This document shows, in pieces, positions 1 through 64,000 of a stretch of DNA of 64,000 nt. The position numbers and the translations under genes are program-made. The notes under the pieces are model-generated. The model had not been told where the DNA came from. It saw only the letters and a program-made list of their open reading frames with translations, and made no database searches. Positions within the stretch are counted from its first letter, which is position 1, and each line of letters starts with the position of its first letter. The stretch is from Burkholderiales bacterium 67-32 (GTDB taxonomy: Bacteria > Pseudomonadota > Gammaproteobacteria > Burkholderiales > Burkholderiaceae_B). The DNA lies in assembly GCA_001898625.1 (NCBI GenBank), contig MKUP01000004.1, positions 1 through 64,000 of the forward strand. Reading direction: 5' to 3'.

Positions 1-75
1 CCACTCGAACGCATCAACGAGGGATTCGACCTCATGAAGAGCGGCGAGTCGATACGATCCGTCGTGCTGTACTGA
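1..75 (+). CDS. Zinc-type alcohol dehydrogenase, C-terminal end only
   Basis: The last 24 codons of a gene entering from the left edge, ending with TGA at 73-75. The tail (INEGFDLMKSGESIRSV) matches the usual C-terminus of medium-chain, zinc-dependent alcohol dehydrogenases, where an 'INxxFDLMxxGxSIRxV' strand closes the catalytic domain. Catalytic residues lie outside the window, so substrate and class cannot be read. It converges on the TrmB-like regulator downstream. Confidence 0.6.
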   Translation, partial: PLERINEGFDLMKSGESIRSVVLY

Positions 76-91
76 CCTCCAAGAGGATCTA

Positions 92-115
92 CCGGCGTGC
101 CCCTGGGTACGCCGG
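92..115. terminator. Hairpin between convergent genes, possible terminator
   Basis: Seven-base arms CCGGCGT and ACGCCGG flank a ten-base loop in the 48-base gap between two convergent stop codons. There is no T-tract on the plus strand, so this is a weak candidate for a shared terminator. Confidence 0.3.
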
Positions 116-123
116 CAACCCCT

Positions 124-999
124 TCAAGACCCTTCCAGCACGTGCTTCTCCATGCCGGGCGGCCGGTATTTCTTGCGCAGCCTGGCCAGCCCCTTGCCGA
201 ACCTCCCTTCGATCTCGTCGCCCATGCTCGTCAGCATTTCCGCGAGATAGATTTCGTGCAGCAGCAGCGTCTGGACGACGTAGATGATGGAACGGTTGCG
301 CGCATAGGACGCACTGGGCGCCAGCCCCCGCGCCCACGTGGAAATCAGCACGCCGTCGAAATCGGTCGTCATCGTCAGCATCACGTCCGTCGCGCCGCGC
401 GACACGGTCGCATCGCCCTCATGAGGCAGGACCAGCATGTCCGGATGCCGCTTGAGGTCCTGGAGGCCGGTGCCGAACCCGACGATGATGACCTGCACGC
501 CGCGCTCGCAAGCCGCCTGCAGGTCCGGTAGCAGCGGCAAGATCAACGTCTCGGGCCCCTTGATCCAGATGCGCTGCGCGGCCGCCTGGATCAGATCCGT
601 CGTCTTCCGGTCGATCGCATCGGCGCCCTCGTAGAACCACATGAACGTATCGTTGTCCGGCTGCGCCAGCGCGGCCATTTCCCTGGCCGCGGACGCGCAC
701 AGCGCCTGCGTGGAATGGGCCAGGTTGCCGAAATAGTCCTCGGGGTCGAGCGGCGCGTACCGCACCGGCGATTCGTTGACCGCCTGGATGGCTCCCTTGG
801 CTTCGAGCGAACGCAGGACACCGTACGCATTGGCGCGCTGGAGTCCCGAGCGCTTGGCGATCTCATAAGCCGTGGCGGGATAGGAATTCGCCAGCGCGAG
901 GTAGGCGCGCGCCTCGTTCTCGTTGAATCCCAGGCGCTGCAAGGTCTGCTGGAGATCGTCGCGCGCACTGCGCGACTCGCGATCGGTGGTCTTGGGCAT
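124..999 (-). CDS. TrmB-like winged-helix transcriptional regulator
   Basis: About 291 residues. Residues 15-75 form a winged helix of the TrmB type (QRLGFNENEARAYLAL, then EIAKRSGLQRANAYGVLRSL). The rest resembles the TrmB-family phospholipase-D-like ligand domain (FMWFYEGADAIDRKTTDLI). Members sense small ligands and usually repress neighbouring operons. It is divergent from a PcaB-like lyase, and a perfect 10-base inverted repeat lies in the gap (1057-1084), so control of that operon and of itself is likely. No start has a good ribosome site; the ATG at 999 leaves a leader beyond the repeat, and an in-frame ATG at 1053 would add 18 residues. Confidence 0.75.
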   Translation of the reverse strand: MPKTTDRESRSARDDLQQTLQRLGFNENEARAYLALANSYPATAYEIAKRSGLQRANAYGVLRSLEAKGAIQAVNESPVRYAPLDPEDYFGNLAHSTQALCASAAREMAALAQPDNDTFMWFYEGADAIDRKTTDLIQAAAQRIWIKGPETLILPLLPDLQAACERGVQVIIVGFGTGLQDLKRHPDMLVLPHEGDATVSRGATDVMLTMTTDFDGVLISTWARGLAPSASYARNRSIIYVVQTLLLHEIYLAEMLTSMGDEIEGRFGKGLARLRKKYRPPGMEKHVLEGS

Positions 1000-1056
1000 G
1001 GACTTGACGTGGATGGCGGTTTTCCCGAGTTTACTGCACGGCGGCTTGCTCATTTT

Positions 1057-1084
1057 TTTAGTAGTATCTATTATTACTACTAAA
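1057..1084. promoter_or_regulatory. Perfect inverted repeat, likely TrmB-like regulator operator
   Basis: TTTAGTAGTA (1057-1066), an 8-base spacer, then TACTACTAAA (1075-1084). The arms are perfectly complementary and very AT-rich in a GC-rich background. The element sits between the divergent regulator and lyase genes and ends 24 bases before the lyase start. Position and symmetry suggest an operator; which protein binds it is inferred. Confidence 0.6.
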
Positions 1085-1108
1085 CAAGAGAAACGTGGAA
1101 ACACTCTC

Positions 1109-2410
1109 ATGCCCGCTTTCGATCAATTGTTTTCCCCCCATGCCACGGTGGCCTTCTTCGTCGAATACGAAAAAGCGCTGGCGCGGGCGCAGGCCGGGCG
1201 CGGGCTGATTCCCTCCTGGGCCGCCGAACGCATCGACCGGGACGCAACCATCGCGGCCGTGGATTTCGAATCGCTGGCGCGCGCAAGCGGACAGGTCGGC
1301 TTTCCCGTCGCGTCCTTCGTGCGCCAGTTGGCCGACGCCTGCGGCGAAGCCGGTGAATATCTCCACTGGGGGAGCACCACGCAGGACCTGCTCCTGAGCT
1401 CCCGCGCCCGGCAGATCAACACCGCCCTGCCCCGCCTGGAGCGCCTGCTTGCCCGTGTCCTGGAGCGTCTGGCCCAACTCGCGGCGCGGTACCGCGATAC
1501 CCCGATGGCGGGACGCGGTTTCGGCGGCCACGCCCTACCCATCACCTTCGGGTTGAAGCTGAGCCATTGGACAGTGCCGCTACTGCGCCATGCCGATCGC
1601 CTGCAAGCCCTGCTTGCCCGGCCGATCGACGGGGAACTGGCGGGCGCGATGGGTACCCTGGCGTCGATGGGCGCCGAGGCGCTGGCCGTGCAACGCGAAG
1701 TACTGGACCGCCTGGGGCTACCCGTGCCGCTGGCGTCCGCCTCCAGCGCGCGCGACGCGGTGGCCGAAGTCGTCCAGTTTCTCGCGCTGCTGACCGCCAG
1801 CCTGGCGAAGATCGCCCAGGACATCGCCCACCTGGCCTGGACCGAAATCGGCGAGCTGGCGGAGCCGACGGCCGGCACCGCCGGCATGTCCAGCACGCTG
1901 CCGCACAAGGCCAACCCCATCCTGTCCTGGCAGATCATGACCGGCGCCACGCTGGTACAGCGCAATGCCGACGCCATGATCGGCGCGGTCCGGCAGGAGC
2001 AGGAACGGTCCGGGCACGGATTCATCGAGGGCTGCGTCGTGCCCGAAGCCTTCATCGAGAGCCACGCCTGCCTGGAAAAGACGTTGGCGCTGCTCGATGG
2101 CCTGCGTGTCGATACCCGGCGGATGCGGCGCAACCTGGACGCCACCGGCGGCATGATCGTCGCCGAAGCCGTGCAGATGGCGCTGGCGCCCGCGCTGGGC
2201 CGGCTGCGCGCGCACGATCTGGTTCACCAGGCCTGCGCCGACTCGGTGAATCAGGACCGTCCCCTGCTCGATGCCCTGTTGGACATGCCCGCGATCCGCG
2301 ACACACTGCCCCGCGACACCGTGCGGCAGTTGCTGGATCCGTGCCGCTATCTCGGCGCCGCCGGCGCCATCGTCGATCAAGTCGTGCGACAGGTCGGAAC
2401 CCGCGCATGA
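1109..2410 (+). CDS. 3-carboxy-cis,cis-muconate cycloisomerase-like lyase (fumarase/aspartase superfamily)
   Basis: 433 residues, close to PcaB length. HWGSTTQD (87-94) and GTAGMSSTLPHKANP (256-270) are the superfamily's substrate-binding and signature loops. PcaB cycloisomerises 3-carboxymuconate to a muconolactone in the protocatechuate ortho pathway. Here no PcaGH ring-cleavage enzyme is nearby; the dioxygenase at 7221-8424 is the 4,5-cleaving type, so the true substrate may be a related unsaturated polycarboxylate. ATG at 1109 with GGAA upstream is chosen over longer readings because it follows the promoter repeat. It overlaps the next gene by ATGA. Family is sure; reaction less so. Confidence 0.8.
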   Translation: MPAFDQLFSPHATVAFFVEYEKALARAQAGRGLIPSWAAERIDRDATIAAVDFESLARASGQVGFPVASFVRQLADACGEAGEYLHWGSTTQDLLLSSRARQINTALPRLERLLARVLERLAQLAARYRDTPMAGRGFGGHALPITFGLKLSHWTVPLLRHADRLQALLARPIDGELAGAMGTLASMGAEALAVQREVLDRLGLPVPLASASSARDAVAEVVQFLALLTASLAKIAQDIAHLAWTEIGELAEPTAGTAGMSSTLPHKANPILSWQIMTGATLVQRNADAMIGAVRQEQERSGHGFIEGCVVPEAFIESHACLEKTLALLDGLRVDTRRMRRNLDATGGMIVAEAVQMALAPALGRLRAHDLVHQACADSVNQDRPLLDALLDMPAIRDTLPRDTVRQLLDPCRYLGAAGAIVDQVVRQVGTRA

Positions 2411-3300
2411 GCCACGCAATCCCGCCCTGCCTGGGTCCGCGTGCGACGGCGGCCGTCCCTTCCTGGCGCCCGCCCGCGGGATGCTGGGACACGCAGTTCC
2501 ATGTCCTCGGCCCCGAAAGCCGCCACCCCTATTCCCCCGACCGGCACTACACTCCGCCCGCCGCGCGACTGGAAGACTATTTCACGCTGCTTGATGCGCT
2601 GGGCCTGGAACGCGCCTTCGTGGTCCACGCCAACACCCAGGGTCCGCGCAACGACATCTACCTGGACGCCGTCGGCCAGGCGCCGGAACGCCTGCTGGCC
2701 GTCGTGCGCCTGGACCTAACCTGCACACCGGAAACCGTGCGCGATCTGCACCGGCGCGGCGCGCGCGGCGTCCGGTTCGCCTTCAATCCCCAGCACGGCG
2801 GCCGCTTCGATCCGTCGATCGTGCAGCACGTGCTGCGATGCATACGCCCTTGGCGGTGGTTCGTCCAACTCCACTTCGACGGTGCCCGGCTGCCGGAGCT
2901 CGAAGCATGGATAGCCGGCCTGGACGCACCGGTCCTCATCGATCACCTGGGCCGTGTCGCCATCGCCGACGGCCTGGACAGCGCCCCCCAGCGCGCGCTG
3001 CTCCGGCTCTCGCAGCAGCGCCACGTCTGGGTAAAGCTTTCCGGACTCGACCGGGTCTGCGCGCCGGGCGTCTCGTTCGACACCGCGATCCCCCTGATGC
3101 GGCGGCTGGCGGAGAACGCGCTGGACCGGCTCACCTGGGGCAGCGACTGGCCGCATACCGGTTATTTCGCGCCCGCGCACATGCCCGACGACGGCACGCT
3201 TTTCGAAACACTCATCCGCGCATTTCCGGCCCAGGACCGGATCGCCATTCTTCGAGACAACCCCGGCCGGCTGGCCGGATCATCAGGAGCACGAACATGA
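2407..3300 (+). CDS. Amidohydrolase-2 family lactone hydrolase, LigI-like
   Basis: 297 residues of a metal-dependent TIM-barrel hydrolase. DTQFHVLGP near residue 32 is the first-strand motif and SDWPHTGY near residue 245 supplies the late Asp; YTPPAARLEDY resembles the substrate loop of 2-pyrone-4,6-dicarboxylate hydrolase (LigI). LigI opens the pyrone made after 4,5-cleavage of protocatechuate, which fits LigA/LigB 5 kb downstream. It overlaps the PcaB-like gene and the next receptor gene by ATGA, so the three are translationally coupled. Related sugar-lactone hydrolases are an alternative. Confidence 0.75.
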   Translation: MSHAIPPCLGPRATAAVPSWRPPAGCWDTQFHVLGPESRHPYSPDRHYTPPAARLEDYFTLLDALGLERAFVVHANTQGPRNDIYLDAVGQAPERLLAVVRLDLTCTPETVRDLHRRGARGVRFAFNPQHGGRFDPSIVQHVLRCIRPWRWFVQLHFDGARLPELEAWIAGLDAPVLIDHLGRVAIADGLDSAPQRALLRLSQQRHVWVKLSGLDRVCAPGVSFDTAIPLMRRLAENALDRLTWGSDWPHTGYFAPAHMPDDGTLFETLIRAFPAQDRIAILRDNPGRLAGSSGART

Positions 3301-4286
3301 AGCATGGCCTGACCATCGGCCTGACCGTCCTTTTGTCGCTGGGGCTGATGGCCCGCGCCTCGCACGCGGCCGCCCCGGATCCGCTGAACGGTTTTCCCGG
3401 CAAGCCGATACGCATCGTCGTGCCTTTCGGCCCGGGCGGATTCAACGATGCGCTCGCCCGCGCCATCGCCGCGAAGCTGTCCAACGCCCTGTCGCAACCC
3501 GTCATCGTCGACAACCGGCCCGGCGGTGGAACCGTCATCGGTACGAACTTCGTGGCCAAGGCCCCGCCCGACGGCTATACATTGCTGCAGTTGCCGGGCG
3601 CGCACGCCATCAACGCCGTCGCGGTGGACAAGCTGCCTTATGACTCGTTGAACAGCTTCAGCTTCATCAGCATGGTCGCCACCTCGCCCTTCCTGCTGGT
3701 ATCCGGATCGGCGTTTCCCGCGAACTCCGTCTCCGACATCGTCCGCATGGCGCGGGAAAAGCCGGGCACCCTGTCCTATTCGTCATCCGGCACCGGCGGC
3801 AACGCCCACCTGATGGGAGAAATGCTCAAGAGCATGGCGAAGATCGACATCCTGCACGTGCCCTACAAAGGCGCCGGCCCCGCCATGAACGACGCCATCA
3901 GCGGCCAGGTCGACTTCACCTTCGCCACCTACGCGGGCGCGAGCGGCTCGATCAAGGCGGGACGCCTCAAGGCCCTGGCGGTCACGTCGAAGAAGCGCTG
4001 GGCCAAGCTGCCCCAGGTGCCGACCATCGCCGAAGCGGGATTTCCGAACTACGAGGCCGAAGGCTGGTGGGGCTACGCCGCACCCGCCAACACTCCCCGT
4101 CCCATCGTCGACAAGCTGAACGAAGCCATCCGCCAGGCCCTGGCCTCGCCCGACATCCAGGCCTACCTGACCTCGGAAGGCGTGGACACGGTAGGCTCGA
4201 CCCCCGAGGAATTCCGGACCTATCTCGCGAACGAAATCCGCACCTGGCGCCAACTGATCTCCCAGGCCGGCATCCGGCTGAACTAG
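3297..4286 (+). CDS. Bug-family tricarboxylate transporter receptor (TctC-like)
   Basis: 329 residues with a signal peptide (about 1-26, ending SHAAA). The mature protein has the Bug pattern: FPGKPIRIVVPFGPGG at the N-terminus, VIVDNRPGGGTVIG in the first lobe, and HVPYKGAGPAMNDAISGQVD in the hinge region. Bug proteins are periplasmic binding proteins for organic acids. No TctA/TctB membrane partner lies in the window, so the permease must be elsewhere or the protein acts as a sensor. Coupled to the LigI-like gene, it probably binds that operon's substrate. A strong hairpin follows it. Confidence 0.9.
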   Translation: MKHGLTIGLTVLLSLGLMARASHAAAPDPLNGFPGKPIRIVVPFGPGGFNDALARAIAAKLSNALSQPVIVDNRPGGGTVIGTNFVAKAPPDGYTLLQLPGAHAINAVAVDKLPYDSLNSFSFISMVATSPFLLVSGSAFPANSVSDIVRMAREKPGTLSYSSSGTGGNAHLMGEMLKSMAKIDILHVPYKGAGPAMNDAISGQVDFTFATYAGASGSIKAGRLKALAVTSKKRWAKLPQVPTIAEAGFPNYEAEGWWGYAAPANTPRPIVDKLNEAIRQALASPDIQAYLTSEGVDTVGSTPEEFRTYLANEIRTWRQLISQAGIRLN

Positions 4287-4287
4287 G

Positions 4288-4315
4288 CGACGGGCGGGAA
4301 AACCCCCGCCCGTCG
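4288..4315 (+). terminator. Strong stem-loop terminator after the first Bug gene
   Basis: Perfect 11-base arms CGACGGGCGGG (4288-4298) and CCCGCCCGTCG (4305-4315) with a six-base loop, followed by TTGTAT. It starts two bases after the stop codon and separates this operon from the Rieske gene. Confidence 0.65.
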
Positions 4316-4351
4316 TTGTATAGAACAATTCATCACCCCGCCGATAGAGTC
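4316..4351 (+). promoter_or_regulatory. Promoter/operator module shared with the ligA promoter
   Basis: TTGTATAGAACAATTCA (4316-4332) is followed by TAGAGTC at 4345-4351. The ligA promoter carries TAGAACAAT and TAGAGTC at exactly the same 24-base offset. The sequence reads as a weak -35 (AGAACA), 17 bases, and -10 (TAGAGT), overlapped by a site for the MarR regulator at 6538-7077. Binding is inferred; the sequence match is seen. Confidence 0.5.
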
Positions 4352-4403
4352 TCCCGCATCGAAACCGCCACGCCGTGGCGGCCCGGTTCAAGGAGATTCG
4401 TTC

Positions 4404-5459
4404 GTGGAGCACGTCGTTCGCAACGCCTGGTACGTACTGGGCTGGACCGCAGAAATCGGCAGCGGGCCCTTCGCCCGGCGGGTACTGGACGAGCCCGTCG
4501 TTGCCTTCCGGCAGCGCGACGGCCAGCTCGCCGCCCTGCTGGACCGCTGCGCGCACCGCCTCGTGCCGCTGTCGCTGGGCAGCGTGGTGGACGACACCCT
4601 GCAATGCGGCTATCACGGCCTGCGCTATGACGGTACCGGCGCCTGTGTACACGTCCCGGGCCAGGCAAACGTGCCGCCCGCGGCGCGGGTCCGCAGCTTT
4701 CCCATCACCGAACGATACGGCGCCGCCTGGATCTGGATGGGTGACGCGGAGCAGGCCGACCCGCAACGCATCCCCGTCATCGAACGCTATGGCTCGCCGG
4801 GCTGGACGGTCATCTGGGGCGCGCCCCAGCATCATCGCTCGCATTACCTGAACATCGTCGAGAACCTGCAGGACCCGGCCCACACGACCTACGTCCATCC
4901 GGGCACCATCGGCAATCCGGCATCGAGCGACATTGCTCCCATCATCGAGGAAAGCGAAGGCCACATCGTGACCTACCGCTGGACGCTCGACGCCGAACCG
5001 CCCCCCATCGACCGCAAGAACGCCAACTTCAGCGGGCTGGCCGACCGCTGCCAGTACTACCACTTCTTTCCGCCCTGCACCTCGCGCGTGGACGTGGTGA
5101 CGATGCAGGCCGGCCAGGAGCATACGGAAGCGAACATGGACCGCGGCCTGCGCGCGTTCAGCTACAAGTTCCTGACGCCCGAGACGGACACGGCCACGCA
5201 TTTCTTCTGGCTGCACGTGCGCAACTTCGGCGTGGGCGACCAGGAACTCGACCAGCGGCTGATGCGCGACATGGGCCGCACCTTCGAAGAGGACAACGTC
5301 ATCGTGTCCGCCATGCAGCGCGAACAGGATGCCACCGGCGTACGGCAACTGGCCTGGCTGCGCATCGACGCGGGCCCGAGCCGCGCCCGCCGCATGATCG
5401 AGAAGATGGCGGCCGCCGACGCCGCGGCCGCTGCCCCGGCGACCTCGACGGCGTCCTGA
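4404..5459 (+). CDS. Rieske non-haem iron oxygenase, VanA-like oxygenase component
   Basis: 351 residues. The Rieske [2Fe-2S] ligands are C49-x-H51 and C68-x2-H71; the mononuclear iron motif is D157-PA-H160-x4-H165. Single-component oxygenases of this size include vanillate O-demethylase and related aryl-ether demethylases, which need a separate ferredoxin reductase; none is seen here. GTG start at 4404 with AAGGAG at 4390-4395. The Bug gene 55 bases on is probably cotranscribed. With LigAB and PobA nearby, an aromatic acid feeding protocatechuate is a plausible substrate. Family sure, substrate unknown. Confidence 0.85.
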   Translation: MEHVVRNAWYVLGWTAEIGSGPFARRVLDEPVVAFRQRDGQLAALLDRCAHRLVPLSLGSVVDDTLQCGYHGLRYDGTGACVHVPGQANVPPAARVRSFPITERYGAAWIWMGDAEQADPQRIPVIERYGSPGWTVIWGAPQHHRSHYLNIVENLQDPAHTTYVHPGTIGNPASSDIAPIIEESEGHIVTYRWTLDAEPPPIDRKNANFSGLADRCQYYHFFPPCTSRVDVVTMQAGQEHTEANMDRGLRAFSYKFLTPETDTATHFFWLHVRNFGVGDQELDQRLMRDMGRTFEEDNVIVSAMQREQDATGVRQLAWLRIDAGPSRARRMIEKMAAADAAAAAPATSTAS

Positions 5460-5514
5460 CGCCTGCCGATTCCCTGCCCATCCACCCGCTTGCGTGCCGC
5501 CCAAGGAGGCCACC

Positions 5515-6519
5515 ATGTCCCACCGTCCGCACCTTCGTTTCCATCACGCCTCGTCGTTGCTGGCCGGCCTGGCGCTCGCCCTGGCGGCGACGCACGCCTG
5601 TGCCGGCGCCGCCGACGCCTACCCCAACAAGCCCATCCGCCTCGTCGTTCCCTTCACGCCCGGCGGCCTGACCGACAAGCTGGCGCGCAGCGTGGCGCAC
5701 GACCTGCAGGAAGCCTGGCAGCAGCCGGTCATCGTGGAAAACAAACCCGGCGCGGGCGGCACCATCGGCGCCGACCTGGTGGCCCAGGCGCCCGCCGACG
5801 GCTACACGATCCTGCTGGGCACCCATGCGACCCACGCCATCAACGTCACCCTGCTTGCCAACCTGCCCTATGACGCGGTGCGCGACTTCGAACCCGTCAG
5901 CCTGCTGGCGACGGTGCCCAACGTGCTCCTGGTGCATCCCTCGGTGCCGGCCCACAGCGTGCAGGAACTGATACAGCTCGCCAAGCGCAAGCCCGGCTCG
6001 CTCAACTTCGTCTCGCAGGGCATCGGCACCTCGGGCCACATGTCGGGCGATCTGTTCAAGTCGCTGGCGGGCATCGACATGGTCCACATTCCCGCACGCG
6101 GTCCGGCGCAGGCCGTCAGCGACGTCATGGGCGGCCATGCCGACATCCTGTTCGACTCGGTCGCCATCGGCATGCCCATCGTGCGCTCCGGCAAGCTGCG
6201 GGCGCTGGCCGTGACCAGCCGCGAGCGCTCGCCCGCCGCGCCCGAACTGCCGACCATGATCGAGGCCGGCGTCCCCGGCTACGAGATCGTGCTGTGGTTC
6301 TCGGTGTTCGCGCCCAAGGGCACGCCGGCCGACATCGTGCTCAAGCTGAACCACGAGATCGCGCGCGCCATGGGCAAGCCTTCGACCCGGGCCGCGTTCG
6401 TGCAGGAGGGGCTGACGGTCTCGGCGTCCTCGCCGGAGCAACTGGGCCAGTTCCAGCAAGCGGAAATCACGAAATGGGCGCGCCTGATCAAGGCCTCGGG
6501 CGCCACGTCGAACAACTGA
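5515..6519 (+). CDS. Bug-family tricarboxylate transporter receptor
   Basis: 334 residues with a signal peptide (about 1-34). Bug motifs: YPNKPIRLVVPFTPGG, VIVENKPGAGGTIGADLVAQ and a GTSGHMSGDLFKSLAGIDMVHIP segment. AAGGAGG at 5503-5509 fixes the ATG at 5515. It follows the Rieske gene by 55 bases, so it likely captures the aromatic acid that enzyme attacks. No membrane component is present. It converges on the MarR gene 18 bases away. Confidence 0.9.
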   Translation: MSHRPHLRFHHASSLLAGLALALAATHACAGAADAYPNKPIRLVVPFTPGGLTDKLARSVAHDLQEAWQQPVIVENKPGAGGTIGADLVAQAPADGYTILLGTHATHAINVTLLANLPYDAVRDFEPVSLLATVPNVLLVHPSVPAHSVQELIQLAKRKPGSLNFVSQGIGTSGHMSGDLFKSLAGIDMVHIPARGPAQAVSDVMGGHADILFDSVAIGMPIVRSGKLRALAVTSRERSPAAPELPTMIEAGVPGYEIVLWFSVFAPKGTPADIVLKLNHEIARAMGKPSTRAAFVQEGLTVSASSPEQLGQFQQAEITKWARLIKASGATSNN

Positions 6520-6537
6520 CCGGCCGGCGCGGGCGGC

Positions 6538-7077
6538 CTACCAGACGCCCGCCAGGTCCGGCTTCGACGAGGTCCACTGGCGGCTGCCGCCGTTCCGGCG
6601 ATCGGCCTTTTCCTTCAGCGGGTAGTCCTGGTTGAGCTGTTCGGCCGTGTGGGTCAGGACATTCAGCATGTCGTCGAGCTCCCTGATCCTTTCCGGCCCC
6701 AGCGCTTGCAGGACGCGGCCGTTGATGTCGGCGGTGATGGGAAACAGCTCGGCGTGCAGGGCCCTGCCCTTGTCAGTCAGCTCGATGGCCACGCGGTGCC
6801 GGTCGCTGCTGCGGCCGACCCGCGACACCAGCCCCTTGGCGACGAGGTCGCTGATGGCGCGGGACACGAGGGGCCGGTCGGTATGCGCGTGTTCGGCCAG
6901 TTCGGAAGGCGCCAGCGTGCCGTAGTCGGCCAGCATCGCGATCAGGCGCCATTCCCGCCGGCTGATGCCGTAGCGGCCTTCGCACAAGCGGATCACCAGC
7001 GCCCCGCTGACCGACAGCAGCCTCGCGATCCGGTAGTTCAGGAGTTCCTCGCAATTTGCGGGCTGCTCGAAGGACAT
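6538..7077 (-). CDS. MarR-family transcriptional regulator
   Basis: 179 residues. The winged helix spans about residues 38-105 with SRREWRLIAML, LAPSELAEHAHTDRPLVSRA and the wing RSSDRHRVAIELTDKG. MarR proteins are usually repressors released by phenolic ligands. AGGAG precedes the ATG. It is divergent from ligA, whose promoter holds a 17-base palindrome, and the same core lies before the Rieske gene, so it may control both. The C-terminal 20 residues are a non-conserved basic tail. Confidence 0.85.
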   Translation of the reverse strand: MSFEQPANCEELLNYRIARLLSVSGALVIRLCEGRYGISRREWRLIAMLADYGTLAPSELAEHAHTDRPLVSRAISDLVAKGLVSRVGRSSDRHRVAIELTDKGRALHAELFPITADINGRVLQALGPERIRELDDMLNVLTHTAEQLNQDYPLKEKADRRNGGSRQWTSSKPDLAGVW

Positions 7078-7100
7078 GGCTGCTCCTGTGCCGACGGCGG

Positions 7101-7136
7101 TTGATTAGAACAATCAAGGACATGAAAGCTAGAGTC
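7101..7136. promoter_or_regulatory. MarR-type palindrome and promoter of ligA
   Basis: TTGATT (7101-7106), AGAAC, AATCAA (7112-7117) form a perfect inverted repeat, followed by TAGAGTC at 7130-7136. It lies midway between the divergent MarR and ligA genes. The TAGAACAAT-N15-TAGAGTC arrangement repeats at 4321-4351. Confidence 0.6.
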
Positions 7137-7220
7137 ATTCTCCATAAAAAGCCCAGCAGCCGCAACGCCGCACGCCGGCGCGGCACTGGTCGTTTTCCCT
7201 CTACCCAAGGAGCACTGCCC

Positions 7221-7583
7221 ATGGCACTTCCCCAACGCGACCGGACACGGCCGATCGCCGACTCGCACGTCTTCGACCTGCGGCTTTCATGGAAGGGATA
7301 CCGCATCAACAAGCTCTGCAACTCGCTCAGCGAGGCCGCCAACCGCGACGCCTACCGGGCGGACGAAGAGGCCTACATGACCCGCTTCGGCCTGTCCGAC
7401 GACCAGAAGGCGCTGGTACGCGCGCGCGATTTCACCGGCCTGCTCGACGCCGGCGCCAACATCTATTTCCTGCTCAAGCTGGGCGTGGTCACCGGCAACG
7501 GCCTCTACGTCATGGGCGCGCGGATGCGCGGAGAAAGCTACGAGGCCTTCCTGGCCACCCGCAACGACAAGGGAGCGGTCTGA
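7221..7583 (+). CDS. ligA: Protocatechuate 4,5-dioxygenase alpha subunit
   Basis: 120 residues with the LigA pattern: YRINKLCNSLSEAANRDAY near residue 29, EEAYMTRFGLSDDQKALVRARD, and GANIYFLLKLG. LigA is the small helical subunit that caps the LigB active site in the ring-cleaving enzyme converting protocatechuate to 4-carboxy-2-hydroxymuconate semialdehyde. AAGGAG at 7207-7212 selects the ATG at 7221. The next gene follows with one base between stop and start. Close paralogues cleave gallate or other catechols, so substrate is likely rather than proven. Confidence 0.88.
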   Translation: MALPQRDRTRPIADSHVFDLRLSWKGYRINKLCNSLSEAANRDAYRADEEAYMTRFGLSDDQKALVRARDFTGLLDAGANIYFLLKLGVVTGNGLYVMGARMRGESYEAFLATRNDKGAV

Positions 7584-7584
7584 C

Positions 7585-8424
7585 ATGGGACGCATCATCG
7601 CAGGCATAGGCACCTCTCACGTGCCCTCCATCGGCGCGGCCTACGACCGCGGCAAGCAGGCCACGCCGGCCTGGCGCCCCTTGTTCGACGCCTATGTCCC
7701 AGTGCGCGAATGGCTGGAGGAACTCAAGCCCGACGTGGCCATCATGGTCTACAACGACCACGGCGCCGACTTTTTCTTCGACAAGTATCCGACCTTCGCC
7801 GTGGGCGCGTCCGACCGCTACGACATCGCCGACGAAGGCTTCGGCGTGCGCCCGCTGCCGCCCATAGACGGCCACCTGGAATTTTCGCAGCACCTGTGCG
7901 AATCGCTGGTCTACGACGAGTTCGACCTGACGGTGTGCCAGGAAATGCGGGTCGAGCACGGCTTCCTCGTGCCCATGCACCTGTGCTTCGACCACACGCC
8001 CGGGTGGAACGTCGCGGCCGTGCCCCTCGCCGTCAACGTGTTGCAGCACCCGCTGCCCACCGCGCGCCGGTGCTACCGGCTGGGCCAGGCCATACGGCGG
8101 GCCGTCGAGTCCTACCCCGCCGATCTGCGTGTCGTCGTCCTGGGCACCGGCGGCATGTCCCATCAACTGACGGGCCCCCACTTCGGCAAGATGGACAAGG
8201 ACTGGGACCAGGACTTCCTGGACCAGATCGAACACGACCCCGACAGCCTGTGCGAGCTGACGCACCAGACGCTGATGGAACGCTACGGCGCCGAAGGCAT
8301 CGAGCTGATCATGTGGCTGGTCATGCGCGGCGCGCTGTCCGGCCGAGCGCGGCGCGTCCATCGCCACTACTACGCCCCCATGACCACCGGGATGGGCTTG
8401 ATCACGCTGGAGGAGCCGGTATGA
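7585..8424 (+). CDS. ligB: Protocatechuate 4,5-dioxygenase beta subunit (extradiol, class III)
   Basis: 279 residues of a LigB-type extradiol dioxygenase. H12 ([11 protein letters not shown]) and H59 ([11 protein letters not shown]) are the two histidine ligands of the active-site Fe(II); the [13 protein letters not shown] segment and C-terminal helix also match. With LigA it performs 4,5-cleavage of protocatechuate, the product of PobA downstream. It overlaps pobA by ATGA, giving a ligA-ligB-pobA operon from 4-hydroxybenzoate to the ring-cleavage product. The dehydrogenase (LigC) and hydratase (LigJ) of the classical pathway are not in the window. Confidence 0.9.
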
Positions 8425-9596
8425 GCGAGCGTACCCAGGTCGGCATCGTCGGGGCCGGCCCCGCCGGACTGCTGCTGTCCCACCTGCTGCATCGGGAAGG
8501 CATCGAATCCATCGTGTTCGACAACCGCAGCCGCGAACACGTACAGCAGCGCCTGCGGGCCGGCGTACTGGAACAAGGCACGGTCGACCTGCTGGCCGAG
8601 GTCGGGCTGGGCGAGCGCATGCGGCGCCTGGGCATGCCGCAGACCAGCCTCGACTTCCGCTACGCCCAGGCCTCGCACCGCATCGACTTCGCGCAGGAGA
8701 TCGGCCGCACGGTCATGGTCTATCCCCAGCACGAAGTGGTCCACGACCTGATCGAGGCACGGCTGGCCGCCGGCGGCGACCTGCGCTTCGACACCCCCGT
8801 CACCGCCATCCAGGACCTGGAGGGCCCCTCCCCCACGATCCTGGCCGGCCCGGAAGGCCGGCCGGTGCGCTGCGACTTCATCGCGGGCTGTGACGGCTTC
8901 CACGGCATCTGTCGCGACGCCATTCCCGCTTCGGTGATGAAGGCCTACGACCGGGTCTACCCCTTCGGCTGGCTGGGTATCCTGGCCGAGGTTCCGCCGG
9001 CCGCGCCCGACGTGACCTGGGGCTGCCACGAGACCGGCTTCGCCATGCTGAGCTTCCGCTCCCCCACGCGCAGCCGCCTCTACCTGCAATGCGAACCGGA
9101 CGACGATCCGGACAACTGGTCCGACGACCGCATCTGGAGCGCGCTGCACGAACGTCTGGACGTTCCCGGCATGCCGCCGCTGATCGAAGGTCCCATCGTG
9201 CAAAAGGGCGTGACCGCCATGCGCAGCTTCCAGGTCGAGCCGCTGCGCCATGGCGCCCTGTTCCTGGCCGGCGACGCCGCGCACATCGTCCCGCCCACCG
9301 GCGCCAAGGGGCTGAACTCCGCCGTGGCGGACATACGCGTGCTCGGCCGCGCGCTGGTCGAATACTATCGGCAGGGTTCCGCCCGGCTCCTGGACAGCTA
9401 CTCGGAAACCTGCCTGCGGCGCATGTGGCTGGTGCACCGCTTCTCGGCGGGCCTGTGCACCATGGTGCACAGTTTCCCGGGGCAGAGCGACTTCGCCCGG
9501 CGCCTGCAACGGGCCGACCTGGACTACATGACGGGATCCGAGCCGGGCCGGCGGGCCTTCTCGGAGAACTTCACCGGGTTGCCGATCGAGGCCTAG
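8421..9596 (+). CDS. pobA: 4-hydroxybenzoate 3-monooxygenase (FAD)
   Basis: 391 residues, the usual PobA length. [17 protein letters not shown] (7-23) is the FAD Rossmann motif; [10 protein letters not shown] is the central hydroxylase motif; [16 protein letters not shown] near residue 285 binds the FAD ribityl and is typical of PobA. It hydroxylates 4-hydroxybenzoate to protocatechuate with NADPH and oxygen in the cytoplasm. It is the last gene of the ligA-ligB operon. Its TAG stop overlaps the stop of the convergent GlxA-type gene in a shared CTAG. Confidence 0.92.
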
Positions 9597-10597
9597 GGTC
9601 TGTCACTCCCGCCCGCGCTGGCGAAACGCTCGCGATAGGCGCGGGGCGTGACGCCCAGGTGGCGCTGGAACACCTTGCGCAACTGGGCGTCCGACCCGAA
9701 GCCGGCCCGCGCGGCCACGGTCTTGAGCGGCAGGGCCGCGTCCTCGAGCAGCCGGCGCACCAGGTCCACTCGCGCCGTCTCGACGAAGGCCTGCGGCGTG
9801 GCGCCTGTCTCGCGCACGAATACGCGCGTGAAGTTGCGCAGGCTCATGGCCGCATGAGCGGCCAGGTCGGAAACGGCCAGCGGCTGGTGCAGGTTGGACA
9901 GGATCCAGTCCTGGGTCTTGCGTATGCCCGGATGGCTGGTGGTCTGGCTGTCCAGGTGCATGCTGAACTGCGACTGCCCGCCCGGACGCTTCAGGTAGAC
10001 CACCATGTCCCGCGCGACCTCCAGGGCCAGATCGCGGCCGCAATCCTCTTCCACCATGGCCAGCGCCAGGTCGATGCCGGCCGTGACGCCGGCCGAGGTC
10101 CAGAGGTTGCCCTGCCGGATGTAGATGGCATCGGCCTGCACGTCGATGCGCGGATAGCGCTGCTGGAGCATACGCGACACGCTCCAGTGCGTCGTGGCGC
10201 GCCGGCCGTCCAGGAGCCCTGCTTCAGCAAGAAAGAAACTGCCCGAGCACAGGGCGGCCAGCCGCGCGATGCGGGGCGCGACCGCCGCTGCCCAGTCGAC
10301 GATGGCCGGCGAATGCCGCATGGCTTCCTCGATGTTGCGCGCCCCCACCAGAATGGCGGCATCGGGCAGGTCGCGGCTGTCCAGGCCCTTGCTGGCGTGC
10401 AGCGACATCAGGGTATCCGACTGCACGGTCCCGGGTTGCGGCGCGGCAATCTCGACCTGGTAGGCCGGCGGCAGGCCGCGCTTGCGCAGATGGACGTTGG
10501 CGTAGTCGAACACGCACAGCGGGCCGATCGCCTCCAGCGACTTGAACCCGGGATAGACGACGATATCGATGCGACGGACGCGGAAATGGCTGCTCAT
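9593..10597 (-). CDS. GlxA-type regulator: DJ-1/PfpI domain plus AraC helix-turn-helix
   Basis: 334 residues. An N-terminal DJ-1/PfpI-like domain (about 1-190, [21 protein letters not shown] around the nucleophile-elbow Cys) is joined to an AraC-type double helix-turn-helix (about 220-325, [17 protein letters not shown] and [18 protein letters not shown]). Such regulators usually activate nearby catabolic genes. The divergent side meets a minus-strand amidohydrolase tail, so the target is unclear; the pob/lig operon is the nearest candidate although convergent. Confidence 0.85.
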
Positions 10598-10655
10598 GCG
10601 TGGATTTTAGTGCGCGCCCGCGAACCGGGCGGGCACCGCAGCCACCGCTCCCGCT

Positions 10656-12356
10656 TCAGAACGACTCGGCCCGGTACACCTGCCTGCCGCCCACGTAGGT
10701 CGCCAGCGCCTTCAGCCGCTGCACCTCGGCCGCCGGGATGCTGAGATAGTCGGCCGACAGCACGACGAAATCCGCCAGCTTGCCGGGCTCGATCGATCCC
10801 TTGATGTCCTGCTCGTCGGTCAGGCGCGCGTTGTTGATCGTCATCAGCCTGAGCACGGCGTCGCGCGAAGGCACGGCCTGGTCGGCGCCGTAAACCCCGT
10901 CGGAAATCGTGTCCCGCGTCAGGAAGTGGTACATGGCCCAGAACGGATTGACCGGAATCACTGGCGAATCGGTGCCGCCGGCCAGCATGAAGCCCTGTTC
11001 CATGTAGGTCTTGAGCGGCGTGACCTGCGAGGCGCGGTCCATGCCCCAGTAGCGCTTGAGCACCGGCGCGGCCAGGTAGAGATGGTCCTGCACCGACATC
11101 CGCAGGTTCATCGCCCGGATGCGCGGATACTGGTCGGGGCGCGTGATGAAGGCGTGCTCGATGGTCCAGCCCTGCGCACGGATGTCGCGCTGGGCATGGG
11201 CCCGCTCGTAGCCTTGCAGCACCTCGTCCACGGCGGCATCGCCCACCGCGTGCACCGCCACGCGCCAGCCGGCCTGGTTGATGCCCGCCACGTACTCGTT
11301 GAACGTCGCCTGCGGAATGGTCTGCAAGCCGTAGTAGGTGCCGCCCTTGCCCATCTCCCCTTCGTAGGGCCGGGTCATGTAGCCGCCCTCGAAGCCGCCG
11401 TCCACGCTGATCTTGATGCCCCAGACCTTGACCCACTCGTCGCCCTCGCCCTGCCGGATGCCGCCTCCGACGATGCTGGACCGGAAGTCGGCCAGGTCCT
11501 TGGGACGGAACAGGATGCTGTAGCGGACCGTGGCCTTGCCGCTGTCGCGCAGTTGCTGGAACCGGCGGTACGCCGCCACGTTCGTGCCCGGTATGCGGAT
11601 GCTGGTCAGGCCGTATTCATTCAGCTTTTTCTGCTGCGCCTCGAGCACCGCCAGCGTCATCGGCGGCGGAGGCGGCAGCGGCGCGAGGCGCTTGGCCGTG
11701 TCGGTCAGCTCGCCGGTCAGGCGTCCGGCGGCGTTGCGCGGAATCGCGCCGCCCGGCGGCACCGGCGTCGCCGGCGTGATGCCGTACTTGGCCAGCGCCG
11801 TGTTGTTGAGGAAATAGCTGTGGCCGCCGCGCACCAGGATCACCGGCACGCCGGGCGCGGCCGCCTCCAGTTCGTCCGCGGTAGGCAGCCGTTGTTCCTT
11901 CAGTTGGGCCTCGTGCCAGTCGCTGTTGGACACCAGCACCTGTCCCGGCTTGGCGCCCTTGGCCGCCTCGGCCACCTTGGCGGCCAGATCGGCGATCGAG
12001 CGCGTGGCCGACAGATCGATGCCGGGGCCACCGCCCACGGCGTGCAGGTGCGAATCCGCCAGGCCGGGAACGACCGTACGGCCGCGCAGATCGACTACCT
12101 GCGTGGCGGGTCCCGCATAGGCCATGATGCGTTCGGTCGTCCCCACCGCGACGAACCGCCCTTCGCGCACCGCGAAGGCCTGGACCACGGAAGAACCGGC
12201 ATCGACCGTGGCGACCTTGCCGTTGACGTAAACCGCGTCCGCGGTCTCCGACGGCGCCGCGCCGTCCGGCCCGCGCGCCGCACAGGCGGCCAGCAGCCCC
12301 ACCGCCGCCGCCACGACCACGCCCCGCCCCCAAGTCCCGCCAAGCATCGTATCCAT
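10656..12356 (-). CDS. YtcJ-like metal-dependent amidohydrolase, lipoprotein
   Basis: 566 residues. The N-terminus has a hydrophobic segment ending in the lipobox LLAAC, so the enzyme is probably anchored in the periplasm. VVPGLADSHLHAVGGG gives the HxH metal pair; HAVGDAAVDEVL and EHAFITRPDQYPRI carry later histidines, and AGGTDSPVIPVNPFWAM the final Asp, as in YtcJ/exoenzyme-regulatory amidohydrolases. A purine-rich GAGGGGGG upstream supports the ATG at 12356. Substrate unknown. It stands alone. Confidence 0.8.
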   Translation of the reverse strand: MDTMLGGTWGRGVVVAAAVGLLAACAARGPDGAAPSETADAVYVNGKVATVDAGSSVVQAFAVREGRFVAVGTTERIMAYAGPATQVVDLRGRTVVPGLADSHLHAVGGGPGIDLSATRSIADLAAKVAEAAKGAKPGQVLVSNSDWHEAQLKEQRLPTADELEAAAPGVPVILVRGGHSYFLNNTALAKYGITPATPVPPGGAIPRNAAGRLTGELTDTAKRLAPLPPPPPMTLAVLEAQQKKLNEYGLTSIRIPGTNVAAYRRFQQLRDSGKATVRYSILFRPKDLADFRSSIVGGGIRQGEGDEWVKVWGIKISVDGGFEGGYMTRPYEGEMGKGGTYYGLQTIPQATFNEYVAGINQAGWRVAVHAVGDAAVDEVLQGYERAHAQRDIRAQGWTIEHAFITRPDQYPRIRAMNLRMSVQDHLYLAAPVLKRYWGMDRASQVTPLKTYMEQGFMLAGGTDSPVIPVNPFWAMYHFLTRDTISDGVYGADQAVPSRDAVLRLMTINNARLTDEQDIKGSIEPGKLADFVVLSADYLSIPAAEVQRLKALATYVGGRQVYRAESF

Positions 12357-12496
12357 GGCCCGCCCCCCTCGTCGTCGGAAGGCGCCAGTGTGATCCCGAT
12401 AATCTTTAAATGTCAAATACTTATCCGCCATGGCGGCGCATGCCGCGGCGCGCGCGCTTCGTGCACAATGCGGCGAGACCCACGCCTTCCCATTCC

Positions 12497-12709
12497 ATGA
12501 ATCCCGAAGATCTGCAACGCCTGGTCACGGTCGCCATGCCTTACGGCAAATACAAGGACAGGCTGATCGCCGACCTGCCCGGCCCCTACCTGGCCTGGTT
12601 CGCCCGCAAGGGCTTCCCGCCCGGCGAACTGGGGCGCCTGCTGGCGCTGATGCACGAGATCGACCACAACGGCCTGTCGCACCTGCTGGCGCCGTTGCGC
12701 CAGCGCTAG
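12497..12709 (+). CDS. DUF3820 family small protein
   Basis: 70 residues with the family core MPYGKYKDRLIADLPGPYL followed by WFARKGFPPGELGRLLALM. DUF3820 proteins are small conserved proteins of proteobacteria with no settled function, sometimes labelled quorum-sensing-regulated virulence factors. The start is the ATG at 12497; no clear ribosome site precedes it. Monocistronic, and convergent with the GntR gene. Confidence 0.75.
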   Translation: MNPEDLQRLVTVAMPYGKYKDRLIADLPGPYLAWFARKGFPPGELGRLLALMHEIDHNGLSHLLAPLRQR

Positions 12710-12716
12710 CGCGCGT

Positions 12717-13421
12717 TCACGGCGACGCGCGTCGCTTCTGGAACAGCTCAAGCGCATGCAGCCCGACGGCGCGGGCGCGCTGGTTCTGAAGCACGATGGC
12801 CGCCTGCGCGGCTTCCGGGTCGCGTTCGCGTATCGCGTCCAGAAGACGGTGGAACTCATCCACGCTTTCCGCCGGCCGGTTCGGATGGTTCATCGATGAC
12901 GCCCACAGGAACCCCAGGCGCGCGTTGATCTTGCGGATGAAGGCGGCAAGCGGCTCGTTGCGCGCCCCCGCGATGAAGGCCTCGAACAACTGATGCTTGG
13001 TCGCGCGTATGCGCGGCACGTCGCGCGAGACCAGCGCCTGTTCGAATTCGTCGATGCGCAGGGCGAAGGCGTCCATCTGTTCGGGCGTGCCACGCATCGC
13101 GAAACACGCGGCCGCCAGTTTCTGCAGGGCCACCCGCACTTCATGCAGCTCATGAAACTGGGCTTCATCGATCGCCCGCACGGCGGGCCCGCGATGTGGC
13201 GCCACTTCCAGCAAGCCTTCGCCATCGAGTTGCCGGATGGCCTCGCGCATCGAGGGGCGGCTGGCGGCAAAGCGTTCGCAAAGCTCTCGTTCGGTGAGCT
13301 TGTCACCCGGAAGGTAGACCCCCTCGGTGATCGCATCGCGCAAACGGTCGGCCAGTTGCTGCCGGGCCGGATCGCCGGCCGGCATGGCGGTCTCGCTCAA
13401 GGCAACGATTTTTCGGTCCAT
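12717..13421 (-). CDS. GntR-family (FCD domain) transcriptional regulator
   Basis: 234 residues. A GntR winged helix (about 20-85: LRDAITEGVYLPGDKLTERE, ASRPSMREAIRQLDGEGLLEV) precedes an all-helical FCD ligand domain with metal-binding type residues (DEFHRLLDAI near the C-terminus). FCD regulators commonly bind carboxylic acids and repress divergent operons. The divergent gene is a Bug receptor, and a canonical TnGTnnnACnA site lies at 13572-13582. Confidence 0.88.
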   Translation of the reverse strand: MDRKIVALSETAMPAGDPARQQLADRLRDAITEGVYLPGDKLTERELCERFAASRPSMREAIRQLDGEGLLEVAPHRGPAVRAIDEAQFHELHEVRVALQKLAAACFAMRGTPEQMDAFALRIDEFEQALVSRDVPRIRATKHQLFEAFIAGARNEPLAAFIRKINARLGFLWASSMNHPNRPAESVDEFHRLLDAIRERDPEAAQAAIVLQNQRARAVGLHALELFQKRRASP

Positions 13422-13521
13422 GGGTCATGGTCGCGGCAACGGGAATTGCATTGTAACGACGCGGCCGGGCGGTCTTCCCATCCGGGCATTTTCATTACCC
13501 CTTCAAAATTGTCTTACATTA

Positions 13522-13583
13522 TTGAAAATTCACACTGTTTTATGGCATATTTTCGCCTACAAAAATAATATTTGTCATACAAA
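13522..13583 (+). promoter_or_regulatory. Promoter with FadR-type GntR operator
   Basis: The palindrome TTTGT-CAT-ACAAA (13571-13583) fits the FCD-type consensus TnGTnnnACnA. Upstream lie a possible -35 TTGAAA (13522-13527) and -10 CATATT (13546-13551), 18 bases apart, in an AT-rich island. The operator would block transcription just after the start point of the Bug operon. Confidence 0.5.
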
Positions 13584-13621
13584 AAGGCAAACAGGCCTTG
13601 CAACCCTAAAGGAGACACACC

Positions 13622-14602
13622 ATGCCGCTGCACTCTCGGCTCCTGGCTACGGCGCTTGCCCTGGCCGCCGCCCTCGCCGCCGCGCCCCAGGGCGCCAGCG
13701 CCCAGTCCTATCCGGCTCGCCCGGTGCGCATCATCGTTCCGCATGGCGCGGGCTCGTCGCCCGATACCATCACGCGCCTGGTCGCCCAGCACCTGGGCGA
13801 GCGCCTCGGGCAACCGTTCGTGGTCGAAAACCGTGCGGGCGCCGGCGGGACCATAGGCCTGGGCGCCGCCGCCCGTGCCCCCGCGGACGGCTATACGCTG
13901 ACCGTGGGCCACATCGGCACGCTCACCATCAATCCGAACGTGTACAGCAAGCTACCTTACGATCCGGTCAAGGACTTCGCGCCCATCATGCTGTCGGCTC
14001 GCACGCCTCTGCTGATCGTCGTTTCCGCGGAGTCGCCCTACAAGTCGATCGCCGACGTCATCGCCGCAGCCAAGGCCGATCCCGGCAAACTGACCTTCTC
14101 GTCGGCCGGCAACGGCACGGCCTCGCACATGTCGGGTGAATATTTCAAGACGCTGGCGGGCATCTCCATCACCCACGTGCCGTTCAAGACCGCGCCCGAA
14201 GCCCTGACCGGCGTCGCCAGCGGTGCCGTCACCCTGACTTTCGGCGGACAACCGCCGGCCTGGCCCCTGGTCAAGGCGGGCAAGCTGCGTGCGCTGGCGC
14301 TCACCAGCGGCCAACGGGTGGCTGAATTCCCCGACACGCCGGTCGTGGCCGAAACGCTGCCGGGCTACGAGATGTTCGACTGGAACGGCTTCATGGTGCC
14401 CGCGGGCACGCCCCCGGCCATCATCGGCACGCTGCACCAGGCCATCGCGGCCATTCTTGCCGAGCCGGGCGTGGTGCGCCAGTTGCGCGGACAGGGGCTC
14501 CTGCCCATGCCCAACACGCCTGAGCAGTTCGCCCGCTTCATCGATGCGGAGCGAGGCAAGTGGGCACGCGTCGCCAAGGAAGTGAAGATTCAACTCGACT
14601 GA
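13622..14602 (+). CDS. Bug-family tricarboxylate transporter receptor
   Basis: 326 residues, signal peptide about 1-27 (ending GASAQ). Bug motifs: YPARPVRIIVPHGAGSSPDT, FVVENRAGAGGTIGLGAAAR and SAGNGTASHMSGEYFKTL. AAAGGAG at 13608-13614 precedes the ATG. First gene of an operon with an RraA-type aldolase, a LeuC/LeuD pair and RidA, which suggests a branched di- or tricarboxylate ligand. No permease subunit nearby. Confidence 0.9.
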   Translation: MPLHSRLLATALALAAALAAAPQGASAQSYPARPVRIIVPHGAGSSPDTITRLVAQHLGERLGQPFVVENRAGAGGTIGLGAAARAPADGYTLTVGHIGTLTINPNVYSKLPYDPVKDFAPIMLSARTPLLIVVSAESPYKSIADVIAAAKADPGKLTFSSAGNGTASHMSGEYFKTLAGISITHVPFKTAPEALTGVASGAVTLTFGGQPPAWPLVKAGKLRALALTSGQRVAEFPDTPVVAETLPGYEMFDWNGFMVPAGTPPAIIGTLHQAIAAILAEPGVVRQLRGQGLLPMPNTPEQFARFIDAERGKWARVAKEVKIQLD

Positions 14603-14610
14603 GGAACGTC

Positions 14611-15231
14611 ATGGGAATGGGTGTTGAACAACTCGTGGGTTTGCTGGCCGGCGCCTCCGCGGCCGCGGCCTATGAAGCCCTGGGCCGCCGCGGCGACCTG
14701 GATCCGGCCATTGCCGCACAAGTGACGGGGGCGGTCTGCGTCGGTCCGGCATACACCGTGAGCGCGCCGCCCCACCGCAGCGGATCGGCGAACCGGGCGC
14801 TGGACCTGGCACCTCCCGGTTCCGTGCTGGTCATCGACACCGGCGCGGATCCGGACACCTGCGCACTGGGCGGCACCGGTTCGCTGGCCGCGCAGATGCG
14901 CGGACTGGCCGGCTGCGTCACCAACGGCCGCGTGCGCGACCTGGCCGAGATCCGCGCGCTGCGGTTCCCGGTATTCGCGCGCGGCGGCACGGTGCGCAGC
15001 AGCCGCAAGGACGGCGCGGCCGAGTTCCAGGTACCCGTGGCGGTGGGCGGCCAGATCGTGCATCCCGGCGATCTCGTCTGCGCCGACGATGATGGCGTGG
15101 TCGTCATCGGCCGGCAGTATTTCGACACTTTCGCCGAGCGGCTGGCGGCCCGCCTGGCCTTCGAGCGCGACGCCGATGCCCAGGTGCGTGCCGGCGCTTC
15201 CTACGCGCAGGCCGTCAGCGGCCGCCCTTGA
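14611..15231 (+). CDS. RraA-family aldolase (HMG/CHA aldolase-like)
   Basis: 206 residues. The RraA fold is visible, and the aldolase signature G-x20-R-D-x2-E is met by R109, D110 and E113 (VTNGRVRDLAEIR), which bind Mg2+ and substrate in 4-hydroxy-4-methyl-2-oxoglutarate / 4-carboxy-4-hydroxy-2-oxoadipate aldolases. True RraA RNase E inhibitors lack this full catalytic pattern and would not sit in a catabolic operon. It would split a tertiary hydroxy-acid to pyruvate plus a second acid. Start chosen at 14611, just after GAGG. Confidence 0.8.
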   Translation: MGMGVEQLVGLLAGASAAAAYEALGRRGDLDPAIAAQVTGAVCVGPAYTVSAPPHRSGSANRALDLAPPGSVLVIDTGADPDTCALGGTGSLAAQMRGLAGCVTNGRVRDLAEIRALRFPVFARGGTVRSSRKDGAAEFQVPVAVGGQIVHPGDLVCADDDGVVVIGRQYFDTFAERLAARLAFERDADAQVRAGASYAQAVSGRP

Positions 15232-15257
15232 TCGGCCCCAAGCATGGAAGCTCCCAC

Positions 15258-16529
15258 ATGGGCATGACTCTCGTTGAAAAGATGCTGGCGCGCGCCAGCG
15301 GCAAGGCTTCGGTCAAGCCGGGCGACATCGTGCTGCCCGAGCCCGAACTGGTCATCCTGCACGACGGCTACGTCGAGACCGCCTACAAGCAACTGCACGA
15401 CATCGGCTATCGCCGCGTCACGCATCCGGAGCGGGTGGTCTTCGTCACCGACCATCAGGTCGTCTACACCACGCCCGCCTCGATCCTGCGGGGCCGCGCC
15501 AACCGGCGCATCGCCGGCGAATGGCGCATCGGCCACTTCCACGATGCCGGCCAGGGCGGGCACGGCCATCTCTTTCCCATGGAAAGCGGCCTGGTCAGGC
15601 CCGGCATGTTCCTCTTCGCCTACGACATGCACTGCACCAACTTCGGCGCCATCGGCGCCTTCGCGATGCGCGCCGGGCCCAACGTCGTGTCGGTGCTGGC
15701 CACGGGCACGACCTGGACCGTCGTGCCGCACACGCTGCGCGTCACGCTGGAGGGCGAGCCGCCGCCCGGCGTGCATCCCCGCGACGTCGGCTTCTGGCTG
15801 GCCCATCGGTTGACCTCGGGTGAACTGGGCGTCGAATTCGACTATCGCGTGGTCGAGTTCGGCGGCTCGTACTGCGACCGCCTGCCGCTGTCGGGTCGCG
15901 TCGCGCTGTGCAATACCCTGACCGAGATCGGCGTGCTCAACATCGTGTTTCCGCCCATGTTGCCGCTGGGCTCGGCCCGCGACCCTACCTGGCTGGAAAG
16001 CGACGACGATGCCCGGTTCGAACATACGCTCGTGCTGGACGTCTCGCACCTGGCGCCACAAGTGGCCCTGCCGGGCGCCCCGGATCAGGCTGTCCCCGTC
16101 GATGACACGGTGGGCGTCGCGATCGACCAGGCCTACCTGGGATCCTGCGGATCCGGCATGTATGAAGATTTCCAGGCCGCCGCCGACGTGCTTGCCGGAC
16201 ACCACGTGGCAAGCGGAGTGCGCTTCATCGTCGTACCGGGCACGGTCGAGACGGCCGGGCGCATGGCGCGCGACGGCCTCACCCAACGCTTCCTGGACGC
16301 CGGCGCCATCCTGCTTCCACCCGGCTGCGGTCCCTGCGCCGGCGGCGCAGGCGGGCCGCTGGCCTCCGGCGAAGTGTCGATCTCGACCGCCGCCACCAAT
16401 GGCCAGGGCCGCATGGGCGCGAAGGATGCCCACTGCTATCTGGGCAGCCCGCTCACCGTGGCCGCGTCGGCCGTCGCCGGCAGGATCGCCGATCCGCGCC
16501 CCGGCGCATTGAGGAGTCCCCGTCGATGA
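15258..16529 (+). CDS. LeuC-like large subunit of an aconitase-family hydratase/isomerase
   Basis: 423 residues, similar to LeuC/DmdA large subunits. Cysteines for the [4Fe-4S] cluster appear in LGSCGSGMYEDFQAAADVL and LPPGCGPCAGGAGG; VFVTDHQVVYTTP and MESGLVRPGMF match the N-terminal domains. It pairs with the small subunit at 16526 by an ATGA overlap. The family hydrates or isomerises 2-hydroxy acids (isopropylmalate, citraconate, dimethylmaleate). Next to an RraA-type aldolase it may prepare the aldolase substrate. Alternative ATG at 15264. Confidence 0.82.
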   Translation: MGMTLVEKMLARASGKASVKPGDIVLPEPELVILHDGYVETAYKQLHDIGYRRVTHPERVVFVTDHQVVYTTPASILRGRANRRIAGEWRIGHFHDAGQGGHGHLFPMESGLVRPGMFLFAYDMHCTNFGAIGAFAMRAGPNVVSVLATGTTWTVVPHTLRVTLEGEPPPGVHPRDVGFWLAHRLTSGELGVEFDYRVVEFGGSYCDRLPLSGRVALCNTLTEIGVLNIVFPPMLPLGSARDPTWLESDDDARFEHTLVLDVSHLAPQVALPGAPDQAVPVDDTVGVAIDQAYLGSCGSGMYEDFQAAADVLAGHHVASGVRFIVVPGTVETAGRMARDGLTQRFLDAGAILLPPGCGPCAGGAGGPLASGEVSISTAATNGQGRMGAKDAHCYLGSPLTVAASAVAGRIADPRPGALRSPRR

Positions 16530-17065
16530 ACTGGATACAACGCGGTACCGCCCACGTGCTGGGCCATGACGTTCCCCACGACGGCGCGGTCATGGCGTTC
16601 GACATCGTGCTTTCCCGCAACACGAATCCCGACGAACTGATCCCGCACCTCTTCGCCGAACTCGATCCAGGCCTGGTCGGCCGCATCCGCTCCGGCGACC
16701 TGATCGTCGCCGGCGGCAACTTCCTGGCCGGCAAGGCGCACAACGCCGGCATCATCGCCATGAAGGCGCTGGGCCTGGGCATCCTGTGCGAATCCATGTC
16801 GGTGCGCGCCTTCCAGGGCGTGGTCGCGCTGGCCGTCCCCACGCTCGCCTCTTGCCACGGCATCGCGGACGCGCTGTGCGACGGCGACGAGATCGAAGTG
16901 GACTACGCCAACGGCACCGTCACCCGATGCGCCACCGGCGAGATCCACCATTACCCTCCCCTGGCGCCCGAGATACGCGCCATGATCGGAAACGGCGGCA
17001 TGCGCGGCGCGCTCCTGGCCCATCTGCGCGCGCATCCCGAACTCGGCCAACCCTACGCGGAGTAG
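16526..17065 (+). CDS. LeuD-like small subunit of an aconitase-family hydratase/isomerase
   Basis: 179 residues. NTNPDELIPHLFAELDP and GDLIVAGGNFLAGKAHNAGI match the LeuD swivel domain, the latter replacing the YGxGSSR-type loop of aconitases with a NFLAGKAHN form. The protein completes the active site of the LeuC-like partner. Its start overlaps the partner's stop by ATGA, so 1:1 production is expected. Confidence 0.82.
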   Translation: MNWIQRGTAHVLGHDVPHDGAVMAFDIVLSRNTNPDELIPHLFAELDPGLVGRIRSGDLIVAGGNFLAGKAHNAGIIAMKALGLGILCESMSVRAFQGVVALAVPTLASCHGIADALCDGDEIEVDYANGTVTRCATGEIHHYPPLAPEIRAMIGNGGMRGALLAHLRAHPELGQPYAE

Positions 17066-17097
17066 ACTACGGGCCTTTTCCTTCGAGGCCCTCCACC

Positions 17098-17490
17098 ATG
17101 CCCTTGCAAGCCCACTACGCCAAGACGCTGCCCAAGCCCCGCTTCCGCTACACCCCTTGCATCCAGGCCGGCCCCTACTACCAACTGGCCGGCATGATCG
17201 CGCTCGATGCCCAGAGCGGCCAGTTGGAAAGCGGCGGCGTCGCTGCGGAAACGGACAAGATCATGCGCAACATGCTCGGTGCCCTGCCCGAGTATGGCCT
17301 GACCCTGGACCAGCTCGTCATCGCCCGTATCTTCACCACCCGCTTCGACCAGTTCGCCGAGATCAACCGCGTCTGGGAAGGCTACTTCCCCGAAGGCGCG
17401 ACCCCGCCCGCGCGCACCGCCATGGGCGTCGTGGCCCTGCCGCTGAACGCCACGGTGGAAATCGAGTTCTGCTTCTACCGCGAGGCCTGA
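17098..17490 (+). CDS. RidA/YjgF family protein
   Basis: 130 residues with the RidA core: YYQLAGMIALDAQSG, DQLVIARIFTTRFDQF and PPARTAMGVVALPLNATVEIEF near the C-terminus; the substrate-binding Arg (PARTAMGV) is kept. RidA proteins hydrolyse reactive enamine/imine intermediates; relatives in catabolic operons act on pathway intermediates. It follows leuD-like by 32 bases and closes the operon. Confidence 0.85.
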   Translation: MPLQAHYAKTLPKPRFRYTPCIQAGPYYQLAGMIALDAQSGQLESGGVAAETDKIMRNMLGALPEYGLTLDQLVIARIFTTRFDQFAEINRVWEGYFPEGATPPARTAMGVVALPLNATVEIEFCFYREA

Positions 17491-17561
17491 TCCGCGGTTC
17501 GCCCTGGGCGCGTACCACGCGCCCCTCCCCGCTTCGCTTGCCTGCCCATCGGCCTTCGCTT

Positions 17562-17589
17562 ATCGTTATGCTCCACCATATATAACGAA
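17562..17589. promoter_or_regulatory. ModE-like molybdate-responsive operator
   Basis: Left arm ATCGTTATGCT (17562-17572), spacer CCACCA, right arm TATATAACGAA (17579-17589). The right arm matches the ModE half-site (TATATAACGAT) at 10 of 11 positions and the left arm matches its complement at the outer 8. It ends 11 bases before the start codon of an oxidoreductase-fold lipoprotein. ModE binding is inferred; no modE gene is in the window. Confidence 0.55.
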
Positions 17590-17600
17590 AAGGAAGAACG

Positions 17601-18590
17601 ATGACGTATCCGCCGAGACTGCCCGGGTGGAGCCTTGCAACACTGCTGTCCTGCATGCTGGCCGCCTGCGGCGGCGACGGCGCGATCCCGGAAACACCCG
17701 AGGTCCTGCCCAGCATCGCGCTGAGCGGAGAAGTCGAGCGCCCCTCGTCCCCGACCGTCGCCGATCTCGAACGGCGGCCGGCCCAGACCCAGACCGTTTC
17801 CTATTCCAGCGGCAGCGGCCAGCAGACCCGCACCTATACCGGCGCCAGCCTGTGGTCGCTGCTGGAAGACGCGGGCATCAAGACCGACTCGTCGGCCAAG
17901 AACGACATCCTGCGCAAGTACGTGGTGGTCAAGGCCGCCGACGGCTACCGCGTCGTCTTCTCGACAGGCGAGCTCAAACCCGACATCGGCAACCGCGCCA
18001 GTCTCGTGGCCTATGCCGAGACCCGGGACGGCAAGTCGGGACCGCTGCCGGACGGCGACGGCCCCTTCCGCGTGACCTCACCCGGCGACGGCAAGGGCGG
18101 GCGCTATGCCTCGATGGCGACCTCGATCGAAGTCCGATCGTCGGGATCCACGCGGACCGGCACGGGCGGCGGTCTCTCGCCGTCCTTCACCGTCTCGGGC
18201 GCCGTACGGCAGGAAGGCAGCTTTGACCTGGCCGCCCTGCAAGCCCTGCCGCCGGTCTCCCGCGCGGTGGGAACGGCGACCTACACCGGGGTCGACCTGT
18301 GGCACCTGCTCAACGACGTGGCCGGCCTGAAGACCGCCGCCGGCGCGAAGAACCCCACGCTGGGCATGTATGCCGTCGCCACCGCCAGCGACGGCTACCA
18401 GACCCTGTTGTCGATGGCCGAGGTCGATCCGGCCTTCGGCGCGAACCAGGCGCTGGTGGCCTACGAGGTGGACGGGCAGCCGCTCGATCGCAACGGCATG
18501 GCCAGGCTGGTGCTGCCCGGCGACGTCCGGACCAGCCGCGCGGTGTCCAATCTGGTCGACCTGCAAGTGTTCGCGCTGCCCACCCCCTGA
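17601..18590 (+). CDS. Lipoprotein with two tandem oxidoreductase (SUOX-like, molybdopterin-binding fold) domains
   Basis: 329 residues. A signal peptide ends in the lipobox MLAAC at residue 23. Two homologous halves follow: YTGASLWSLLEDAGIKT near residue 80 with VKAADGYRVVFSTGEL, and YTGVDLWHLLNDVAGLKT near 231 with ATASDGYQTLLSMAEV. Both resemble the pterin-binding fold of sulfite-oxidase-like proteins but lack an obvious Mo-ligand Cys, so enzymatic activity is doubtful. AGGAAG precedes the ATG. The ModE-like site directly upstream links it to molybdenum supply. Confidence 0.65.
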   Translation: MTYPPRLPGWSLATLLSCMLAACGGDGAIPETPEVLPSIALSGEVERPSSPTVADLERRPAQTQTVSYSSGSGQQTRTYTGASLWSLLEDAGIKTDSSAKNDILRKYVVVKAADGYRVVFSTGELKPDIGNRASLVAYAETRDGKSGPLPDGDGPFRVTSPGDGKGGRYASMATSIEVRSSGSTRTGTGGGLSPSFTVSGAVRQEGSFDLAALQALPPVSRAVGTATYTGVDLWHLLNDVAGLKTAAGAKNPTLGMYAVATASDGYQTLLSMAEVDPAFGANQALVAYEVDGQPLDRNGMARLVLPGDVRTSRAVSNLVDLQVFALPTP

Positions 18591-18605
18591 CGCCGCCCCG
18601 GGGCC

Positions 18606-19415
18606 TCAGCCTTGCAGCGCGAGCGCGTTGGGGCCGCCCTTCAGGTAGGCCACGATGCTGCAGGCGGTGCTGGCCGAGGTCTTCGGATTGGCGGCGGAGG
18701 GTTCGGCCTGCGTGTCGAAGCGAAACTCGCCCAGTACGCCGCGCGCCTCGATCCGGTGGCTGTTGCGCGTGGCGGCGGGATCCGCGATCAGCGTGACCCG
18801 GGTGGCATCCAGCCCGGCTCCCGCCAGGGCGACGGTGGCCGCCACGTTGGCATTCTGCGGATAGCGCCGCGCGACCTCGCGGGCGCTGCCTTCGAACACG
18901 ACGGCCGGTCCGGCCAGGGCATGCAGATCGCAGGCCTGTTCCGCCGGGGTGCCCAGCCAGGCACGCGGCGGCTTGATGCCGGTATAGCGGACCTCGACCG
19001 CGCCGGCAGCGCGAGCCGTCGCCAGCGCATCCAGGCCACCGATGGCGCCGCTGATCAGATGCAGCCGGCGGCCGGCCCGGGCCGCTTCCTCTTTCAACGT
19101 CCGCAGCAGGCCATCGTCGGCCAGCGCGCCGGCGGACACCAGCGCGAAATGGCGGCCGCTGCGCAGCACGTCGGCGCCGTATTGCGCCACGGCGCCCTGG
19201 CCCGCCGCCTCGATCACCAGGCCGACTTCCCTTGCCAGCGACGCGATGTCGCCAACCGGCTCGATCGAGGACGGCAGCGACGCCGACGCCTCGCCTTCCT
19301 TGCCCGCTCGCACGACGACATTGCGTACGTCGGCGCAGGCATCGCCGGCCAAGGCATCCAGCAGGCCGCGGGCAATCCCGCCCAGTCCGATTACAGCTAT
19401 GGTGGGTCGGGTCAT
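18606..19415 (-). CDS. L-aspartate dehydrogenase family (NadX-like)
   Basis: 269 residues. A Rossmann motif (TIAVIGLGGIARGLLDAL, 5-22) opens the protein; AAGQGAVAQYG, LISGAIGGLDAL and the RRYPQNANVAATVALAG segment match aspartate dehydrogenases. NadX oxidises aspartate to iminoaspartate with NAD(P)+. Here there are no nadA/nadC genes; it overlaps the IclR gene by ATGA and lies beside a TRAP transporter, suggesting catabolism or amine-acid conversion rather than NAD synthesis. Confidence 0.8.
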   Translation of the reverse strand: MTRPTIAVIGLGGIARGLLDALAGDACADVRNVVVRAGKEGEASASLPSSIEPVGDIASLAREVGLVIEAAGQGAVAQYGADVLRSGRHFALVSAGALADDGLLRTLKEEAARAGRRLHLISGAIGGLDALATARAAGAVEVRYTGIKPPRAWLGTPAEQACDLHALAGPAVVFEGSAREVARRYPQNANVAATVALAGAGLDATRVTLIADPAATRNSHRIEARGVLGEFRFDTQAEPSAANPKTSASTACSIVAYLKGGPNALALQG

Positions 19416-20221
19416 TTGAGGTCCGCGTTCATCTGTTTGGAAAAAATCGCCGCGAGCTTGCTGGCAGCATCGAGCAGGGCGCGCTTCATTTTCTCGTCGT
19501 CGTAGCCCTGCATGCGCTGCGAAGGTCCGACGATCGAGACCGAGAACATCACGCCGACCTGGGAAAGCGGTATGGGCGCGGCCACCGCCACCAGCCCGCG
19601 ATCGATCTCCTCGCGGCAATAGGCGATGCCGGTCTTGCGGACCCGCCGCAATTCGTCCCGCAACTGCTGCGGCGAGGTGATGGTTCGGTCCGTCAGCGCG
19701 GGCAGCGGCTCGTCCAGCAGCGCTTCCCATTCCCGTTCGTCGCGAAAGGCCAGGATGGCCTTGGCCGAGGCCGCCGCATGGGGCGGCATGACATGCCCCG
19801 GATTGACGTAGCCGTGCCAGTCCTTGGGCGGCGTGGCCATGACGATGCTCTCGATGCGGCTGCCGCGCAACATGCTCAGGAAAGCCGTTTCCTGGAACTG
19901 CTCGACCAGGCCGTACAGCACGGTATGGGCGACCGCCGCCATCTGGTCGGGCGAGATCGCGGTCCCCAGCAGCCGGCGCATGCGCCCGCCCAGAAGATAG
20001 GTGCGGCGCGCGTTCCCCGCCTCCGCCTCGAACGGCGGCTCGGCATCCAGGCAGCCGGCGCGGCACAGGCCGGCCAGCATCCGGTGCAGCGTGCCCTTGG
20101 GCATGTCCAGCGCGGCCTGTATCTCGCCGAACGCCAGTCCGGCGGGATGGCGGGCGACCAGTTCGATCACCTCCATCTGCCGTTCCAGCAGCAACCGGTT
20201 CTTGGACGACTCTTCTTCCAC
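19412..20221 (-). CDS. IclR-family transcriptional regulator
   Basis: About 269 residues. An N-terminal winged helix (VIELVARHPAGLAFGEIQAAL, MPKGTLHRMLAGL) is followed by the IclR effector domain (GRMRRLLGTA; PPHAAASAKAILAF; GIAYCREEIDRGLVAVAAPI). Start is uncertain: GTG at 20221 after GGGAGGG, or TTG at 20233. It is divergent from the TRAP operon, and GTTCC/GGAAC half-sites sit on that promoter. It is coupled to the NadX-like gene, so all are probably one regulon. Confidence 0.88.
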   Translation of the reverse strand: MEEESSKNRLLLERQMEVIELVARHPAGLAFGEIQAALDMPKGTLHRMLAGLCRAGCLDAEPPFEAEAGNARRTYLLGGRMRRLLGTAISPDQMAAVAHTVLYGLVEQFQETAFLSMLRGSRIESIVMATPPKDWHGYVNPGHVMPPHAAASAKAILAFRDEREWEALLDEPLPALTDRTITSPQQLRDELRRVRKTGIAYCREEIDRGLVAVAAPIPLSQVGVMFSVSIVGPSQRMQGYDDEKMKRALLDAASKLAAIFSKQMNADLK

Positions 20222-20270
20222 ATTCCCTCCCAACCTGGCCCAGGCGAAATTTTGCCCGCAATGAAACGTC

Positions 20271-20340
20271 TTGACGAAATTACGTGCCCACCTGCATTAT
20301 GTTCCATATAACGATAGATTAGTTCCGAAAAACGGAACAT
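20271..20340 (+). promoter_or_regulatory. TRAP-operon promoter with IclR-type half-sites
   Basis: TTGACG (20271-20276) and CATTAT (20295-20300) form a -35/-10 pair with an 18-base spacer. Directly after it lies ATGTTCC (20299-20305), then GTTCCG-AAAAA-CGGAAC (20322-20338), a perfect inverted repeat, ending GGAACAT. The two GTTCC copies are 21 bases apart, two helical turns. Likely IclR repressor sites; binder inferred. Confidence 0.5.
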
Positions 20341-20396
20341 TTTTTGCCGGACCCGAGCCGGCTTCTTTTCATCGACCCAGTGCAAGGGGGAACTCC

Positions 20397-21431
20397 ATGC
20401 GTAAGAACCATGCTTTGAAGCCGCTCGTGGCCGCCGCCATGGCAGCCGCCGTCCTGGCCGCTCCGGCCCACGCCGCCGACAAGAAAGTCAGCCTGCGGCT
20501 GTCGCACAACCTGCCCACCACCAATCCCCTGCACTACGGCGTGCTGGTTCCGTGGGCGCAATCGATCGAAAAGGATTCCGGCGGCAGCATCGCGATCCAG
20601 GTCTTCCCCGCGCAGCAACTGGGCCCCGCCAAGGACCACTACAACCTGGCCCGTGACGGCATCGCCGACCTGGCCTTCTACCTGGTGGGTATCGAGCCGG
20701 GGCGCTTCCCCATCGTGACCGCCGCCGAAATGCCCTTCCTGGTGTCCGACACCGCCAAGGGCTCGCGCGCGCTGTATGAGTGGTACCAGCCCTACGCCAA
20801 GAAAGAGATGGCCGACGTCAAGGTCTGCACCATGTTCTACGACGGCGGCGGCACCATCCATTCCAAGAAGCGCATCGAAAGCCCCACCGACCTGGCCGGC
20901 CTGAAGATCCGCTCGCCCAACGTCATGGCGGCCAACTTCTATCGCCTGTCCGGCGCCTCGCCCGTCCAGCTGTCGGCCTCCGACGCGGCTGAGGCGGTCG
21001 AACGCGGTGTGGTGGACGCGATCTCGTTCCCGTGGAACCTCTTGCAGGCGCTGGGCGCGGATCGCGCGCTGACCTATCACCTGGACATGAACTTCTATTC
21101 GCTGGGCACGGCCATCCTGATGAACAAGTCGTCGTACGGGAAACTGTCGGCCGACCAGAAGAAGGTGATCGACAGCCACTGCAACGCCGACTGGGCCGAA
21201 CGCCTGCCCATGCCCTGGTTCAACTGGGAACAGGAAGGCCGGGCCGCGCTGCTGAAGAAGCCGGGCCATACGGTCTACACGATCTCGGACGCCAAGGTCG
21301 GCGAATGGAAGGCCATGGCCGCCAAGGTTCGCACCGACTGGGAGGCCAGCGTCAAGAAGAACCGCATCGACGGCGCCAAGGTGTTCGGCGAACTGCAGGA
21401 CACGCTGAAGAAATACAACGCCGCCTATTGA
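20397..21431 (+). CDS. TRAP transporter substrate-binding protein (DctP family)
   Basis: 344 residues, signal peptide about 1-23 (ending AHAAD). DctP features: VSLRLSHNLPTTNPLHYGV at the N-terminus, the ligand-carboxylate Arg in LAGLKIRSPN, and DAAEAVERGVVDAISFPW in the hinge. It captures an organic acid in the periplasm for the DctQ/DctM permease that follows. AAGGGGG precedes the ATG at 20397. Confidence 0.92.
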   Translation: MRKNHALKPLVAAAMAAAVLAAPAHAADKKVSLRLSHNLPTTNPLHYGVLVPWAQSIEKDSGGSIAIQVFPAQQLGPAKDHYNLARDGIADLAFYLVGIEPGRFPIVTAAEMPFLVSDTAKGSRALYEWYQPYAKKEMADVKVCTMFYDGGGTIHSKKRIESPTDLAGLKIRSPNVMAANFYRLSGASPVQLSASDAAEAVERGVVDAISFPWNLLQALGADRALTYHLDMNFYSLGTAILMNKSSYGKLSADQKKVIDSHCNADWAERLPMPWFNWEQEGRAALLKKPGHTVYTISDAKVGEWKAMAAKVRTDWEASVKKNRIDGAKVFGELQDTLKKYNAAY

Positions 21432-21450
21432 TCGTCCGACGAGCATCGCC

Positions 21451-21942
21451 ATGAAACAACGTCTGCTTGCCTTCCTCGAGTTCGTGCCATCGGTACTGCT
21501 GTTGTTCATGGCGATACTCACGTCCGTGTCGGTGGCCTCGCGCTACCTCTTCGCCTACCCGCTTCCGGACGAGTACGAGATCTCGCGCCTGCTCTTGAGC
21601 GTGGTGGTGTGCTGGGGCATCGCGGCGGCCTTCCGCCACAACGACCACATCCAGCTCGACATCTTCTGGAGCGCGCTGGGCCCGCGCGCCAAACGCGTGC
21701 TGACCCGCATCGGCGCGGCGCTGTGCCTGTGCATCATCGGCGGGTTCTCGTTCGCCCTGGGCACCAAGGTCATCGACGTGTTCGAAGCGGGGCTGCTGAC
21801 CGTGGACCTGGAACTACCGGTCTGGGGCTTCTACACGGCGGCCTGGCTGGGCACCCTGGCCAGCTTCTTCATCCTGCTCCAGCAGGTCATCGCTCCCTCC
21901 GAGCCGGAGGCCCACGACGGCCATCCGGACGCCACGGTCTGA
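21451..21942 (+). CDS. TRAP transporter small membrane subunit (DctQ family)
   Basis: 163 residues with four hydrophobic segments, the DctQ layout: VPSVLLLFMAILTSVSVAS, LLLSVVVCWGIAAAF, LCLCIIGGFSFAL and GFYTAAWLGTLASFFILL. The charged PLPDEYEISRLL between the first two is typical. It complexes with DctM in the inner membrane. It lies 19 bases after dctP and 13 before dctM. Confidence 0.9.
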   Translation: MKQRLLAFLEFVPSVLLLFMAILTSVSVASRYLFAYPLPDEYEISRLLLSVVVCWGIAAAFRHNDHIQLDIFWSALGPRAKRVLTRIGAALCLCIIGGFSFALGTKVIDVFEAGLLTVDLELPVWGFYTAAWLGTLASFFILLQQVIAPSEPEAHDGHPDATV

Positions 21943-21955
21943 ACGGACGCACACC

Positions 21956-23260
21956 ATGATCGGCCCCAATCTCGCCATCCTCATCGGCTTCGGCTCCCTG
22001 CTGCTGCTCTGCCTGCTGCGCGTTCCCATCGGCCTGGCCATGGGCGCCGCGGGCATCCTGGGCTTTGGCCTGATGACCGGCTTCGAGCCCGCCTTCAAGC
22101 TGCTTTCCCACTCCGTCATCTCCACTTTCTCCGACTACACCATGGGGCTGGTGCCGCTGTTCATCCTGATGGGCGCGGTAGCCGTGACCTCGGGCATGAG
22201 CGGGGAACTGTTCCGCGCCGCCCAGCTCTGGCTGGGCAACTTCCGCGGCGGGCTGGCCGTGGCCACCGTGGCCTCGTGCGGCGGCTTCGCCGCCATCTGC
22301 GGCTCGTCGGCCGCCACCGCCGCCACCATGACCCGGGTCGCCCTGCCCGAGATGAAAAAGCACGGTTATTCGGAGCGGCTGGCCACCGGCGTGATCGCGG
22401 CAGGCGGCACGCTGGGCGTGCTGATCCCGCCCTCGATCGCGCTGGCCGTCTACGGCCTCCTGACGCAGCAAAGCGTGGGCCTGCTGTTCATGGCCGGCGT
22501 CGTGCCGGGCATCATCGCCATCGCCATGTACATGCTGGTGGTCAAGGTATGGCTGGCCGTGCGACCGCAGGATGCGCCGGTGGGCCAGCAGGCGGCGATG
22601 CGCGAACGCCTGTCCAGCCTGACGCGGCTCGGTCCCATCATGCTGCTCATCCTGTTCGTCATCGGCGGCATCTACGGCGGCCTGTTCACCCCCACCGAAG
22701 CCGGTGCCGTGGGCGCCGCCGGCGCCATCGCCATCGTCGCGCTGGGCAAGCGCCTGTCCTGGAAGACCCTGTTCTCGTCGCTGGCCGAAAGCGTCCGCAT
22801 GGGCGCGGCCATCCTCCTGATCATGGCGGGCGCCGTGCTGTTCGGCTACTTCCTGGCCGTGACCGAGACCCCGCAGAAGGCGGCGCAACTGCTCATCGAC
22901 GCCGACCTGGGCCGCTATGGCACGCTGCTGGTGATCATCGGCATCATGCTGGTGCTGGGCTGCCTGATCGACGCGCTGGCGGTGGTGATCCTGATCGTGC
23001 CGCTGGTCTATCCCATCGTGATGCAACTGGGCTTCGATCCGATCTGGTTCGGCGTGATCGTGACCATGTGCGTGGAGCTGGGCCTCATCACGCCCCCCTT
23101 CGGGCTGAACGTCTTCGTGATCAAGGGCCTGTCCAAGCGGACCGACATCTGGACCATCTACAAGGGTGTCACGCCCTTCATCATCGTGGACCTGCTGCGT
23201 ATCGGCCTCCTGATCGCCTTCCCCAGCCTGGTGCTGTTCCTTCCCGACATGGCGCGCTGA
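21956..23260 (+). CDS. TRAP transporter large membrane subunit (DctM family)
   Basis: 434 residues, about a dozen membrane segments. Family marks include CGGFAAICGSSAATAATM, ATGVIAAGGTLGVLIPPSI and the C-terminal GLITPPFGLNVFVIKGL. It is the sodium-driven transport subunit working with DctP and DctQ. Together the three genes make a complete TRAP importer, the only complete transporter in the window apart from gltS. Confidence 0.93.
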   Translation: MIGPNLAILIGFGSLLLLCLLRVPIGLAMGAAGILGFGLMTGFEPAFKLLSHSVISTFSDYTMGLVPLFILMGAVAVTSGMSGELFRAAQLWLGNFRGGLAVATVASCGGFAAICGSSAATAATMTRVALPEMKKHGYSERLATGVIAAGGTLGVLIPPSIALAVYGLLTQQSVGLLFMAGVVPGIIAIAMYMLVVKVWLAVRPQDAPVGQQAAMRERLSSLTRLGPIMLLILFVIGGIYGGLFTPTEAGAVGAAGAIAIVALGKRLSWKTLFSSLAESVRMGAAILLIMAGAVLFGYFLAVTETPQKAAQLLIDADLGRYGTLLVIIGIMLVLGCLIDALAVVILIVPLVYPIVMQLGFDPIWFGVIVTMCVELGLITPPFGLNVFVIKGLSKRTDIWTIYKGVTPFIIVDLLRIGLLIAFPSLVLFLPDMAR

Positions 23261-23279
23261 GCGCGTCCCGGACGTATCC

Positions 23280-24218
23280 ATGACCATGAAGATTGAGCCG
23301 CGCAACGGCCGACTGGTGCGCGTGCGCACCACCCAGCACGTCGAACTGACGGGATTCCTCGCGCCCGCCCCCGCGGCGGACGCGCCCCTGCTGATCAGCC
23401 TGCACGGGCTGAGCGGCAACTTCGACACCAGCTTCACCTACGATTTCCTGCAAAGTCCCGACCTGGCCGGCGTCCATCTGCTGTCCATCGGATGCAGCGG
23501 CCACGGGAACATCGCCATGTCGCGGGTCGGCGTCGAGCCGGCCTACAAATTGACCGGATCCGCGTTCGAGTACTTCGACGACTGCATTCCAGACCTGGCC
23601 GCATGGATGGATTTCGCCGCGCGGTCGCACGGCGGCCCCATCGTCCTGCTGGGCCACTCGCTGGGCGCCTCGAAAATCCTGCGCTATGCCGCGGCCACCG
23701 GCGATGCGCGCGTGCGCGGCCTGGTACTGGCTTCCGCCGCCGATCTGCGCGGCGCCTTCTTCGCCCTGCATGGCGAGGACAAGGCCGCGGCCTTCCTGGA
23801 CCAGGCCCGGCAACTGACGGATGCCGGCCAGGGCCGCGTGCTGATGGGCGAAGACTGTGTCCTGGGCCTGCTGCGCCAGCGCATCTCGGCGCAGACCCTG
23901 CTGGATCGTTTCGAGGAAGGCCGGCCCGCCGACACCTTCGATTTCCACGGCCGCCGCTCGCCACAGGCCTTCCGCGACCTGTCGGCGGTCACGGCGCCGA
24001 TCCTGTCGCTGTACGGCTCCGAAGGCGAGATCGTCGGCACCGCCGGCGTGCGCGGCGCGATCGACCTGCTGCGCGGCCATGCGACATCCGCGCTATCGTT
24101 CTCGTCGGCGGTGCTGGGCGGCAACCACTGGTACGCCGGCCACGAAATCGAGGCCGCCGCCGTCATCGCCAACTGGCTGGCCGGACATGTCCAGGACATA
24201 AAGGAACACCATGACTGA
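23280..24218 (+). CDS. Alpha/beta hydrolase
   Basis: 312 residues. The nucleophile elbow is GHSLGAS with S127; LISLHGLSGNFDT supplies the oxyanion region; GGNHWYAGHE near the C-terminus holds the catalytic His. It is a serine hydrolase of the fold that includes UPF0613/DUF1749 proteins. It begins 19 bases after dctM and overlaps the amidase gene by 8 bases, so it should act on the imported compound, perhaps as an esterase. Confidence 0.75.
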   Translation: MTMKIEPRNGRLVRVRTTQHVELTGFLAPAPAADAPLLISLHGLSGNFDTSFTYDFLQSPDLAGVHLLSIGCSGHGNIAMSRVGVEPAYKLTGSAFEYFDDCIPDLAAWMDFAARSHGGPIVLLGHSLGASKILRYAAATGDARVRGLVLASAADLRGAFFALHGEDKAAAFLDQARQLTDAGQGRVLMGEDCVLGLLRQRISAQTLLDRFEEGRPADTFDFHGRRSPQAFRDLSAVTAPILSLYGSEGEIVGTAGVRGAIDLLRGHATSALSFSSAVLGGNHWYAGHEIEAAAVIANWLAGHVQDIKEHHD

Positions 24219-25569
24219 CGCACGGGGAATCGCCGCGCTGGCTCAGGGCTACGCCCAGGGCAGCCTGGATCCGGTGGATGTCGCGCGCCGGGCGCTGGAT
24301 CAGGCCCGCGCGCCCGGCATGGACGCGGTCTTCATCACGCTGCTGGAAGAACGCGCCCTGGGCGAGGCCCGCGCCAGCCAGGCGCGCTGGCGCGAGGGGC
24401 GACCGCTGGGGCCGCTGGACGGCGTGCCCCTGGCGTGGAAAGACCTGTTCGACATGGCGGGCACCGTCACCACCTGCGCGTCGGACACGCGCCGGCAGGC
24501 CGCGCCCGCCGCCGCCGATGCGCCCTCCGTACGCGCGCTGACCGCCGCCGGCATGGTCAGCGTGGGCAAGACCAACCTGAGCGAGTTCGCCTTCTCGGGG
24601 CTGGGCATCAACCTGCATTTCGGCACGCCGCCCAACCCGCACGATGCCGCGGTCCCGCGCATCCCCGGCGGCTCGTCGTCGGGATCGGCGGTGGCCGTCG
24701 CCCGGCAGGTCGTCCCCTGCGCCATGGGCACCGACACGTCGGGTTCGATCCGGGTACCGGCGGCCCTGAACGGGCTGGTCGGATGGAAGCCCAGTTCGGC
24801 CCGCTACGATCAGCGCGATGTCTTTCCGCTGGCGCCCTCGCTCGACAGCATCGGCCCCCTGGTCCAAACCGTGGCCGATGCCTGCCTGATCGACGACGCC
24901 CTGCTGGGCCGCGCGCCCGTCCTGCGAACGAACGCCGAGCGCCCCGCCGCACGGCTGGTGATTCCCTCCGGCATCCTCATGAGCGAACTCGAACCGGGCG
25001 TGGCCGCCGCGTTCGAGGACACGGCCGAGCGCCTGGCCAGGCGCGGCTTCATCGTCGAACGCCGGGCCGTCCCCGTGCTGGACCTGGCCCATCACCTGTT
25101 CGCCACGTTCGGCACGCTGGTGGGCATCGAGGCGGCCGCCGTGCACCGCGAACTGCTGGACGATCCGGCGGCGCTGGCCCGGGTCGATGCCCGCATCGTC
25201 CAGCGTCTGCGGCTGGGCCAGGCCATCCCGGCGCAAAACCGGCAGGCCTTGCGCAACAACCGGCCGCTGCTGGTCGCCGCCATGGCCTCGGCCCTGGCTG
25301 CCGACGAAGCGCTGCTGTTCCCCACCGTGCCCATGGCCGCCCCGCCCATCGCGGCGCTGGCGGCCGATCCGGCCTGGTTCGCGCAATGCAATGCGCGCGT
25401 GCTGCGCAACACCATGATAGGCAGCTATCTGGACATGCCCACGCTCGCCCTGCCCTGCGGCACCGACGGCGCGGGCCTGCCCGCCGGCATGAGCCTGGCC
25501 ATGGCGACCGGCCGCGACGAAGCCCTGCTGGCGCTCGGCCTTGCCATCGAACGCGAATTGGCGGCCTGA
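24211..25569 (+). CDS. Amidase, amidase-signature family
   Basis: 452 residues with the Ser-cisSer-Lys triad: K77 (GVPLAWKDLF), the GGSSSGSAVAVA signature (153-164, cis-Ser at 155) and nucleophile S179 in GTDTSGSIRVPA. It hydrolyses a carboxamide to acid and ammonia. AAGGAA precedes its ATG inside the upstream hydrolase gene. With a TRAP importer and a NadX-like dehydrogenase in the same regulon, an N-containing acid is a likely substrate. It is not gatA, which would sit with gatB/gatC. Confidence 0.85.
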   Translation: MTDARGIAALAQGYAQGSLDPVDVARRALDQARAPGMDAVFITLLEERALGEARASQARWREGRPLGPLDGVPLAWKDLFDMAGTVTTCASDTRRQAAPAAADAPSVRALTAAGMVSVGKTNLSEFAFSGLGINLHFGTPPNPHDAAVPRIPGGSSSGSAVAVARQVVPCAMGTDTSGSIRVPAALNGLVGWKPSSARYDQRDVFPLAPSLDSIGPLVQTVADACLIDDALLGRAPVLRTNAERPAARLVIPSGILMSELEPGVAAAFEDTAERLARRGFIVERRAVPVLDLAHHLFATFGTLVGIEAAAVHRELLDDPAALARVDARIVQRLRLGQAIPAQNRQALRNNRPLLVAAMASALAADEALLFPTVPMAAPPIAALAADPAWFAQCNARVLRNTMIGSYLDMPTLALPCGTDGAGLPAGMSLAMATGRDEALLALGLAIERELAA

Positions 25570-25577
25570 GGTTTGCG

Positions 25578-25892
25578 TCACCACTTCCGGCGGCCGGCCA
25601 GCGTTTCGGCCAGCAGCCGGAAATCGCCCCGCAGCGACCACCATGGATGGGCGAAGGTGGCGGGGCGATTCTTCTCGAAGAAGAAATGCCCGGTCCAGGC
25701 CAGGCCGTACCCGCAGACCAGCGCGGCCACGAGCAGCCAGGGCTGGCGCAGCCCGGCCGCCAGCAGCACCAGGATCAGGGCCAGGCTCGTGCCCACGACA
25801 TGCAGGCGCCGGGAAACGGGATGCGCGTGTTCTCCCAGGTAGAACCGGTAGAACTCGTCGAAAGTGCGATAACGCCGCGCGGGTCCATGCAT
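25578..25892 (-). CDS. Mpo1-like (DUF962) membrane protein
   Basis: 104 residues. The family motif FYLGEHAHPVSRRLHVVGT (residues 17-35) contains the His/Glu cluster that binds iron in yeast Mpo1, a 2-hydroxy fatty acid dioxygenase. Two membrane segments follow (LALILVLLAAGL, LLVAALVCGYGLAWTG) and a late HPWWSLRGDFR. GGGAGG seven bases upstream supports the ATG. Bacterial members are untested here; convergent with the amidase gene. Confidence 0.75.
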   Translation of the reverse strand: MHGPARRYRTFDEFYRFYLGEHAHPVSRRLHVVGTSLALILVLLAAGLRQPWLLVAALVCGYGLAWTGHFFFEKNRPATFAHPWWSLRGDFRLLAETLAGRRKW

Positions 25893-25996
25893 TTTCCACC
25901 CTCCCCGAGAATACCCAGAAATGAGTAATGCCTTCCTTGCGTCACGCCGTATATCATTCTGTAACTGAATTCCAATTTCATGGGGGAATCACACAG

Positions 25997-27778
25997 ATGA
26001 GAATACTCGCCGAAAAGGGGCAATCGACCGCGCCCTCGGCCCGGTCCACGAATCATGGCATGCGCCAGGGCCGGGCGGCCGTGGCCGTGATGCTGCTGTC
26101 CGCCATGCTGGCCGCCTGTGGCGGCGGCAGCGGAGCCAAGCCGGCACCCGAAGCCGGCAAGGTATCCGGCGCCGTTACCTACGACTTCGTACCGGCCGTC
26201 AAGTCCAAGGGTCTGGACTACGCCGCTGCCCGTGCGCTGCCCGTACGTGGCGCGGTGGTGGAAGCCTTCAGCGCGACCGAGATCCTGGGCAGCACCGTGA
26301 CCGATGCCCAGGGCAAGTATTCCCTCGTGCTGCCTCCGGGCCGCGAGGTCAAGATACGGGTGCAGGCGCGCCTCTTGCGCGAAAGCAAGGAAGGCGCCTG
26401 GAGCGTGGCGATACGCGACAACACCAAGCCGGGCTACACGGCGGTTCCCACCAACGCGCCCATCTATGCCATGGAAAGCAAGTCGCTCTCCGTGCCCCAG
26501 GAAAGCATGGTCCTCGACCTGCATGCGGCCTCGGGCTGGACCGGCAGCAACGCCGCGGGCCAGTACGCCAGCGCCCGCGCGGCCGCGCCGTTCTCCGTGC
26601 TCGACCAGGCCTATGGCGCCATGCAGCGCTTCCTGGCCATCGCGCCGGACCTGAATTTTCCGCACCTGAACATCTACTGGAGCGAGAACAACGCGCCGTC
26701 CGAAGGCGAACCGAAGAACGGCGACATCGGCACCAGCCACTTCAATCCGGAAGGTCCCGCTCCCGGCCTGTACATCCTGGGCAAGGCCGACGTCGACACC
26801 GACGAATACGACACCGGCGTGCTGGTCCATGAATGGGGCCACTATTTCGAGGGCCGGATCTCCCGCTCGGACTCGGTGGGCGGCGCGCACGGCGAAGGCG
26901 ACAAGCTCGACATGCGCGTATCCTGGGGCGAAGGCTGGGGCAACGGGCTGGCCGGCATCGTACGCAACGATCCCATCTACATCGACACCTCGGGCCAGAA
27001 GCAGCAGGACAGCTTCTCCTTCGACGTCAGCGCCCTGCCCGCACCGCCCAACGACGCCGCCTGGTACAACGAAGCGGCGATGCAGTATTTCATCTACCAG
27101 CTGGCTCAGCAGCCCGGCGGCTTCGAGACGACGATCTCCATTCTGCGCAACGAGCAAAAGCTCACGCCGGCCTTCACCAGCATCTTCCCGTTCGGTACCG
27201 CCCTGGCCAAGCGCCTGACCGACGCCACCGTGATCGGCAAGGTGAACACGCTGCTGACCTCGGTCGGCACGCCTACGCTGAACGAGCTGGACGACTGGGG
27301 CGGCCCCGCCTCCTATACGATTCCGACCGTGCCGGCGGAGATCGCCAAGCCCTACGTCCGCTTCGATGCGCCCGCCGCCGGAGCCCCCGCCGCCACGCAA
27401 CAGGTATGCGTATCCAACATGCTGGGCGGGGAATACAACAAGCTGGACCAGGGCCGCTTCCTGCGGCTCGAAGTCCCGAGCGCGGGCACCTACCGGCTGA
27501 GCGCGACCCTGGTCTCGCCCCCGGCTCTCGTGACCAAGGCCCACTTGTGGCTGTCGCGCCAGGGTGTAAAGATCCAGGAAGACGACGAAGCGGTCGAGGG
27601 CGCGCTGGAAGCCGGCACCTATACCGCCTTCCTGGTGGATACTGCCCTGACCAACGGCGACGACGATGAGGACGAGGATGGCAGTTCCGCGCCCGCCCCC
27701 GGCCCAACCCCGGTCCCCGCCAACACCCGTGTCTGCTACCAGGTGAGTCTCGAACGTACTTCCGCAGGAGCTCTGTAA
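25997..27778 (+). CDS. Lipoprotein metalloprotease with HEWGH zinc site
   Basis: 593 residues. The lipobox MLAAC places the acylated Cys at residue 41. Residues 55-125 look like a carboxypeptidase-regulatory/Ig-like domain (VRGAVVEAFSATEILGSTV, DAQGKYSLVLPPGREV). H278-E279-x2-H282 (VLVHEWGHYFEG) is a gluzincin-type HExxH; WGEGWGNGLAG follows. The C-terminus has an acidic run (DDDEDEDG) and a Pro-rich linker. It is probably an envelope or surface protease. If the ATG at residue 22 is the start, the signal peptide would be a standard 20 residues. TAATG couples it to the next gene. Confidence 0.65.
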   Translation: MRILAEKGQSTAPSARSTNHGMRQGRAAVAVMLLSAMLAACGGGSGAKPAPEAGKVSGAVTYDFVPAVKSKGLDYAAARALPVRGAVVEAFSATEILGSTVTDAQGKYSLVLPPGREVKIRVQARLLRESKEGAWSVAIRDNTKPGYTAVPTNAPIYAMESKSLSVPQESMVLDLHAASGWTGSNAAGQYASARAAAPFSVLDQAYGAMQRFLAIAPDLNFPHLNIYWSENNAPSEGEPKNGDIGTSHFNPEGPAPGLYILGKADVDTDEYDTGVLVHEWGHYFEGRISRSDSVGGAHGEGDKLDMRVSWGEGWGNGLAGIVRNDPIYIDTSGQKQQDSFSFDVSALPAPPNDAAWYNEAAMQYFIYQLAQQPGGFETTISILRNEQKLTPAFTSIFPFGTALAKRLTDATVIGKVNTLLTSVGTPTLNELDDWGGPASYTIPTVPAEIAKPYVRFDAPAAGAPAATQQVCVSNMLGGEYNKLDQGRFLRLEVPSAGTYRLSATLVSPPALVTKAHLWLSRQGVKIQEDDEAVEGALEAGTYTAFLVDTALTNGDDDEDEDGSSAPAPGPTPVPANTRVCYQVSLERTSAGAL

Positions 27779-28362
27779 TGCGCCCGCCTCTGAACATCCC
27801 CGCCGTGCGCGCCCGCGCGCCGCGCGCCGCCGTCACCCGCCTGGCCGTCCTGCTGGCGGCCGCCCTTCCCATTCTTCCCGCCTGCGCCCATGAAGCCCGG
27901 CAGGCGCCTGCCGCGACGGCCGCGGCCACCGGCGCCAACGCCTTCGTGGCACGGCCCGGCAAGCCCGGCGACGTCGTTGCCGTCTCGGTCCGCGCGCCGT
28001 CGGCGCCGCTGGCCACCGGCCCCACCTCCGTGGGCCTGTCGCTGCGCGGATCGCCGGGCGTGACCCAGGTGGAACTGAAGTATGGCGTCGAAGGCGCGGT
28101 GCGCGTGGACGCGGCCTCGCCTACCATCGTCCCGCTGGATGCCCAGCGGCGCGCCGTGGTCGAGGTGCCCGTCACCGTGCTGGGCACGGGCGTGCACTAC
28201 CTGAACGTGTACGTCACGGCCAACGGGCGGCACAGTGCCTTCTCGGTGCGCCTGGACGCCGGCCAGGCCGCCACCCAGAACCGCAAGCAGTCCGCGCCCG
28301 ACCAGGGCGGCTTCGTCGTGCTGCCGGCGCAGGAAACCCGCTCCGGCGGGACCGCGCAATAG
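27778..28362 (+). CDS. Secreted or lipoprotein partner of the metalloprotease, unknown function
   Basis: 194 residues, not recognised. A signal peptide ends at ALPILPAC (Cys36), a possible lipobox. The remainder is a beta-rich domain (VGLSLRGSPGVTQVELKYG, VVEVPVTVLGTGVHYLNVYV) resembling an Ig-like or presenilin-type envelope fold, with a polar tail. Its ATG overlaps the protease stop codon by one base, so the two are made together and may form a complex, the small protein acting as chaperone, inhibitor or anchor. Confidence 0.6.
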   Translation: MRPPLNIPAVRARAPRAAVTRLAVLLAAALPILPACAHEARQAPAATAAATGANAFVARPGKPGDVVAVSVRAPSAPLATGPTSVGLSLRGSPGVTQVELKYGVEGAVRVDAASPTIVPLDAQRRAVVEVPVTVLGTGVHYLNVYVTANGRHSAFSVRLDAGQAATQNRKQSAPDQGGFVVLPAQETRSGGTAQ

Positions 28363-28373
28363 CCCTGCCCCCC

Positions 28374-28431
28374 GGGCGGCGCGTCCGCGCCGCCCCTCAC
28401 GCGCGCCGGCCGGGCGCCATGCCCGGCCGGC
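28374..28431. terminator. Two tandem GC-rich hairpins between convergent genes
   Basis: First stem GGGCGGCGCG / CGCGCCGCCC (28374-28395), second stem GCCGGCCGGGC / GCCCGGCCGGC (28405-28431, five-base loop). Both lie in the 79-base gap between convergent stops, so they probably act as a bidirectional terminator, though no T-tract follows. Confidence 0.5.
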
Positions 28432-28441
28432 CGCGCAACGC

Positions 28442-29437
28442 TCAATCCACCTGCACGCCCAGCATCTTCGCGAGCTCGCCCTGGCGCCGGTATTCCTTGT
28501 GCACGAAATCGGCGAACTCGCGGCGGGTCATCGGCGAGTTGATCGAGCCGCGCTCCTCCATGGAACGCTCGAACGCCGGATCGCTCAACACCGCGTTCAC
28601 CGCCTGGTGCAGGCGATCCAGCCTTTCGGGCGGCGTCCCCTTGGGCACGAACAGGCCATCCCAGGCGAACAGCTCATACCCGGGCACCCCGCTCTCGGAC
28701 AACGTGGGCGCCTCCGGCAGCGTGGGAATGCGCTGCGGCGTCGACACGGCCAGCACCTTGATCTGCTTGCTCTTGGCCAGCGGCACCAGGTATGGCGCCA
28801 CGTCGATCATGAAAGACACGCGGCCCGACCGCACGTCGGTCGATGCCGGCGCGCCGCCCTTGTAGGGCACGTGCGTGAGGTCGATCTTCGCCATCTGCTG
28901 CAGCAGGCCACAGGCCATGTGCGAGGCCGTGCCATTGCCCGCCGAGGCGCAGGTCAGTTCGCCCGGATGCTTCTTCGCATAACCGATCAGTTCCTGCGCG
29001 GAATTGAACGGCGAATCGGGGCTGACGAACATCACCATCGAGATGACCGAAAAGCGCGCGACCGCTTCGAAATCGTCCGGGGCATAGCCCACCGACTTGT
29101 ACAGCCAGTGGTTGGTCGCCATCGTGCCGTTCGTGCCGAACACCACCGTCTGCCCGTCCGGGGTGGCGCGGGCGCCGGCAGCCGTGCCGATATTGCCGCC
29201 CGCGCCGGCCCGGTTGTCGATGATGATGGGCTGGCGCAGCTGCTTTTCCATTTCCCGCGCGTACAGCCTGGCCAGCGTATCGCCCCCGCCGCCCGCGACG
29301 AAAGGCACGATCATGGTCAGTGGGCGCTGGGGCCAGTCGGAAGCGCCGGCCGCCGCGGCGGCACCCGACACGGTCGCGGCCAGCAGGGCCAGGGTGCCGA
29401 GGATGCGGGCCGGCTTCCCGTTCTTTTTCACATGCAT
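28442..29437 (-). CDS. Bug-family tricarboxylate transporter receptor
   Basis: 331 residues, signal peptide about 1-30 (LALLAATVSGAAAAAG). Bug motifs: WPQRPLTMIVPFVAGGGGDT, IIIDNRAGAGGNIGTAAGAR and SAGNGTASHMACGLLQQM. It lies 35 bases after the M29/NicX-like gene in the same direction, so it likely binds that enzyme's substrate or a precursor. Start at 29437, with a purine-rich AGGAGACA upstream. Confidence 0.9.
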   Translation of the reverse strand: MHVKKNGKPARILGTLALLAATVSGAAAAAGASDWPQRPLTMIVPFVAGGGGDTLARLYAREMEKQLRQPIIIDNRAGAGGNIGTAAGARATPDGQTVVFGTNGTMATNHWLYKSVGYAPDDFEAVARFSVISMVMFVSPDSPFNSAQELIGYAKKHPGELTCASAGNGTASHMACGLLQQMAKIDLTHVPYKGGAPASTDVRSGRVSFMIDVAPYLVPLAKSKQIKVLAVSTPQRIPTLPEAPTLSESGVPGYELFAWDGLFVPKGTPPERLDRLHQAVNAVLSDPAFERSMEERGSINSPMTRREFADFVHKEYRRQGELAKMLGVQVD

Positions 29438-29472
29438 GCTTGTCTCCTGTTGTGTTTTCGGATCCGGCCAGG

Positions 29473-30630
29473 TCAATCCACGCCTGCCTCGAGCAACTCG
29501 ACCGGATCGCCGTAGCGGGCCGCGATCCCCACGACCTCGGGATCGCGCAGCGCGCACAGGAAGCCCCGGTCGATCAGCGTGTTGGGCCCAGCCGTGACGG
29601 TGGCGTCCAGGCAGACCAGATCCATGTGCACCGGCGGCTCTTCCCAGTCAGGCAGCACGCGCCGGATGTAGTCGCTCGGCTTGGCCAGGTCGATGCCGAA
29701 ATGCAGCGCGCCCGGCGCATTCGAGCCGGCGGGATAAATGGTGTGGCGCGGCGCCTTGGGATTGAAGCCGCAGCCGCCGCCCTCGATCATCCGGCCGCCC
29801 ACCAGCATGTCGCGCAGGATGTCCGCTTCCGCGGAGCCGCCTTCGACCGCGCTGACGTACTCGCCCTCGAAACGCACGGCGATGCGTTCCTCGAAGGGCC
29901 GGGCAAAGCCCACGGCCCACTGCGGATAGATCACGCCCGACATCGGCGTCTTGACGGCATGGTCGTTGCGCACCGACGTCCGGTCCCACAGGTTGGGACC
30001 ATGGGTGGGCAGGTAGTGCACGTAGCAGCCGGGCTCCTCGGCCGTCGTCACGCCGCGCCAGCGGTTCGACGACAGCATCGTGTCGCGCGTTTCCGGCGTG
30101 AAGCCGATGCGGAAATCGGTCCCGCGCGCATCGGTGAAATGCAGGTCGAAATCCCGGCCCTTGGGATAGCGGCCGGCCGTGGCCCGGCACAGCGCCCCGA
30201 CGATCTCGCTCGGGAAACGCGCCTGTGGCGTATGCAGCAGGTCGAGATTGCGGAAATAGGTGATCTTCACCCAGCGCTGCCCTTTCTTGCGCATCGCGAT
30301 GCAGAACGGGTCCTCGATCGAACAGAACCAGGTGGACACGACGAAGTCCGCCTGCTCCAGCAAGCCTTTGACGGGCTCCGGCACCTCGGTCACGCGCGAG
30401 TCGGGCTCGGTATAGACGCGCACCTGCGCGCCGCGCGCCTTGGCCAGCCCCACCACCGCATCGACCACCCGGGTGTCGAGCAACTGGTCGGTCAGCATCA
30501 GCACACGTTCGCCCGGCCGGATGGCGAACACCTTGGCGAAGTTGTCCAGCGCCTGGAAGAAATGCTTGGTCTGCACCACGGAGTCGGCCAGCGCAGGCGG
30601 CAGGCCCACGAAGGCGGAAGATGGAATCAT
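29473..30630 (-). CDS. M29-aminopeptidase-like protein related to NicX (2,5-dihydroxypyridine 5,6-dioxygenase)
   Basis: 385 residues. The N-terminal region (FAIRPGERVLMLTDQLLD, AVVGLAKARGAQVRVYTEPD) is the M29/aminopeptidase T-like fold that NicX shares. EGGSAEADILRDML, GCGFNPKAPRHTIYPAGS and H335-x-D337 in PPVHMDL match the order of NicX motifs, where an HxD pair binds Fe(II). From memory, the first NicX iron His (in SHIGWG) aligns with GGCG here, so metal ligation may differ. GAGGA precedes the ATG. With Bug and GntR neighbours a ring-opening or hydrolytic catabolic role is more likely than peptide cleavage. Confidence 0.6.
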   Translation of the reverse strand: MIPSSAFVGLPPALADSVVQTKHFFQALDNFAKVFAIRPGERVLMLTDQLLDTRVVDAVVGLAKARGAQVRVYTEPDSRVTEVPEPVKGLLEQADFVVSTWFCSIEDPFCIAMRKKGQRWVKITYFRNLDLLHTPQARFPSEIVGALCRATAGRYPKGRDFDLHFTDARGTDFRIGFTPETRDTMLSSNRWRGVTTAEEPGCYVHYLPTHGPNLWDRTSVRNDHAVKTPMSGVIYPQWAVGFARPFEERIAVRFEGEYVSAVEGGSAEADILRDMLVGGRMIEGGGCGFNPKAPRHTIYPAGSNAPGALHFGIDLAKPSDYIRRVLPDWEEPPVHMDLVCLDATVTAGPNTLIDRGFLCALRDPEVVGIAARYGDPVELLEAGVD

Positions 30631-30661
30631 GGCTTCCTCTTTCTTAGAGCTATAATTAAAA

Positions 30662-30726
30662 TGCATGCAAATTATTGGTTAATTCTCTTTTTTATTCAAT
30701 ATCAATCTATTTTTGCATGCAAATTA
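30662..30726. promoter_or_regulatory. Pair of 13-base direct repeats, likely GntR operators
   Basis: TGCATGCAAATTA occurs at 30662-30674 and 30714-30726, 52 bases apart (about five helical turns). The second copy lies in the 12-base palindrome TTTGCATGCAAA. They occupy an AT-rich gap between the divergent NicX-like and GntR genes; same-face spacing suggests cooperative binding or looping by the GntR regulator. Confidence 0.55.
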
Positions 30727-30788
30727 GCATAATCCTGGCTTAGCGGTTACTATCCCCGCACACAGGACTACGACGCTCGCCCCGGCAG

Positions 30789-31505
30789 ATGGCCACTCAA
30801 ATACACACGGTCGCAGGCGAACTGCGCCGACGCATCATGTCCGGCGCCTACCCGCCCGGCGAACGGCTGGTCGAATTGCAGCTCGCGGCGGACCTGGGCG
30901 TCTCGCGCACCCCCATCCGCCTCGCGTTCGAGGAACTGGTCAAGGAAGGCTTGCTGGAGCGGCTACCGACCCGCGGCTTCCGGGTCAAGGCCGTGGACCT
31001 CGACGACCTCGCCAACGCCCTGGACGTGCGCGGCACGCTGGAAGGCATGGCGGCACGGCTGGTGGCCGAGCAAGGCGCGCGGCCGGAAGTGGCGCAGGCG
31101 CTGCGCGACTGCGTGGAGGAAGGCTGGAGCCTGCTGGAGGATGCGGCCGCCGACGGCTATCGCGTGGAAACGCCCCGGTGGTCCGCCATGAACGAGAAAT
31201 TCCACGCCGTGCTGATCCAGGCCGCCGGCAATCCGCCGCTGGCCACTGCGCTGGCGCACGTCTCGCAGATCCCGCTGGTGGGCGCGGCTGTGCTGGGCCT
31301 GGGCCTGGACGACACCATGCCGCAGCCCGAGTACGCCTACATCCACCGCGCCCAGCAGGACCACGACGACATCGTCGCGGCCATCGAACTAGGGGAAGGC
31401 GCGCGCGCCGAAGGCCTGATGCGCGAACACGTCCGCCGCAGCCGCGACAACAAGCGCCGCATCTACCAGCTCCGCATCGACGCCCTGCGCCAGCCGGCCG
31501 GGTAA
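30789..31505 (+). CDS. GntR-family (FCD domain) transcriptional regulator
   Basis: 238 residues. Winged helix at about 8-72 (LRRRIMSGAYPPGERLVELQ, GVSRTPIRLAFEELVKEGLLER), then the FCD domain (LDVRGTLEGMAARLVAEQG; DHDDIVAAIELGEGARAEGLMREH). It is divergent from the NicX-like/Bug operon and presumably represses it through the repeats at 30662-30726. No strong ribosome site precedes the ATG. Confidence 0.88.
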   Translation: MATQIHTVAGELRRRIMSGAYPPGERLVELQLAADLGVSRTPIRLAFEELVKEGLLERLPTRGFRVKAVDLDDLANALDVRGTLEGMAARLVAEQGARPEVAQALRDCVEEGWSLLEDAAADGYRVETPRWSAMNEKFHAVLIQAAGNPPLATALAHVSQIPLVGAAVLGLGLDDTMPQPEYAYIHRAQQDHDDIVAAIELGEGARAEGLMREHVRRSRDNKRRIYQLRIDALRQPAG

Positions 31506-31565
31506 GGACACGGCGCGGCCGCTACAATAGAGCCCATTGCAAACTATCGCGGAACAGGTGGTCAC

Positions 31566-31838
31566 ATGGCTCGCATGATCTATTGCGTCAAGCTCAAGAA
31601 AGAAGCCGAAGGTCTGGACTTCCCCCCCTACCCGGGCGAACTCGGCACCAAGATCTGGCAAAGCATTTCCAAAGAGGCCTGGCACGAGTGGGTCCAGACC
31701 CAGACCCGCCTCGTCAACGAAAACCGCCTGAACCTGGCCGACGCCCGCGCCCGCAAATACCTGCAACAGCAAATGCAGCGCTACCTGTTCGAAGACGGCA
31801 ACGTCGAGGCTCAAGGCTACGTGCCGCCCTCCGCCTGA
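31566..31838 (+). CDS. yggX: Fe(II) trafficking / oxidative damage protection protein
   Basis: 90 residues, the standard YggX length. The N-terminus [19 protein letters not shown] has the conserved Cys7; [19 protein letters not shown] and [16 protein letters not shown] match the family. YggX protects Fe-S enzymes from oxidative damage. TACAAT at 31523-31528 could be its -10. Its stop lies only four bases from the stop of the convergent unknown gene. Confidence 0.93.
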
Positions 31839-31842
31839 CGCA

Positions 31843-33732
31843 TCAGCGCGACGGGGGCGATGCGGATACCGCCAGCAATCTTGCTGCGGCCACCGCGGCC
31901 AGGTCGTCGAGCGCCGGGCCCAAAGCCGGGTACCGTTTGGTCATGGGCGGCATTTGCGTGCGGAGCAATCCGCACGCCGACGGCACCCGGTCTTCGTCCA
32001 TTTGCTCGAAGGCTTCGCCCATCCGTTCCAACAACTGCACCGTATCGGCTTGTTCCAGGTCGAGGATCTCCCAGGGCTTGAAGCGGGGCGAATCCAGCCA
32101 ACCCTCAATCACGGCGTGCGCATTCGACGTATCGATGGCTTCCAGCGCCATTACCCCTTGCGCGAACGCCCCCGCATGCTCCGTCGATGACTGGGCGCTC
32201 AGCCTTCTGGCCGCACCGACGATGGCGGACAGTGTCGAGGGCCTGAGTTCCCAGCCTCTGCGTTCGCTCAAACGGCCCAGGGTCTTCAATTCGAAATCGA
32301 TCGTATTCCTGGCCTGCAAGGACGCCGTTGCCCGGCGTGCGTCCCGGCGGATCGATGCATTCAGCTGCGGCGCCCGTGTGAAGATATTGGGCTCCGTCTC
32401 CCACCGGTATCCGTCGGCCCGCTTCCTGCGGAAAACCTCTTTCAAGGCATCCACCGAAGCCTCGAAGTACGCCAGGACGGTCTCGTCGGACCGCAGTTTC
32501 CCGGCCACCAGCGGAATGCTTGCCGCGGTCAGGGACCTTTGGCTGCCGGAGGACGTGTCGACCGTTCTCATCGCTCTGTCGGCGGAAACGTCGTAGGCGT
32601 CCTCATCCAGTACCGGGATCCTGAGGTCCGCATCCCCGATCCAGCCATCCACGCGAATGCGTGCCTCGTCGCCGAGATACAGGTCATAGGCATGCACTTT
32701 CCCCCAGCGCACCGCGATCACGTCGTCGTCCTTGAGCTGCCCGCCGAACTCGCTCGCAATGGTCTGGGCCATCTCGGCGCAATAGAACGCCCCACCCACC
32801 CAACTGAACGCGGCATGGGCAACCGCGAGCGCCTGGTCGATGGCCGCCGGTTCGCTCACGCCGCGCTGCCGGAATGTCTCCAGGAAGCCTGGGGGCCAGC
32901 ACTCGCGCATGGCCTGGCGCACCGGTTCCGGCGCGCTGTCCTTGCTGACCCTGGCACCATAGCGAGACAGGTCCGGTAACAGGGCCCGGACCATCTTGCG
33001 CGCCAGGTCGCGCTGCACCAGGCCCCGGATCTCCGATTCGTAGTCGGTTCGCTCGATGTCTTGTCCGACGTTGGCCGCGCCGAACCGGGTCTTTTCGTCG
33101 CCTAGCACCTTCTCCAGGACATCCGTCGCCCGCTGCAAGGCCGCCTGGGTCTCTCCGTCGTGGATAGGGCGGCCTGTCAACGCCCGAAGATACTCATACG
33201 CGGCCAGGGAAATATTCCTGGGCGCAAGGCGCTCCCTCGTGGGCGGGTTCACGCTCATGGCGCGAACCAGGCTCTCCCGCTCGCGTCGCTCGTCCTGCTG
33301 TCGATCGGCCGAAACGGTCGGAGCGTGGGCTTGCTGCGCCCGGGTGTCGAACTCGACGCGAAAACCTTCGCCGGACGCCTCGCCCGCCATCCACTCCAAT
33401 TCATGCAGCCGATCGGTCCTCAGCGTCAGGCAAGGATGGGCCATACCGCCCCGCGGCGTGCAGGCGAATGTCCAGCCGTCCTGGTCCACCCTGGGCGCGA
33501 CGTCATAGGCTTGGTCGTCCTTGAGCCGGCCCAGCCATTCGAGTATCCGGGCATCCGACGGACCCGTCCCGCCACCGGCAAGCTTGCGCGGCTGGACTTT
33601 GATCGTGACCGGGCCGTGCTGGCGCGGCGTCAGGGAAAAGCGGAACGCGTGGCGCAAGTCCCGCGGCAGCCCCGCCTCGCCCGCGGAAGCGGAAAAGGCA
33701 GGATCGGAAAGGGAAGTCCTGGCTATGAACAC
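31843..33732 (-). CDS. Unrecognised 629-residue protein
   Basis: No family was recognised. No signal peptide or membrane segment is visible. The sequence is polar and mostly helical, with repeated Arg/Glu/Asp-rich stretches (QQDERRERESLVRAM, FRRKRADGYRWETEP). A WGKVHAYDLYLGDEARIRVD segment near residue 345 looks like a compact beta region. GTG start at 33732, with AAGGA upstream. It stands alone between yggX and phoU, and its codon use is less G+C-biased than its neighbours. A secreted effector, toxin or recently acquired gene are all possible; none is shown by sequence. Confidence 0.6.
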   Translation of the reverse strand: MFIARTSLSDPAFSASAGEAGLPRDLRHAFRFSLTPRQHGPVTIKVQPRKLAGGGTGPSDARILEWLGRLKDDQAYDVAPRVDQDGWTFACTPRGGMAHPCLTLRTDRLHELEWMAGEASGEGFRVEFDTRAQQAHAPTVSADRQQDERRERESLVRAMSVNPPTRERLAPRNISLAAYEYLRALTGRPIHDGETQAALQRATDVLEKVLGDEKTRFGAANVGQDIERTDYESEIRGLVQRDLARKMVRALLPDLSRYGARVSKDSAPEPVRQAMRECWPPGFLETFRQRGVSEPAAIDQALAVAHAAFSWVGGAFYCAEMAQTIASEFGGQLKDDDVIAVRWGKVHAYDLYLGDEARIRVDGWIGDADLRIPVLDEDAYDVSADRAMRTVDTSSGSQRSLTAASIPLVAGKLRSDETVLAYFEASVDALKEVFRRKRADGYRWETEPNIFTRAPQLNASIRRDARRATASLQARNTIDFELKTLGRLSERRGWELRPSTLSAIVGAARRLSAQSSTEHAGAFAQGVMALEAIDTSNAHAVIEGWLDSPRFKPWEILDLEQADTVQLLERMGEAFEQMDEDRVPSACGLLRTQMPPMTKRYPALGPALDDLAAVAAARLLAVSASPPSR

Positions 33733-33768
33733 GGGTCCGGAATCCTTGCTTCTCGTTCAATGAAAAAT

Positions 33769-33790
33769 GGGGCGACTCATGAGTCGCCCC
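33769..33790 (-). terminator. phoU terminator
   Basis: A perfect 22-base palindrome with arms GGGGCGACTCA and TGAGTCGCCCC, followed on the minus strand by ATTTTTCATTG. It lies 45 bases after the phoU stop and before the start of the unknown gene, so it ends the phoU transcript. Confidence 0.75.
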
Positions 33791-33835
33791 TGAACGATGC
33801 AAGGTTCCAGCGCCGGCGTCAGGCGGTCGCCGCGA

Positions 33836-34537
33836 TCACCCCGCCGCGGCTTCCCGCTCGACGTTGTCCACGCCCGTGTGGCGCACGTCGCGGCCCTTGA
33901 CCATGTAGACCACGAGTTCGCACATGTTCTTGGCATGGTCGCCGATGCGCTCCAGCGCCTTGGCGATGAACAGCAGTTCGATGGAACGCGAGATCTTGCG
34001 CGGGTCTTCGATCATGTAGGTGATCAACTGGCGGATCACCCCCTGCCACTCCGAGTCCACCGACTTGTCCTGGCGGACGACCTGGGCCGCGGCCTGCGCG
34101 TCCAGGCGGGCGAAGGCGTCCAGGGCCTTGCGCAGCATCGTGACCACCGTATTGGCCATGTGCCACAGCTCGACCGCTGGCATGTTGACGCGGCCGGCTT
34201 CGTGGATGAGCTTGGCCATGCGGGCGATCTTCTCGGCCTCGTCGCCGGCGCGCTCCATGTCGGTGATCATCTTGATGACCGTGATGATCATGCGCAGGTC
34301 GCCCGCGGTGGGCTGGCGCAGGGCCAGGATGTGGCTGCACGCCTCGTCCAGGTCCACCTCGAAGCGGTTGACCTCGGTATCGCGCACGATCACGCGCTCC
34401 AGCGCGGCGAGGTCGCCGTTGGCCAAGCCGTCGATGGCGCCGGTGATCTGGGATTCGACCAGGCCTCCCATCTGCAGGAAGCGCGACCGGACCTCCTCGA
34501 GTTCGGCGTCGTATTGTTTGTGGGTATGTTCAGTCAT
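33836..34537 (-). CDS. phoU: Phosphate signalling regulator PhoU
   Basis: 233 residues, the usual length. Two three-helix repeats carry the metal-binding motifs ERVIVRDTEVNRFEVDLDE and RAGDEAEKIARMAKLI, then ERIGDHAKNMCELVVYMVKG. PhoU couples the Pst transporter to PhoR/PhoB and restrains the Pho response. The pst genes are not adjacent; phoU is monocistronic with its own Pho-box-like site and terminator. Confidence 0.95.
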   Translation of the reverse strand: MTEHTHKQYDAELEEVRSRFLQMGGLVESQITGAIDGLANGDLAALERVIVRDTEVNRFEVDLDEACSHILALRQPTAGDLRMIITVIKMITDMERAGDEAEKIARMAKLIHEAGRVNMPAVELWHMANTVVTMLRKALDAFARLDAQAAAQVVRQDKSVDSEWQGVIRQLITYMIEDPRKISRSIELLFIAKALERIGDHAKNMCELVVYMVKGRDVRHTGVDNVEREAAAG

Positions 34538-34610
34538 GCCGGCTCCCAGCGGAAGAACAATGGGCCTGGCCGTTTGTACCCCGGCCGCATGGGCAATGCA
34601 TCGCGCAGTA

Positions 34611-34629
34611 TATGAACGTCATATGACAA
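34611..34629 (-). promoter_or_regulatory. Pho-box-like site upstream of phoU
   Basis: On the minus strand, TTGTCATATGACGTTCATA matches the 18-base Pho box consensus (CTGTCATAWAWCTGTCAY) at about 14 positions. It lies about 75 bases before phoU in the correct orientation. PhoB binding is inferred. Confidence 0.5.
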
Positions 34630-34667
34630 GAATATGTCTCGGCCGTTCGCCGCGCGGCGAATGTTGA

Positions 34668-35354
34668 CTAGGCGTGGCGCGGCTTGTCGAGCCGGCGCAC
34701 GCCGGACTGCGTGGCCAGCAAGGCCACGTCCGCGCCGCGCAGCGCGAACAGGCCGCAGGTCACCACGCCGGCAAGGTCGTTGATCACCTTTTCCAGGCCC
34801 TGGGCCTCGGCGATCCGCATGCCGTGTACATCCAGGATGACGTTGCCGTTATCGGTGACGAAACCCTCGCGCAGCCGGGGCTGACCACCTAGGAGGCGCA
34901 GCGCGCGCGCCACCGCCTCGCGGGCCATGGGGATCACCTCGACCGGCAGCGGGAAGGCTCCCAGTTGCTCGACCAGCTTGGATTCGTCGGCGATGCAGAT
35001 GAAGCGCTCGGCCACCGAGGCGACGATCTTCTCGCGGGTCAGCGCGCCGCCGCCGCCCTTGATCATGTGCAGGTGGTCGTCGATCTCGTCCGCGCCGTCG
35101 ACGTAGATGGGCATGAAAGCCACGTCGTTCAGGTCGAACACCGGCAGCCCGTGGCCGGCCAGGCGCGCGGCGCTGCGCTCGGAACTGGCGACCGTGCCGC
35201 GGATGCGCCCCTTGTAGGCGGCCAGTCCGTCGATGAAGAGATCGGCCGTCGACCCCGTGCCGACGCCGATGACCACGTCGGGCGCCGCCACGTCGGCGAC
35301 GAAGGCAAGCGCCGCGTCGGCCGCCTGCTGTTTCAGTTCCTGTTGAGAAAGCAT
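34668..35354 (-). CDS. rpiA: Ribose-5-phosphate isomerase A
   Basis: 228 residues. Family motifs: [18 protein letters not shown] (phosphate loop), [29 protein letters not shown] (catalytic Asp, Glu and Lys, split here as YVDGADEID and [12 protein letters not shown]), and [13 protein letters not shown]. It interconverts ribose-5- and ribulose-5-phosphate in the pentose phosphate pathway. Start MLSQQEL at 35354 matches known N-termini. Monocistronic. Confidence 0.95.
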
Positions 35355-35471
35355 AATAGGTGGTGCAAAGACGGTGCTAAGGGTTGCCAGCAGACACTTT
35401 AGCACTTGGACGCGCGAACGCCACCGGCGTTCCGGTCAACGCGCGGGCACGCGCGCAGTGAAGGGGCATTC

Positions 35472-36686
35472 ATGCTGATAGAAATAGACGTCATCACCAC
35501 ACTCCTGGTGGCCATCGTGGTGCTGCTGATCGGGCGCGGGCTGATCGGCCGGATACCGCCGCTGCAGCGATACAACATTCCCGAACCGGTGGTGGGCGGG
35601 ATGCTGGCGGCGGTCGCCATCACGATCGCCAAGGTCGCCGCCGGCACCGAGCTGTCGTTCGACATGGCGCTGCAGACGCCTCTCATGCTGGCCTTCTTCG
35701 CCACCGTGGGCCTGAGCGCCGACGTCAGGACGCTGGTCCGCGGCGGCCGGGGTGTGATCCTGTTCCTGGTCGCCATCGCGATCATGCTCGTGCTCCAGAA
35801 CGCCATCGGCCTGGCGGGCGCCTTCAGCATGGACCTGCATCCCCTGAACGGACTGCTGGCCGGATCGGTCACGATGCTGGGCGGCCACGGTACCGGCGCG
35901 GCCTATGCCACCCAGTTCTCCGACGTCGACAACCTGCAGGGCGCCATGGAACTGGCCATGGCCTGCGCGACGTTCGGCCTGGTGCTGGGCGGCATCATCG
36001 GCGGACCGGTCGCCCAGCGCCTGATCACGCGCCATGGCCTGACGCCAGGCGACGGCGCGTCGACGCCCTCCGGCCAGGCCGGCGCCGACGCCCCTCCCGA
36101 AGCCTCCCGTCCACTGACCGTGCCGCTCTTCCTGGAAACCCTGCTGCTGATCGTGGCCTGCGTGGTGGCCGGCAGTACGCTGGGAGAACTGATGAAAGGC
36201 AAGGTGCTGACCCTGCCGCCCTTCGTCTGGACGCTGTTCACCGGCGTCGTGCTGCGCAACGTGCTGGGACTGGCGCGCATCCGCGAAGTCGACGACGGCG
36301 CGGTGCAACTGTTCGGCGGCGTCGCGCTGTCGCTGTTCCTGACCATGGCGCTGATCTCGCTGCGGCTGTGGGAACTGGTGTCGCTGGCGCTGCCCATCCT
36401 GGCCATCCTGGCCGTGCAGACCGCCTTCGTCGCGACCTACACCAGCCTGGTCACCTTCCGCATCATGGGCGGCAACTACGACGCCGCGGTGCTGGCCGCG
36501 GGCGCCTGCGGCATCGGCCTGGGCGCCACGCCCACCGCCATCGCCAACATGCAGGCGGTCACCAACAAGTACGGCCCCTCTCCCCAGGCCTTCCTGATAC
36601 TGCCCATCGTCGGCGCGTTCCTGATCGACATCACCAACGCGCTGGTCATCCAGGGCTATCTCAGCCTGCCTCTTTTCGGCTTTTGA
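35472..36686 (+). CDS. gltS: Sodium/glutamate symporter
   Basis: 404 residues, about ten membrane segments. YNIPEPVVGGMLAA near residue 35 and GSVTMLGGHGTGAAYA near 135 are the two GltS re-entrant-loop motifs; a second repeat has GLGATPTAIANMQAV. It imports glutamate with sodium. AAGGGG precedes the ATG. The TAXI-type lipoprotein gene follows after 14 bases, so they are probably cotranscribed. Confidence 0.92.
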   Translation: MLIEIDVITTLLVAIVVLLIGRGLIGRIPPLQRYNIPEPVVGGMLAAVAITIAKVAAGTELSFDMALQTPLMLAFFATVGLSADVRTLVRGGRGVILFLVAIAIMLVLQNAIGLAGAFSMDLHPLNGLLAGSVTMLGGHGTGAAYATQFSDVDNLQGAMELAMACATFGLVLGGIIGGPVAQRLITRHGLTPGDGASTPSGQAGADAPPEASRPLTVPLFLETLLLIVACVVAGSTLGELMKGKVLTLPPFVWTLFTGVVLRNVLGLARIREVDDGAVQLFGGVALSLFLTMALISLRLWELVSLALPILAILAVQTAFVATYTSLVTFRIMGGNYDAAVLAAGACGIGLGATPTAIANMQAVTNKYGPSPQAFLILPIVGAFLIDITNALVIQGYLSLPLFGF

Positions 36687-36700
36687 CAGCGAGCGCAACC

Positions 36701-38179
36701 ATGATCCGACGATTGCTTCTTCTCGTCCTGGCCGCCGTGCTGCTATCGGGTTGCAGCCGCGGGCCCGACGCGTCCCAGGTCCAGGCCGCGGTGGAGAACC
36801 GCCTGCAGGCGGTCTTCGCCAAGCCGGTGCTGGATGTGGAATCCCTCCGGCGCCTAGGCAGCGGCCCGCTGGCCGACGCGCCCGACGGCGCGGCCCGCCG
36901 CATCGTCTATTTCAACGGCCGTTTCCGCCTGGCCCGCGACTATGCCTTCGGCGACTGGCAGTCGCTCAACCCGGCCGCGCTGGCCACCCTGCTGGGCGCG
37001 ACCGAACGCGGCGTCGAAGGCATCGCGCGCGACGGCAACCGCGCCGGCGACCTCCTGCAGGTACGCGGCTCGGTCACCTTCCGCGAAGGCCCCGACGGAT
37101 GGCAGGCGGTGGACTTCGTGCCGCCTCCGCAGGCCACGGCGAGCCAGGCCGCCGCCGGCTCGCCGGCCCGGACGACCATCGAGCGCATCCAGAACCTGTT
37201 CAATACCCTGCCCCCCAACAGCCCGCGCGCCCGCGCCATCATCACCGAGGAACTGGCGGCGGCCGACCGGCAGATCACGCGCCGCCTGGACCGGCTGCGC
37301 CGCGCCTTCGTGGTGGCCGGCGGACCGGAAGCCGGCGAGTACGACCTGGTCGCCCGCACCATCGCCGCGCGCCTGACGGCGCAGGGCTTCAGCGCCAGCG
37401 GCTCGTCCACCCAGGGCAGTATCGAGAACCTCCAGTTGCTCCAGCGGGGCGCGGCCAACATCGCGCTCGCGCAGGGCGACATCGCCAGGCAGGCCTACCA
37501 GGGCCAAGGCGCCTTCGGCGGCACGGCCCACAACCCCGACTTGCGCGCCATCGCGAGTCTGTACCCGGAAGCCTTCCACATCGCGGTGCTGGCCGACGGT
37601 CCGGTCCAGTCCATCGCGGACCTGCGCGGCCGCCGGCTCGATGCCGGCCTGGCCGCGTCCGGCACCCGCGCCTCGACACTGCAGGTGCTGGCGGCGCACG
37701 GACTCCCGGCCGGCAGCGTGGAACTGGTCTCCAGTAGCAACTTCGACCAGGCGGTGCGGGCCCTGGTCGACAAGCAGGTCGACGCGATCGCCAGCGTGAT
37801 CCACGCCCCGGCGCGCCAACTGCAGCGCCTGGCCGCCGACCATCGCCTGCGCATCCTGCCGCTGTCGCCGCCGGCGATCGCGCAGCTCGCGCGGGACGAT
37901 CCCGCCTTCGTGCGCCTCGTGCTCGCCCCCGGCACCTATCCGGGCCAGGGCGCGCCCATCGCGACGGTGGGCGTTACCGCGCTGCTGGTCACGGGCGCCG
38001 AAACGCCCGCGGACGAAGTGCGCGGCGTGCTGCAGGCGGTGTTCGAACAGGCCGACTTCGTGGCGGCGGGCAGCCCGGCCGGCGGACAGATCACCCGCGC
38101 GACCGCCCGCGAAGGCGTGACCATCCCCATGCACGAAGCCGCCGACCGCTATTTCAAGACGGACCCGACCCCGCGCTAG
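36701..38179 (+). CDS. TAXI-type TRAP solute-binding lipoprotein with extra N-terminal domain
   Basis: 492 residues. Lipobox LLSGC at residue 18. Residues 20-150 form a domain not usual for TAXI proteins (RRIVYFNGRFRLARDYAFG, DLLQVRGSVTFREGPDGW). Residues 160-490 match TAXI binding proteins: VAGGPEAGEYDLVARTIAARL, LLQRGAANIALAQGDIAR, and VDKQVDAIASVIHAPARQLQ. No TRAP permease is nearby. Cotranscription with gltS suggests it senses or delivers glutamate or a related ligand. Confidence 0.75.
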   Translation: MIRRLLLLVLAAVLLSGCSRGPDASQVQAAVENRLQAVFAKPVLDVESLRRLGSGPLADAPDGAARRIVYFNGRFRLARDYAFGDWQSLNPAALATLLGATERGVEGIARDGNRAGDLLQVRGSVTFREGPDGWQAVDFVPPPQATASQAAAGSPARTTIERIQNLFNTLPPNSPRARAIITEELAAADRQITRRLDRLRRAFVVAGGPEAGEYDLVARTIAARLTAQGFSASGSSTQGSIENLQLLQRGAANIALAQGDIARQAYQGQGAFGGTAHNPDLRAIASLYPEAFHIAVLADGPVQSIADLRGRRLDAGLAASGTRASTLQVLAAHGLPAGSVELVSSSNFDQAVRALVDKQVDAIASVIHAPARQLQRLAADHRLRILPLSPPAIAQLARDDPAFVRLVLAPGTYPGQGAPIATVGVTALLVTGAETPADEVRGVLQAVFEQADFVAAGSPAGGQITRATAREGVTIPMHEAADRYFKTDPTPR

Positions 38180-38230
38180 GCGGCGCTTCCTTCCCCTTCC
38201 CCCGGGGTCGCCTGTCCATGGATTCCACCA

Positions 38231-38295
38231 TTGACAGGCTTTTTTTCGCCTCCTAGAATTTCGCATACAAATTCGTATACAAACTTGAATACAGT
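38231..38295 (+). promoter_or_regulatory. Sigma70 promoter with tandem 12-base operator repeats
   Basis: TTGACA (38231-38236), 17 bases, TAGAAT (38254-38259) is a near-perfect promoter. Directly after come TTCGCATACAAA (38260-38271) and TTCGTATACAAA (38272-38283), tandem repeats with one mismatch, then a weaker third unit to 38295. Sites over the transcription start imply repression, most likely by the GntR regulator at 41135. Confidence 0.65.
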
Positions 38296-38323
38296 AACGG
38301 CGACGCACGTCCAGGAGAGGAAG

Positions 38324-39454
38324 ATGGCATCGGGAAATCAGGGATCCGCGGCGAAGGATCCGACCTTGCTGAAATTGGGGGGCGCCCCCAGGATGGGACT
38401 TCCCGGCCCGGCGGCCGAAGCCGCCACCGAAGTCGAGCGGCTGTGCGCCGATCTCGAGCGGGACGCGATGAAAGGCCTGTGGACCGTGCAAGGCCGCTCC
38501 GAGGCATTGAGCGACATCAGGCCCCATGTCTGGACCTGGAAAAAGATCCAGGCCTACCTGGACCGCGCGGGCTCGGCCATGTCGCTGGAAGACAGCCCCG
38601 TGCGCCGCGCCCTGATGCTGTGGAATCCAGGGGCGAAGGACCACTGGGATGCCACCAACACGCTGACGGCCGCCGTGCAGATGATGCTGCCCGGCGAGAA
38701 GGTCATCACGCATCGCCACATCCACTCGGCGCTGCGGTTCATCACCCACGGCAGCGGGGCGACGACCACCGTCAATGGCGGCAAGATCACCTTGTCGGCC
38801 GGCGATCTCGTCCTGACGCCGAACTGGGCCTGGCACGATCACGCCAACGAGTCCGATGAGCCGATCATCTGGATGGACGGCGTCGACCGGCCGCTGGTCA
38901 AGATGCTCGACGCCGTGTACTTCGACGTCTACCGGGACCACGGCTACCAGCCGGTGGTGAAGAACGAGCACGAGGCCGGATTCCAGACGGATCTCGACGG
39001 CCTGGATCTGTCCCGGTATTCGCCCAAGCTGGTCTACCGCTGGGAAGAAGCCCAGCGGGCCCTGGACGAGATCGAGGCCCGGAACGACATCTCGCCCTAC
39101 GACGACGTGCTGTTCAAATATTCGAATCCGATCAACGGCGGACCGATCACGCCGACCATGGGCGCGGACATCCAAAGGCTGCGGCCGGGCGTCCACACGC
39201 GGGCCCATCGCCATACCAACAGCGCCGTCTACCACGTCTACCGGGGGTCGGGCCACTCGATCATCGACGGCGAACGCTTCGACTGGGAAGAAGGAGACTA
39301 CTTCGTCCTGCCGTCCCGGGTCTGGCACGAACACGTCAACGGCTCCAGCACCGACGCCGCCGTGCTTTTCTCCATCAACGACCGGCCGGCCTACGAATCG
39401 CTGGGCCTGTACCGGGAAGAAGCCCTGAAAACCGGCAACGGTTTCCAGGCCTAG
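38324..39454 (+). CDS. Gentisate 1,2-dioxygenase (bicupin)
   Basis: 376 residues. The first cupin has the iron motif HRH (130-132) in EKVITHRHIHSALRFI and a later AWHDHAN; the second has HTRAHRHTNSAVYHVYRGSG. Gentisate dioxygenases cleave the ring between carboxyl and hydroxyl; salicylate and 1-hydroxy-2-naphthoate dioxygenases are close paralogues. AGGAGAGG lies just before the ATG. No maleylpyruvate isomerase or hydrolase is in the window, so the downstream steps lie elsewhere. Confidence 0.85.
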   Translation: MASGNQGSAAKDPTLLKLGGAPRMGLPGPAAEAATEVERLCADLERDAMKGLWTVQGRSEALSDIRPHVWTWKKIQAYLDRAGSAMSLEDSPVRRALMLWNPGAKDHWDATNTLTAAVQMMLPGEKVITHRHIHSALRFITHGSGATTTVNGGKITLSAGDLVLTPNWAWHDHANESDEPIIWMDGVDRPLVKMLDAVYFDVYRDHGYQPVVKNEHEAGFQTDLDGLDLSRYSPKLVYRWEEAQRALDEIEARNDISPYDDVLFKYSNPINGGPITPTMGADIQRLRPGVHTRAHRHTNSAVYHVYRGSGHSIIDGERFDWEEGDYFVLPSRVWHEHVNGSSTDAAVLFSINDRPAYESLGLYREEALKTGNGFQA

Positions 39455-39479
39455 TTGCGGCGTCGACGGAGAACATGCC

Positions 39480-40487
39480 ATGAACAACCAGACTGCACGG
39501 CGCACCTTCTGCAAGACCACGGCGGCGCTCGCCCTCGGCGCGCTGCCGGCGGCCTTCGCCACGCCTTCGTTCGCCCAGGCGGGCGGCTATCCGGACCGGC
39601 CCGTCAAGCTGGTCGTGCCGTATGCCCCCGGCGGCCCGACGGACATCCTGGCCAGGATCATCGCGCGCGGCATGTCCCAGAGCCTGGGGCAGCCGATCGT
39701 CGTGGAGAACAAGGCCGGCGCCGCCGGCAACATCGCCTACCAGGGCGTGGCGGCGGCGCCGGCCGACGGCTACACCCTGGTCGTCATCGACATCCCGTTC
39801 GTGACCAACGCTTTCCTCTACCAGAAGCCCGGCTACGACCCGGTCCGTGATTTCGCCCCCGTCGGCATGATCGGATATGCCCCCGTGGCGCTGGTGACCG
39901 CCGCGCGCGGCGGCCCCGCCTCCGTCGGCGCGCTGGTCGCGAAAGCCAAGGCCGCCGATGGGAAGATGACGTATGGATCCGCCGGCGTGGGCTCGCCGCC
40001 CCATCTGTTCATGGAGCTGTTCGCGCAACAGGCGGGGATCAAGCTGACCCACGTGCCCTACAAGGGCGCATCGAACGCGCTGGTCGATCTGGCCGCGGGC
40101 ACCATCGACACGATGTTCGTCGGCGTCAGCGCCGCGCGATCGCTCATCAATGCCGGCGCGCTCCAGCCCCTGGCGGTGACGGGAACCCAGCGCATGCATG
40201 CCCTGCCGTCCGTCTCGACATTGGCGGAAACCGGCTTTCCCGAAGAAGGCCTGAGATTCGGGCCGTGGTGGGCGATTGCCGGTCCGGCCGGCCTGCCGGC
40301 GGGGGCGGTCGCGAAACTCAACGCCGCCGTGCGCGCGGCGGCCTCGACACTGGCCGCCACCGAGGCCTTCCAGGAAATGGGCATCGTGCGCGATACCGGA
40401 TCGCCCGAACAACTGGCCGCCTTCCTGGGCCAGGACCGGGAACGCTGGAAACGGGTGATCCAGTCCGCGGGGATCAGGAATGAATGA
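39480..40487 (+). CDS. Bug-family receptor with Tat-type signal
   Basis: 335 residues. The N-terminus has ARRTFCKTTAALALGALP, a twin-arginine (Tat) pattern unusual among Bug proteins, ending near ATPSFAQ. The mature part has YPDRPVKLVVPYAPGGPTDI, IVVENKAGAAGNIAYQGV and HVPYKGASNALVDLAAGTID. It lies 25 bases after the gentisate dioxygenase gene and likely binds that pathway's aromatic or dicarboxylic acid. Tat export suggests folding before export. Confidence 0.88.
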   Translation: MNNQTARRTFCKTTAALALGALPAAFATPSFAQAGGYPDRPVKLVVPYAPGGPTDILARIIARGMSQSLGQPIVVENKAGAAGNIAYQGVAAAPADGYTLVVIDIPFVTNAFLYQKPGYDPVRDFAPVGMIGYAPVALVTAARGGPASVGALVAKAKAADGKMTYGSAGVGSPPHLFMELFAQQAGIKLTHVPYKGASNALVDLAAGTIDTMFVGVSAARSLINAGALQPLAVTGTQRMHALPSVSTLAETGFPEEGLRFGPWWAIAGPAGLPAGAVAKLNAAVRAAASTLAATEAFQEMGIVRDTGSPEQLAAFLGQDRERWKRVIQSAGIRNE

Positions 40488-40565
40488 CCTGGCCCCGAAC
40501 TCCCGCAAGCAGCAGGCCGCCACCCTCGAGGTGTTCATGACACATGTTCTACACTCCTTGCCACG

Positions 40566-41138
40566 ATGGATCACAAGCCGAAACTGAAGACACTCATCGC
40601 CAGCACACGCCCCGGCCGGGTCGGGCCGCTCGTCGGCGCCTGGTTCCGCGAGATGGCCGAGGCGCACGGCGATTTTTCCCACGAACTGGTGGATATCGCC
40701 GACCTGGGCCTGCCCCTGTTCGATGAACCCGAGCACCCCCGCCTGCAACGATATGCCCACGCCCATACCAAGGCCTGGTCGCGCATCATCGAGGACGCGG
40801 ACGCGCTGGTATTCGTCACGCCGGAATACAACCACGCGCCGCCGCCGTCCCTGGTCAACGCGCTGGCCTATCTGTCGAAGGAATGGGGAGACAAGGCCGC
40901 CGGCATCGTCAGCTATGGCGGTATCTCCGGAGGGCTCAGGGCGGCCCAGGCCCTGAAACTCATGCTCTGCGCCTTGCGCATGCAGATCGCCAACGACGCC
41001 GTCAGCATTCCGATGATAGGCGAGAAGATCGACGATCATGGCAGGCTCGTGCTCGAGCCCGCCGCCCACGATGCCGCGCGGCGCATGCTGGCCGAGGTCG
41101 GCCGGCTGGCCAGGCGAACGGCACGGGGGCAGTCATGA
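40566..41138 (+). CDS. NAD(P)H-dependent FMN reductase
   Basis: 190 residues of the flavodoxin-like NADPH-dependent FMN reductase family. LIASTRPGRVGPLVGAW binds the FMN phosphate; VFVTPEYNHAPPPSLVNAL and SYGGISGGLRAAQALK are the other flavin loops. It supplies reduced flavin or reduces quinones. It overlaps the GntR gene by ATGA. Near gentisate dioxygenase it could feed an unlinked monooxygenase that makes gentisate. Confidence 0.88.
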   Translation: MDHKPKLKTLIASTRPGRVGPLVGAWFREMAEAHGDFSHELVDIADLGLPLFDEPEHPRLQRYAHAHTKAWSRIIEDADALVFVTPEYNHAPPPSLVNALAYLSKEWGDKAAGIVSYGGISGGLRAAQALKLMLCALRMQIANDAVSIPMIGEKIDDHGRLVLEPAAHDAARRMLAEVGRLARRTARGQS

Positions 41139-41830
41139 CCGGCGCGGCCGGGCAAGGCGTGGACCCGGTCGGTTTCGGCGCGCCGCCCGCCGAGGATCGC
41201 CCGCAGGTCCAGTCCGTGTCGGTCTATGAAAAGCTGCGCCTGGCCATCGTCAGCGGCGAACTGCGGCCGAATGAACCGTTGATCGAGGACTCCCTGTCGC
41301 AGCGCTACGGCATCAGCCGTACGCCGCTGCGCGAAGCGATCCAGCGCCTGGCCGCGGACGGCCTCCTGACCGGAAGAAAACGCGGCTGGGCCGTTCGCGA
41401 GTTCACCGCCGACGAAATCCGCGAGAACTATGAAGCCAGGGCGGGGCTGGAAGGACTGGCGTGCCGATTCGCCGCCGAGCGGGGAACCGACGAGGAACAC
41501 CGCCGCATCGCGACGCTCCACGAACGGCGCAGCACCATGGCCCCGCAGGAGCCGGGAATCAGGATACGCACGAACCGGGAGTTCCACGACTCCATCCTCG
41601 ATGCCGCGCACAACGACCGGTTGCGCCACCTGATCTTCCTTACCGGGAATTTCTACCTGACCCGGCGCGTCGCCACCACGACCAGCGACGAACAGTACCG
41701 GCGGGCGCAATCGGAACACGGGACCATCGTGCGAGCCATTCTCGAGCGCAATGGCCCTGCCGCCAGCGAAGCCATGATGGTGCACATCATGAATGCCTTC
41801 GAGACGTGGAAGCGCTTCAACGCGGACTAG
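41135..41830 (+). CDS. GntR-family (FCD domain) transcriptional regulator
   Basis: 231 residues. Winged helix at about 26-92 (YEKLRLAIVSGELRPNEPLI, YGISRTPLREAIQRLAADGLL) then an FCD domain (ENYEARAGLEGLACRFAAER; EHGTIVRAILERNGPAASEAM). It ends the gentisate operon, coupled to the flavin reductase, and is the best candidate to bind the TTCGYATACAAA repeats at 38260. Confidence 0.88.
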   Translation: MTGAAGQGVDPVGFGAPPAEDRPQVQSVSVYEKLRLAIVSGELRPNEPLIEDSLSQRYGISRTPLREAIQRLAADGLLTGRKRGWAVREFTADEIRENYEARAGLEGLACRFAAERGTDEEHRRIATLHERRSTMAPQEPGIRIRTNREFHDSILDAAHNDRLRHLIFLTGNFYLTRRVATTTSDEQYRRAQSEHGTIVRAILERNGPAASEAMMVHIMNAFETWKRFNAD

Positions 41831-41872
41831 CCCGCCGCCCTGCCCCGCGCCGCCCCGATGCCGGGGACGCGC

Positions 41873-43537
41873 TCAATCCCCCGGCGGCCACGCGCGCGCC
41901 AGCAGCTCGGCGCACACCGCGTCGCCATGGCCGGTGTCGCTGTCGCCGTACAGCCAGCTGGCCTGCGCCAGCCGGGCCGCGACGAAGGCTTCCCCCACCC
42001 GGCCGCCCGGCGCCTCCAGCAGCAGCGCCGCCTGCATCAGCGCGGCCAGCAGGCCGGCGATGCGGCGCGCCTTGAACTCGGCCTCGCCGTCGCCCGCGCA
42101 CAAGTCCATCCAGGTCTGCCAGGCCGAGCGGAACTCCGGGCTGCCGCCGCTGCGCTCGCGCAGGTGCTCGCCCAGCGCCTCGAACGCCTGGGAATCGCGC
42201 CGGATCGCGCGCAGCACGTCCAGGCACATGACGTTGCCCGACCCCTCCCAGATCGCGTTGACAGGCGCCTCGCGATAGAGCCTGGGCATCGGGCCGTCCT
42301 CGACGTAGCCGTTGCCGCCGCAGGCCTCCATGCATTCGGCGATGGCCGACACGGCGCGTTTGCAGACCCAGTACTTGGCCGCCGGCGTGACGATGCGCCG
42401 TATGGCCCGCTCCAGCGGCGCATCGGACTCGAAGGCGCGCGCCAGCCGCAGGCCCAGCGCGGTCGCGGCCTCGCTTTCCAGCGCCAGATCGGCCAGGACA
42501 TGGCGCATCAGGGGCTGCTCGCGCAGCGGCCGGCCGAACGCCTGGCGCCGCGAGCAGAAGTGCAGCGCCTGGACCGTGGCCTGCCGCAGCAGCGCGGCGC
42601 TGCCCAGCACGCAGTCCAGCCGCGTGTAGGTGGCCATCTCCACGATGGTGGCCACGCCCCGCCCCGGCTCGCCCAGCATGGCGCCCCAGGCACCGTGGAA
42701 CTCGACCTCGGCGCTGGCGTTGCTGCGATTGCCCAGCTTGTCCTTCAGGCGCTGGATGCGGACGGCGTTGCGGCGGCCGTCGGGCGCGTAGCGCGGCACG
42801 AAGAAGCACGACAGGCCTTCATCGGCCTGAGCCAGCACCAGGTGGGCATCGGACTGGGGCACCGAATAGAACCACTTGTGGCCGTCGAGCAGATAGCCCC
42901 GCCCCCGGCCGGGCGCTCCGCATGGCACGGCCCGGGTCGTGTTGGCCCGCACGTCCGAGCCGCCCTGCTTCTCGGTCATGCCCATGCCGATCAGCACGCC
43001 GCGCTTGACGGCCACCGGCGCATCCGAGGCATCGTAGTGGCGCGCGTAGAGGCGCGGCAGCCAGTCGCGGGCGAAATCGATGTCTCCGGCCGGCTCGCGC
43101 GCCAACACGGGAATCGCGCCGAAGGTCATGGTGGTCGGGCAGAGTGTGCCGGCCTCGATCTGGCCCTGCATGAGGTAGCCCGCCGCGCGCTCGACCATCG
43201 CGCCCGGCGCGGGCGCCGCCCATGGCCCGGAATGCAGTCCGCGCGCGACGATGCCCGTCATCAGGGCATGCCAGGCGGGATGGAAGCGCACGTCGTCGAT
43301 GCGTCGCCCGACCGGGTCGAGCGGCACGAAACGCGGCGGGTGCTCGTTGGCATCGCGGCCCGCGTCCATGGCCTCGCGGCTGCCCAGCCAGCGCCCCTGC
43401 TCACGCAGGGATGCCTCGGCATGGCCGGCCCCTTCGCGCCGGACCGCTTCCCGCAGCGCGGGATCGGTGTCGTACAGGTTGTAGCCGGTGCACGGCTCCA
43501 CCACGTTGAACGCGTCGTCCCGGTCGCTGTCCGTCAT
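41873..43537 (-). CDS. AidB-like acyl-CoA dehydrogenase
   Basis: 554 residues, longer than ordinary acyl-CoA dehydrogenases and matching AidB. Marks: GMGMTEKQGGSDVRANTT, the FAD region DGHKWFYSVPQSDAHLVLA, RLKDKLGNRSNASAEVEF, and ECMEACGGNGYVEDGPMPRLYREAP with WEGSGNVMCLDVLRAI. AidB is an adaptive-response flavoprotein that binds DNA and has weak isovaleryl-CoA dehydrogenase activity. Monocistronic here. Confidence 0.85.
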   Translation of the reverse strand: MTDSDRDDAFNVVEPCTGYNLYDTDPALREAVRREGAGHAEASLREQGRWLGSREAMDAGRDANEHPPRFVPLDPVGRRIDDVRFHPAWHALMTGIVARGLHSGPWAAPAPGAMVERAAGYLMQGQIEAGTLCPTTMTFGAIPVLAREPAGDIDFARDWLPRLYARHYDASDAPVAVKRGVLIGMGMTEKQGGSDVRANTTRAVPCGAPGRGRGYLLDGHKWFYSVPQSDAHLVLAQADEGLSCFFVPRYAPDGRRNAVRIQRLKDKLGNRSNASAEVEFHGAWGAMLGEPGRGVATIVEMATYTRLDCVLGSAALLRQATVQALHFCSRRQAFGRPLREQPLMRHVLADLALESEAATALGLRLARAFESDAPLERAIRRIVTPAAKYWVCKRAVSAIAECMEACGGNGYVEDGPMPRLYREAPVNAIWEGSGNVMCLDVLRAIRRDSQAFEALGEHLRERSGGSPEFRSAWQTWMDLCAGDGEAEFKARRIAGLLAALMQAALLLEAPGGRVGEAFVAARLAQASWLYGDSDTGHGDAVCAELLARAWPPGD

Positions 43538-43604
43538 GATCGCTCCCCCGCCTTCGCGGCGGCATCGTCGCCATGCCTCGAGTGTAGCGCCAGGGCCCGC
43601 CGGC

Positions 43605-44576
43605 TCAGGCCGCCGCGTTCTCCAACGGATCGCCGTCGCGCAGCCGGGCCACGTCGCGCAGGGGCGGCGAGCCGAACAGGCGGCTGTATTCGCGGCTGAA
43701 CTGCGACGCGCTTTCGTAGCCGACCCGGCGCGCCGCGCTGCCGGCGTCCAGCAGCTCGGACAGCATCAGCGTGCGCGCCTCGCGCAGCCGCAGCTGCTTC
43801 TGGAACTGCAGCGGGCTCATGGCCGTGACGGCCTTGAAATGGTGGTGCAGCGAGGACGGGCTCATGTTGACCGCCTGCGCGAGCGCCTCGATGCGCAGCG
43901 GTTCGGTGTAGTTTTCCTTGATCCAGGCGATGGCGCGGGCGATCTGGCTGGAAGCCCCGGCCGACAGGGCTGCCTGGCGCAGCCGCCGCCCCAGTTCGCC
44001 GGTCAGCACCCGGTACAGGATCTCGCGCTCGGCCAGCGGCCCCAGCACCGCCAGGTGTTCGGGCGTGTCCAGCAGGCGTACCAGGCGCAGCATGGGCTCG
44101 ATCAGGGCCAGCGGGGTCGTGCCCACCGCCAGCCCGCGCATGCCCGGCGCCTCGGACGCCGGCGGCAGTCCGTGCTCGCCCACCAGTTCGCCCAGGCGCT
44201 GCGGGTCGATGTCCAGCGCCACGCACAAGTAGGGCTCGGCCCGCGACGCGCAGGTGATGCGGGCCTGCACCGGCAGGTCGAACGAGGACAGCAGGAAGTG
44301 GCGTTCGTCGTACTCGTAGACGGCCTCGCCCAGTTCGACGCGCTTGGCGCCCTGCGCCGCGATCGTGAGCGAGGGCCGGTAGAAGCCGCAATTGGATTCC
44401 GAGGGACCGGAAAAACGCACGAACGACAGCCCCGGGTAGGGACTGGGGTGTGCCCCGTCGGCCGGGGCATGCCGCGCGATACAGCCGGCCAGCTCGCGCC
44501 GCGCGGCGGCCAGCTGACCGGGCTCCTCGTCCGTTGGGACGCTATCGGCGGGAAAGGCCGGCTGGGACATGGTCAT
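43605..44576 (-). CDS. AraC-family transcriptional regulator (AraC N-terminal type)
   Basis: 323 residues. An N-terminal AraC_N sensory domain (LSFVRFSGPSESNCGFYRPS, SSFDLPVQARITCASR) precedes the double helix-turn-helix (about 215-310: EALAQAVNMSPSSLHHHF and AARRVGYESASQFSREYSRLFG). It lies 37 bases after the Mo-hydroxylase large-subunit gene in the same direction and so probably regulates that operon. In-frame ATGs at 44576 and 44570; neither has a good ribosome site. Confidence 0.85.
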   Translation of the reverse strand: MTMSQPAFPADSVPTDEEPGQLAAARRELAGCIARHAPADGAHPSPYPGLSFVRFSGPSESNCGFYRPSLTIAAQGAKRVELGEAVYEYDERHFLLSSFDLPVQARITCASRAEPYLCVALDIDPQRLGELVGEHGLPPASEAPGMRGLAVGTTPLALIEPMLRLVRLLDTPEHLAVLGPLAEREILYRVLTGELGRRLRQAALSAGASSQIARAIAWIKENYTEPLRIEALAQAVNMSPSSLHHHFKAVTAMSPLQFQKQLRLREARTLMLSELLDAGSAARRVGYESASQFSREYSRLFGSPPLRDVARLRDGDPLENAAA

Positions 44577-44613
44577 CGTGGAAAGCGCAGGACAAGCGAC
44601 GATATTGCCATGC

Positions 44614-46857
44614 TCAGACCGCCTTGCGCAAAGGCGTGCGGATCGGCAGGGTCCGCACGCGTTCGCCGGTCGCGGCGAAGATCGCGTTGGCCAGCGCCGG
44701 CGCCAGCGGCGGCACGCCGGGCTCGCCCACGCCGGTGGGATCGTCCTGGGACGGCACGATGTGCACCTCGACACGCGGCATCTCGTTGATGCGCAGCAGC
44801 GGATAGTCGTGGAAGTTGCTCTGCACGACGGCGCCCTTGTCGAGGGTGATGGCGCCATGCAGCGCGGTCGACAGCGCGAAGCCTATGCCGCCCTCCATCT
44901 GCGCCTTGACCACGTCCGGATTGATCGCCAGCCCGCACGCCACGGCGCAGACCACGCGGTCCACCTTCAGTTCGCCCTCGGCATCCACGCTCACTTCGAC
45001 CACCTGCGCGACCACGCTGTTGAAGGACTCGTGCACCGCCACGCCCCGGCCCCGGCGCACGCCGTTCTTGCCCGCCGCCAGCGGACGATCCCATTGCGCC
45101 GCCCGCACCGCCGTGTCCAGCGCGGCCAGGTGGCGCGGATGGCCCTTGAGCAGCTCGCGCCGCAGCGCGACCGGGTCCCGGCGCGCGGCCTGCGCCGCCT
45201 CGTCGACCAGCGTCTCGGCCGTGAACGCCGTATGCGTGTGCCCGACCGATCGGTACCACTGCACGGGCACCCTCACGTCGTCGGGCGTGTGCAGCTCCAC
45301 GCTCAGGTTGGGGATACCGTAGGGCAGATCGGACAGGCCTTCGACCGACGTGGCGTCGATGCCGTTCTTGATCATGAATTCCTCGAACACGGAGCCCTTG
45401 ATCAGCGACTGCCCGACCACCCGTACCTGCCAGGCCTGCAGCCTGCCCCGATCGTCCAGCGCGAGCCGGGCGCGATGCAGGTAGGCGGGCCGGTAGTAGC
45501 CGCCGCGCATGTCGTCCTCGCGCGTCCACACCATCTTGACCGGCACGCCGAACCCCGCCTTGCGCGCGCCCTGCGCGATGGCGACAGCCTCGACCACATA
45601 GTCGGCATGCGGACTGGCGCGGCGGCCGAAGCTGCCGCCGGCATACAACTGGTTGATCGTGACGCGCTCGGACGCGATGCCGAGGTAGTCGGCCACGGCC
45701 TTCTGGTCCATGGTCTGGAACTGCTCGCCGTTCCAGATCTCGCACCGGCCGTCGCCCAGTTGCACGACGCAGTTCAGCGGCTCCATGCTGGCATGGGCCA
45801 GGAACGGGAACTCGTAGTCCGCCTCGATCACCCTGGCGGCCTTGGCGAACGCGGCCTCGACGTTGCCGCGCGCGGCGGCGGGCAGCCCGGGACGCGCGGC
45901 GGCCTGGCGATACCGGGCCAGAAGTTCGTCGCTGCCCTCGGTATAGGCGCGGCTTTCGTCCCATTGCACCTTCAGCGCATCGCGCCCGGTGCGGGCGGCC
46001 CAGGTATTGCGCGCCAGCACCGCGACACCGGCCGAGCGGTGCGCCGACCCCTCGAAGGGAATCGCCGCCACCACGCCCGGGACGGCCAACGCGGCGCTGG
46101 CATCGTAGCCGGCCACGGTCGCGCCGAAGCGCGGCGCATGGGCAGCGATCGCGATCAGCATGCCGGGCAGTTTGACGTCCTGCGTGAAGCGGGCACGGCC
46201 GTGCACCTTGTCGGCCGAATCCGCTCGCCGCAGCGACGGCTTGCCGATCAGGGCGAACTCCTTGGGCGATTTCAACCTGATCTTGGCGGGTACGGGCTGC
46301 GTAGCCGCGGCCTCGGCCAGTTCGCCGAAACCGGCCTGGCGGCCCGAGGCCGCATGGCGGACCACCCCCGCGCGCACGGCGATCGTGGCCGGATCGACCT
46401 TCCAGGCCCGCGCCGCCGCCCCGACCAGCATGGCGCGCGCGGCGGCGCCCGCCTCGCGCATCTGCTTGAAGGAATTGGCCATGGCCGTGCTGCCGCCGGT
46501 GCCCTGTATGCCCATGGCCAGGTTCTTGTAGCGCGCGGTGTCGGCGGGCGCGCCTTCGACCCGCACCTGCGCCCAGTCGGCGTCGAGCTCGTCGGCCACC
46601 AGGGTCGCCAGGCCCGTATAGGCGCCCTGCCCCATTTCCACGTGCTTGGCGTACACCGTCACGCGGCCCTGGGCATCGATGGACAGAAAGGCATTGGGCG
46701 TGAAGGTGTCCGCCTTGCCCGCCTGCGCCGCCGCCAGGGCGCCGGGCAGTTGCCAGCCCAGCACCAGCACGCCCGCACCCTGCACGAAACGGCGGCGGCT
46801 GACATTGACCACGGAGGCTTGCTCGCGGCGGGCTTCATTGTCGAGGTTGAAGATCAC
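44614..46857 (-). CDS. Molybdopterin-binding subunit, xanthine dehydrogenase family (IorB-like)
   Basis: 747 residues. A Tat signal (SRRRFVQGAGVLVLG, about 21-35) sends the enzyme to the periplasm. Mo-cofactor loops include KHVEMGQGAYTGLATLVADE, GTGGSTAM, GGSFGRRASPHADYVVEA and VGEPGVPPLAPALANAIF near the end. IorB-type enzymes oxidise aldehydes or hydroxylate N-heterocycles. GTG at 46857 has GAGGAGGAA six bases upstream. It follows its [2Fe-2S] subunit by 13 bases; no cytochrome subunit is adjacent. Confidence 0.9.
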   Translation of the reverse strand: MIFNLDNEARREQASVVNVSRRRFVQGAGVLVLGWQLPGALAAAQAGKADTFTPNAFLSIDAQGRVTVYAKHVEMGQGAYTGLATLVADELDADWAQVRVEGAPADTARYKNLAMGIQGTGGSTAMANSFKQMREAGAAARAMLVGAAARAWKVDPATIAVRAGVVRHAASGRQAGFGELAEAAATQPVPAKIRLKSPKEFALIGKPSLRRADSADKVHGRARFTQDVKLPGMLIAIAAHAPRFGATVAGYDASAALAVPGVVAAIPFEGSAHRSAGVAVLARNTWAARTGRDALKVQWDESRAYTEGSDELLARYRQAAARPGLPAAARGNVEAAFAKAARVIEADYEFPFLAHASMEPLNCVVQLGDGRCEIWNGEQFQTMDQKAVADYLGIASERVTINQLYAGGSFGRRASPHADYVVEAVAIAQGARKAGFGVPVKMVWTREDDMRGGYYRPAYLHRARLALDDRGRLQAWQVRVVGQSLIKGSVFEEFMIKNGIDATSVEGLSDLPYGIPNLSVELHTPDDVRVPVQWYRSVGHTHTAFTAETLVDEAAQAARRDPVALRRELLKGHPRHLAALDTAVRAAQWDRPLAAGKNGVRRGRGVAVHESFNSVVAQVVEVSVDAEGELKVDRVVCAVACGLAINPDVVKAQMEGGIGFALSTALHGAITLDKGAVVQSNFHDYPLLRINEMPRVEVHIVPSQDDPTGVGEPGVPPLAPALANAIFAATGERVRTLPIRTPLRKAV

Positions 46858-46870
46858 GGCGTCTTCCTCC

Positions 46871-47332
46871 TCAAGCCAGCGCCTGGGCGGCGCGATGGAT
46901 CGCGGCCCGGATGCGGACATAGGTCGCGCAGCGGCAGGCATTGCCGCTCATCGCCTCGTCGATGTCGTCGTCCGTCGGACGCGGATTCGTGCGCAGCAGC
47001 GCGGCGGCCGACATGATCTGGCCCGACTGACAGTACCCGCATTGCACGACATCCAGTTCCTGCCACGCGGCCTGCACCGCCCGGCCCGCGGCGTCATTCC
47101 CCACGCCTTCGATGGTCGTGACGGGCTTGCCTTCGACCGAGGAGACCGGCGTCACGCAGGCACGCACCGGCGCGCCGTCGACATGCACCGTACAGGCGCC
47201 GCACAGCGCCATCCCACATCCGTATTTCGTGCCGGTCAGGTTTGCCAGATCGCGCAGGGCCCATAGCAGCGGCATTTCGCCGGGCGCGTCCAGCGCAGTC
47301 TGTTTGCCATTGATCTCGAGCTGAATCGCCAT
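46871..47332 (-). CDS. [2Fe-2S] subunit of the molybdenum hydroxylase (IorA-like)
   Basis: 153 residues. Plant-type ferredoxin cluster ligands in [18 protein letters not shown], and second-cluster ligands in [10 protein letters not shown] and [15 protein letters not shown]. It passes electrons from the Mo site. It has no signal and would be exported with the Tat-tagged large subunit. ATG at 47332 with GGGGA upstream; a GTG at 47338 is too near that site. Confidence 0.92.
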
Positions 47333-47469
47333 TGCCACGTCCCCTGCGGAAAAGATGCCGGATCCCTATCCGGCCCGTGACAGAGGTTACGGAAGGCGGC
47401 TACCTGGGGACAATACCGATTCCTGCCTGTGTTTTGCCTGATCCTGCAAATGACAATCAGATGCCCGCG

Positions 47470-47874
47470 CTACGCGAGGTTGAGCTGCCACGACACGCCG
47501 AACCGGTCGGCCACCCATCCGAACCGCCGGCTGAACCCGTAGTTGCCCAACGGCATCAGCTCCTGGCCGCCGTCGGCCAGCGCGGCATGGAGCCGGTCGA
47601 TCTCGTCCTCCTGATCGCACTCCACGAACAGCGACACCGACGGCGTGAAATTGAAGGCATGGGGCGCCGAACTGTCGATCGCCATGAAGCGTCGGCCATG
47701 CAGCGTGAACCACGCGGTGCGGACCGTGCCTTCGGGCTGGCTCTCGCCGGGGCCGTAGCGCTCGATGCGGTCGATGGCCGAATCGGGAAACAGCGAGACG
47801 TAGAAGCCGATCGCTTCCTCGGCGCGGCCATGCCGCTCGCCCGAGAACATCAGGAAGGTGGCGATGTCTTTCAT
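47470..47874 (-). CDS. VOC family protein (PhnB/3-demethylubiquinone methyltransferase-like)
   Basis: 134 residues with the PhnB-type vicinal oxygen chelate pattern: FLMFSGERHGRAEEAIGFYVSLF reads as the first beta-alpha unit (residues 6-28), RTAWFTLHGRRFMAIDSS, and FGWVADRFGVSWQL at the end. Function unknown; such genes commonly follow ArsR/AHSA1 pairs, as here. GGAG precedes the ATG. Confidence 0.8.
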   Translation of the reverse strand: MKDIATFLMFSGERHGRAEEAIGFYVSLFPDSAIDRIERYGPGESQPEGTVRTAWFTLHGRRFMAIDSSAPHAFNFTPSVSLFVECDQEDEIDRLHAALADGGQELMPLGNYGFSRRFGWVADRFGVSWQLNLA

Positions 47875-47909
47875 GGTGGTGCTCCTGTCGTATCCGTCCG
47901 GACGCCGCG

Positions 47910-48239
47910 TCACGGCGTCTCGACGAGTTTCCTCAAGCGGCCGATGGCGCGGTCCCACCCGGCCGAGACTGCGTCCAGGAACGCCCTGGCCTCGTCCACA
48001 CGCCGCGGGTCCAAGGCGTACAGCACCTCGCGGCCGTGGCGCTCGCGCACGACCAGGTCCGCCGCTTCCAGTACCTGGAGATGCTTGACGATGGCCTGCC
48101 GCGAGATGTCCCGGCCCTCGGCCAGCGCGGTGGCCGACAAGGCCCCGCCGGCCAGCAGGTGGGCGACCAGGGCCAGCCGGGTCGCGTCGCCCAGCGCAGC
48201 GAACACCCGCGCCAGATCTTGCTCACGCCCCTTCGACAT
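47910..48239 (-). CDS. ArsR-family transcriptional regulator
   Basis: 109 residues. A winged helix spans about 8-80: VFAALGDATRLALVAHLL, GRDISRQAIVKHLQVLEAAD, and the wing VRERHGREVLYALDP. No CxC metal site is present, so it is not an arsenic sensor; it belongs to the class paired with SRPBCC proteins. It overlaps that gene by 17 bases and probably binds the palindrome at 48753-48776. Confidence 0.88.
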   Translation of the reverse strand: MSKGREQDLARVFAALGDATRLALVAHLLAGGALSATALAEGRDISRQAIVKHLQVLEAADLVVRERHGREVLYALDPRRVDEARAFLDAVSAGWDRAIGRLRKLVETP

Positions 48240-48741
48240 GGCGCCGGATGTTGTCGGCCTGGGCGGTCCATCCGCCGTCGTTCATCATGAAGGCGCGTTC
48301 GCGCCGGTGCGCCGGCACGCGCTCGAATCCCGACTCGGTGATGGTCAACCGCGTGCCCTCGGGCACGGCGTCCAGTTGGAACTCGACCAGGGTCGTGGGC
48401 TCCTGCCCGGGATCGCACTCGGCATCGATGCCGAACGGCACCCAGCGAAAGCTGAAAACGCGCGGCGCGTCCATGCGCTCGACCGTGCAGAACACCGCGT
48501 GGGGAAGCGGCTGCCGTATCGCCGCCGGTTGCAGGCCCAGCGAGGCCTGGTAGCGCGCGATCTCGTCCTGGTCGAACCCGCCCTCGAAGCTGCCGGTAAT
48601 CGCGCGGCCGGGGGCGAAGGGCTGGTCCAGCTTGACGCCGAACCACTGCGCGAACTCCTGGATGTCGGTCAGGGCGCGCCACACGCGCTCGACCGGCGCG
48701 CGCAACACGACCTGTTTTTCGATGCGGTCGAGCGATGTCAT
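48223..48741 (-). CDS. SRPBCC (AHSA1-type) protein
   Basis: 172 residues. The fold is seen in KQVVLRAPVERVWRALTD and DIQEFAQWFGVKLDQPF at the N-terminus, with RVFSFRWVPFGIDAE and LVEFQLDAVPEGTRLTITESG centrally and a C-terminal helix. These START-like proteins bind hydrophobic ligands. It is the first gene of a three-gene SRPBCC-ArsR-VOC group. ATG at 48741 with AGGAA upstream. Confidence 0.85.
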   Translation of the reverse strand: MTSLDRIEKQVVLRAPVERVWRALTDIQEFAQWFGVKLDQPFAPGRAITGSFEGGFDQDEIARYQASLGLQPAAIRQPLPHAVFCTVERMDAPRVFSFRWVPFGIDAECDPGQEPTTLVEFQLDAVPEGTRLTITESGFERVPAHRRERAFMMNDGGWTAQADNIRRHVEGA

Positions 48742-48752
48742 GGCGGAATTCC

Positions 48753-48776
48753 TATTGCAACCATTTGGTTGCAATA
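48753..48776. promoter_or_regulatory. 24-base palindrome, ArsR operator
   Basis: TATTGCAACCA, TT, TGGTTGCAATA: eleven-base arms, perfectly complementary. It lies 12 bases upstream of the SRPBCC start, in the promoter of the operon that encodes the ArsR regulator, so autoregulation is likely. Confidence 0.65.
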
Positions 48777-48849
48777 TACAAGGCAGGCCGAACGCGCAAC
48801 GCTTCTGTTGCACACGCTTACCGAAACCCGGCCTCCCGGCCGGGCGAGG

Positions 48850-50391
48850 TCACACCATCAATTCGATCAGAAACGGCGCCTTGCTGCCGAAGCTGCTCTT
48901 CATCAGATCCGCGCAACGCTCCAGCGTGGTGGCCTGCGCGGCCTCGACCCCCATGCCATGGGCAAGCTTGACCCAATCGAGGGACGGATTACCCAGGTCC
49001 AGCATGCTCATCGCGGTCTCGCCCGGGGTCGCGCCAACGCTCGCGTACTCGCCGATGAGGATGTTGTACTTGCGGTTGTTGAGAAGGATGGTGGTGACGG
49101 GCAGCCCTTCACGCGCCTGCGTCCACAGCGATTGCAGCGAGTACATGGCGGAACCGTCCGCCTGCAGGTTGATCACCCTGCGCTGCCTGCCGGCGCCAAG
49201 CGCGGCGCCGGTGGCCACGGGCATTCCATCGCCGATGGCGCCGCCCGCCAGATGCAGCCAGTCATGGGCAGGCGCGGCGTGCGTGAATTTGTAGAAACCC
49301 CGGCCGTAGGAAATGCTCTCGTCGGAGACGATGGCCTGCTCGGGCATCGTGGCCGCGAGCGTGCGGGCCAGGCCTTCGGGCGTGGGCACGCCGGTCCCCG
49401 GGGCCGGACGGGGGCCGGGATCGGGCATGGCCGCTTCCGGTGCTTCGAGCGCCTGCGCCAGCGCTCGAAGCGCCTCGACGGGATCCTGGTCCGGGCGGGA
49501 CAGGACATGGAACCGGGTCTCGGGATGGTACTGAATCGATGGCTTGCCGGGATAGCCGAAGAATCCGACCGGCGGCTCGGCGCCCACCAGGATGATGTGC
49601 CTGAACCGATCGAGCGCCTGAATGGCCTGGTCCATGCCATAGGGCACCCGTTCGAGCGGCATGCGGCCGCGGCCGCGCGCCAGATGCGCGTTCACATAGC
49701 TGGCCATCACCGCCGCCCCGGTCGCACGGACGACCCGCCAGGCAAGATGCTGCGCCTCGCTCAGCACGCCGTGCCCCGCCAGCAGGATCAACACATCGCG
49801 GCGATCGCGCAGCAGGCGCGCCGCCTTCTCGACCGCCTGGCCCTCGATGGCCGGCGGCAACGGCGGAGCCATCGGCGCGCCGACCACTCCCCCCTCCTGC
49901 CAGGACACATCGGCGGGCAGGATCAGCGTCGCGATCTGCCCGGGGAAGGTGCGCGCCGCGCGCACCGCCTCCACCGCGTCCCGTCCGAGATCGGCGGTCC
50001 CGGCGCTGGTGCGCACCCAGGCCGAAACCGTCCGCGCCATCCCGGCCGTATCGGCGGTCAGCGGCGCATCGTAGGGACGATGGTAGGTCGCCTGGTCGCC
50101 CACGATGTTGACGATGCCGCTGCGCGCGCGGCGCGCATTGTGCAGGTTGCCCATGCCGTTGGCCAGGCCGGGGCCGCAGTGCAGCAGCGTGCAGGCGGGC
50201 TTGCGGGCCAGGCGGAAATAGCCATCGGCCATGCCGGTGACGATGTTCTCCTGCAGGCCGAGCACGCACTTCATCCCGGGGCTCTGGTCCAGCGCGGCGA
50301 CGAAATGCATTTCGCTCGTCCCCGGATTGGCGAAGCAGGTATCCACCCCGGCGGCCAACAAAGTCTCCACCAGGCTCTTCGCGCCGTTCAT
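48850..50391 (-). CDS. Thiamine diphosphate-dependent enzyme, acetolactate synthase/benzoylformate decarboxylase type (first copy)
   Basis: 513 residues. The PYR domain has ANPGTSEMHFVAALD and the activating Glu in GLQENIVTGMADGYF; the PP domain has GGAIGDGMPVATGAALG, ADGSAMYSLQSLWTQ and LLNNRKYN for Mg2+-ThDP. Such proteins decarboxylate 2-oxo acids or join them to aldehydes. ATG at 50391 with GGAG upstream. It is divergent in function from the second copy at 51395 and shares a promoter block with the operon at 57666. Confidence 0.82.
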   Translation of the reverse strand: MNGAKSLVETLLAAGVDTCFANPGTSEMHFVAALDQSPGMKCVLGLQENIVTGMADGYFRLARKPACTLLHCGPGLANGMGNLHNARRARSGIVNIVGDQATYHRPYDAPLTADTAGMARTVSAWVRTSAGTADLGRDAVEAVRAARTFPGQIATLILPADVSWQEGGVVGAPMAPPLPPAIEGQAVEKAARLLRDRRDVLILLAGHGVLSEAQHLAWRVVRATGAAVMASYVNAHLARGRGRMPLERVPYGMDQAIQALDRFRHIILVGAEPPVGFFGYPGKPSIQYHPETRFHVLSRPDQDPVEALRALAQALEAPEAAMPDPGPRPAPGTGVPTPEGLARTLAATMPEQAIVSDESISYGRGFYKFTHAAPAHDWLHLAGGAIGDGMPVATGAALGAGRQRRVINLQADGSAMYSLQSLWTQAREGLPVTTILLNNRKYNILIGEYASVGATPGETAMSMLDLGNPSLDWVKLAHGMGVEAAQATTLERCADLMKSSFGSKAPFLIELMV

Positions 50392-50438
50392 CCACAATTC
50401 TCCTTGTCCAGACTCGTTCCAGACGCTCATCGGCCGGC

Positions 50439-50504
50439 CATGTTGGCAGCCGGCGCGCCGGGAGGCGACGGACAATGTGGCGCAAGTGTCTCCTTTGTTG
50501 CTCC
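50439..50504 (-). promoter_or_regulatory. Promoter block A, duplicated at 57693-57758
   Basis: On the minus strand the 43 bases at 50462-50504 match 57716-57758 at 39 positions, and a TGCCAA-A/G-ATGGC element follows at the same spacing in both. GACAAT-N8-AGTGTC (50471-50490) is a near-palindrome of Crp/Fnr type. It lies 48-113 bases upstream of the ThDP gene. Confidence 0.55.
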
Positions 50505-50515
50505 CGCGCGCTTTT

Positions 50516-51220
50516 CTACAGCGATGGCGGCAGGGACGGCTCCCCGGCCATTTTTTCCAGTTTCGCCCAATCCGTGATGGAGATTTTTCCGTAGCGGATT
50601 TCGACGATGCCCTCTTCCGCCATGGCGCGCAGCACCCGGTTGACCACCTGCCGGCGCGTTCCCAGCATCGTGGCGATCTCGACCTGCGACAGGCTGACCT
50701 CCGCGGACTCGTTGCCGCGCCGGGACCGGGCATGGATGGCCTTCAGCAATTGCGCGATCCGGGCATTCGTCGGATGGGTCGCGGCGCTTTCGAAATGATC
50801 GAGCGCGCGCCGGTGCCGCTGGCCGAGCCCGGCGAACAACGTGAACGACAGTTGGCCGTCCTCGCACAGGATTTCACGCAGCAGGGGCGCCGGGATCCTG
50901 ACCAGGATGCTCTTCTGCCGGCATATTGCCGTGTAGAAATAGGGCACCTGGGTCAGGACGGGCCCCAGGCCGTGATAGTCCCCCGGCAGGTGCAACCCCG
51001 CCGTGAAGTTCCTGCCCGACGGCGTTCCCCGGACGAGATGCATGGACCCCGTTGCCAGGATGTACAGGAAGTGGGCGGTTTCCCCCGTCCTGATCAGACA
51101 GGTGTCCGCTTCGACCGTGCACAGGTCGGCTGCCGACACGAGACGGGAAATCGTCTCCGCGGGCCACGTGGAGAAAAGCTCCGACTGAGAGATCACCAGC
51201 CTGACCAACGTATTTTCCAT
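50516..51220 (-). CDS. Crp/Fnr-family transcriptional regulator
   Basis: 234 residues. A cyclic-nucleotide-like sensor domain (about 1-150: CLIRTGETAHFLYILATGSM, HLPGDYHGLGPVL) precedes a Crp-type winged helix (VSLSQVEIATMLGTRRQVVN RVLRAM, about 172-197, broken here for length). The FNR Fe-S cysteine pattern is absent. It lies between two divergent ThDP genes, and GACAAT-type sites occur in three promoters of this region, so it is the likely regulator. Confidence 0.85.
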   Translation of the reverse strand: MENTLVRLVISQSELFSTWPAETISRLVSAADLCTVEADTCLIRTGETAHFLYILATGSMHLVRGTPSGRNFTAGLHLPGDYHGLGPVLTQVPYFYTAICRQKSILVRIPAPLLREILCEDGQLSFTLFAGLGQRHRRALDHFESAATHPTNARIAQLLKAIHARSRRGNESAEVSLSQVEIATMLGTRRQVVNRVLRAMAEEGIVEIRYGKISITDWAKLEKMAGEPSLPPSL

Positions 51221-51282
51221 AACCTCGGATTTCCTCGTACTTGCCTGCGATCACGGAAGCGGCCCGCTCCCGCCGGACACAT

Positions 51283-51345
51283 AGCAACAAACAAGACAAT
51301 CGCCTTGCTTTCCTCGTTGTTGCGAGGTGCGCGGCTACCTACACT
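51283..51345 (+). promoter_or_regulatory. Promoter of the second ThDP operon with copy C of the shared site
   Basis: AGCAACAAACAAGACAATCG (51283-51302) and the following CC match blocks A/B at 19 of 22 positions. Twelve bases on lie -35 TTGTTG (51317-51322), 17 bases, and -10 TACACT (51340-51345). The site is centred near -58, a usual activator position. Confidence 0.5.
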
Positions 51346-51394
51346 TTGCGCCGGCCTGCCCCTGGCCCAGAAGCAATGCTATCAAGGACCCGCA

Positions 51395-53134
51395 ATGAGC
51401 ATGACGGCACCTCCCCTTCCCGCCTCCGGACCGGCCAAGGCGCGCACCGCCGGCGCCGTCCTGGCCGGCCAGCTCGCGCTGCACGGCGTCAGGCACATCT
51501 TCTGCGTCCCCGGAGAAAGCTACCTCGCCGTGCTCGACGCCCTGCTCGACGTGCCCGTGGAAGTCACCGTCTGCCGCCAGGAAGGCGGTGCCGCGATGAT
51601 GGCGGAGGCACAGGGCAAACTGACGGGCACCCCCGGCATCTGCTTCGTGACGCGCGGCCCGGGCGCCACCAACGCCGCGGCCGGCGTCCACGTCGCGAGC
51701 CAGGACTCGACGCCGATGATACTGTTCGTCGGCCAGATCGAGCGCGACACGCGGGGCCGCGAATGCTTCCAGGAACTGGACTACCGGGCCGTCTTCGGCA
51801 CCATGGCCAAGTGGGTGGTCGAGATCGACGACGCCCGGCGCATTCCCGAGTTGGTCTCGCGCGCGTTCCACGTCGCCACCTCCGGCCGCCCCGGTCCCGT
51901 GGTGGTGGCCCTGCCCGAGGACATGCTGGCGGAAACCGTCGACGTACCGGACGCGCTGCCCTACCAGGTCACCGAGACCCATCCGGCGCCGGAGCAGATC
52001 GGGCAACTGCGGACACTGCTCGCGAGCGCGCGCCGCCCCCTGGCCATCCTGGGCGGCAGCCGCTGGTCCGCGGCCGATGTCGGGCGTTTCCAGGAATTCG
52101 CCCAGGCCTTCCAGTTGCCGGTGGTCTGTTCGTTCCGGCGGCAGATGCTGTTTTCGCAGGCCCATCCCTGTTATGCGGGCGAACTCGGCTATGGTGCCAA
52201 CCCACGTCTGCTGGACAGGATCAGGCATGCCGACCTCATCCTGCTTGTGGGAGGCAGGCTGTCCGAAGTCCCGTCACAGGGATATTCGCTGCTGAACGTG
52301 CCGACCCCCGAGCAGACGCTGGTGCACGTGCACGCGGATCCCGACGAACTCGGCCGGGTGTATCGGGCCCATCTGGCCATCAATGCAACGCCACGGGGAT
52401 TCTGCGCCAGCCTGGACGCGCTCCAGGCCGAGCCCCGCCGGGAAGCCCCCGAGTGGACGCGCGAGGCGGCAGCCGATGCGATGCGGTGGCGCGACCTGTC
52501 CGATATCCAGGTTCCCGGAGCGGTCAAGATGCCCGCCGTCATGCGCGCCCTGCAAGCGGAACTACCCCGGGACACCATCGTCTGCAATGGCGCCGGCAAC
52601 TTCTGCACGTGGGCCCAGCGATTCTGGCCGTTCGAGGCCTTCGGCACCCAGTTGGCGCCGACCTCGGGCTCCATGGGCTATGGGTTTCCCGCGGGCGTGG
52701 GCGCCAAGCGGCTGTACCCGCACCGGACCGTATTGGTGCTGGCCGGCGACGGCGACTTCCTGATGACCGGCCAGGAATTCGCGACGGCCGTCCAGTACAA
52801 GCTGCCGCTGATCGTGCTTCTGGTCGACAACGGCATGTACGGAACGATCCGGGCGCATCAGGAGCGCGAGTACCCGGGAAGAGTGTCCGCCACGACGCTT
52901 CAGAATCCGGACTTCGTCGCCTATGCCCGCGCATTCGGCGGGTACGCCGAGCGGCTGGACACGGCCGAGGATTGCGGGCCGGCCCTGCGCCGGGCATTGG
53001 CCTCGGGCCTGCCCAGCCTGTTGCACTGCGTGATCGACCCCGAAGCCATCACCCCTTCCTCCACGTTGACCCAGTTGCGCACCCAGGCCCTGGAACGTCA
53101 GGAGAAGAAAGCGCACGAGGCAGGCCCCGCATGA
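51395..53134 (+). CDS. Thiamine diphosphate-dependent enzyme, acetolactate synthase-like (second copy)
   Basis: 579 residues. PYR domain: [17 protein letters not shown] with the Glu in [15 protein letters not shown]; central domain: [19 protein letters not shown] domain: [35 protein letters not shown] and [10 protein letters not shown]. It is about 66 residues longer than the first copy and closer to IlvB/IlvG-type or oxalyl-CoA-like decarboxylases; no small subunit is nearby. Coupled by ATGA to an aldehyde dehydrogenase, it probably decarboxylates a 2-oxo acid to an aldehyde. Confidence 0.85.
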
Positions 53135-54567
53135 GCTATCCCGACACACGGCTTTTCATCGCCAACCAGTGGCAGGACGCGGCCGACGGCCGTACCCTGG
53201 CGGTCGTCAACCCGGCCACCGGCACGGAGATCGGCCGCGTCAGCCACGCGGGGATAGAGGATCTCGACCGCGCGCTCCTCGCGGCGCGGCAAGGCTTCGA
53301 CACCTGGCGCAACACGCCTGCGGCCGAGCGCGCCCGACTCATGCGGCACGCGGCGACGCTGCTGCGTGAGCGCGCGGCGGACATCGCGGCCATCATCACC
53401 CAGGAACAGGGCAAGCCCCTGGCCGAGGCCAGGGGCGAGACCGCGATGGCGGCCGAGATGATCGAGTGGTTCGCCGACGAGGCGTTGCGGATCTATGGAC
53501 GCATCGTGCCACCGCGCGTGCCGGGGGCCCAGCAACTGGTGCTGAAGGATCCGGCGGGCCCGGTCGCGGCGTTCACGCCCTGGAACTTCCCGATCAACCA
53601 GGCGACGCGCAAGGTGGCGGCGGCGCTGGCCGCGGGTTGCTCCATCATTCTGAAGGCCGCCGAGGAAACGCCCGCGGCGGCGGCCGCCCTGGTCCAGGCG
53701 TTCGCCGACGCGGGAGTGCCGCCGGGCGTGATCGGCCTCGTCTACGGCAACCCCGCCCAGATTTCCGCCTACCTGATCCCCCATCCCGCGATCCGCCTGG
53801 TCTCGTTCACCGGATCCACGCCGGTCGGAAAACAACTGGCCGCGCTGGCCGGCCTGCATATGAAGCGGGTGACGATGGAACTCGGCGGCCATGCCCCCGT
53901 CATCGTCGCCGACGACGCCGACATCGACCTGGCGATCCGGTCCGCCGGCGCCGCCAAGTTCCGCAACGCCGGCCAGGTCTGCATCGCCCCCACCCGCTTC
54001 CTCGTCCACGACAGCCTGCGCGCGGATTTCGCCGCCGCCCTGAGTGCCCATGCGCGGAGCCTGAAGCTTGGCGACGGACTCGCTGCCGGCACCCAGATGG
54101 GGCCGCTCGCCCATCCACGCCGGCTCGCGGCCATGGCCGAGTTCACCGAAGACGCGGTGCGACGCGGCGCCTCGATCGAGGCCGGCGGCGAACGGCTGGG
54201 CGCGGCCGGCAACTTCTGGGCGCCGACCGTCCTGACCGGTGTGCCGCCGGACGCGAAATTGCTCAACGACGAACCCTTCGGACCGATTGCCTCCATCCAG
54301 GGCTTCGCCACGCTGGATGAAGCGATCGCCGAGGCGAACCGGCTGCCGTACGGACTGGCGGGCTATGCCTATACACGCTCCCTGAAGCATGCGCACCAAT
54401 TGGCGCGGCAGCTCGAGGTCGGCATGCTATGGATCAACCAATCCGCCGCGGCCTGGCCGGAGCTTCCCTTCGGCGGCGTGAAGGACTCCGGCCATGGCTC
54501 GGACGGCGGGCCGGAAGCGCTGGAAGCCCATCTCGACACGCGGCTCGTGTCCGTGATGAACGTGTAG
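53131..54567 (+). CDS. NAD(P)-dependent aldehyde dehydrogenase (succinate-semialdehyde type)
   Basis: 478 residues. [21 protein letters not shown] is cofactor binding (the TPWNFPI core); the general-base Glu lies in [11 protein letters not shown], the nucleophilic Cys in [12 protein letters not shown], and [15 protein letters not shown] is near the end. The closest look is to succinate-semialdehyde/aromatic aldehyde dehydrogenases. Coupled to the ThDP enzyme, it would oxidise the aldehyde that enzyme releases. Convergent with the Bug gene 30 bases away. Confidence 0.88.
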
Positions 54568-54597
54568 CGCCACCGCCCGGCCCGCCTCGGCCTCCGG

Positions 54598-55584
54598 CTA
54601 CTGCAGTTCGATCCTGGCGTCCTGGATCACTTTGCGCCACCGGGCGATTTCGCTGGAAATCAGCTCGCGTGCCTGCGCTGTCGTGCCCCCCAATACGCGC
54701 GACCCGTTGCTCTCGAGGCGTGCCCGGATCTCCGGGTTGTTCAGGACGTTCTGCATCCCCTTGTTCAGGCGCTCCACCACCGCGTCGGGCGTCTTCGCGG
54801 GGGCCAGCAGCATCCCCCAGGACGCGACCTGGACCTTGGGATAGCCGAGTTCGGTGAACGTCGCCACGTCCGGCAGCCGGGGGGAGCGATGAGTGCCGTT
54901 GCCGATGGCCAATGCGCTCAGGCCGCCGTCGGCGATCAGGCCATACATCGGTTGCAGGTACTCGAACGCGACATCGATGTCGCCGCTCTGCAAGGCGGTG
55001 TTCAGGTTCGCCGCCGTCTTGAACGGGACGATGGTGTAGTCGAGTTTCGCGTTCGACTTGAACAGCTCGGCGGTCAGGTGCTGCAGCGTCCCGATAAGCG
55101 AAATGCCCACGGTGAACCGGTCGCCCTTGGCCTTCGCTTCGCGGACCACGTCCTGGACGCTCTTGAGCCGGGACTTGCTGCTGGCGAGCATCAGGACGTC
55201 GTTGCTCGTCATGGTCGAAATCGGCACGAAGCTCTTTTCGATGTCGTAGGGGGGCGTGCGGAACAGCGACTGGCTGATCGCCGTCCCGACGCCGATGTAT
55301 ATCACCGTGTAGCCGTCCGGTGCGGCGGCGGCCACCTGCCTGATCGCCCCGATTCCGCCCGCGCCCGGGCGATTCTCCACGACGACCTGCTGGCCCAGGT
55401 CCTCGCCCAGCGCATTGGCGACGATACGGGCGATGCCATCGGCGACGTTGCCGGCGGCGAACGGCACGACCAGGGTAATGGGCCTTGCGGGAAAGTTGCC
55501 CTCGGCTGCCGCCGCCACGGCGGGCACGGCACAGGTCCACGCCAGCAAGGCGGCGCCGGCGTACTTCATCGCTTGTTGTCTCAT
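54598..55584 (-). CDS. Bug-family tricarboxylate transporter receptor
   Basis: 328 residues, signal peptide about 1-26 (ALLAWTCAVPAVAAAAEG). Bug motifs: FPARPITLVVPFAAGNVADG and VVVENRPGAGGIGAIRQV. The usual VPYKG segment is changed to IVPFKTAANLNTALQSGDID. AAGGAGG eight bases upstream fixes the ATG. It is the last gene of the operon that starts at 57666 (FAH-fold enzyme, Rieske oxygenase, Bug). Confidence 0.9.
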   Translation of the reverse strand: MRQQAMKYAGAALLAWTCAVPAVAAAAEGNFPARPITLVVPFAAGNVADGIARIVANALGEDLGQQVVVENRPGAGGIGAIRQVAAAAPDGYTVIYIGVGTAISQSLFRTPPYDIEKSFVPISTMTSNDVLMLASSKSRLKSVQDVVREAKAKGDRFTVGISLIGTLQHLTAELFKSNAKLDYTIVPFKTAANLNTALQSGDIDVAFEYLQPMYGLIADGGLSALAIGNGTHRSPRLPDVATFTELGYPKVQVASWGMLLAPAKTPDAVVERLNKGMQNVLNNPEIRARLESNGSRVLGGTTAQARELISSEIARWRKVIQDARIELQ

Positions 55585-55627
55585 ATCTCTCTCCTCCTTG
55601 GGTGCCCGACTCAATCGTTTCCTTCGC

Positions 55628-56800
55628 CTAGCCCATGAGCTGCGATGGCTTGTCGAGCCGCCGCCACTGCTTGGGCGGCTTGCCCGTCTCGACGGCGTCC
55701 ATTTCGCGCCAAAGGATCTTCCTCAGCATCGAGATGCCGCGATCCGATGCGCCCAGGCATTCGCTGGCCCGGTCGGCGATGGTTCCCTGGCCGATCAGCG
55801 CCACGTAATCCTGGGCGCTGGTCAGGCGCACCAGCGGATCGTCGGGATAGTGTCCGGCGAACAGTTCGTCGTGATGGTCGGCCGAGTTGTAGTCGTCGCA
55901 TTCGTCGAAGTAGCGCTTCAATGCTTCGTCCGCTTCCGGCGACGTCGACGGGGCGGCCCGCAGGGAAATGCGTATGGTGTGTTCGTCGTCGACCGGCACC
56001 ATCCAGTTCGTCACTTCCATCCAGGGATCGCCGGCCTTGACGCTGGGAATGACGACGGTATTGCCATAGGGAAACGTCCAATCGCTCACACGGACCTGGT
56101 TTTTTTCACCCAGTCTGCGGATGGCGGTCTGGCAGATGCCCGCCGAGGTTTCCTCATAACTGACTTCCGGCACCTCGGCGGGAATGGCCTGCCCGAAGGC
56201 GCCCACTTTTCCCATCTGGTGCGCAAAGCTCACGTGCACGGCATCCAGGGAATTTTCCGCGACCTGGAGCCAGTTGCACGGCCATATCTCCTTGCGCTGC
56301 AACAGGAAAACGCCCTCCTGCTCGCAGGAGCTCCTGCGGACAAGATCGAAATCCGGCGGCGCCCCTTCCCCCATGTACGTGAAAATCACGCCACAGTATT
56401 CCCGGACCGGATAGGCGCCGATCCGCACACTGCCCTCGGTGCCGGGGCGCTCGGCTGGCCGCTCGGTACATTGGCCGCTGCCATCGTATTTCCAGCCGTG
56501 ATACATGCAGCGCACTTGATCGCCTTCGATCCAGCCGGTGTGCAGCAACGTGCCCCGATGCGCGCACCGGGCGCCCACCAGATGGACGTTCCCGCCCTGG
56601 CCGCGGTAGAGCGTCAGATCCTCGCTCAGCAGGCGGACGCGCTTGGCGGTGCCCGCCGCCACGCTTTTCGAAAGCGCGATGGGGTGCCAGAACTGCCGCA
56701 GCACCTTGCCCATGGTGGTGTCGCCCGCGGTTTCCGTCAGGCGCTTCATGCGCTCCGCCTGCTTCTGCGAAGTCTTGCCGTCGATTTTTTCCATGTTCAT
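55628..56800 (-). CDS. Rieske non-haem iron oxygenase, alpha subunit type
   Basis: 390 residues. Rieske ligands C79-x-H81 and C98-x2-H101; mononuclear iron motif N183, D186, H189 and H194 (AENSLDAVHVSFAH). It resembles phthalate/phenoxybenzoate-type single-subunit oxygenases. No reductase or ferredoxin lies near. ATG at 56800 overlaps the stop of the upstream gene by ATGA. The FAH-fold partner suggests that ring opening products are processed by the same operon. Confidence 0.87.
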   Translation of the reverse strand: MNMEKIDGKTSQKQAERMKRLTETAGDTTMGKVLRQFWHPIALSKSVAAGTAKRVRLLSEDLTLYRGQGGNVHLVGARCAHRGTLLHTGWIEGDQVRCMYHGWKYDGSGQCTERPAERPGTEGSVRIGAYPVREYCGVIFTYMGEGAPPDFDLVRRSSCEQEGVFLLQRKEIWPCNWLQVAENSLDAVHVSFAHQMGKVGAFGQAIPAEVPEVSYEETSAGICQTAIRRLGEKNQVRVSDWTFPYGNTVVIPSVKAGDPWMEVTNWMVPVDDEHTIRISLRAAPSTSPEADEALKRYFDECDDYNSADHHDELFAGHYPDDPLVRLTSAQDYVALIGQGTIADRASECLGASDRGISMLRKILWREMDAVETGKPPKQWRRLDKPSQLMG

Positions 56801-57666
56801 CCCACCTTCACGCACAGCGGATCCAGCCCGCTGACCTGGATTTGCAGATCGTCGCCCGTGGCGAGAAAACGATTACGCGCGGAACCTACCCCCGCCGGCG
56901 TACCGGTCGCGATGACATCGCCGGGCAGCAGCGTCATGTAGGAGGACAGCGCAACGATGAGTTCCTCGGTGGAAAAGATCATTTCGGTCATGCTCTCGTC
57001 CTGCACGAGTTCGCCGTTGAGCCGGGTCGAGATCCGCAGGGTGCGCGCGCGCAGGGCCTCGACGACGTCCGGCCCGCAGGTGATGGTGGGGCCCAGGGCG
57101 GACGCGCCGTCCAGTCCCTTGGCCGCCGTCCAGTCGGGCCAGGTTTTCGCGTCCGGCCCGGGTGGGCCGAGCGACACTCGCGTCAGGTCGCGTGCCGAGC
57201 CGTCGTCCAGCGCACAGACGCCGGCGACGTGATCCAGTGCCGTTTCGAGCGTCGCATCCTTGCAGACGCGGCCGATGACGACACCGATCTCGCCTTCGTA
57301 GTCGAATTTGGCCGTTTTTCCCGCGTTGGGATTCAATACCCCGCCATGCGGGACGAAATTCGAAGGGGCCTTGTAGAAAATGACCGGGCGAACCGGTGGC
57401 TGCGTCTTGGCCTCGGCGCCATGCTCCCGGTAGTTGACGGCGACCGCGAAAACGCGGGATGCCCGATCGAGAGGAGGCAGGAGCCGCGCCTGTTCGGCCG
57501 CCACCCTGCGGGTGGGGTTGCCGGCGCCCGCTTCCAGGATGCGCGGAAGCTCGTCGCCCTCGCACACGATATCGACGTGGCCGTCCCGGGGGCAGCCCAC
57601 GACGGTCTTGCCGTCGACCAGGTAGCGTCCAACGTTGAAATGCCTGTTTGTCACTGTCATCTTCAT
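56797..57666 (-). CDS. Fumarylacetoacetate hydrolase-family enzyme
   Basis: 289 residues. The FAH fold is seen in VFAVAVNYREHGAEA, IFYKAPSNFVPHGG, the metal-site FDYEGEIGVVIGR, and LLPGDVIATGTPAGVGSARN. Members hydrolyse C-C bonds of dioxo acids, decarboxylate oxaloacetate or hydrate pentadienoates in aromatic catabolism. First gene of its operon and coupled to the Rieske gene. ATG at 57666 or 57660. Its promoter carries block B. Confidence 0.87.
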   Translation of the reverse strand: MKMTVTNRHFNVGRYLVDGKTVVGCPRDGHVDIVCEGDELPRILEAGAGNPTRRVAAEQARLLPPLDRASRVFAVAVNYREHGAEAKTQPPVRPVIFYKAPSNFVPHGGVLNPNAGKTAKFDYEGEIGVVIGRVCKDATLETALDHVAGVCALDDGSARDLTRVSLGPPGPDAKTWPDWTAAKGLDGASALGPTITCGPDVVEALRARTLRISTRLNGELVQDESMTEMIFSTEELIVALSSYMTLLPGDVIATGTPAGVGSARNRFLATGDDLQIQVSGLDPLCVKVG

Positions 57667-57692
57667 TCCACGAATCCATGAACAAGTGCCGC

Positions 57693-57758
57693 CATCTTGG
57701 CACTCGCCGCTTCGAGAGACGACGGACAATGCGGGGCAATTGTCTCCTTTGTTGCTCC
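57693..57758 (-). promoter_or_regulatory. Promoter block B, duplicate of 50439-50504
   Basis: 39 of 43 bases at 57716-57758 match block A. GACAAT-N8-ATTGTC (57725-57744) is a perfect Crp/Fnr-type inverted repeat. The TGCCAAGATGGC element lies at the same 13-base distance as in A. It is 27-92 bases upstream of the FAH-fold gene. Confidence 0.6.
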
Positions 57759-57802
57759 TGCGTTCTTTCTTTTTCTTCGCGCCGGGTCCCGGCCCGCGGG
57801 TC

Positions 57803-59284
57803 TTAGTTTTCCGCTTCCCCATCGGCCTCGTCAGCCGCCAGGTTGTCGTCCTCGGTCCCCAGCAGTTGGCGCGTCTCGCCTTCGGGCAGCGCTTCGACGG
57901 TTTTCAGGTTGCGCAGCATGGCGCGGGTGCGCACCTCGGTCTGCCCGATCTTGTTGCTGGCGGTTTCCAGCGTCTTCTTCACGCTGGCCAGCGCGTCGCC
58001 GAACTTGCCGAACTCCGACTTGACCGCGCCCAGCACCTTCCAGACCTCGGACGAACGCTGCTCGATGGCCAGCGTCCGGAATCCCATCTGCAGGCTGTTC
58101 AGCAGCGCGGCCAGGGTGCTGGGGCCGGCCACGTTGATGCGCAGCGCGTGCAGCTTGTCCATCAGCCCGGCGCGCCGCAGCACCTCGGCATACAGCCCCT
58201 CGGTGGGCAGGAACATGATGGCGAAGTCGGTGGTGTGGGGCGGCGCGATGTACTTGGAACCGATGCGGCGGCCCTCCAGCTCCACGCCGCGCTCGAAGGC
58301 CTGCCCGGCGGTCCGCACGGCATCGAGGTCGGCGCGCTCCTGCGCATCCACCAGGCGCTCGTATTCCTCCTTGGGGAACTTGGCGTCGATCGGCAGCCAG
58401 ACCGGCACGGCATCGTCGCCGCGGCCCGGCAGGCGGATGGCGAATTCCACCAGTTCGTCGCTGCCGGGCACCGGCTTGATGTTGCGGGCATACTGGGCCG
58501 GCGTCATGGTCTGCTCGATCAACATGCCGAGCTGCACTTCGCCCCAGGTACCACGCGTCTTCACGTTGGTCAGCACGCGCTTGAGGTCGCCCACGCCGGC
58601 CGCCAGCGACTGCATCTCGCCCAGCCCCTTGTGCACGGCCTCCAGCCGGTCGGAGACCAGCTTGAAGGACTCGCCCAGCCGCTGTTCCAGCGTGGCGTGC
58701 AGCTTCTCGTCCACGGTGCGGCGCATCTCCTCGAGCTTCACGGAGTTGTCGGCCTGCATGTCCTTGAGGCGCTGCTCCACGGCCGTGCGGACCTCGACCA
58801 TGCGGCGCTCGTTGGCCTCGGTCAGCACGCGCAATTGTTCCGAGAAACGGTCGGCGAAGCGCTGCAGGGCCTGCGCGCTCTCGTCGCGGTTGGCCGCGGC
58901 GTCGCGGGTCAGCGAAATGCGCAGGGCCTCGAAGCGTTCCTGCAATTGCGCCGTCAGCGTGGTCAGGTTCTGGGCGAAGGCGTCGAGCTGCTGGTTCAGC
59001 ACCTGGGCCTGCTGCGCCTGCTGGCCGCCCAGGGCCTGCATGCCCTGGGCCAGCGTCTGGCCCAGTTCGGTGCGCAGTCCGCGCGTGGACTCGGCCAGTT
59101 CCGACCGCAGGCCGCGCTGGCTTTCGGTGATGTCGGCCCGCAGCGTGCGCTCCAGGCGTTCCTGCTCGGTCAGTATCTGGTCCAGGCGCGGATCCGCCCC
59201 CGGCTTGCGCAGCAGCGCCAACAGTGCGAACAATGCCGCGAGCACGGCAGCGACGGCGCTGCCCCACAACAGGTATTCGGTCAA
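57803..59284 (-). CDS. rmuC: DNA recombination protein RmuC
   Basis: 493 residues. An N-terminal membrane segment (LLWGSAVAAVLAALFALLALL) is followed by a long coiled coil (about 30-220, rich in Glu, Gln and Leu) and the nuclease-like RmuC domain: TRGTWGEVQLGMLIEQ, PIDAKFPKEEYERL, and TDFAIMFLPTEGLYAEVLRR. RmuC limits recombination at inverted repeats. The likely start is TTG at 59284, giving MTEYLLW; no better start is in frame. Confidence 0.9.
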   Translation of the reverse strand: MTEYLLWGSAVAAVLAALFALLALLRKPGADPRLDQILTEQERLERTLRADITESQRGLRSELAESTRGLRTELGQTLAQGMQALGGQQAQQAQVLNQQLDAFAQNLTTLTAQLQERFEALRISLTRDAAANRDESAQALQRFADRFSEQLRVLTEANERRMVEVRTAVEQRLKDMQADNSVKLEEMRRTVDEKLHATLEQRLGESFKLVSDRLEAVHKGLGEMQSLAAGVGDLKRVLTNVKTRGTWGEVQLGMLIEQTMTPAQYARNIKPVPGSDELVEFAIRLPGRGDDAVPVWLPIDAKFPKEEYERLVDAQERADLDAVRTAGQAFERGVELEGRRIGSKYIAPPHTTDFAIMFLPTEGLYAEVLRRAGLMDKLHALRINVAGPSTLAALLNSLQMGFRTLAIEQRSSEVWKVLGAVKSEFGKFGDALASVKKTLETASNKIGQTEVRTRAMLRNLKTVEALPEGETRQLLGTEDDNLAADEADGEAEN

Positions 59285-59340
59285 GACTCGGCCCCCAAAA
59301 CCACGGATTTTAGAGGGAAGACGCGGCGGACGGCGCCCGG

Positions 59341-60588
59341 CTATCCCAGGTAGCGGGCGCGCGGCCTGAGCATCACCCCCGCCATGCGCTGTTCGATGGC
59401 ATGGGCGATCCATCCGGCCGAGCGCGCCAGCGCATAAAGCGCCCCCGATGAACGGCGCGGCAGGCCCAGAGCATGGCACAGCACGGTCAGCGCCGCCTCG
59501 GCGGTGGGCGCCATGCCGGTGCGCGCCTGGACCGCGGCCAGGTATCCGGTCCAGTCCGGCCGGCGCCCGCGCGTGGGCTGCGCGCCCGCCGCCAGGGACA
59601 AGAGGGGCGCGACCCGCGGATCGCCCTGGGGATACATGCGATGGAAGAATCCCGGCGCCCGGCCGCTGGAACGCAGCGATTCCTCGACGCGCTCCAGGAA
59701 TCCCGCCTCGTCGGGCGCTTCCAGCAACAGGTCCTCGATGCGCCGGTACACCCGCCGGCTGCGCGAATTGCTGTGCACGCTGAGCGCGGCGTTCAGGCAA
59801 TGCGGCAGGCTGGCGCCGCTGGAGGCGGCAAGCCGGACGGCCACGGCCTGGGGCGTCAGGTGATGATCCGCCAGCAGTACCAGGGCGGCGTTGACGGCGC
59901 GTTCGCGGACCGGATTCGCCTGCGTGCCGACGGCTCTGAGGATGTGGGCCGCGAGTGTCTCGCCTTCGCGGCCCATGACGAACCCCACCTCCGGACCCAG
60001 GTAGCCCAGGCAACCGGCGAACAGGGACAGCGCGGCACGCGCGTCGGCCAGAGTCGTGCCATGTCGCGTGTCGTGGCGAGAGTCGCCGGCGACCGCGAGC
60101 AGCGAGACCGCCACGCTGAAGTACTGGATGGGCTCCATGGTCCCTTCCAGCTTGCGGAACACGTGGGCCGCCAGCGCCGGCAGCGGCTCGGGCGGCCAGG
60201 TTTCGGGCTCCTCCGGGCGCACGCCGGTCCACAGCAGCTCGGCCAGGTTCTCGAACCGCTCTCCGCTTGCCGCCAGGTCGACCGCGGCAAATCCCCTGTA
60301 GGCCGGCCCCCGCGGGGTGATCTCGGTCACGGCGGTCTGGATGATGGGCTCCGACCAGTGCGGCTGGTGGCTCCCCCCTTTCGAGGGCCCGCCTTCGGCC
60401 CGCGCGCGGCTGCGCGATCCCATCCGCTCCACGTCCTCGCGCAGGTACATGACCGGTCCGTCGTCGCCCTGGCGCTGGCGCCGTATCCACCCCCGGCTGA
60501 CGTAGGCATAGAGCGTCTGCTTCTTGACGCGCAAGGCCTGGGCCGCGTCGTCGGCCGTCATGTAGTGGACCTCGTCGATTCCGGGCAT
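59341..60588 (-). CDS. Citrate synthase-like protein with N-terminal MerR/excisionase-type DNA-binding domain
   Basis: 415 residues. Residues 8-55 form a helix-turn-helix (YMTADDAAQALRVKKQTLYA, then YVSRGWIRRQRQ and YLREDVERM). Residues 75-415 match citrate synthase (RGPAYRGFAAVDLAASG, EPIQYFSVAVSLLAV, LLADHHLTPQAVAVRLAASS), with the citrate-synthase His in ADHHL. The C-terminal Arg region ends WIAHAIEQRMAGVMLRPRARYLG, cut here as IAHAIEQRM and RPRARYLG. The combination suggests a metabolite-sensing regulator rather than a housekeeping enzyme. AGGAG seven bases before the ATG. Divergent from an amidohydrolase. Confidence 0.8.
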   Translation of the reverse strand: MPGIDEVHYMTADDAAQALRVKKQTLYAYVSRGWIRRQRQGDDGPVMYLREDVERMGSRSRARAEGGPSKGGSHQPHWSEPIIQTAVTEITPRGPAYRGFAAVDLAASGERFENLAELLWTGVRPEEPETWPPEPLPALAAHVFRKLEGTMEPIQYFSVAVSLLAVAGDSRHDTRHGTTLADARAALSLFAGCLGYLGPEVGFVMGREGETLAAHILRAVGTQANPVRERAVNAALVLLADHHLTPQAVAVRLAASSGASLPHCLNAALSVHSNSRSRRVYRRIEDLLLEAPDEAGFLERVEESLRSSGRAPGFFHRMYPQGDPRVAPLLSLAAGAQPTRGRRPDWTGYLAAVQARTGMAPTAEAALTVLCHALGLPRRSSGALYALARSAGWIAHAIEQRMAGVMLRPRARYLG

Positions 60589-60623
60589 GTCCTGGCTCCT
60601 GTTCCCATGCATTCCGGCGCTGG

Positions 60624-60772
60624 ATATTGATCAATAAATCAACTTCTACCCGTGGAATGGCCTGGTCTATGCTTGGCCAATCATGTTCCGTTCGGGCATC
60701 CCGTCCAGCAGCATGGATCGACCTGCGGACATCATATATTGATTTGAATCACGCTCAAGCAATATTGATCAA
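60624..60772. promoter_or_regulatory. Three ATATTGATYWR sites in the divergent promoter
   Basis: ATATTGATCAA occurs at 60624-60634 (inside the palindrome TATTGATCAATA) and at 60762-60772; ATATTGATTTG is at 60736-60746. The outer two lie 36 and 35 bases from the two divergent start codons. TTGATT (60739-60744) and AATATT (60761-60766) could be -35/-10 of the amidohydrolase gene, overlapped by the sites. Confidence 0.55.
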
Positions 60773-60806
60773 CATGGTATTTCCCTCACCCGGAGCAGGC
60801 CTCCCC

Positions 60807-61922
60807 ATGATCATCGACACCGATTCCCACGTCATCGAATCCGAAGCGACCTGGGCCCATCTCGATCCCGCCTACCACGCCCGCCGGCCCCTGCCTTTCG
60901 CCGCGCCCACGGACACCGGCTTCCAGGACTGGAACACCTTCTGGGTCATCGACCGGAAACTGCGCCATTTCGGCGCAACCCCCATCGCCGGCAACGCCAT
61001 GGCCGCGCGCAAGACCTTTGCGCCGGGCGTCCAGCAGATCACCGACGTCCCGGCACGCGTGGCCGCAATGGACAGGATGAAAGTCGGCAAGCAGATCGTC
61101 CATCCGTCGTTCGTGCTCTCGACCCTGAGCGAGGATCCCGATCTCGAAGCCGCGCTGATCCGCAGCTACAACACCTTCATGGCCCGCGCCTGCGCCGAGT
61201 CGGGCGGACGCATCTTCTTCAACGCCGTCGTGCCGTATCGCCAGCCGGACGTCGCGGTCGAGGAAATCCGCCGCGTGCGCAAGCTGGGCGGCGCGGTCAG
61301 CGTCCTGGCCCGCGGCCTGGAGTGGGACCGCCCCATGGACGATCCCCGGCACTACCCCATCTTCGCCGAAGCCGAACGCCAGGGGCTGCCCATCGTCGTG
61401 CACCTGGGCCTGGGGTCTCCGGCCATGTACGGCATGTTCGACGGCCTGACCCACCCGCCGGCCGAGCGCAAGACCTTCTATCCGCCCTACTCCCGGCGGC
61501 TGCTCAGCACCCTGACCGTCCAGTACGCCTTCTACAACCTGATGGAAGGCACGCTGCTCGACGACTTCCCGCGCCTGAAATGGGCCTTCCTGGAAGGCGG
61601 CGGATGCACCTGGATGGCCGCCGCGCTGCGCACCATCGAACGCGGCGGCAAGGCCAACGCCGCCGACTACTTCGCCAACGGCCGCATCCACGTCGGCAGC
61701 GAACCCGACGACGACATCAACTACGCGGCCTCGGTGCTGGGCGAACAGGCGCTGCTGGTATCGAGCGACATGCCGCACTTCGACGAGGCCGCGCACGACA
61801 GCATCGCCGAAGAATACGAGGAACGGGACGACCTGAGCGCCGCGCTGCTGGAGAAGATGTTCCACCAGAACGCCTCGCGCCTGTTCGATTTCGCCGCGGC
61901 GACGGTGGGCGGAGCACGCTGA
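60807..61922 (+). CDS. Amidohydrolase-2 family metal-dependent hydrolase/decarboxylase
   Basis: 371 residues. IIDTDSHVIESE gives the first-strand DxH; IVVHLGLGSP the barrel His; WAFLEGGGCTWM and VSSDMPHFD supply later His/Asp, as in ACMSD-type decarboxylases and related hydrolases. It could decarboxylate or hydrolyse an aromatic acid. The ATG at 60807 gives the family N-terminus; an in-frame ATG lies at 60774. One base separates it from the DszB-like gene. Confidence 0.85.
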   Translation: MIIDTDSHVIESEATWAHLDPAYHARRPLPFAAPTDTGFQDWNTFWVIDRKLRHFGATPIAGNAMAARKTFAPGVQQITDVPARVAAMDRMKVGKQIVHPSFVLSTLSEDPDLEAALIRSYNTFMARACAESGGRIFFNAVVPYRQPDVAVEEIRRVRKLGGAVSVLARGLEWDRPMDDPRHYPIFAEAERQGLPIVVHLGLGSPAMYGMFDGLTHPPAERKTFYPPYSRRLLSTLTVQYAFYNLMEGTLLDDFPRLKWAFLEGGGCTWMAAALRTIERGGKANAADYFANGRIHVGSEPDDDINYAASVLGEQALLVSSDMPHFDEAAHDSIAEEYEERDDLSAALLEKMFHQNASRLFDFAAATVGGAR

Positions 61923-61923
61923 C

Positions 61924-62979
61924 ATGACCGCCGCCCGGACGCTGTGGTACACGCGCTGCCCGCTGCCGACCGCCTCGGGAGTGGCCATCGAACGCGGCCT
62001 GCTCGACGCCGCGTTCGCGCCGCTGGGCATCGCCGTGCAGTCGCTCAACGCCTCGCTCGACCGCCAGGTCCGCGAGGCCCATTTCGATCACGGCCAGCCC
62101 GGGCTGTTCCGTCAGGGCGGCATGATCCCGCCGATCTGGAGCCGTTCACGCGGCGCCGACACCCTCGTCATCGCCACCGGCTGGATCGATGAATACCAGG
62201 CGGTGATCGCCCTGCCCGACAGCGGCATCCGCGACGGCGGCGACCTGCGCGGCAGGCGCCTGGGCGTCCCCTGCCGGCCGGGCGAACAGATCGACTACTG
62301 GCGGGCCATGTGCCTGCGCGGCTATCACAGCGCGCTCCAGCTTGCGGGCCTCGCGCCCACCGACGTGGAATTCGTCGCGCTGCCCATCCACGAAGGCCAG
62401 ATTCCCACGGGCGGCGCGTCGCAGCGGGGTTCGCTGTGGCACGGCGCGCCCCGGGCCCGGCGGCAGAGCCGCGAAGCGCTGGCCCTGGTCCGCGGCGAAG
62501 TCGATGCCATCTACACCGCCAGCCCGGCCGGCGCGCAGCTGACGGCCTTCCTGGGCGCCCGGATCGTGGTCGACATCGGCGCCGCGCCGTCTCCCGCGCT
62601 GCGCAGCAACAACCAGGTCCCGGCCATCCTGACGGTGGACGGCAACCTGGCGCGCACCCGGCCCGAGCTGGTCGTACGCTACCTGGCGGCCCTGTTCGAC
62701 GCCGCCGACTGGGCCCGCGCCCATCCCCTGGAAGCGGACGCCATCCTGTCCGAAGACGTCGGCACCACGCGCGAATGGCTGGTCGCGGCCCATGGCAGTG
62801 ACGTCGCGGCCAGGCTCGCGCCGGTGCTCGACCCCGCCCATGTCCAGGCGGTCGGCGCCCAGAAGGACTTCCTGCTCGGCCTGGGGCTGCTGGAAAAGGA
62901 CTTTGACCTGCAGGCGTGGATCGCCCCGGAGTTCATCGAAGCGGCCGCCGCGACGCGAGGCTCCCATGCAACTGCCTGA
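61924..62979 (+). CDS. DszB-like desulfinase/SsuA-fold protein without signal peptide
   Basis: 351 residues, annotated by eye as the periplasmic-binding-protein fold (NMT1/SsuA). It has no signal peptide, so it is cytoplasmic. Its motifs follow 2'-hydroxybiphenyl-2-sulfinate desulfinase DszB: C12 in LWYTRCPLP (DszB nucleophile Cys27), H53 in EAHFDHGQP and R63 in LFRQGGMIPP (DszB His60 and Arg70, same 10-residue spacing). DLRGRRLGV, ALVRGEVDAIYT and the C-terminal WIAPEF also align. A C-S or C-C lyase role is therefore plausible; a soluble binding protein is the alternative. It is coupled to its neighbours. Confidence 0.65.
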   Translation: MTAARTLWYTRCPLPTASGVAIERGLLDAAFAPLGIAVQSLNASLDRQVREAHFDHGQPGLFRQGGMIPPIWSRSRGADTLVIATGWIDEYQAVIALPDSGIRDGGDLRGRRLGVPCRPGEQIDYWRAMCLRGYHSALQLAGLAPTDVEFVALPIHEGQIPTGGASQRGSLWHGAPRARRQSREALALVRGEVDAIYTASPAGAQLTAFLGARIVVDIGAAPSPALRSNNQVPAILTVDGNLARTRPELVVRYLAALFDAADWARAHPLEADAILSEDVGTTREWLVAAHGSDVAARLAPVLDPAHVQAVGAQKDFLLGLGLLEKDFDLQAWIAPEFIEAAAATRGSHATA

Positions 62980-64000
62980 ACCCCTTTCGTCGGTATCGCC
63001 GCCCCGGCCGCTGTCGGCCGCCGGGCGCGGCGTCGTGGCCAGCGCCCATCCGGCGGCCAGCGCGGCCGGCCGGACCATGCTCGAGCGCGGCGGCAACGCC
63101 ATGGATGCCGCCATCGCGATGGCGGCGGCGCTGGGCGTGGCGCAGCCGATGATGAGCGGCCTGGGAGGCGACAGCTTCATCCTCTGGTACGACGCCGCGA
63201 CGGGCCGGATCACGTCCGTCAACGGCTCGGGCCCGGCGCCTGCGGCGGCCGCGGACGACCCGGCGCGCACCCTGCCCATGCGGGGCCTGGGTTCGGCCTC
63301 GGTTCCCGGCGCGGTGGATGCGATGTGCCTGGCCTACGACCATCATGCCAGCGGCCGGCTGTCCTTCGGCGAACTGCTGGCGCCGGCGATCGAACTGGCG
63401 GAACGGGGATGCGAGACACCGCATTTCTGCGCCCGGTTCTTCGCTCTGAACGAAGCGCTCCTGGCGGCCGATCCCGGCGCGCGCCAGGCCTTGTTGATAG
63501 ACGGCCGCGTGCCGCGCGAAGGCGAATTGCTGCGGCAACCCGACCTCGCGCGCACGCTGGAACGCCTGGCGACGCGCGGCCGCGACGATTTCTATGGCGC
63601 GGGCCTGGGCGCCCGCCTGGCCGAACTCAGCCGCCAGACCGGCGGCCCCTTCCGAGAATCGGACTTCGACGGCGTTTTCGCCGAGATCGCGGCCCCCCTC
63701 CAGGTTCCCTACGGCGATGGGTGGGTGGTCAGCAACCCGCCCGTCGCCCAGGGCTTTGTCCTGCTGGAGGCCCTGGGCATCCTGGACCGGCTGGACCTCC
63801 CTGCGGATGACCACGCACTGCGCGCGCATTGCATGATCGAGGCGCTCAAGCACGCCTTCGCCGACCGCAACGATTTCCTGGGAGACCCCCGCTTCACGGC
63901 CAATCCGCTGCCCCAGTTGCTGGCCGCGCCGCGCCTGGACCGGGTCGCCGCCACCATCGACCCGTCGCGGGCCGCCACCGCGCTGCCGCGCGCGCGCTGG
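62966..64000 (+). CDS. Gamma-glutamyltransferase family protein, 3' end outside window
   Basis: 345 residues visible, open at the right edge. N-terminal GGT pattern: GVVASAHPAASAAGRTMLER, GGNAMDAAIAMAAALGVAQP and MSGLGGDSFILWYDA, then GSASVPGAVDAMCLAYD and NPPVAQGFVLLEALGIL. The autoprocessing Thr lies beyond the window. Family members hydrolyse gamma-glutamyl or related amide bonds (also cephalosporin acylases). No signal peptide is seen. It overlaps the DszB-like gene by 14 bases, so the three plus-strand genes form one operon. Confidence 0.85.
   Translation, partial: MQLPEPLSSVSPPRPLSAAGRGVVASAHPAASAAGRTMLERGGNAMDAAIAMAAALGVAQPMMSGLGGDSFILWYDAATGRITSVNGSGPAPAAAADDPARTLPMRGLGSASVPGAVDAMCLAYDHHASGRLSFGELLAPAIELAERGCETPHFCARFFALNEALLAADPGARQALLIDGRVPREGELLRQPDLARTLERLATRGRDDFYGAGLGARLAELSRQTGGPFRESDFDGVFAEIAAPLQVPYGDGWVVSNPPVAQGFVLLEALGILDRLDLPADDHALRAHCMIEALKHAFADRNDFLGDPRFTANPLPQLLAAPRLDRVAATIDPSRAATALPRARW

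Follow-up and report, generated by a model that had tools for sequence, protein, structure and literature searches.

The gene at positions 61924..62979 (plus strand) of the window, by which we mean the whole 64,000-nucleotide stretch of contig MKUP01000004.1 from Burkholderiales bacterium 67-32 that was analysed, encodes a protein of the DszB desulfinase family and not an SsuA-type binding protein. We further propose, with roughly even confidence, that this protein is a soluble, cofactor-free lyase performing one step of an aromatic-degradation operon, with a sulfinate as the most likely leaving group. The open reading frame is intact, starts with ATG and codes for 351 residues. A single base separates its ATG from the TGA (61920-61922) of the PF04909 'amidohydrolase' gene ahead of it (60807..61922, plus strand), and the ATG of the gene behind it, coding for a GGT-like Ntn hydrolase, lies at 62966 (a start chosen in our analysis), giving a 14-nt overlap. 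This 1-base gap and the start inside the preceding gene imply tight coupling of the three genes. The GGT-like gene (62966..64000, plus strand) is cut by the end of the window; the full gene runs over C4:62966-64597.

A sequence search of the PDB at E<=1 returned DszB as the sole matches, in its wild-type (9e-26) and C27S (2.4e-24) forms, with 106 identities in 319 aligned residues (33%). The initial annotation had placed a Cys, a His and an Arg within the motifs of DszB at identical His-Arg spacing, and the alignment bears this out: C12, H53 and R63 align with C27, H60 and R70 of DszB, and the His-Arg spacing is 10 in both proteins. G66 aligns with G73, and T10 with S25 (a Ser to Thr change), so that a Ser or Thr stands two residues ahead of the Cys in both. 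All five residues of the active-site model described for DszB thus have counterparts, with Thr in place of Ser at one of them (PMC6100217). Along with the fold, the full-length homology and the Cys/His/Arg/Gly site that the two proteins share, there are differences: the Cys-His spacing is 41 as opposed to 33 in DszB (8 longer), and N26 and Y63 of DszB are R11 and H56 here. An AlphaFold model of the protein (pLDDT 91.4, pTM 0.90, 42 alignment rows) gave DszB as its three best PDB matches in a fold search (top match 2de3, E 8.4e-24, TM 0.77), while the first SsuA followed at E 6.6e-15. A structure in which C12, H53 and R63 lay apart would not be decisive against kinship with DszB, since H60 of DszB is described as entering the active site only on substrate binding (PMC6100217).

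The comparison with SsuA/NMT1-type binding proteins shows a similar fold, but the DszB-like protein carries Cys12 and His53 and, by the length of its N-terminus and the model, is cytoplasmic and free of a signal peptide, as had been claimed at the outset. The Cys is residue 12 and the first predicted strand of the model begins at residue 6; the Cys motif was located in 103 family rows, and 95 of these have fewer than 20 residues ahead of it (with start codons partly chosen by us), which leaves little room for a signal peptide. Pfam NMT1 matched at 6e-7, and the score against NCBIfam SsuA_fam was 82.2 bits, short of the cut-off of 163.5. In a tree of 107 rows, the SsuA-like binding proteins of the operons and another NMT1-type protein lie beyond a long branch (93/93) and DszB lies on the same side as the DszB-like family; deep placements in this tree are unsure because of several long branches. 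Membership among the SsuA proteins is therefore ruled out by the PDB search, the NCBIfam score, the tree and the fold search together, and a chance match of the motifs by the PDB sequence match and by residue conservation in the family rows. By both sequence and fold, the protein is closer to DszB than to SsuA.

The family was defined by scanning 84,980 species genomes with sequence patterns. The scan gave at least 593 stretches, of which at least 532 code for a relative, and 78 loci were taken from it. As the patterns covered WYTRCP or FRxGG, residue invariance in these 78 loci is partly by construction. A pattern-free homology search of 101 related genomes found a DszB-like match at E<=0.001 in 17 of them; 17 individual matches were strong, covering most of the protein at 41 to 100% identity, and the other matches were weak or partial. 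C12, H53 and R63 were all present in the 16 strong matches read at full length, the 17th having been viewed at its N-terminus only. Among 399 genomes drawn from the order, the window's genome included, seven carry a DszB-like gene at E<=1e-40, so the gene is widespread there but uncommon. In the family alignment (104 rows, 102 different sequences, two rows being DszB), R63 and G66 are found in all 104 rows, C12 in 102 and H53 in 101. Since RxGG is described as conserved across DszB homologues and assumed to be structural (PMC6100217), R63 alone is weak evidence. The only rows without Cys12, L062:7203-8291 and L068:146-1222, read WYARSP (Cys to Ser) and have Ile at the catalytic His; to judge from their sequences this is a natural loss of both residues. 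Such a joint loss is expected if Cys12 and His53 cooperate, though the two rows belong to one lineage and count as one event. The remaining exception is a very distant row, L057:3265-4263, with an Asp at the H53 position that is perhaps misaligned. R11 stands beside the Cys in 102 of 102 non-DszB rows and H56 is found in 101 of these 102, whereas both DszB rows have Asn and Tyr at these places.

Within the tree, the window's protein and six others form clade A (n=7, support 100/99), which a sister group, clade B (n=3), joins at 100/97. Clades A and B differ from the other family rows at several positions, e.g. C130, R180 and Q231, and because of these substitutions their substrate, or even their reaction, may differ. 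Likewise, function may vary within the family, since some single genomes carry two or more members. The window's genome itself has a second family gene (locus L032, C12:306650-307621, 43% identical), and in genomes G321, G173 and G176 two to three DszB-family genes lie within about 10 kb of each other (loci L147, L152, L157, L151, L155, L158, L150 and L153). In several plasmid records such genes are labelled 'ABC transporter substrate-binding protein'. We know of no activity for any clade-A protein.

Clade A is hosted by the window's genome, Pigmentiphaga kullae, Alcaligenaceae SAGV5, Reyranella sp. CPCC 100927, Reyranella soli, a Rhodospirillales MAG and a Burkholderiales MAG; the Rhodospirillales MAG locus is nearly identical to that of Reyranella sp. 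CPCC 100927 and hence not independent. Gene order is the same in all seven loci: a divergent citrate-synthase-like/HTH gene, the PF04909 gene, the DszB-like gene and the GGT-like gene, then an SsuA-type binding protein, a MabB-like cupin, an ABC ATPase and a permease. A GST isomerase gene follows the permease in six loci and is without a match in the seventh, L038; the GST-like protein of L033 passes the maleylacetoacetate isomerase model. In the window's genome the operon extends from C4:59341 to about C4:69119, beyond the end of the window. Its SsuA-like binding protein has a signal-like N-terminus and is separate from the DszB-like protein; the transporter resembles the SsuA/SsuC sulfonate type and scores below the NCBIfam cut-offs. 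No sulfite oxidase, DszA-type or DszC-type gene was found among the operon genes, while in the control, plasmid pMyong1, dszB was recovered between an LLM gene and dszC. The operon thus differs from that of DszB (2'-hydroxybiphenyl-2-sulfinate desulfinase, 2DE2/2DE3) both in lacking dszA and dszC, in agreement with the new gene context asserted in the initial annotation, and in containing a ring-cleavage dioxygenase.

The divergent gene (59341..60612, minus strand), found at the same place in 7/7 clade-A loci, codes for a citrate-synthase-like protein with an N-terminal HTH_17 domain, possibly a regulator derived from an enzyme that may sense a metabolite. The intergenic region (60613..60806) contains repeated TATTGATCAA-type palindromes, a candidate operator of the HTH protein; stretches rich in TTGAT/ATCAAT occur at the equivalent place in the Reyranella and Burkholderiales loci. 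Further away, the minus strand at 54598-57654 carries genes for a TctC-type receptor, a LigXa-like Rieske oxygenase and an FAH-family hydrolase. The latter two also occur in Pigmentiphaga kullae and SAGV5, with no match in the Reyranella loci.

The PF04909 protein is the closest partner of the DszB-like protein. The two genes are paired at every clade-A and clade-B locus examined, and all six close PF04909 homologues in the 101 related genomes (E<=1e-40) directly adjoin a DszB-like gene. Among the 399 genomes of the order the only homologue is the window's own, and in a profile search of the loci scores above 600 bits came only from clade-A and clade-B loci, with six weak matches (18 to 26 bits) elsewhere. 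The hydrolase role implied for this 'amidohydrolase' neighbour in the earlier reading is doubtful: the profile matches and the ligand pattern suggest that it may well be an O2-using dinuclear-metal oxygenase of the amidohydrolase-related (ARO) type. A profile built from 10 PF04909 orthologues matched, best first, 8sm8, PtmU3 (6omp), 8sm9, 4dzi, 8sm6 and 6m1w, of which 4dzi is uncharacterised and 6m1w is the aminoisobutyrate monooxygenase hydroxylase; gamma-resorcylate decarboxylase and ACMSD came lower. D6, H8, H199, E263, D321 and H324 are invariant in all 10 orthologues. As we read the printed alignments, 8sm8 has identical letters at H199, E263, D321 and H324; for D6 and H8 the match is to PtmU3, within an alignment stretch that is not significant alone. 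The enzymes of the 8sm entries are described as dinuclear oxygenases of the amidohydrolase-related group whose ligands are three carboxylates and three His, and one of these enzymes, SfbO, as holding sulfate in its site and attacking aminoethylsulfonates, the best of which is unlikely to be the natural substrate according to its authors (PMC10811679). In kind and number the six invariant residues fit this set of three carboxylates and three His, their ligand role being read from the alignments.

This likeness to AROs (AibH2, PtmU3 and SfbO), which lies in most of the best PDB profile matches and in the three carboxylates and three His, has limits: identity is low, and no small Rieske protein is nearby. 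About 90% of AibH2-like proteins are described as having an adjacent small Rieske protein (PMC10401708). A motif scan of 10 loci for such a protein gave only a large Rieske oxygenase (L033 and L034) and an unlikely match in L039. In addition, the model of the PF04909 protein is weaker (pLDDT 75.8). Its fold search has 4dzi as the first and PtmU3 as the third match, lists oxygenases together with ACMSD and gamma-resorcylate decarboxylase, and does not tell the protein apart from ACMSD-type decarboxylases. On the sequence profile and the ligand pattern, an ordinary amidohydrolase or decarboxylase is less probable than an oxygenase.

For the second partner, homology to gamma-glutamyltransferase was correctly noted and the catalytic Thr is kept, within a GDTT motif in all seven clade-A proteins, but the specificity implied by the name appears not to be. 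In E. coli GGT the Arg of the FRE motif binds the alpha-carboxylate of the gamma-glutamyl group; the corresponding segment reads NGSG, NASG or NGAG in 7/7 GGT-like proteins. A true gamma-glutamyltransferase is unlikely given the absence of this Arg. The protein scores 297.7 against the GGT equivalog model TIGR00066, short of the cut-off of 357.85, and its best PDB match is 2nlz, annotated as a cephalosporin acylase. With the catalytic Thr kept and the gamma-glutamyl-binding Arg absent, it is probably an amide hydrolase of other specificity. The GGT-like gene has no match in the clade-B stretches examined, which would fit a role in freeing an amine, since the substrate of the clade-B dioxygenase has no amino group.

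What links the operons of both clades to aromatic compounds is the ring-cleavage dioxygenase. The MabB-like cupin of the window's genome scores 677.5 bits against the NCBIfam model of 5-aminosalicylate 1,2-dioxygenase (cut-off 650), which is passed in six of seven clade-A loci (L038, at 618.7, is below) and, among the 399 genomes of the order, only in the window's own. Its true substrate could be another substituted salicylate or gentisate. In the mab cluster of Comamonas QT12, 3-aminobenzoate is described as degraded through 5-aminosalicylate (PMC9584955). The clade-A operon resembles this cluster in its dioxygenase and differs in having the PF04909, DszB-like and GGT-like proteins and in lacking a MabA-like flavin monooxygenase, a type found nowhere among the annotated operon genes. 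Among 398 genomes of the phylum there is one other MabB relative at E<=1e-110 (713 bits), in genome G636, where it lies near a 3-hydroxybenzoate-6-monooxygenase-like gene (423.7, cut-off 459) and an FAH-family gene. This genome, with its mab-type cluster, has no DszB-like match at E<=0.001; on this single case, then, a 5-aminosalicylate pathway can do without the DszB-like gene. A search of 208 plasmid records containing relatives of the MabB-like cupin gave none at >=60% identity, and hence no close plasmid context. The window holds a second gentisate-1,2-dioxygenase-like gene at 38435-39451 (TIGR02272, 273.9 bits, under the cut-off of 442.1).

In all three clade-B loci the DszB-like gene lies beside a similar PF04909 gene and one for homogentisate 1,2-dioxygenase (HgmA). 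Two different dioxygenases for para-oxygenated or para-aminated aromatic acids therefore accompany the same PF04909 and DszB-like pair, and a gentisate/MabB-type or homogentisate-type dioxygenase is near the DszB-like gene in 10/10 loci of the two clades. We also considered whether the clade-B HgmA is a special extra copy. The case for this is weak: HgmA_C matches number three in G007 and two in G059, and two each in the window's genome, G002 and G005, so that genomes without a known such pair have two as well.

Outside clades A and B, neighbours were compared by clustering the ORFs within 9 kb of the DszB-like gene at 82 loci, with clades assigned by hand from the tree; the counts are lower bounds, as clustering misses some genes (e.g. 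the LLM gene in L047). DszA belongs to the LLM flavin monooxygenases and DszC to an acyl-CoA-dehydrogenase-like family, and the annotated dsz locus of pMyong1, where an LLM gene and dszC flank dszB, fits this assignment. Clade F (31 loci from Rhizobiales and kin, many of them close relatives) has an LLM flavin monooxygenase at 29 loci, a DszC-type acyl-CoA-dehydrogenase-like gene at 28 and a dipeptide-type binding protein at all 31. The corresponding numbers in clade E (11 loci) are 6, 10 and 10, and the deep rows (n=7) have LLM at 3 and DszC-type at 2. Clade D (15 loci) has LLM at 4; clade C (9 loci) has mainly TctC genes (8), and by clustering no Dsz-type family is among its most frequent neighbours. 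The sulfur context is thus not family-wide, given clades C and D. Nevertheless, about half of the 82 loci lie near DszA- or DszC-type flavin oxygenase families, and this organosulfur appearance supports a desulfinase ancestry. Neighbours of a similar type occur in annotated plasmid records, which add a sulfite oxidase in S. meliloti pSymA and a sulfurtransferase and a cysteine dioxygenase in Variovorax. From its gene content the pSymA cluster (L111:9989-18944) looks like an organosulfur-use island: it combines two DszB-family genes and the sulfite oxidase gene with genes for an NtaA/DmoA-type oxygenase and an acyl-CoA-dehydrogenase-like protein.

The analysis establishes family membership, residue conservation, the fold, the conserved operon with its PF04909 pairing, and the dioxygenase context. 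From these data we infer catalysis as such, sulfinate as the leaving group, an oxygenase function of the PF04909 protein, the substrate and the sequence of steps in the following scheme. The SsuA-type ABC importer would bring a substituted aromatic acid into the cell, where it would be modified by the PF04909 protein, probably an oxygenase with a dinuclear metal site, and by the GGT-like amide hydrolase. In the DszB-like enzyme, R63 and G66, perhaps with R11, would bind an anionic substituent, most likely a sulfinate; Cys12 would deliver its proton to the ring carbon, H53 would take up negative charge, and SO2/sulfite would be released. The product would be an electron-rich para-oxygenated or para-aminated benzoate (of the 5-aminosalicylate or gentisate type, or the homogentisate type in clade B), whose ring the MabB-like or HgmA dioxygenase would open. 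The chemistry follows that computed for DszB, where calculations are described as favouring electrophilic aromatic substitution by the Cys proton, with the His as the most helpful residue; an older proposal has the Cys attack the sulfinate sulfur (PMC6100217). In the same account, mutation of the His to Gln lowers activity only about 17-fold, and the Arg and Gly hydrogen-bond in the site yet raise the computed barrier (PMC6100217). Proton-driven substitution should be easier on electron-rich rings, e.g. of the hydroquinone or aminophenol type, and it would therefore make chemical sense for the enzyme to produce a dioxygenase substrate of the gentisate/aminosalicylate or homogentisate type. Both the intact DszB site and the family context make sulfinate the most likely leaving group. 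A fuller version, which we regard as possible but doubtful, is a flavin-independent counterpart of the 4S pathway that feeds carbon metabolism: a Mn/Fe-type dinuclear oxygenase and a DszB-type desulfinase would desulfurize an electron-rich, sulfur-bearing (amino)hydroxybenzoate or phenylacetate prior to MabB- or homogentisate-type ring opening.

The same fold and proton delivery could instead serve a carbon leaving group, an electron-rich hydroxy- or aminobenzoate being decarboxylated or deacylated without any sulfur. We consider this somewhat unlikely: although it would suit the lack of a sulfur gene among the operon genes, the ring-cleavage dioxygenases in both clades and the clade-specific substitutions, the residues with which DszB binds and attacks sulfinate are kept, the transporter is of the sulfonate type (though under the cut-offs) and many relatives lie in Dsz-like contexts. 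The constant presence of the dioxygenase, at 10 of 10 loci, also raises the question whether the protein acts after ring opening, e.g. as a thiol-dependent cis-trans isomerase or C-C hydrolase on products of the maleylpyruvate or maleylacetoacetate type. In favour of such a role, the GST isomerase is without a match at L038 and in two of the three clade-B stretches examined. Against it, six of seven clade-A loci already have this isomerase, and a DszB site kept in full speaks for chemistry like that of the ancestor; we think it quite improbable.

Finally, the protein might have descended from an SsuA-type binding protein and serve in the cytoplasm to bind or sense a ligand, with no catalysis. 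The periplasmic-binding-protein fold and the NMT1 and sub-threshold SsuA_fam matches given above would be explained in this way. Against it, a binding protein of this family with a signal-like N-terminus is already encoded in the operon, no known protein is nearer than DszB, and Cys12 and His53 persist in nearly every family row, as counted above, making this role very unlikely in our judgement.

DszB is described as needing no cofactor, unlike other desulfinases, and as a bottleneck of fuel desulfurization (PMC6100217). We found no report of a DszB-type enzyme beyond the Dsz pathway in the open-access literature, subscription journals being mostly outside this search. To our knowledge, the enzymes of the DszB superfamily are almost all unstudied. 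If the lyase assignment is true, DszB chemistry would be used far more widely, with at least 532 relatives among the scan matches listed, and clade-A-type enzymes could be starting points for improving the slow DszB step. The superfamily would comprise hundreds of enzymes, many of them annotated as ABC transporter binding proteins, and for one of its branches the operon of this soil bacterium offers a concrete assignment that can be tested. It would link a DszB-type lyase, a probable dinuclear oxygenase and ring cleavage, and so points to an undescribed route for the breakdown of substituted aromatic compounds.
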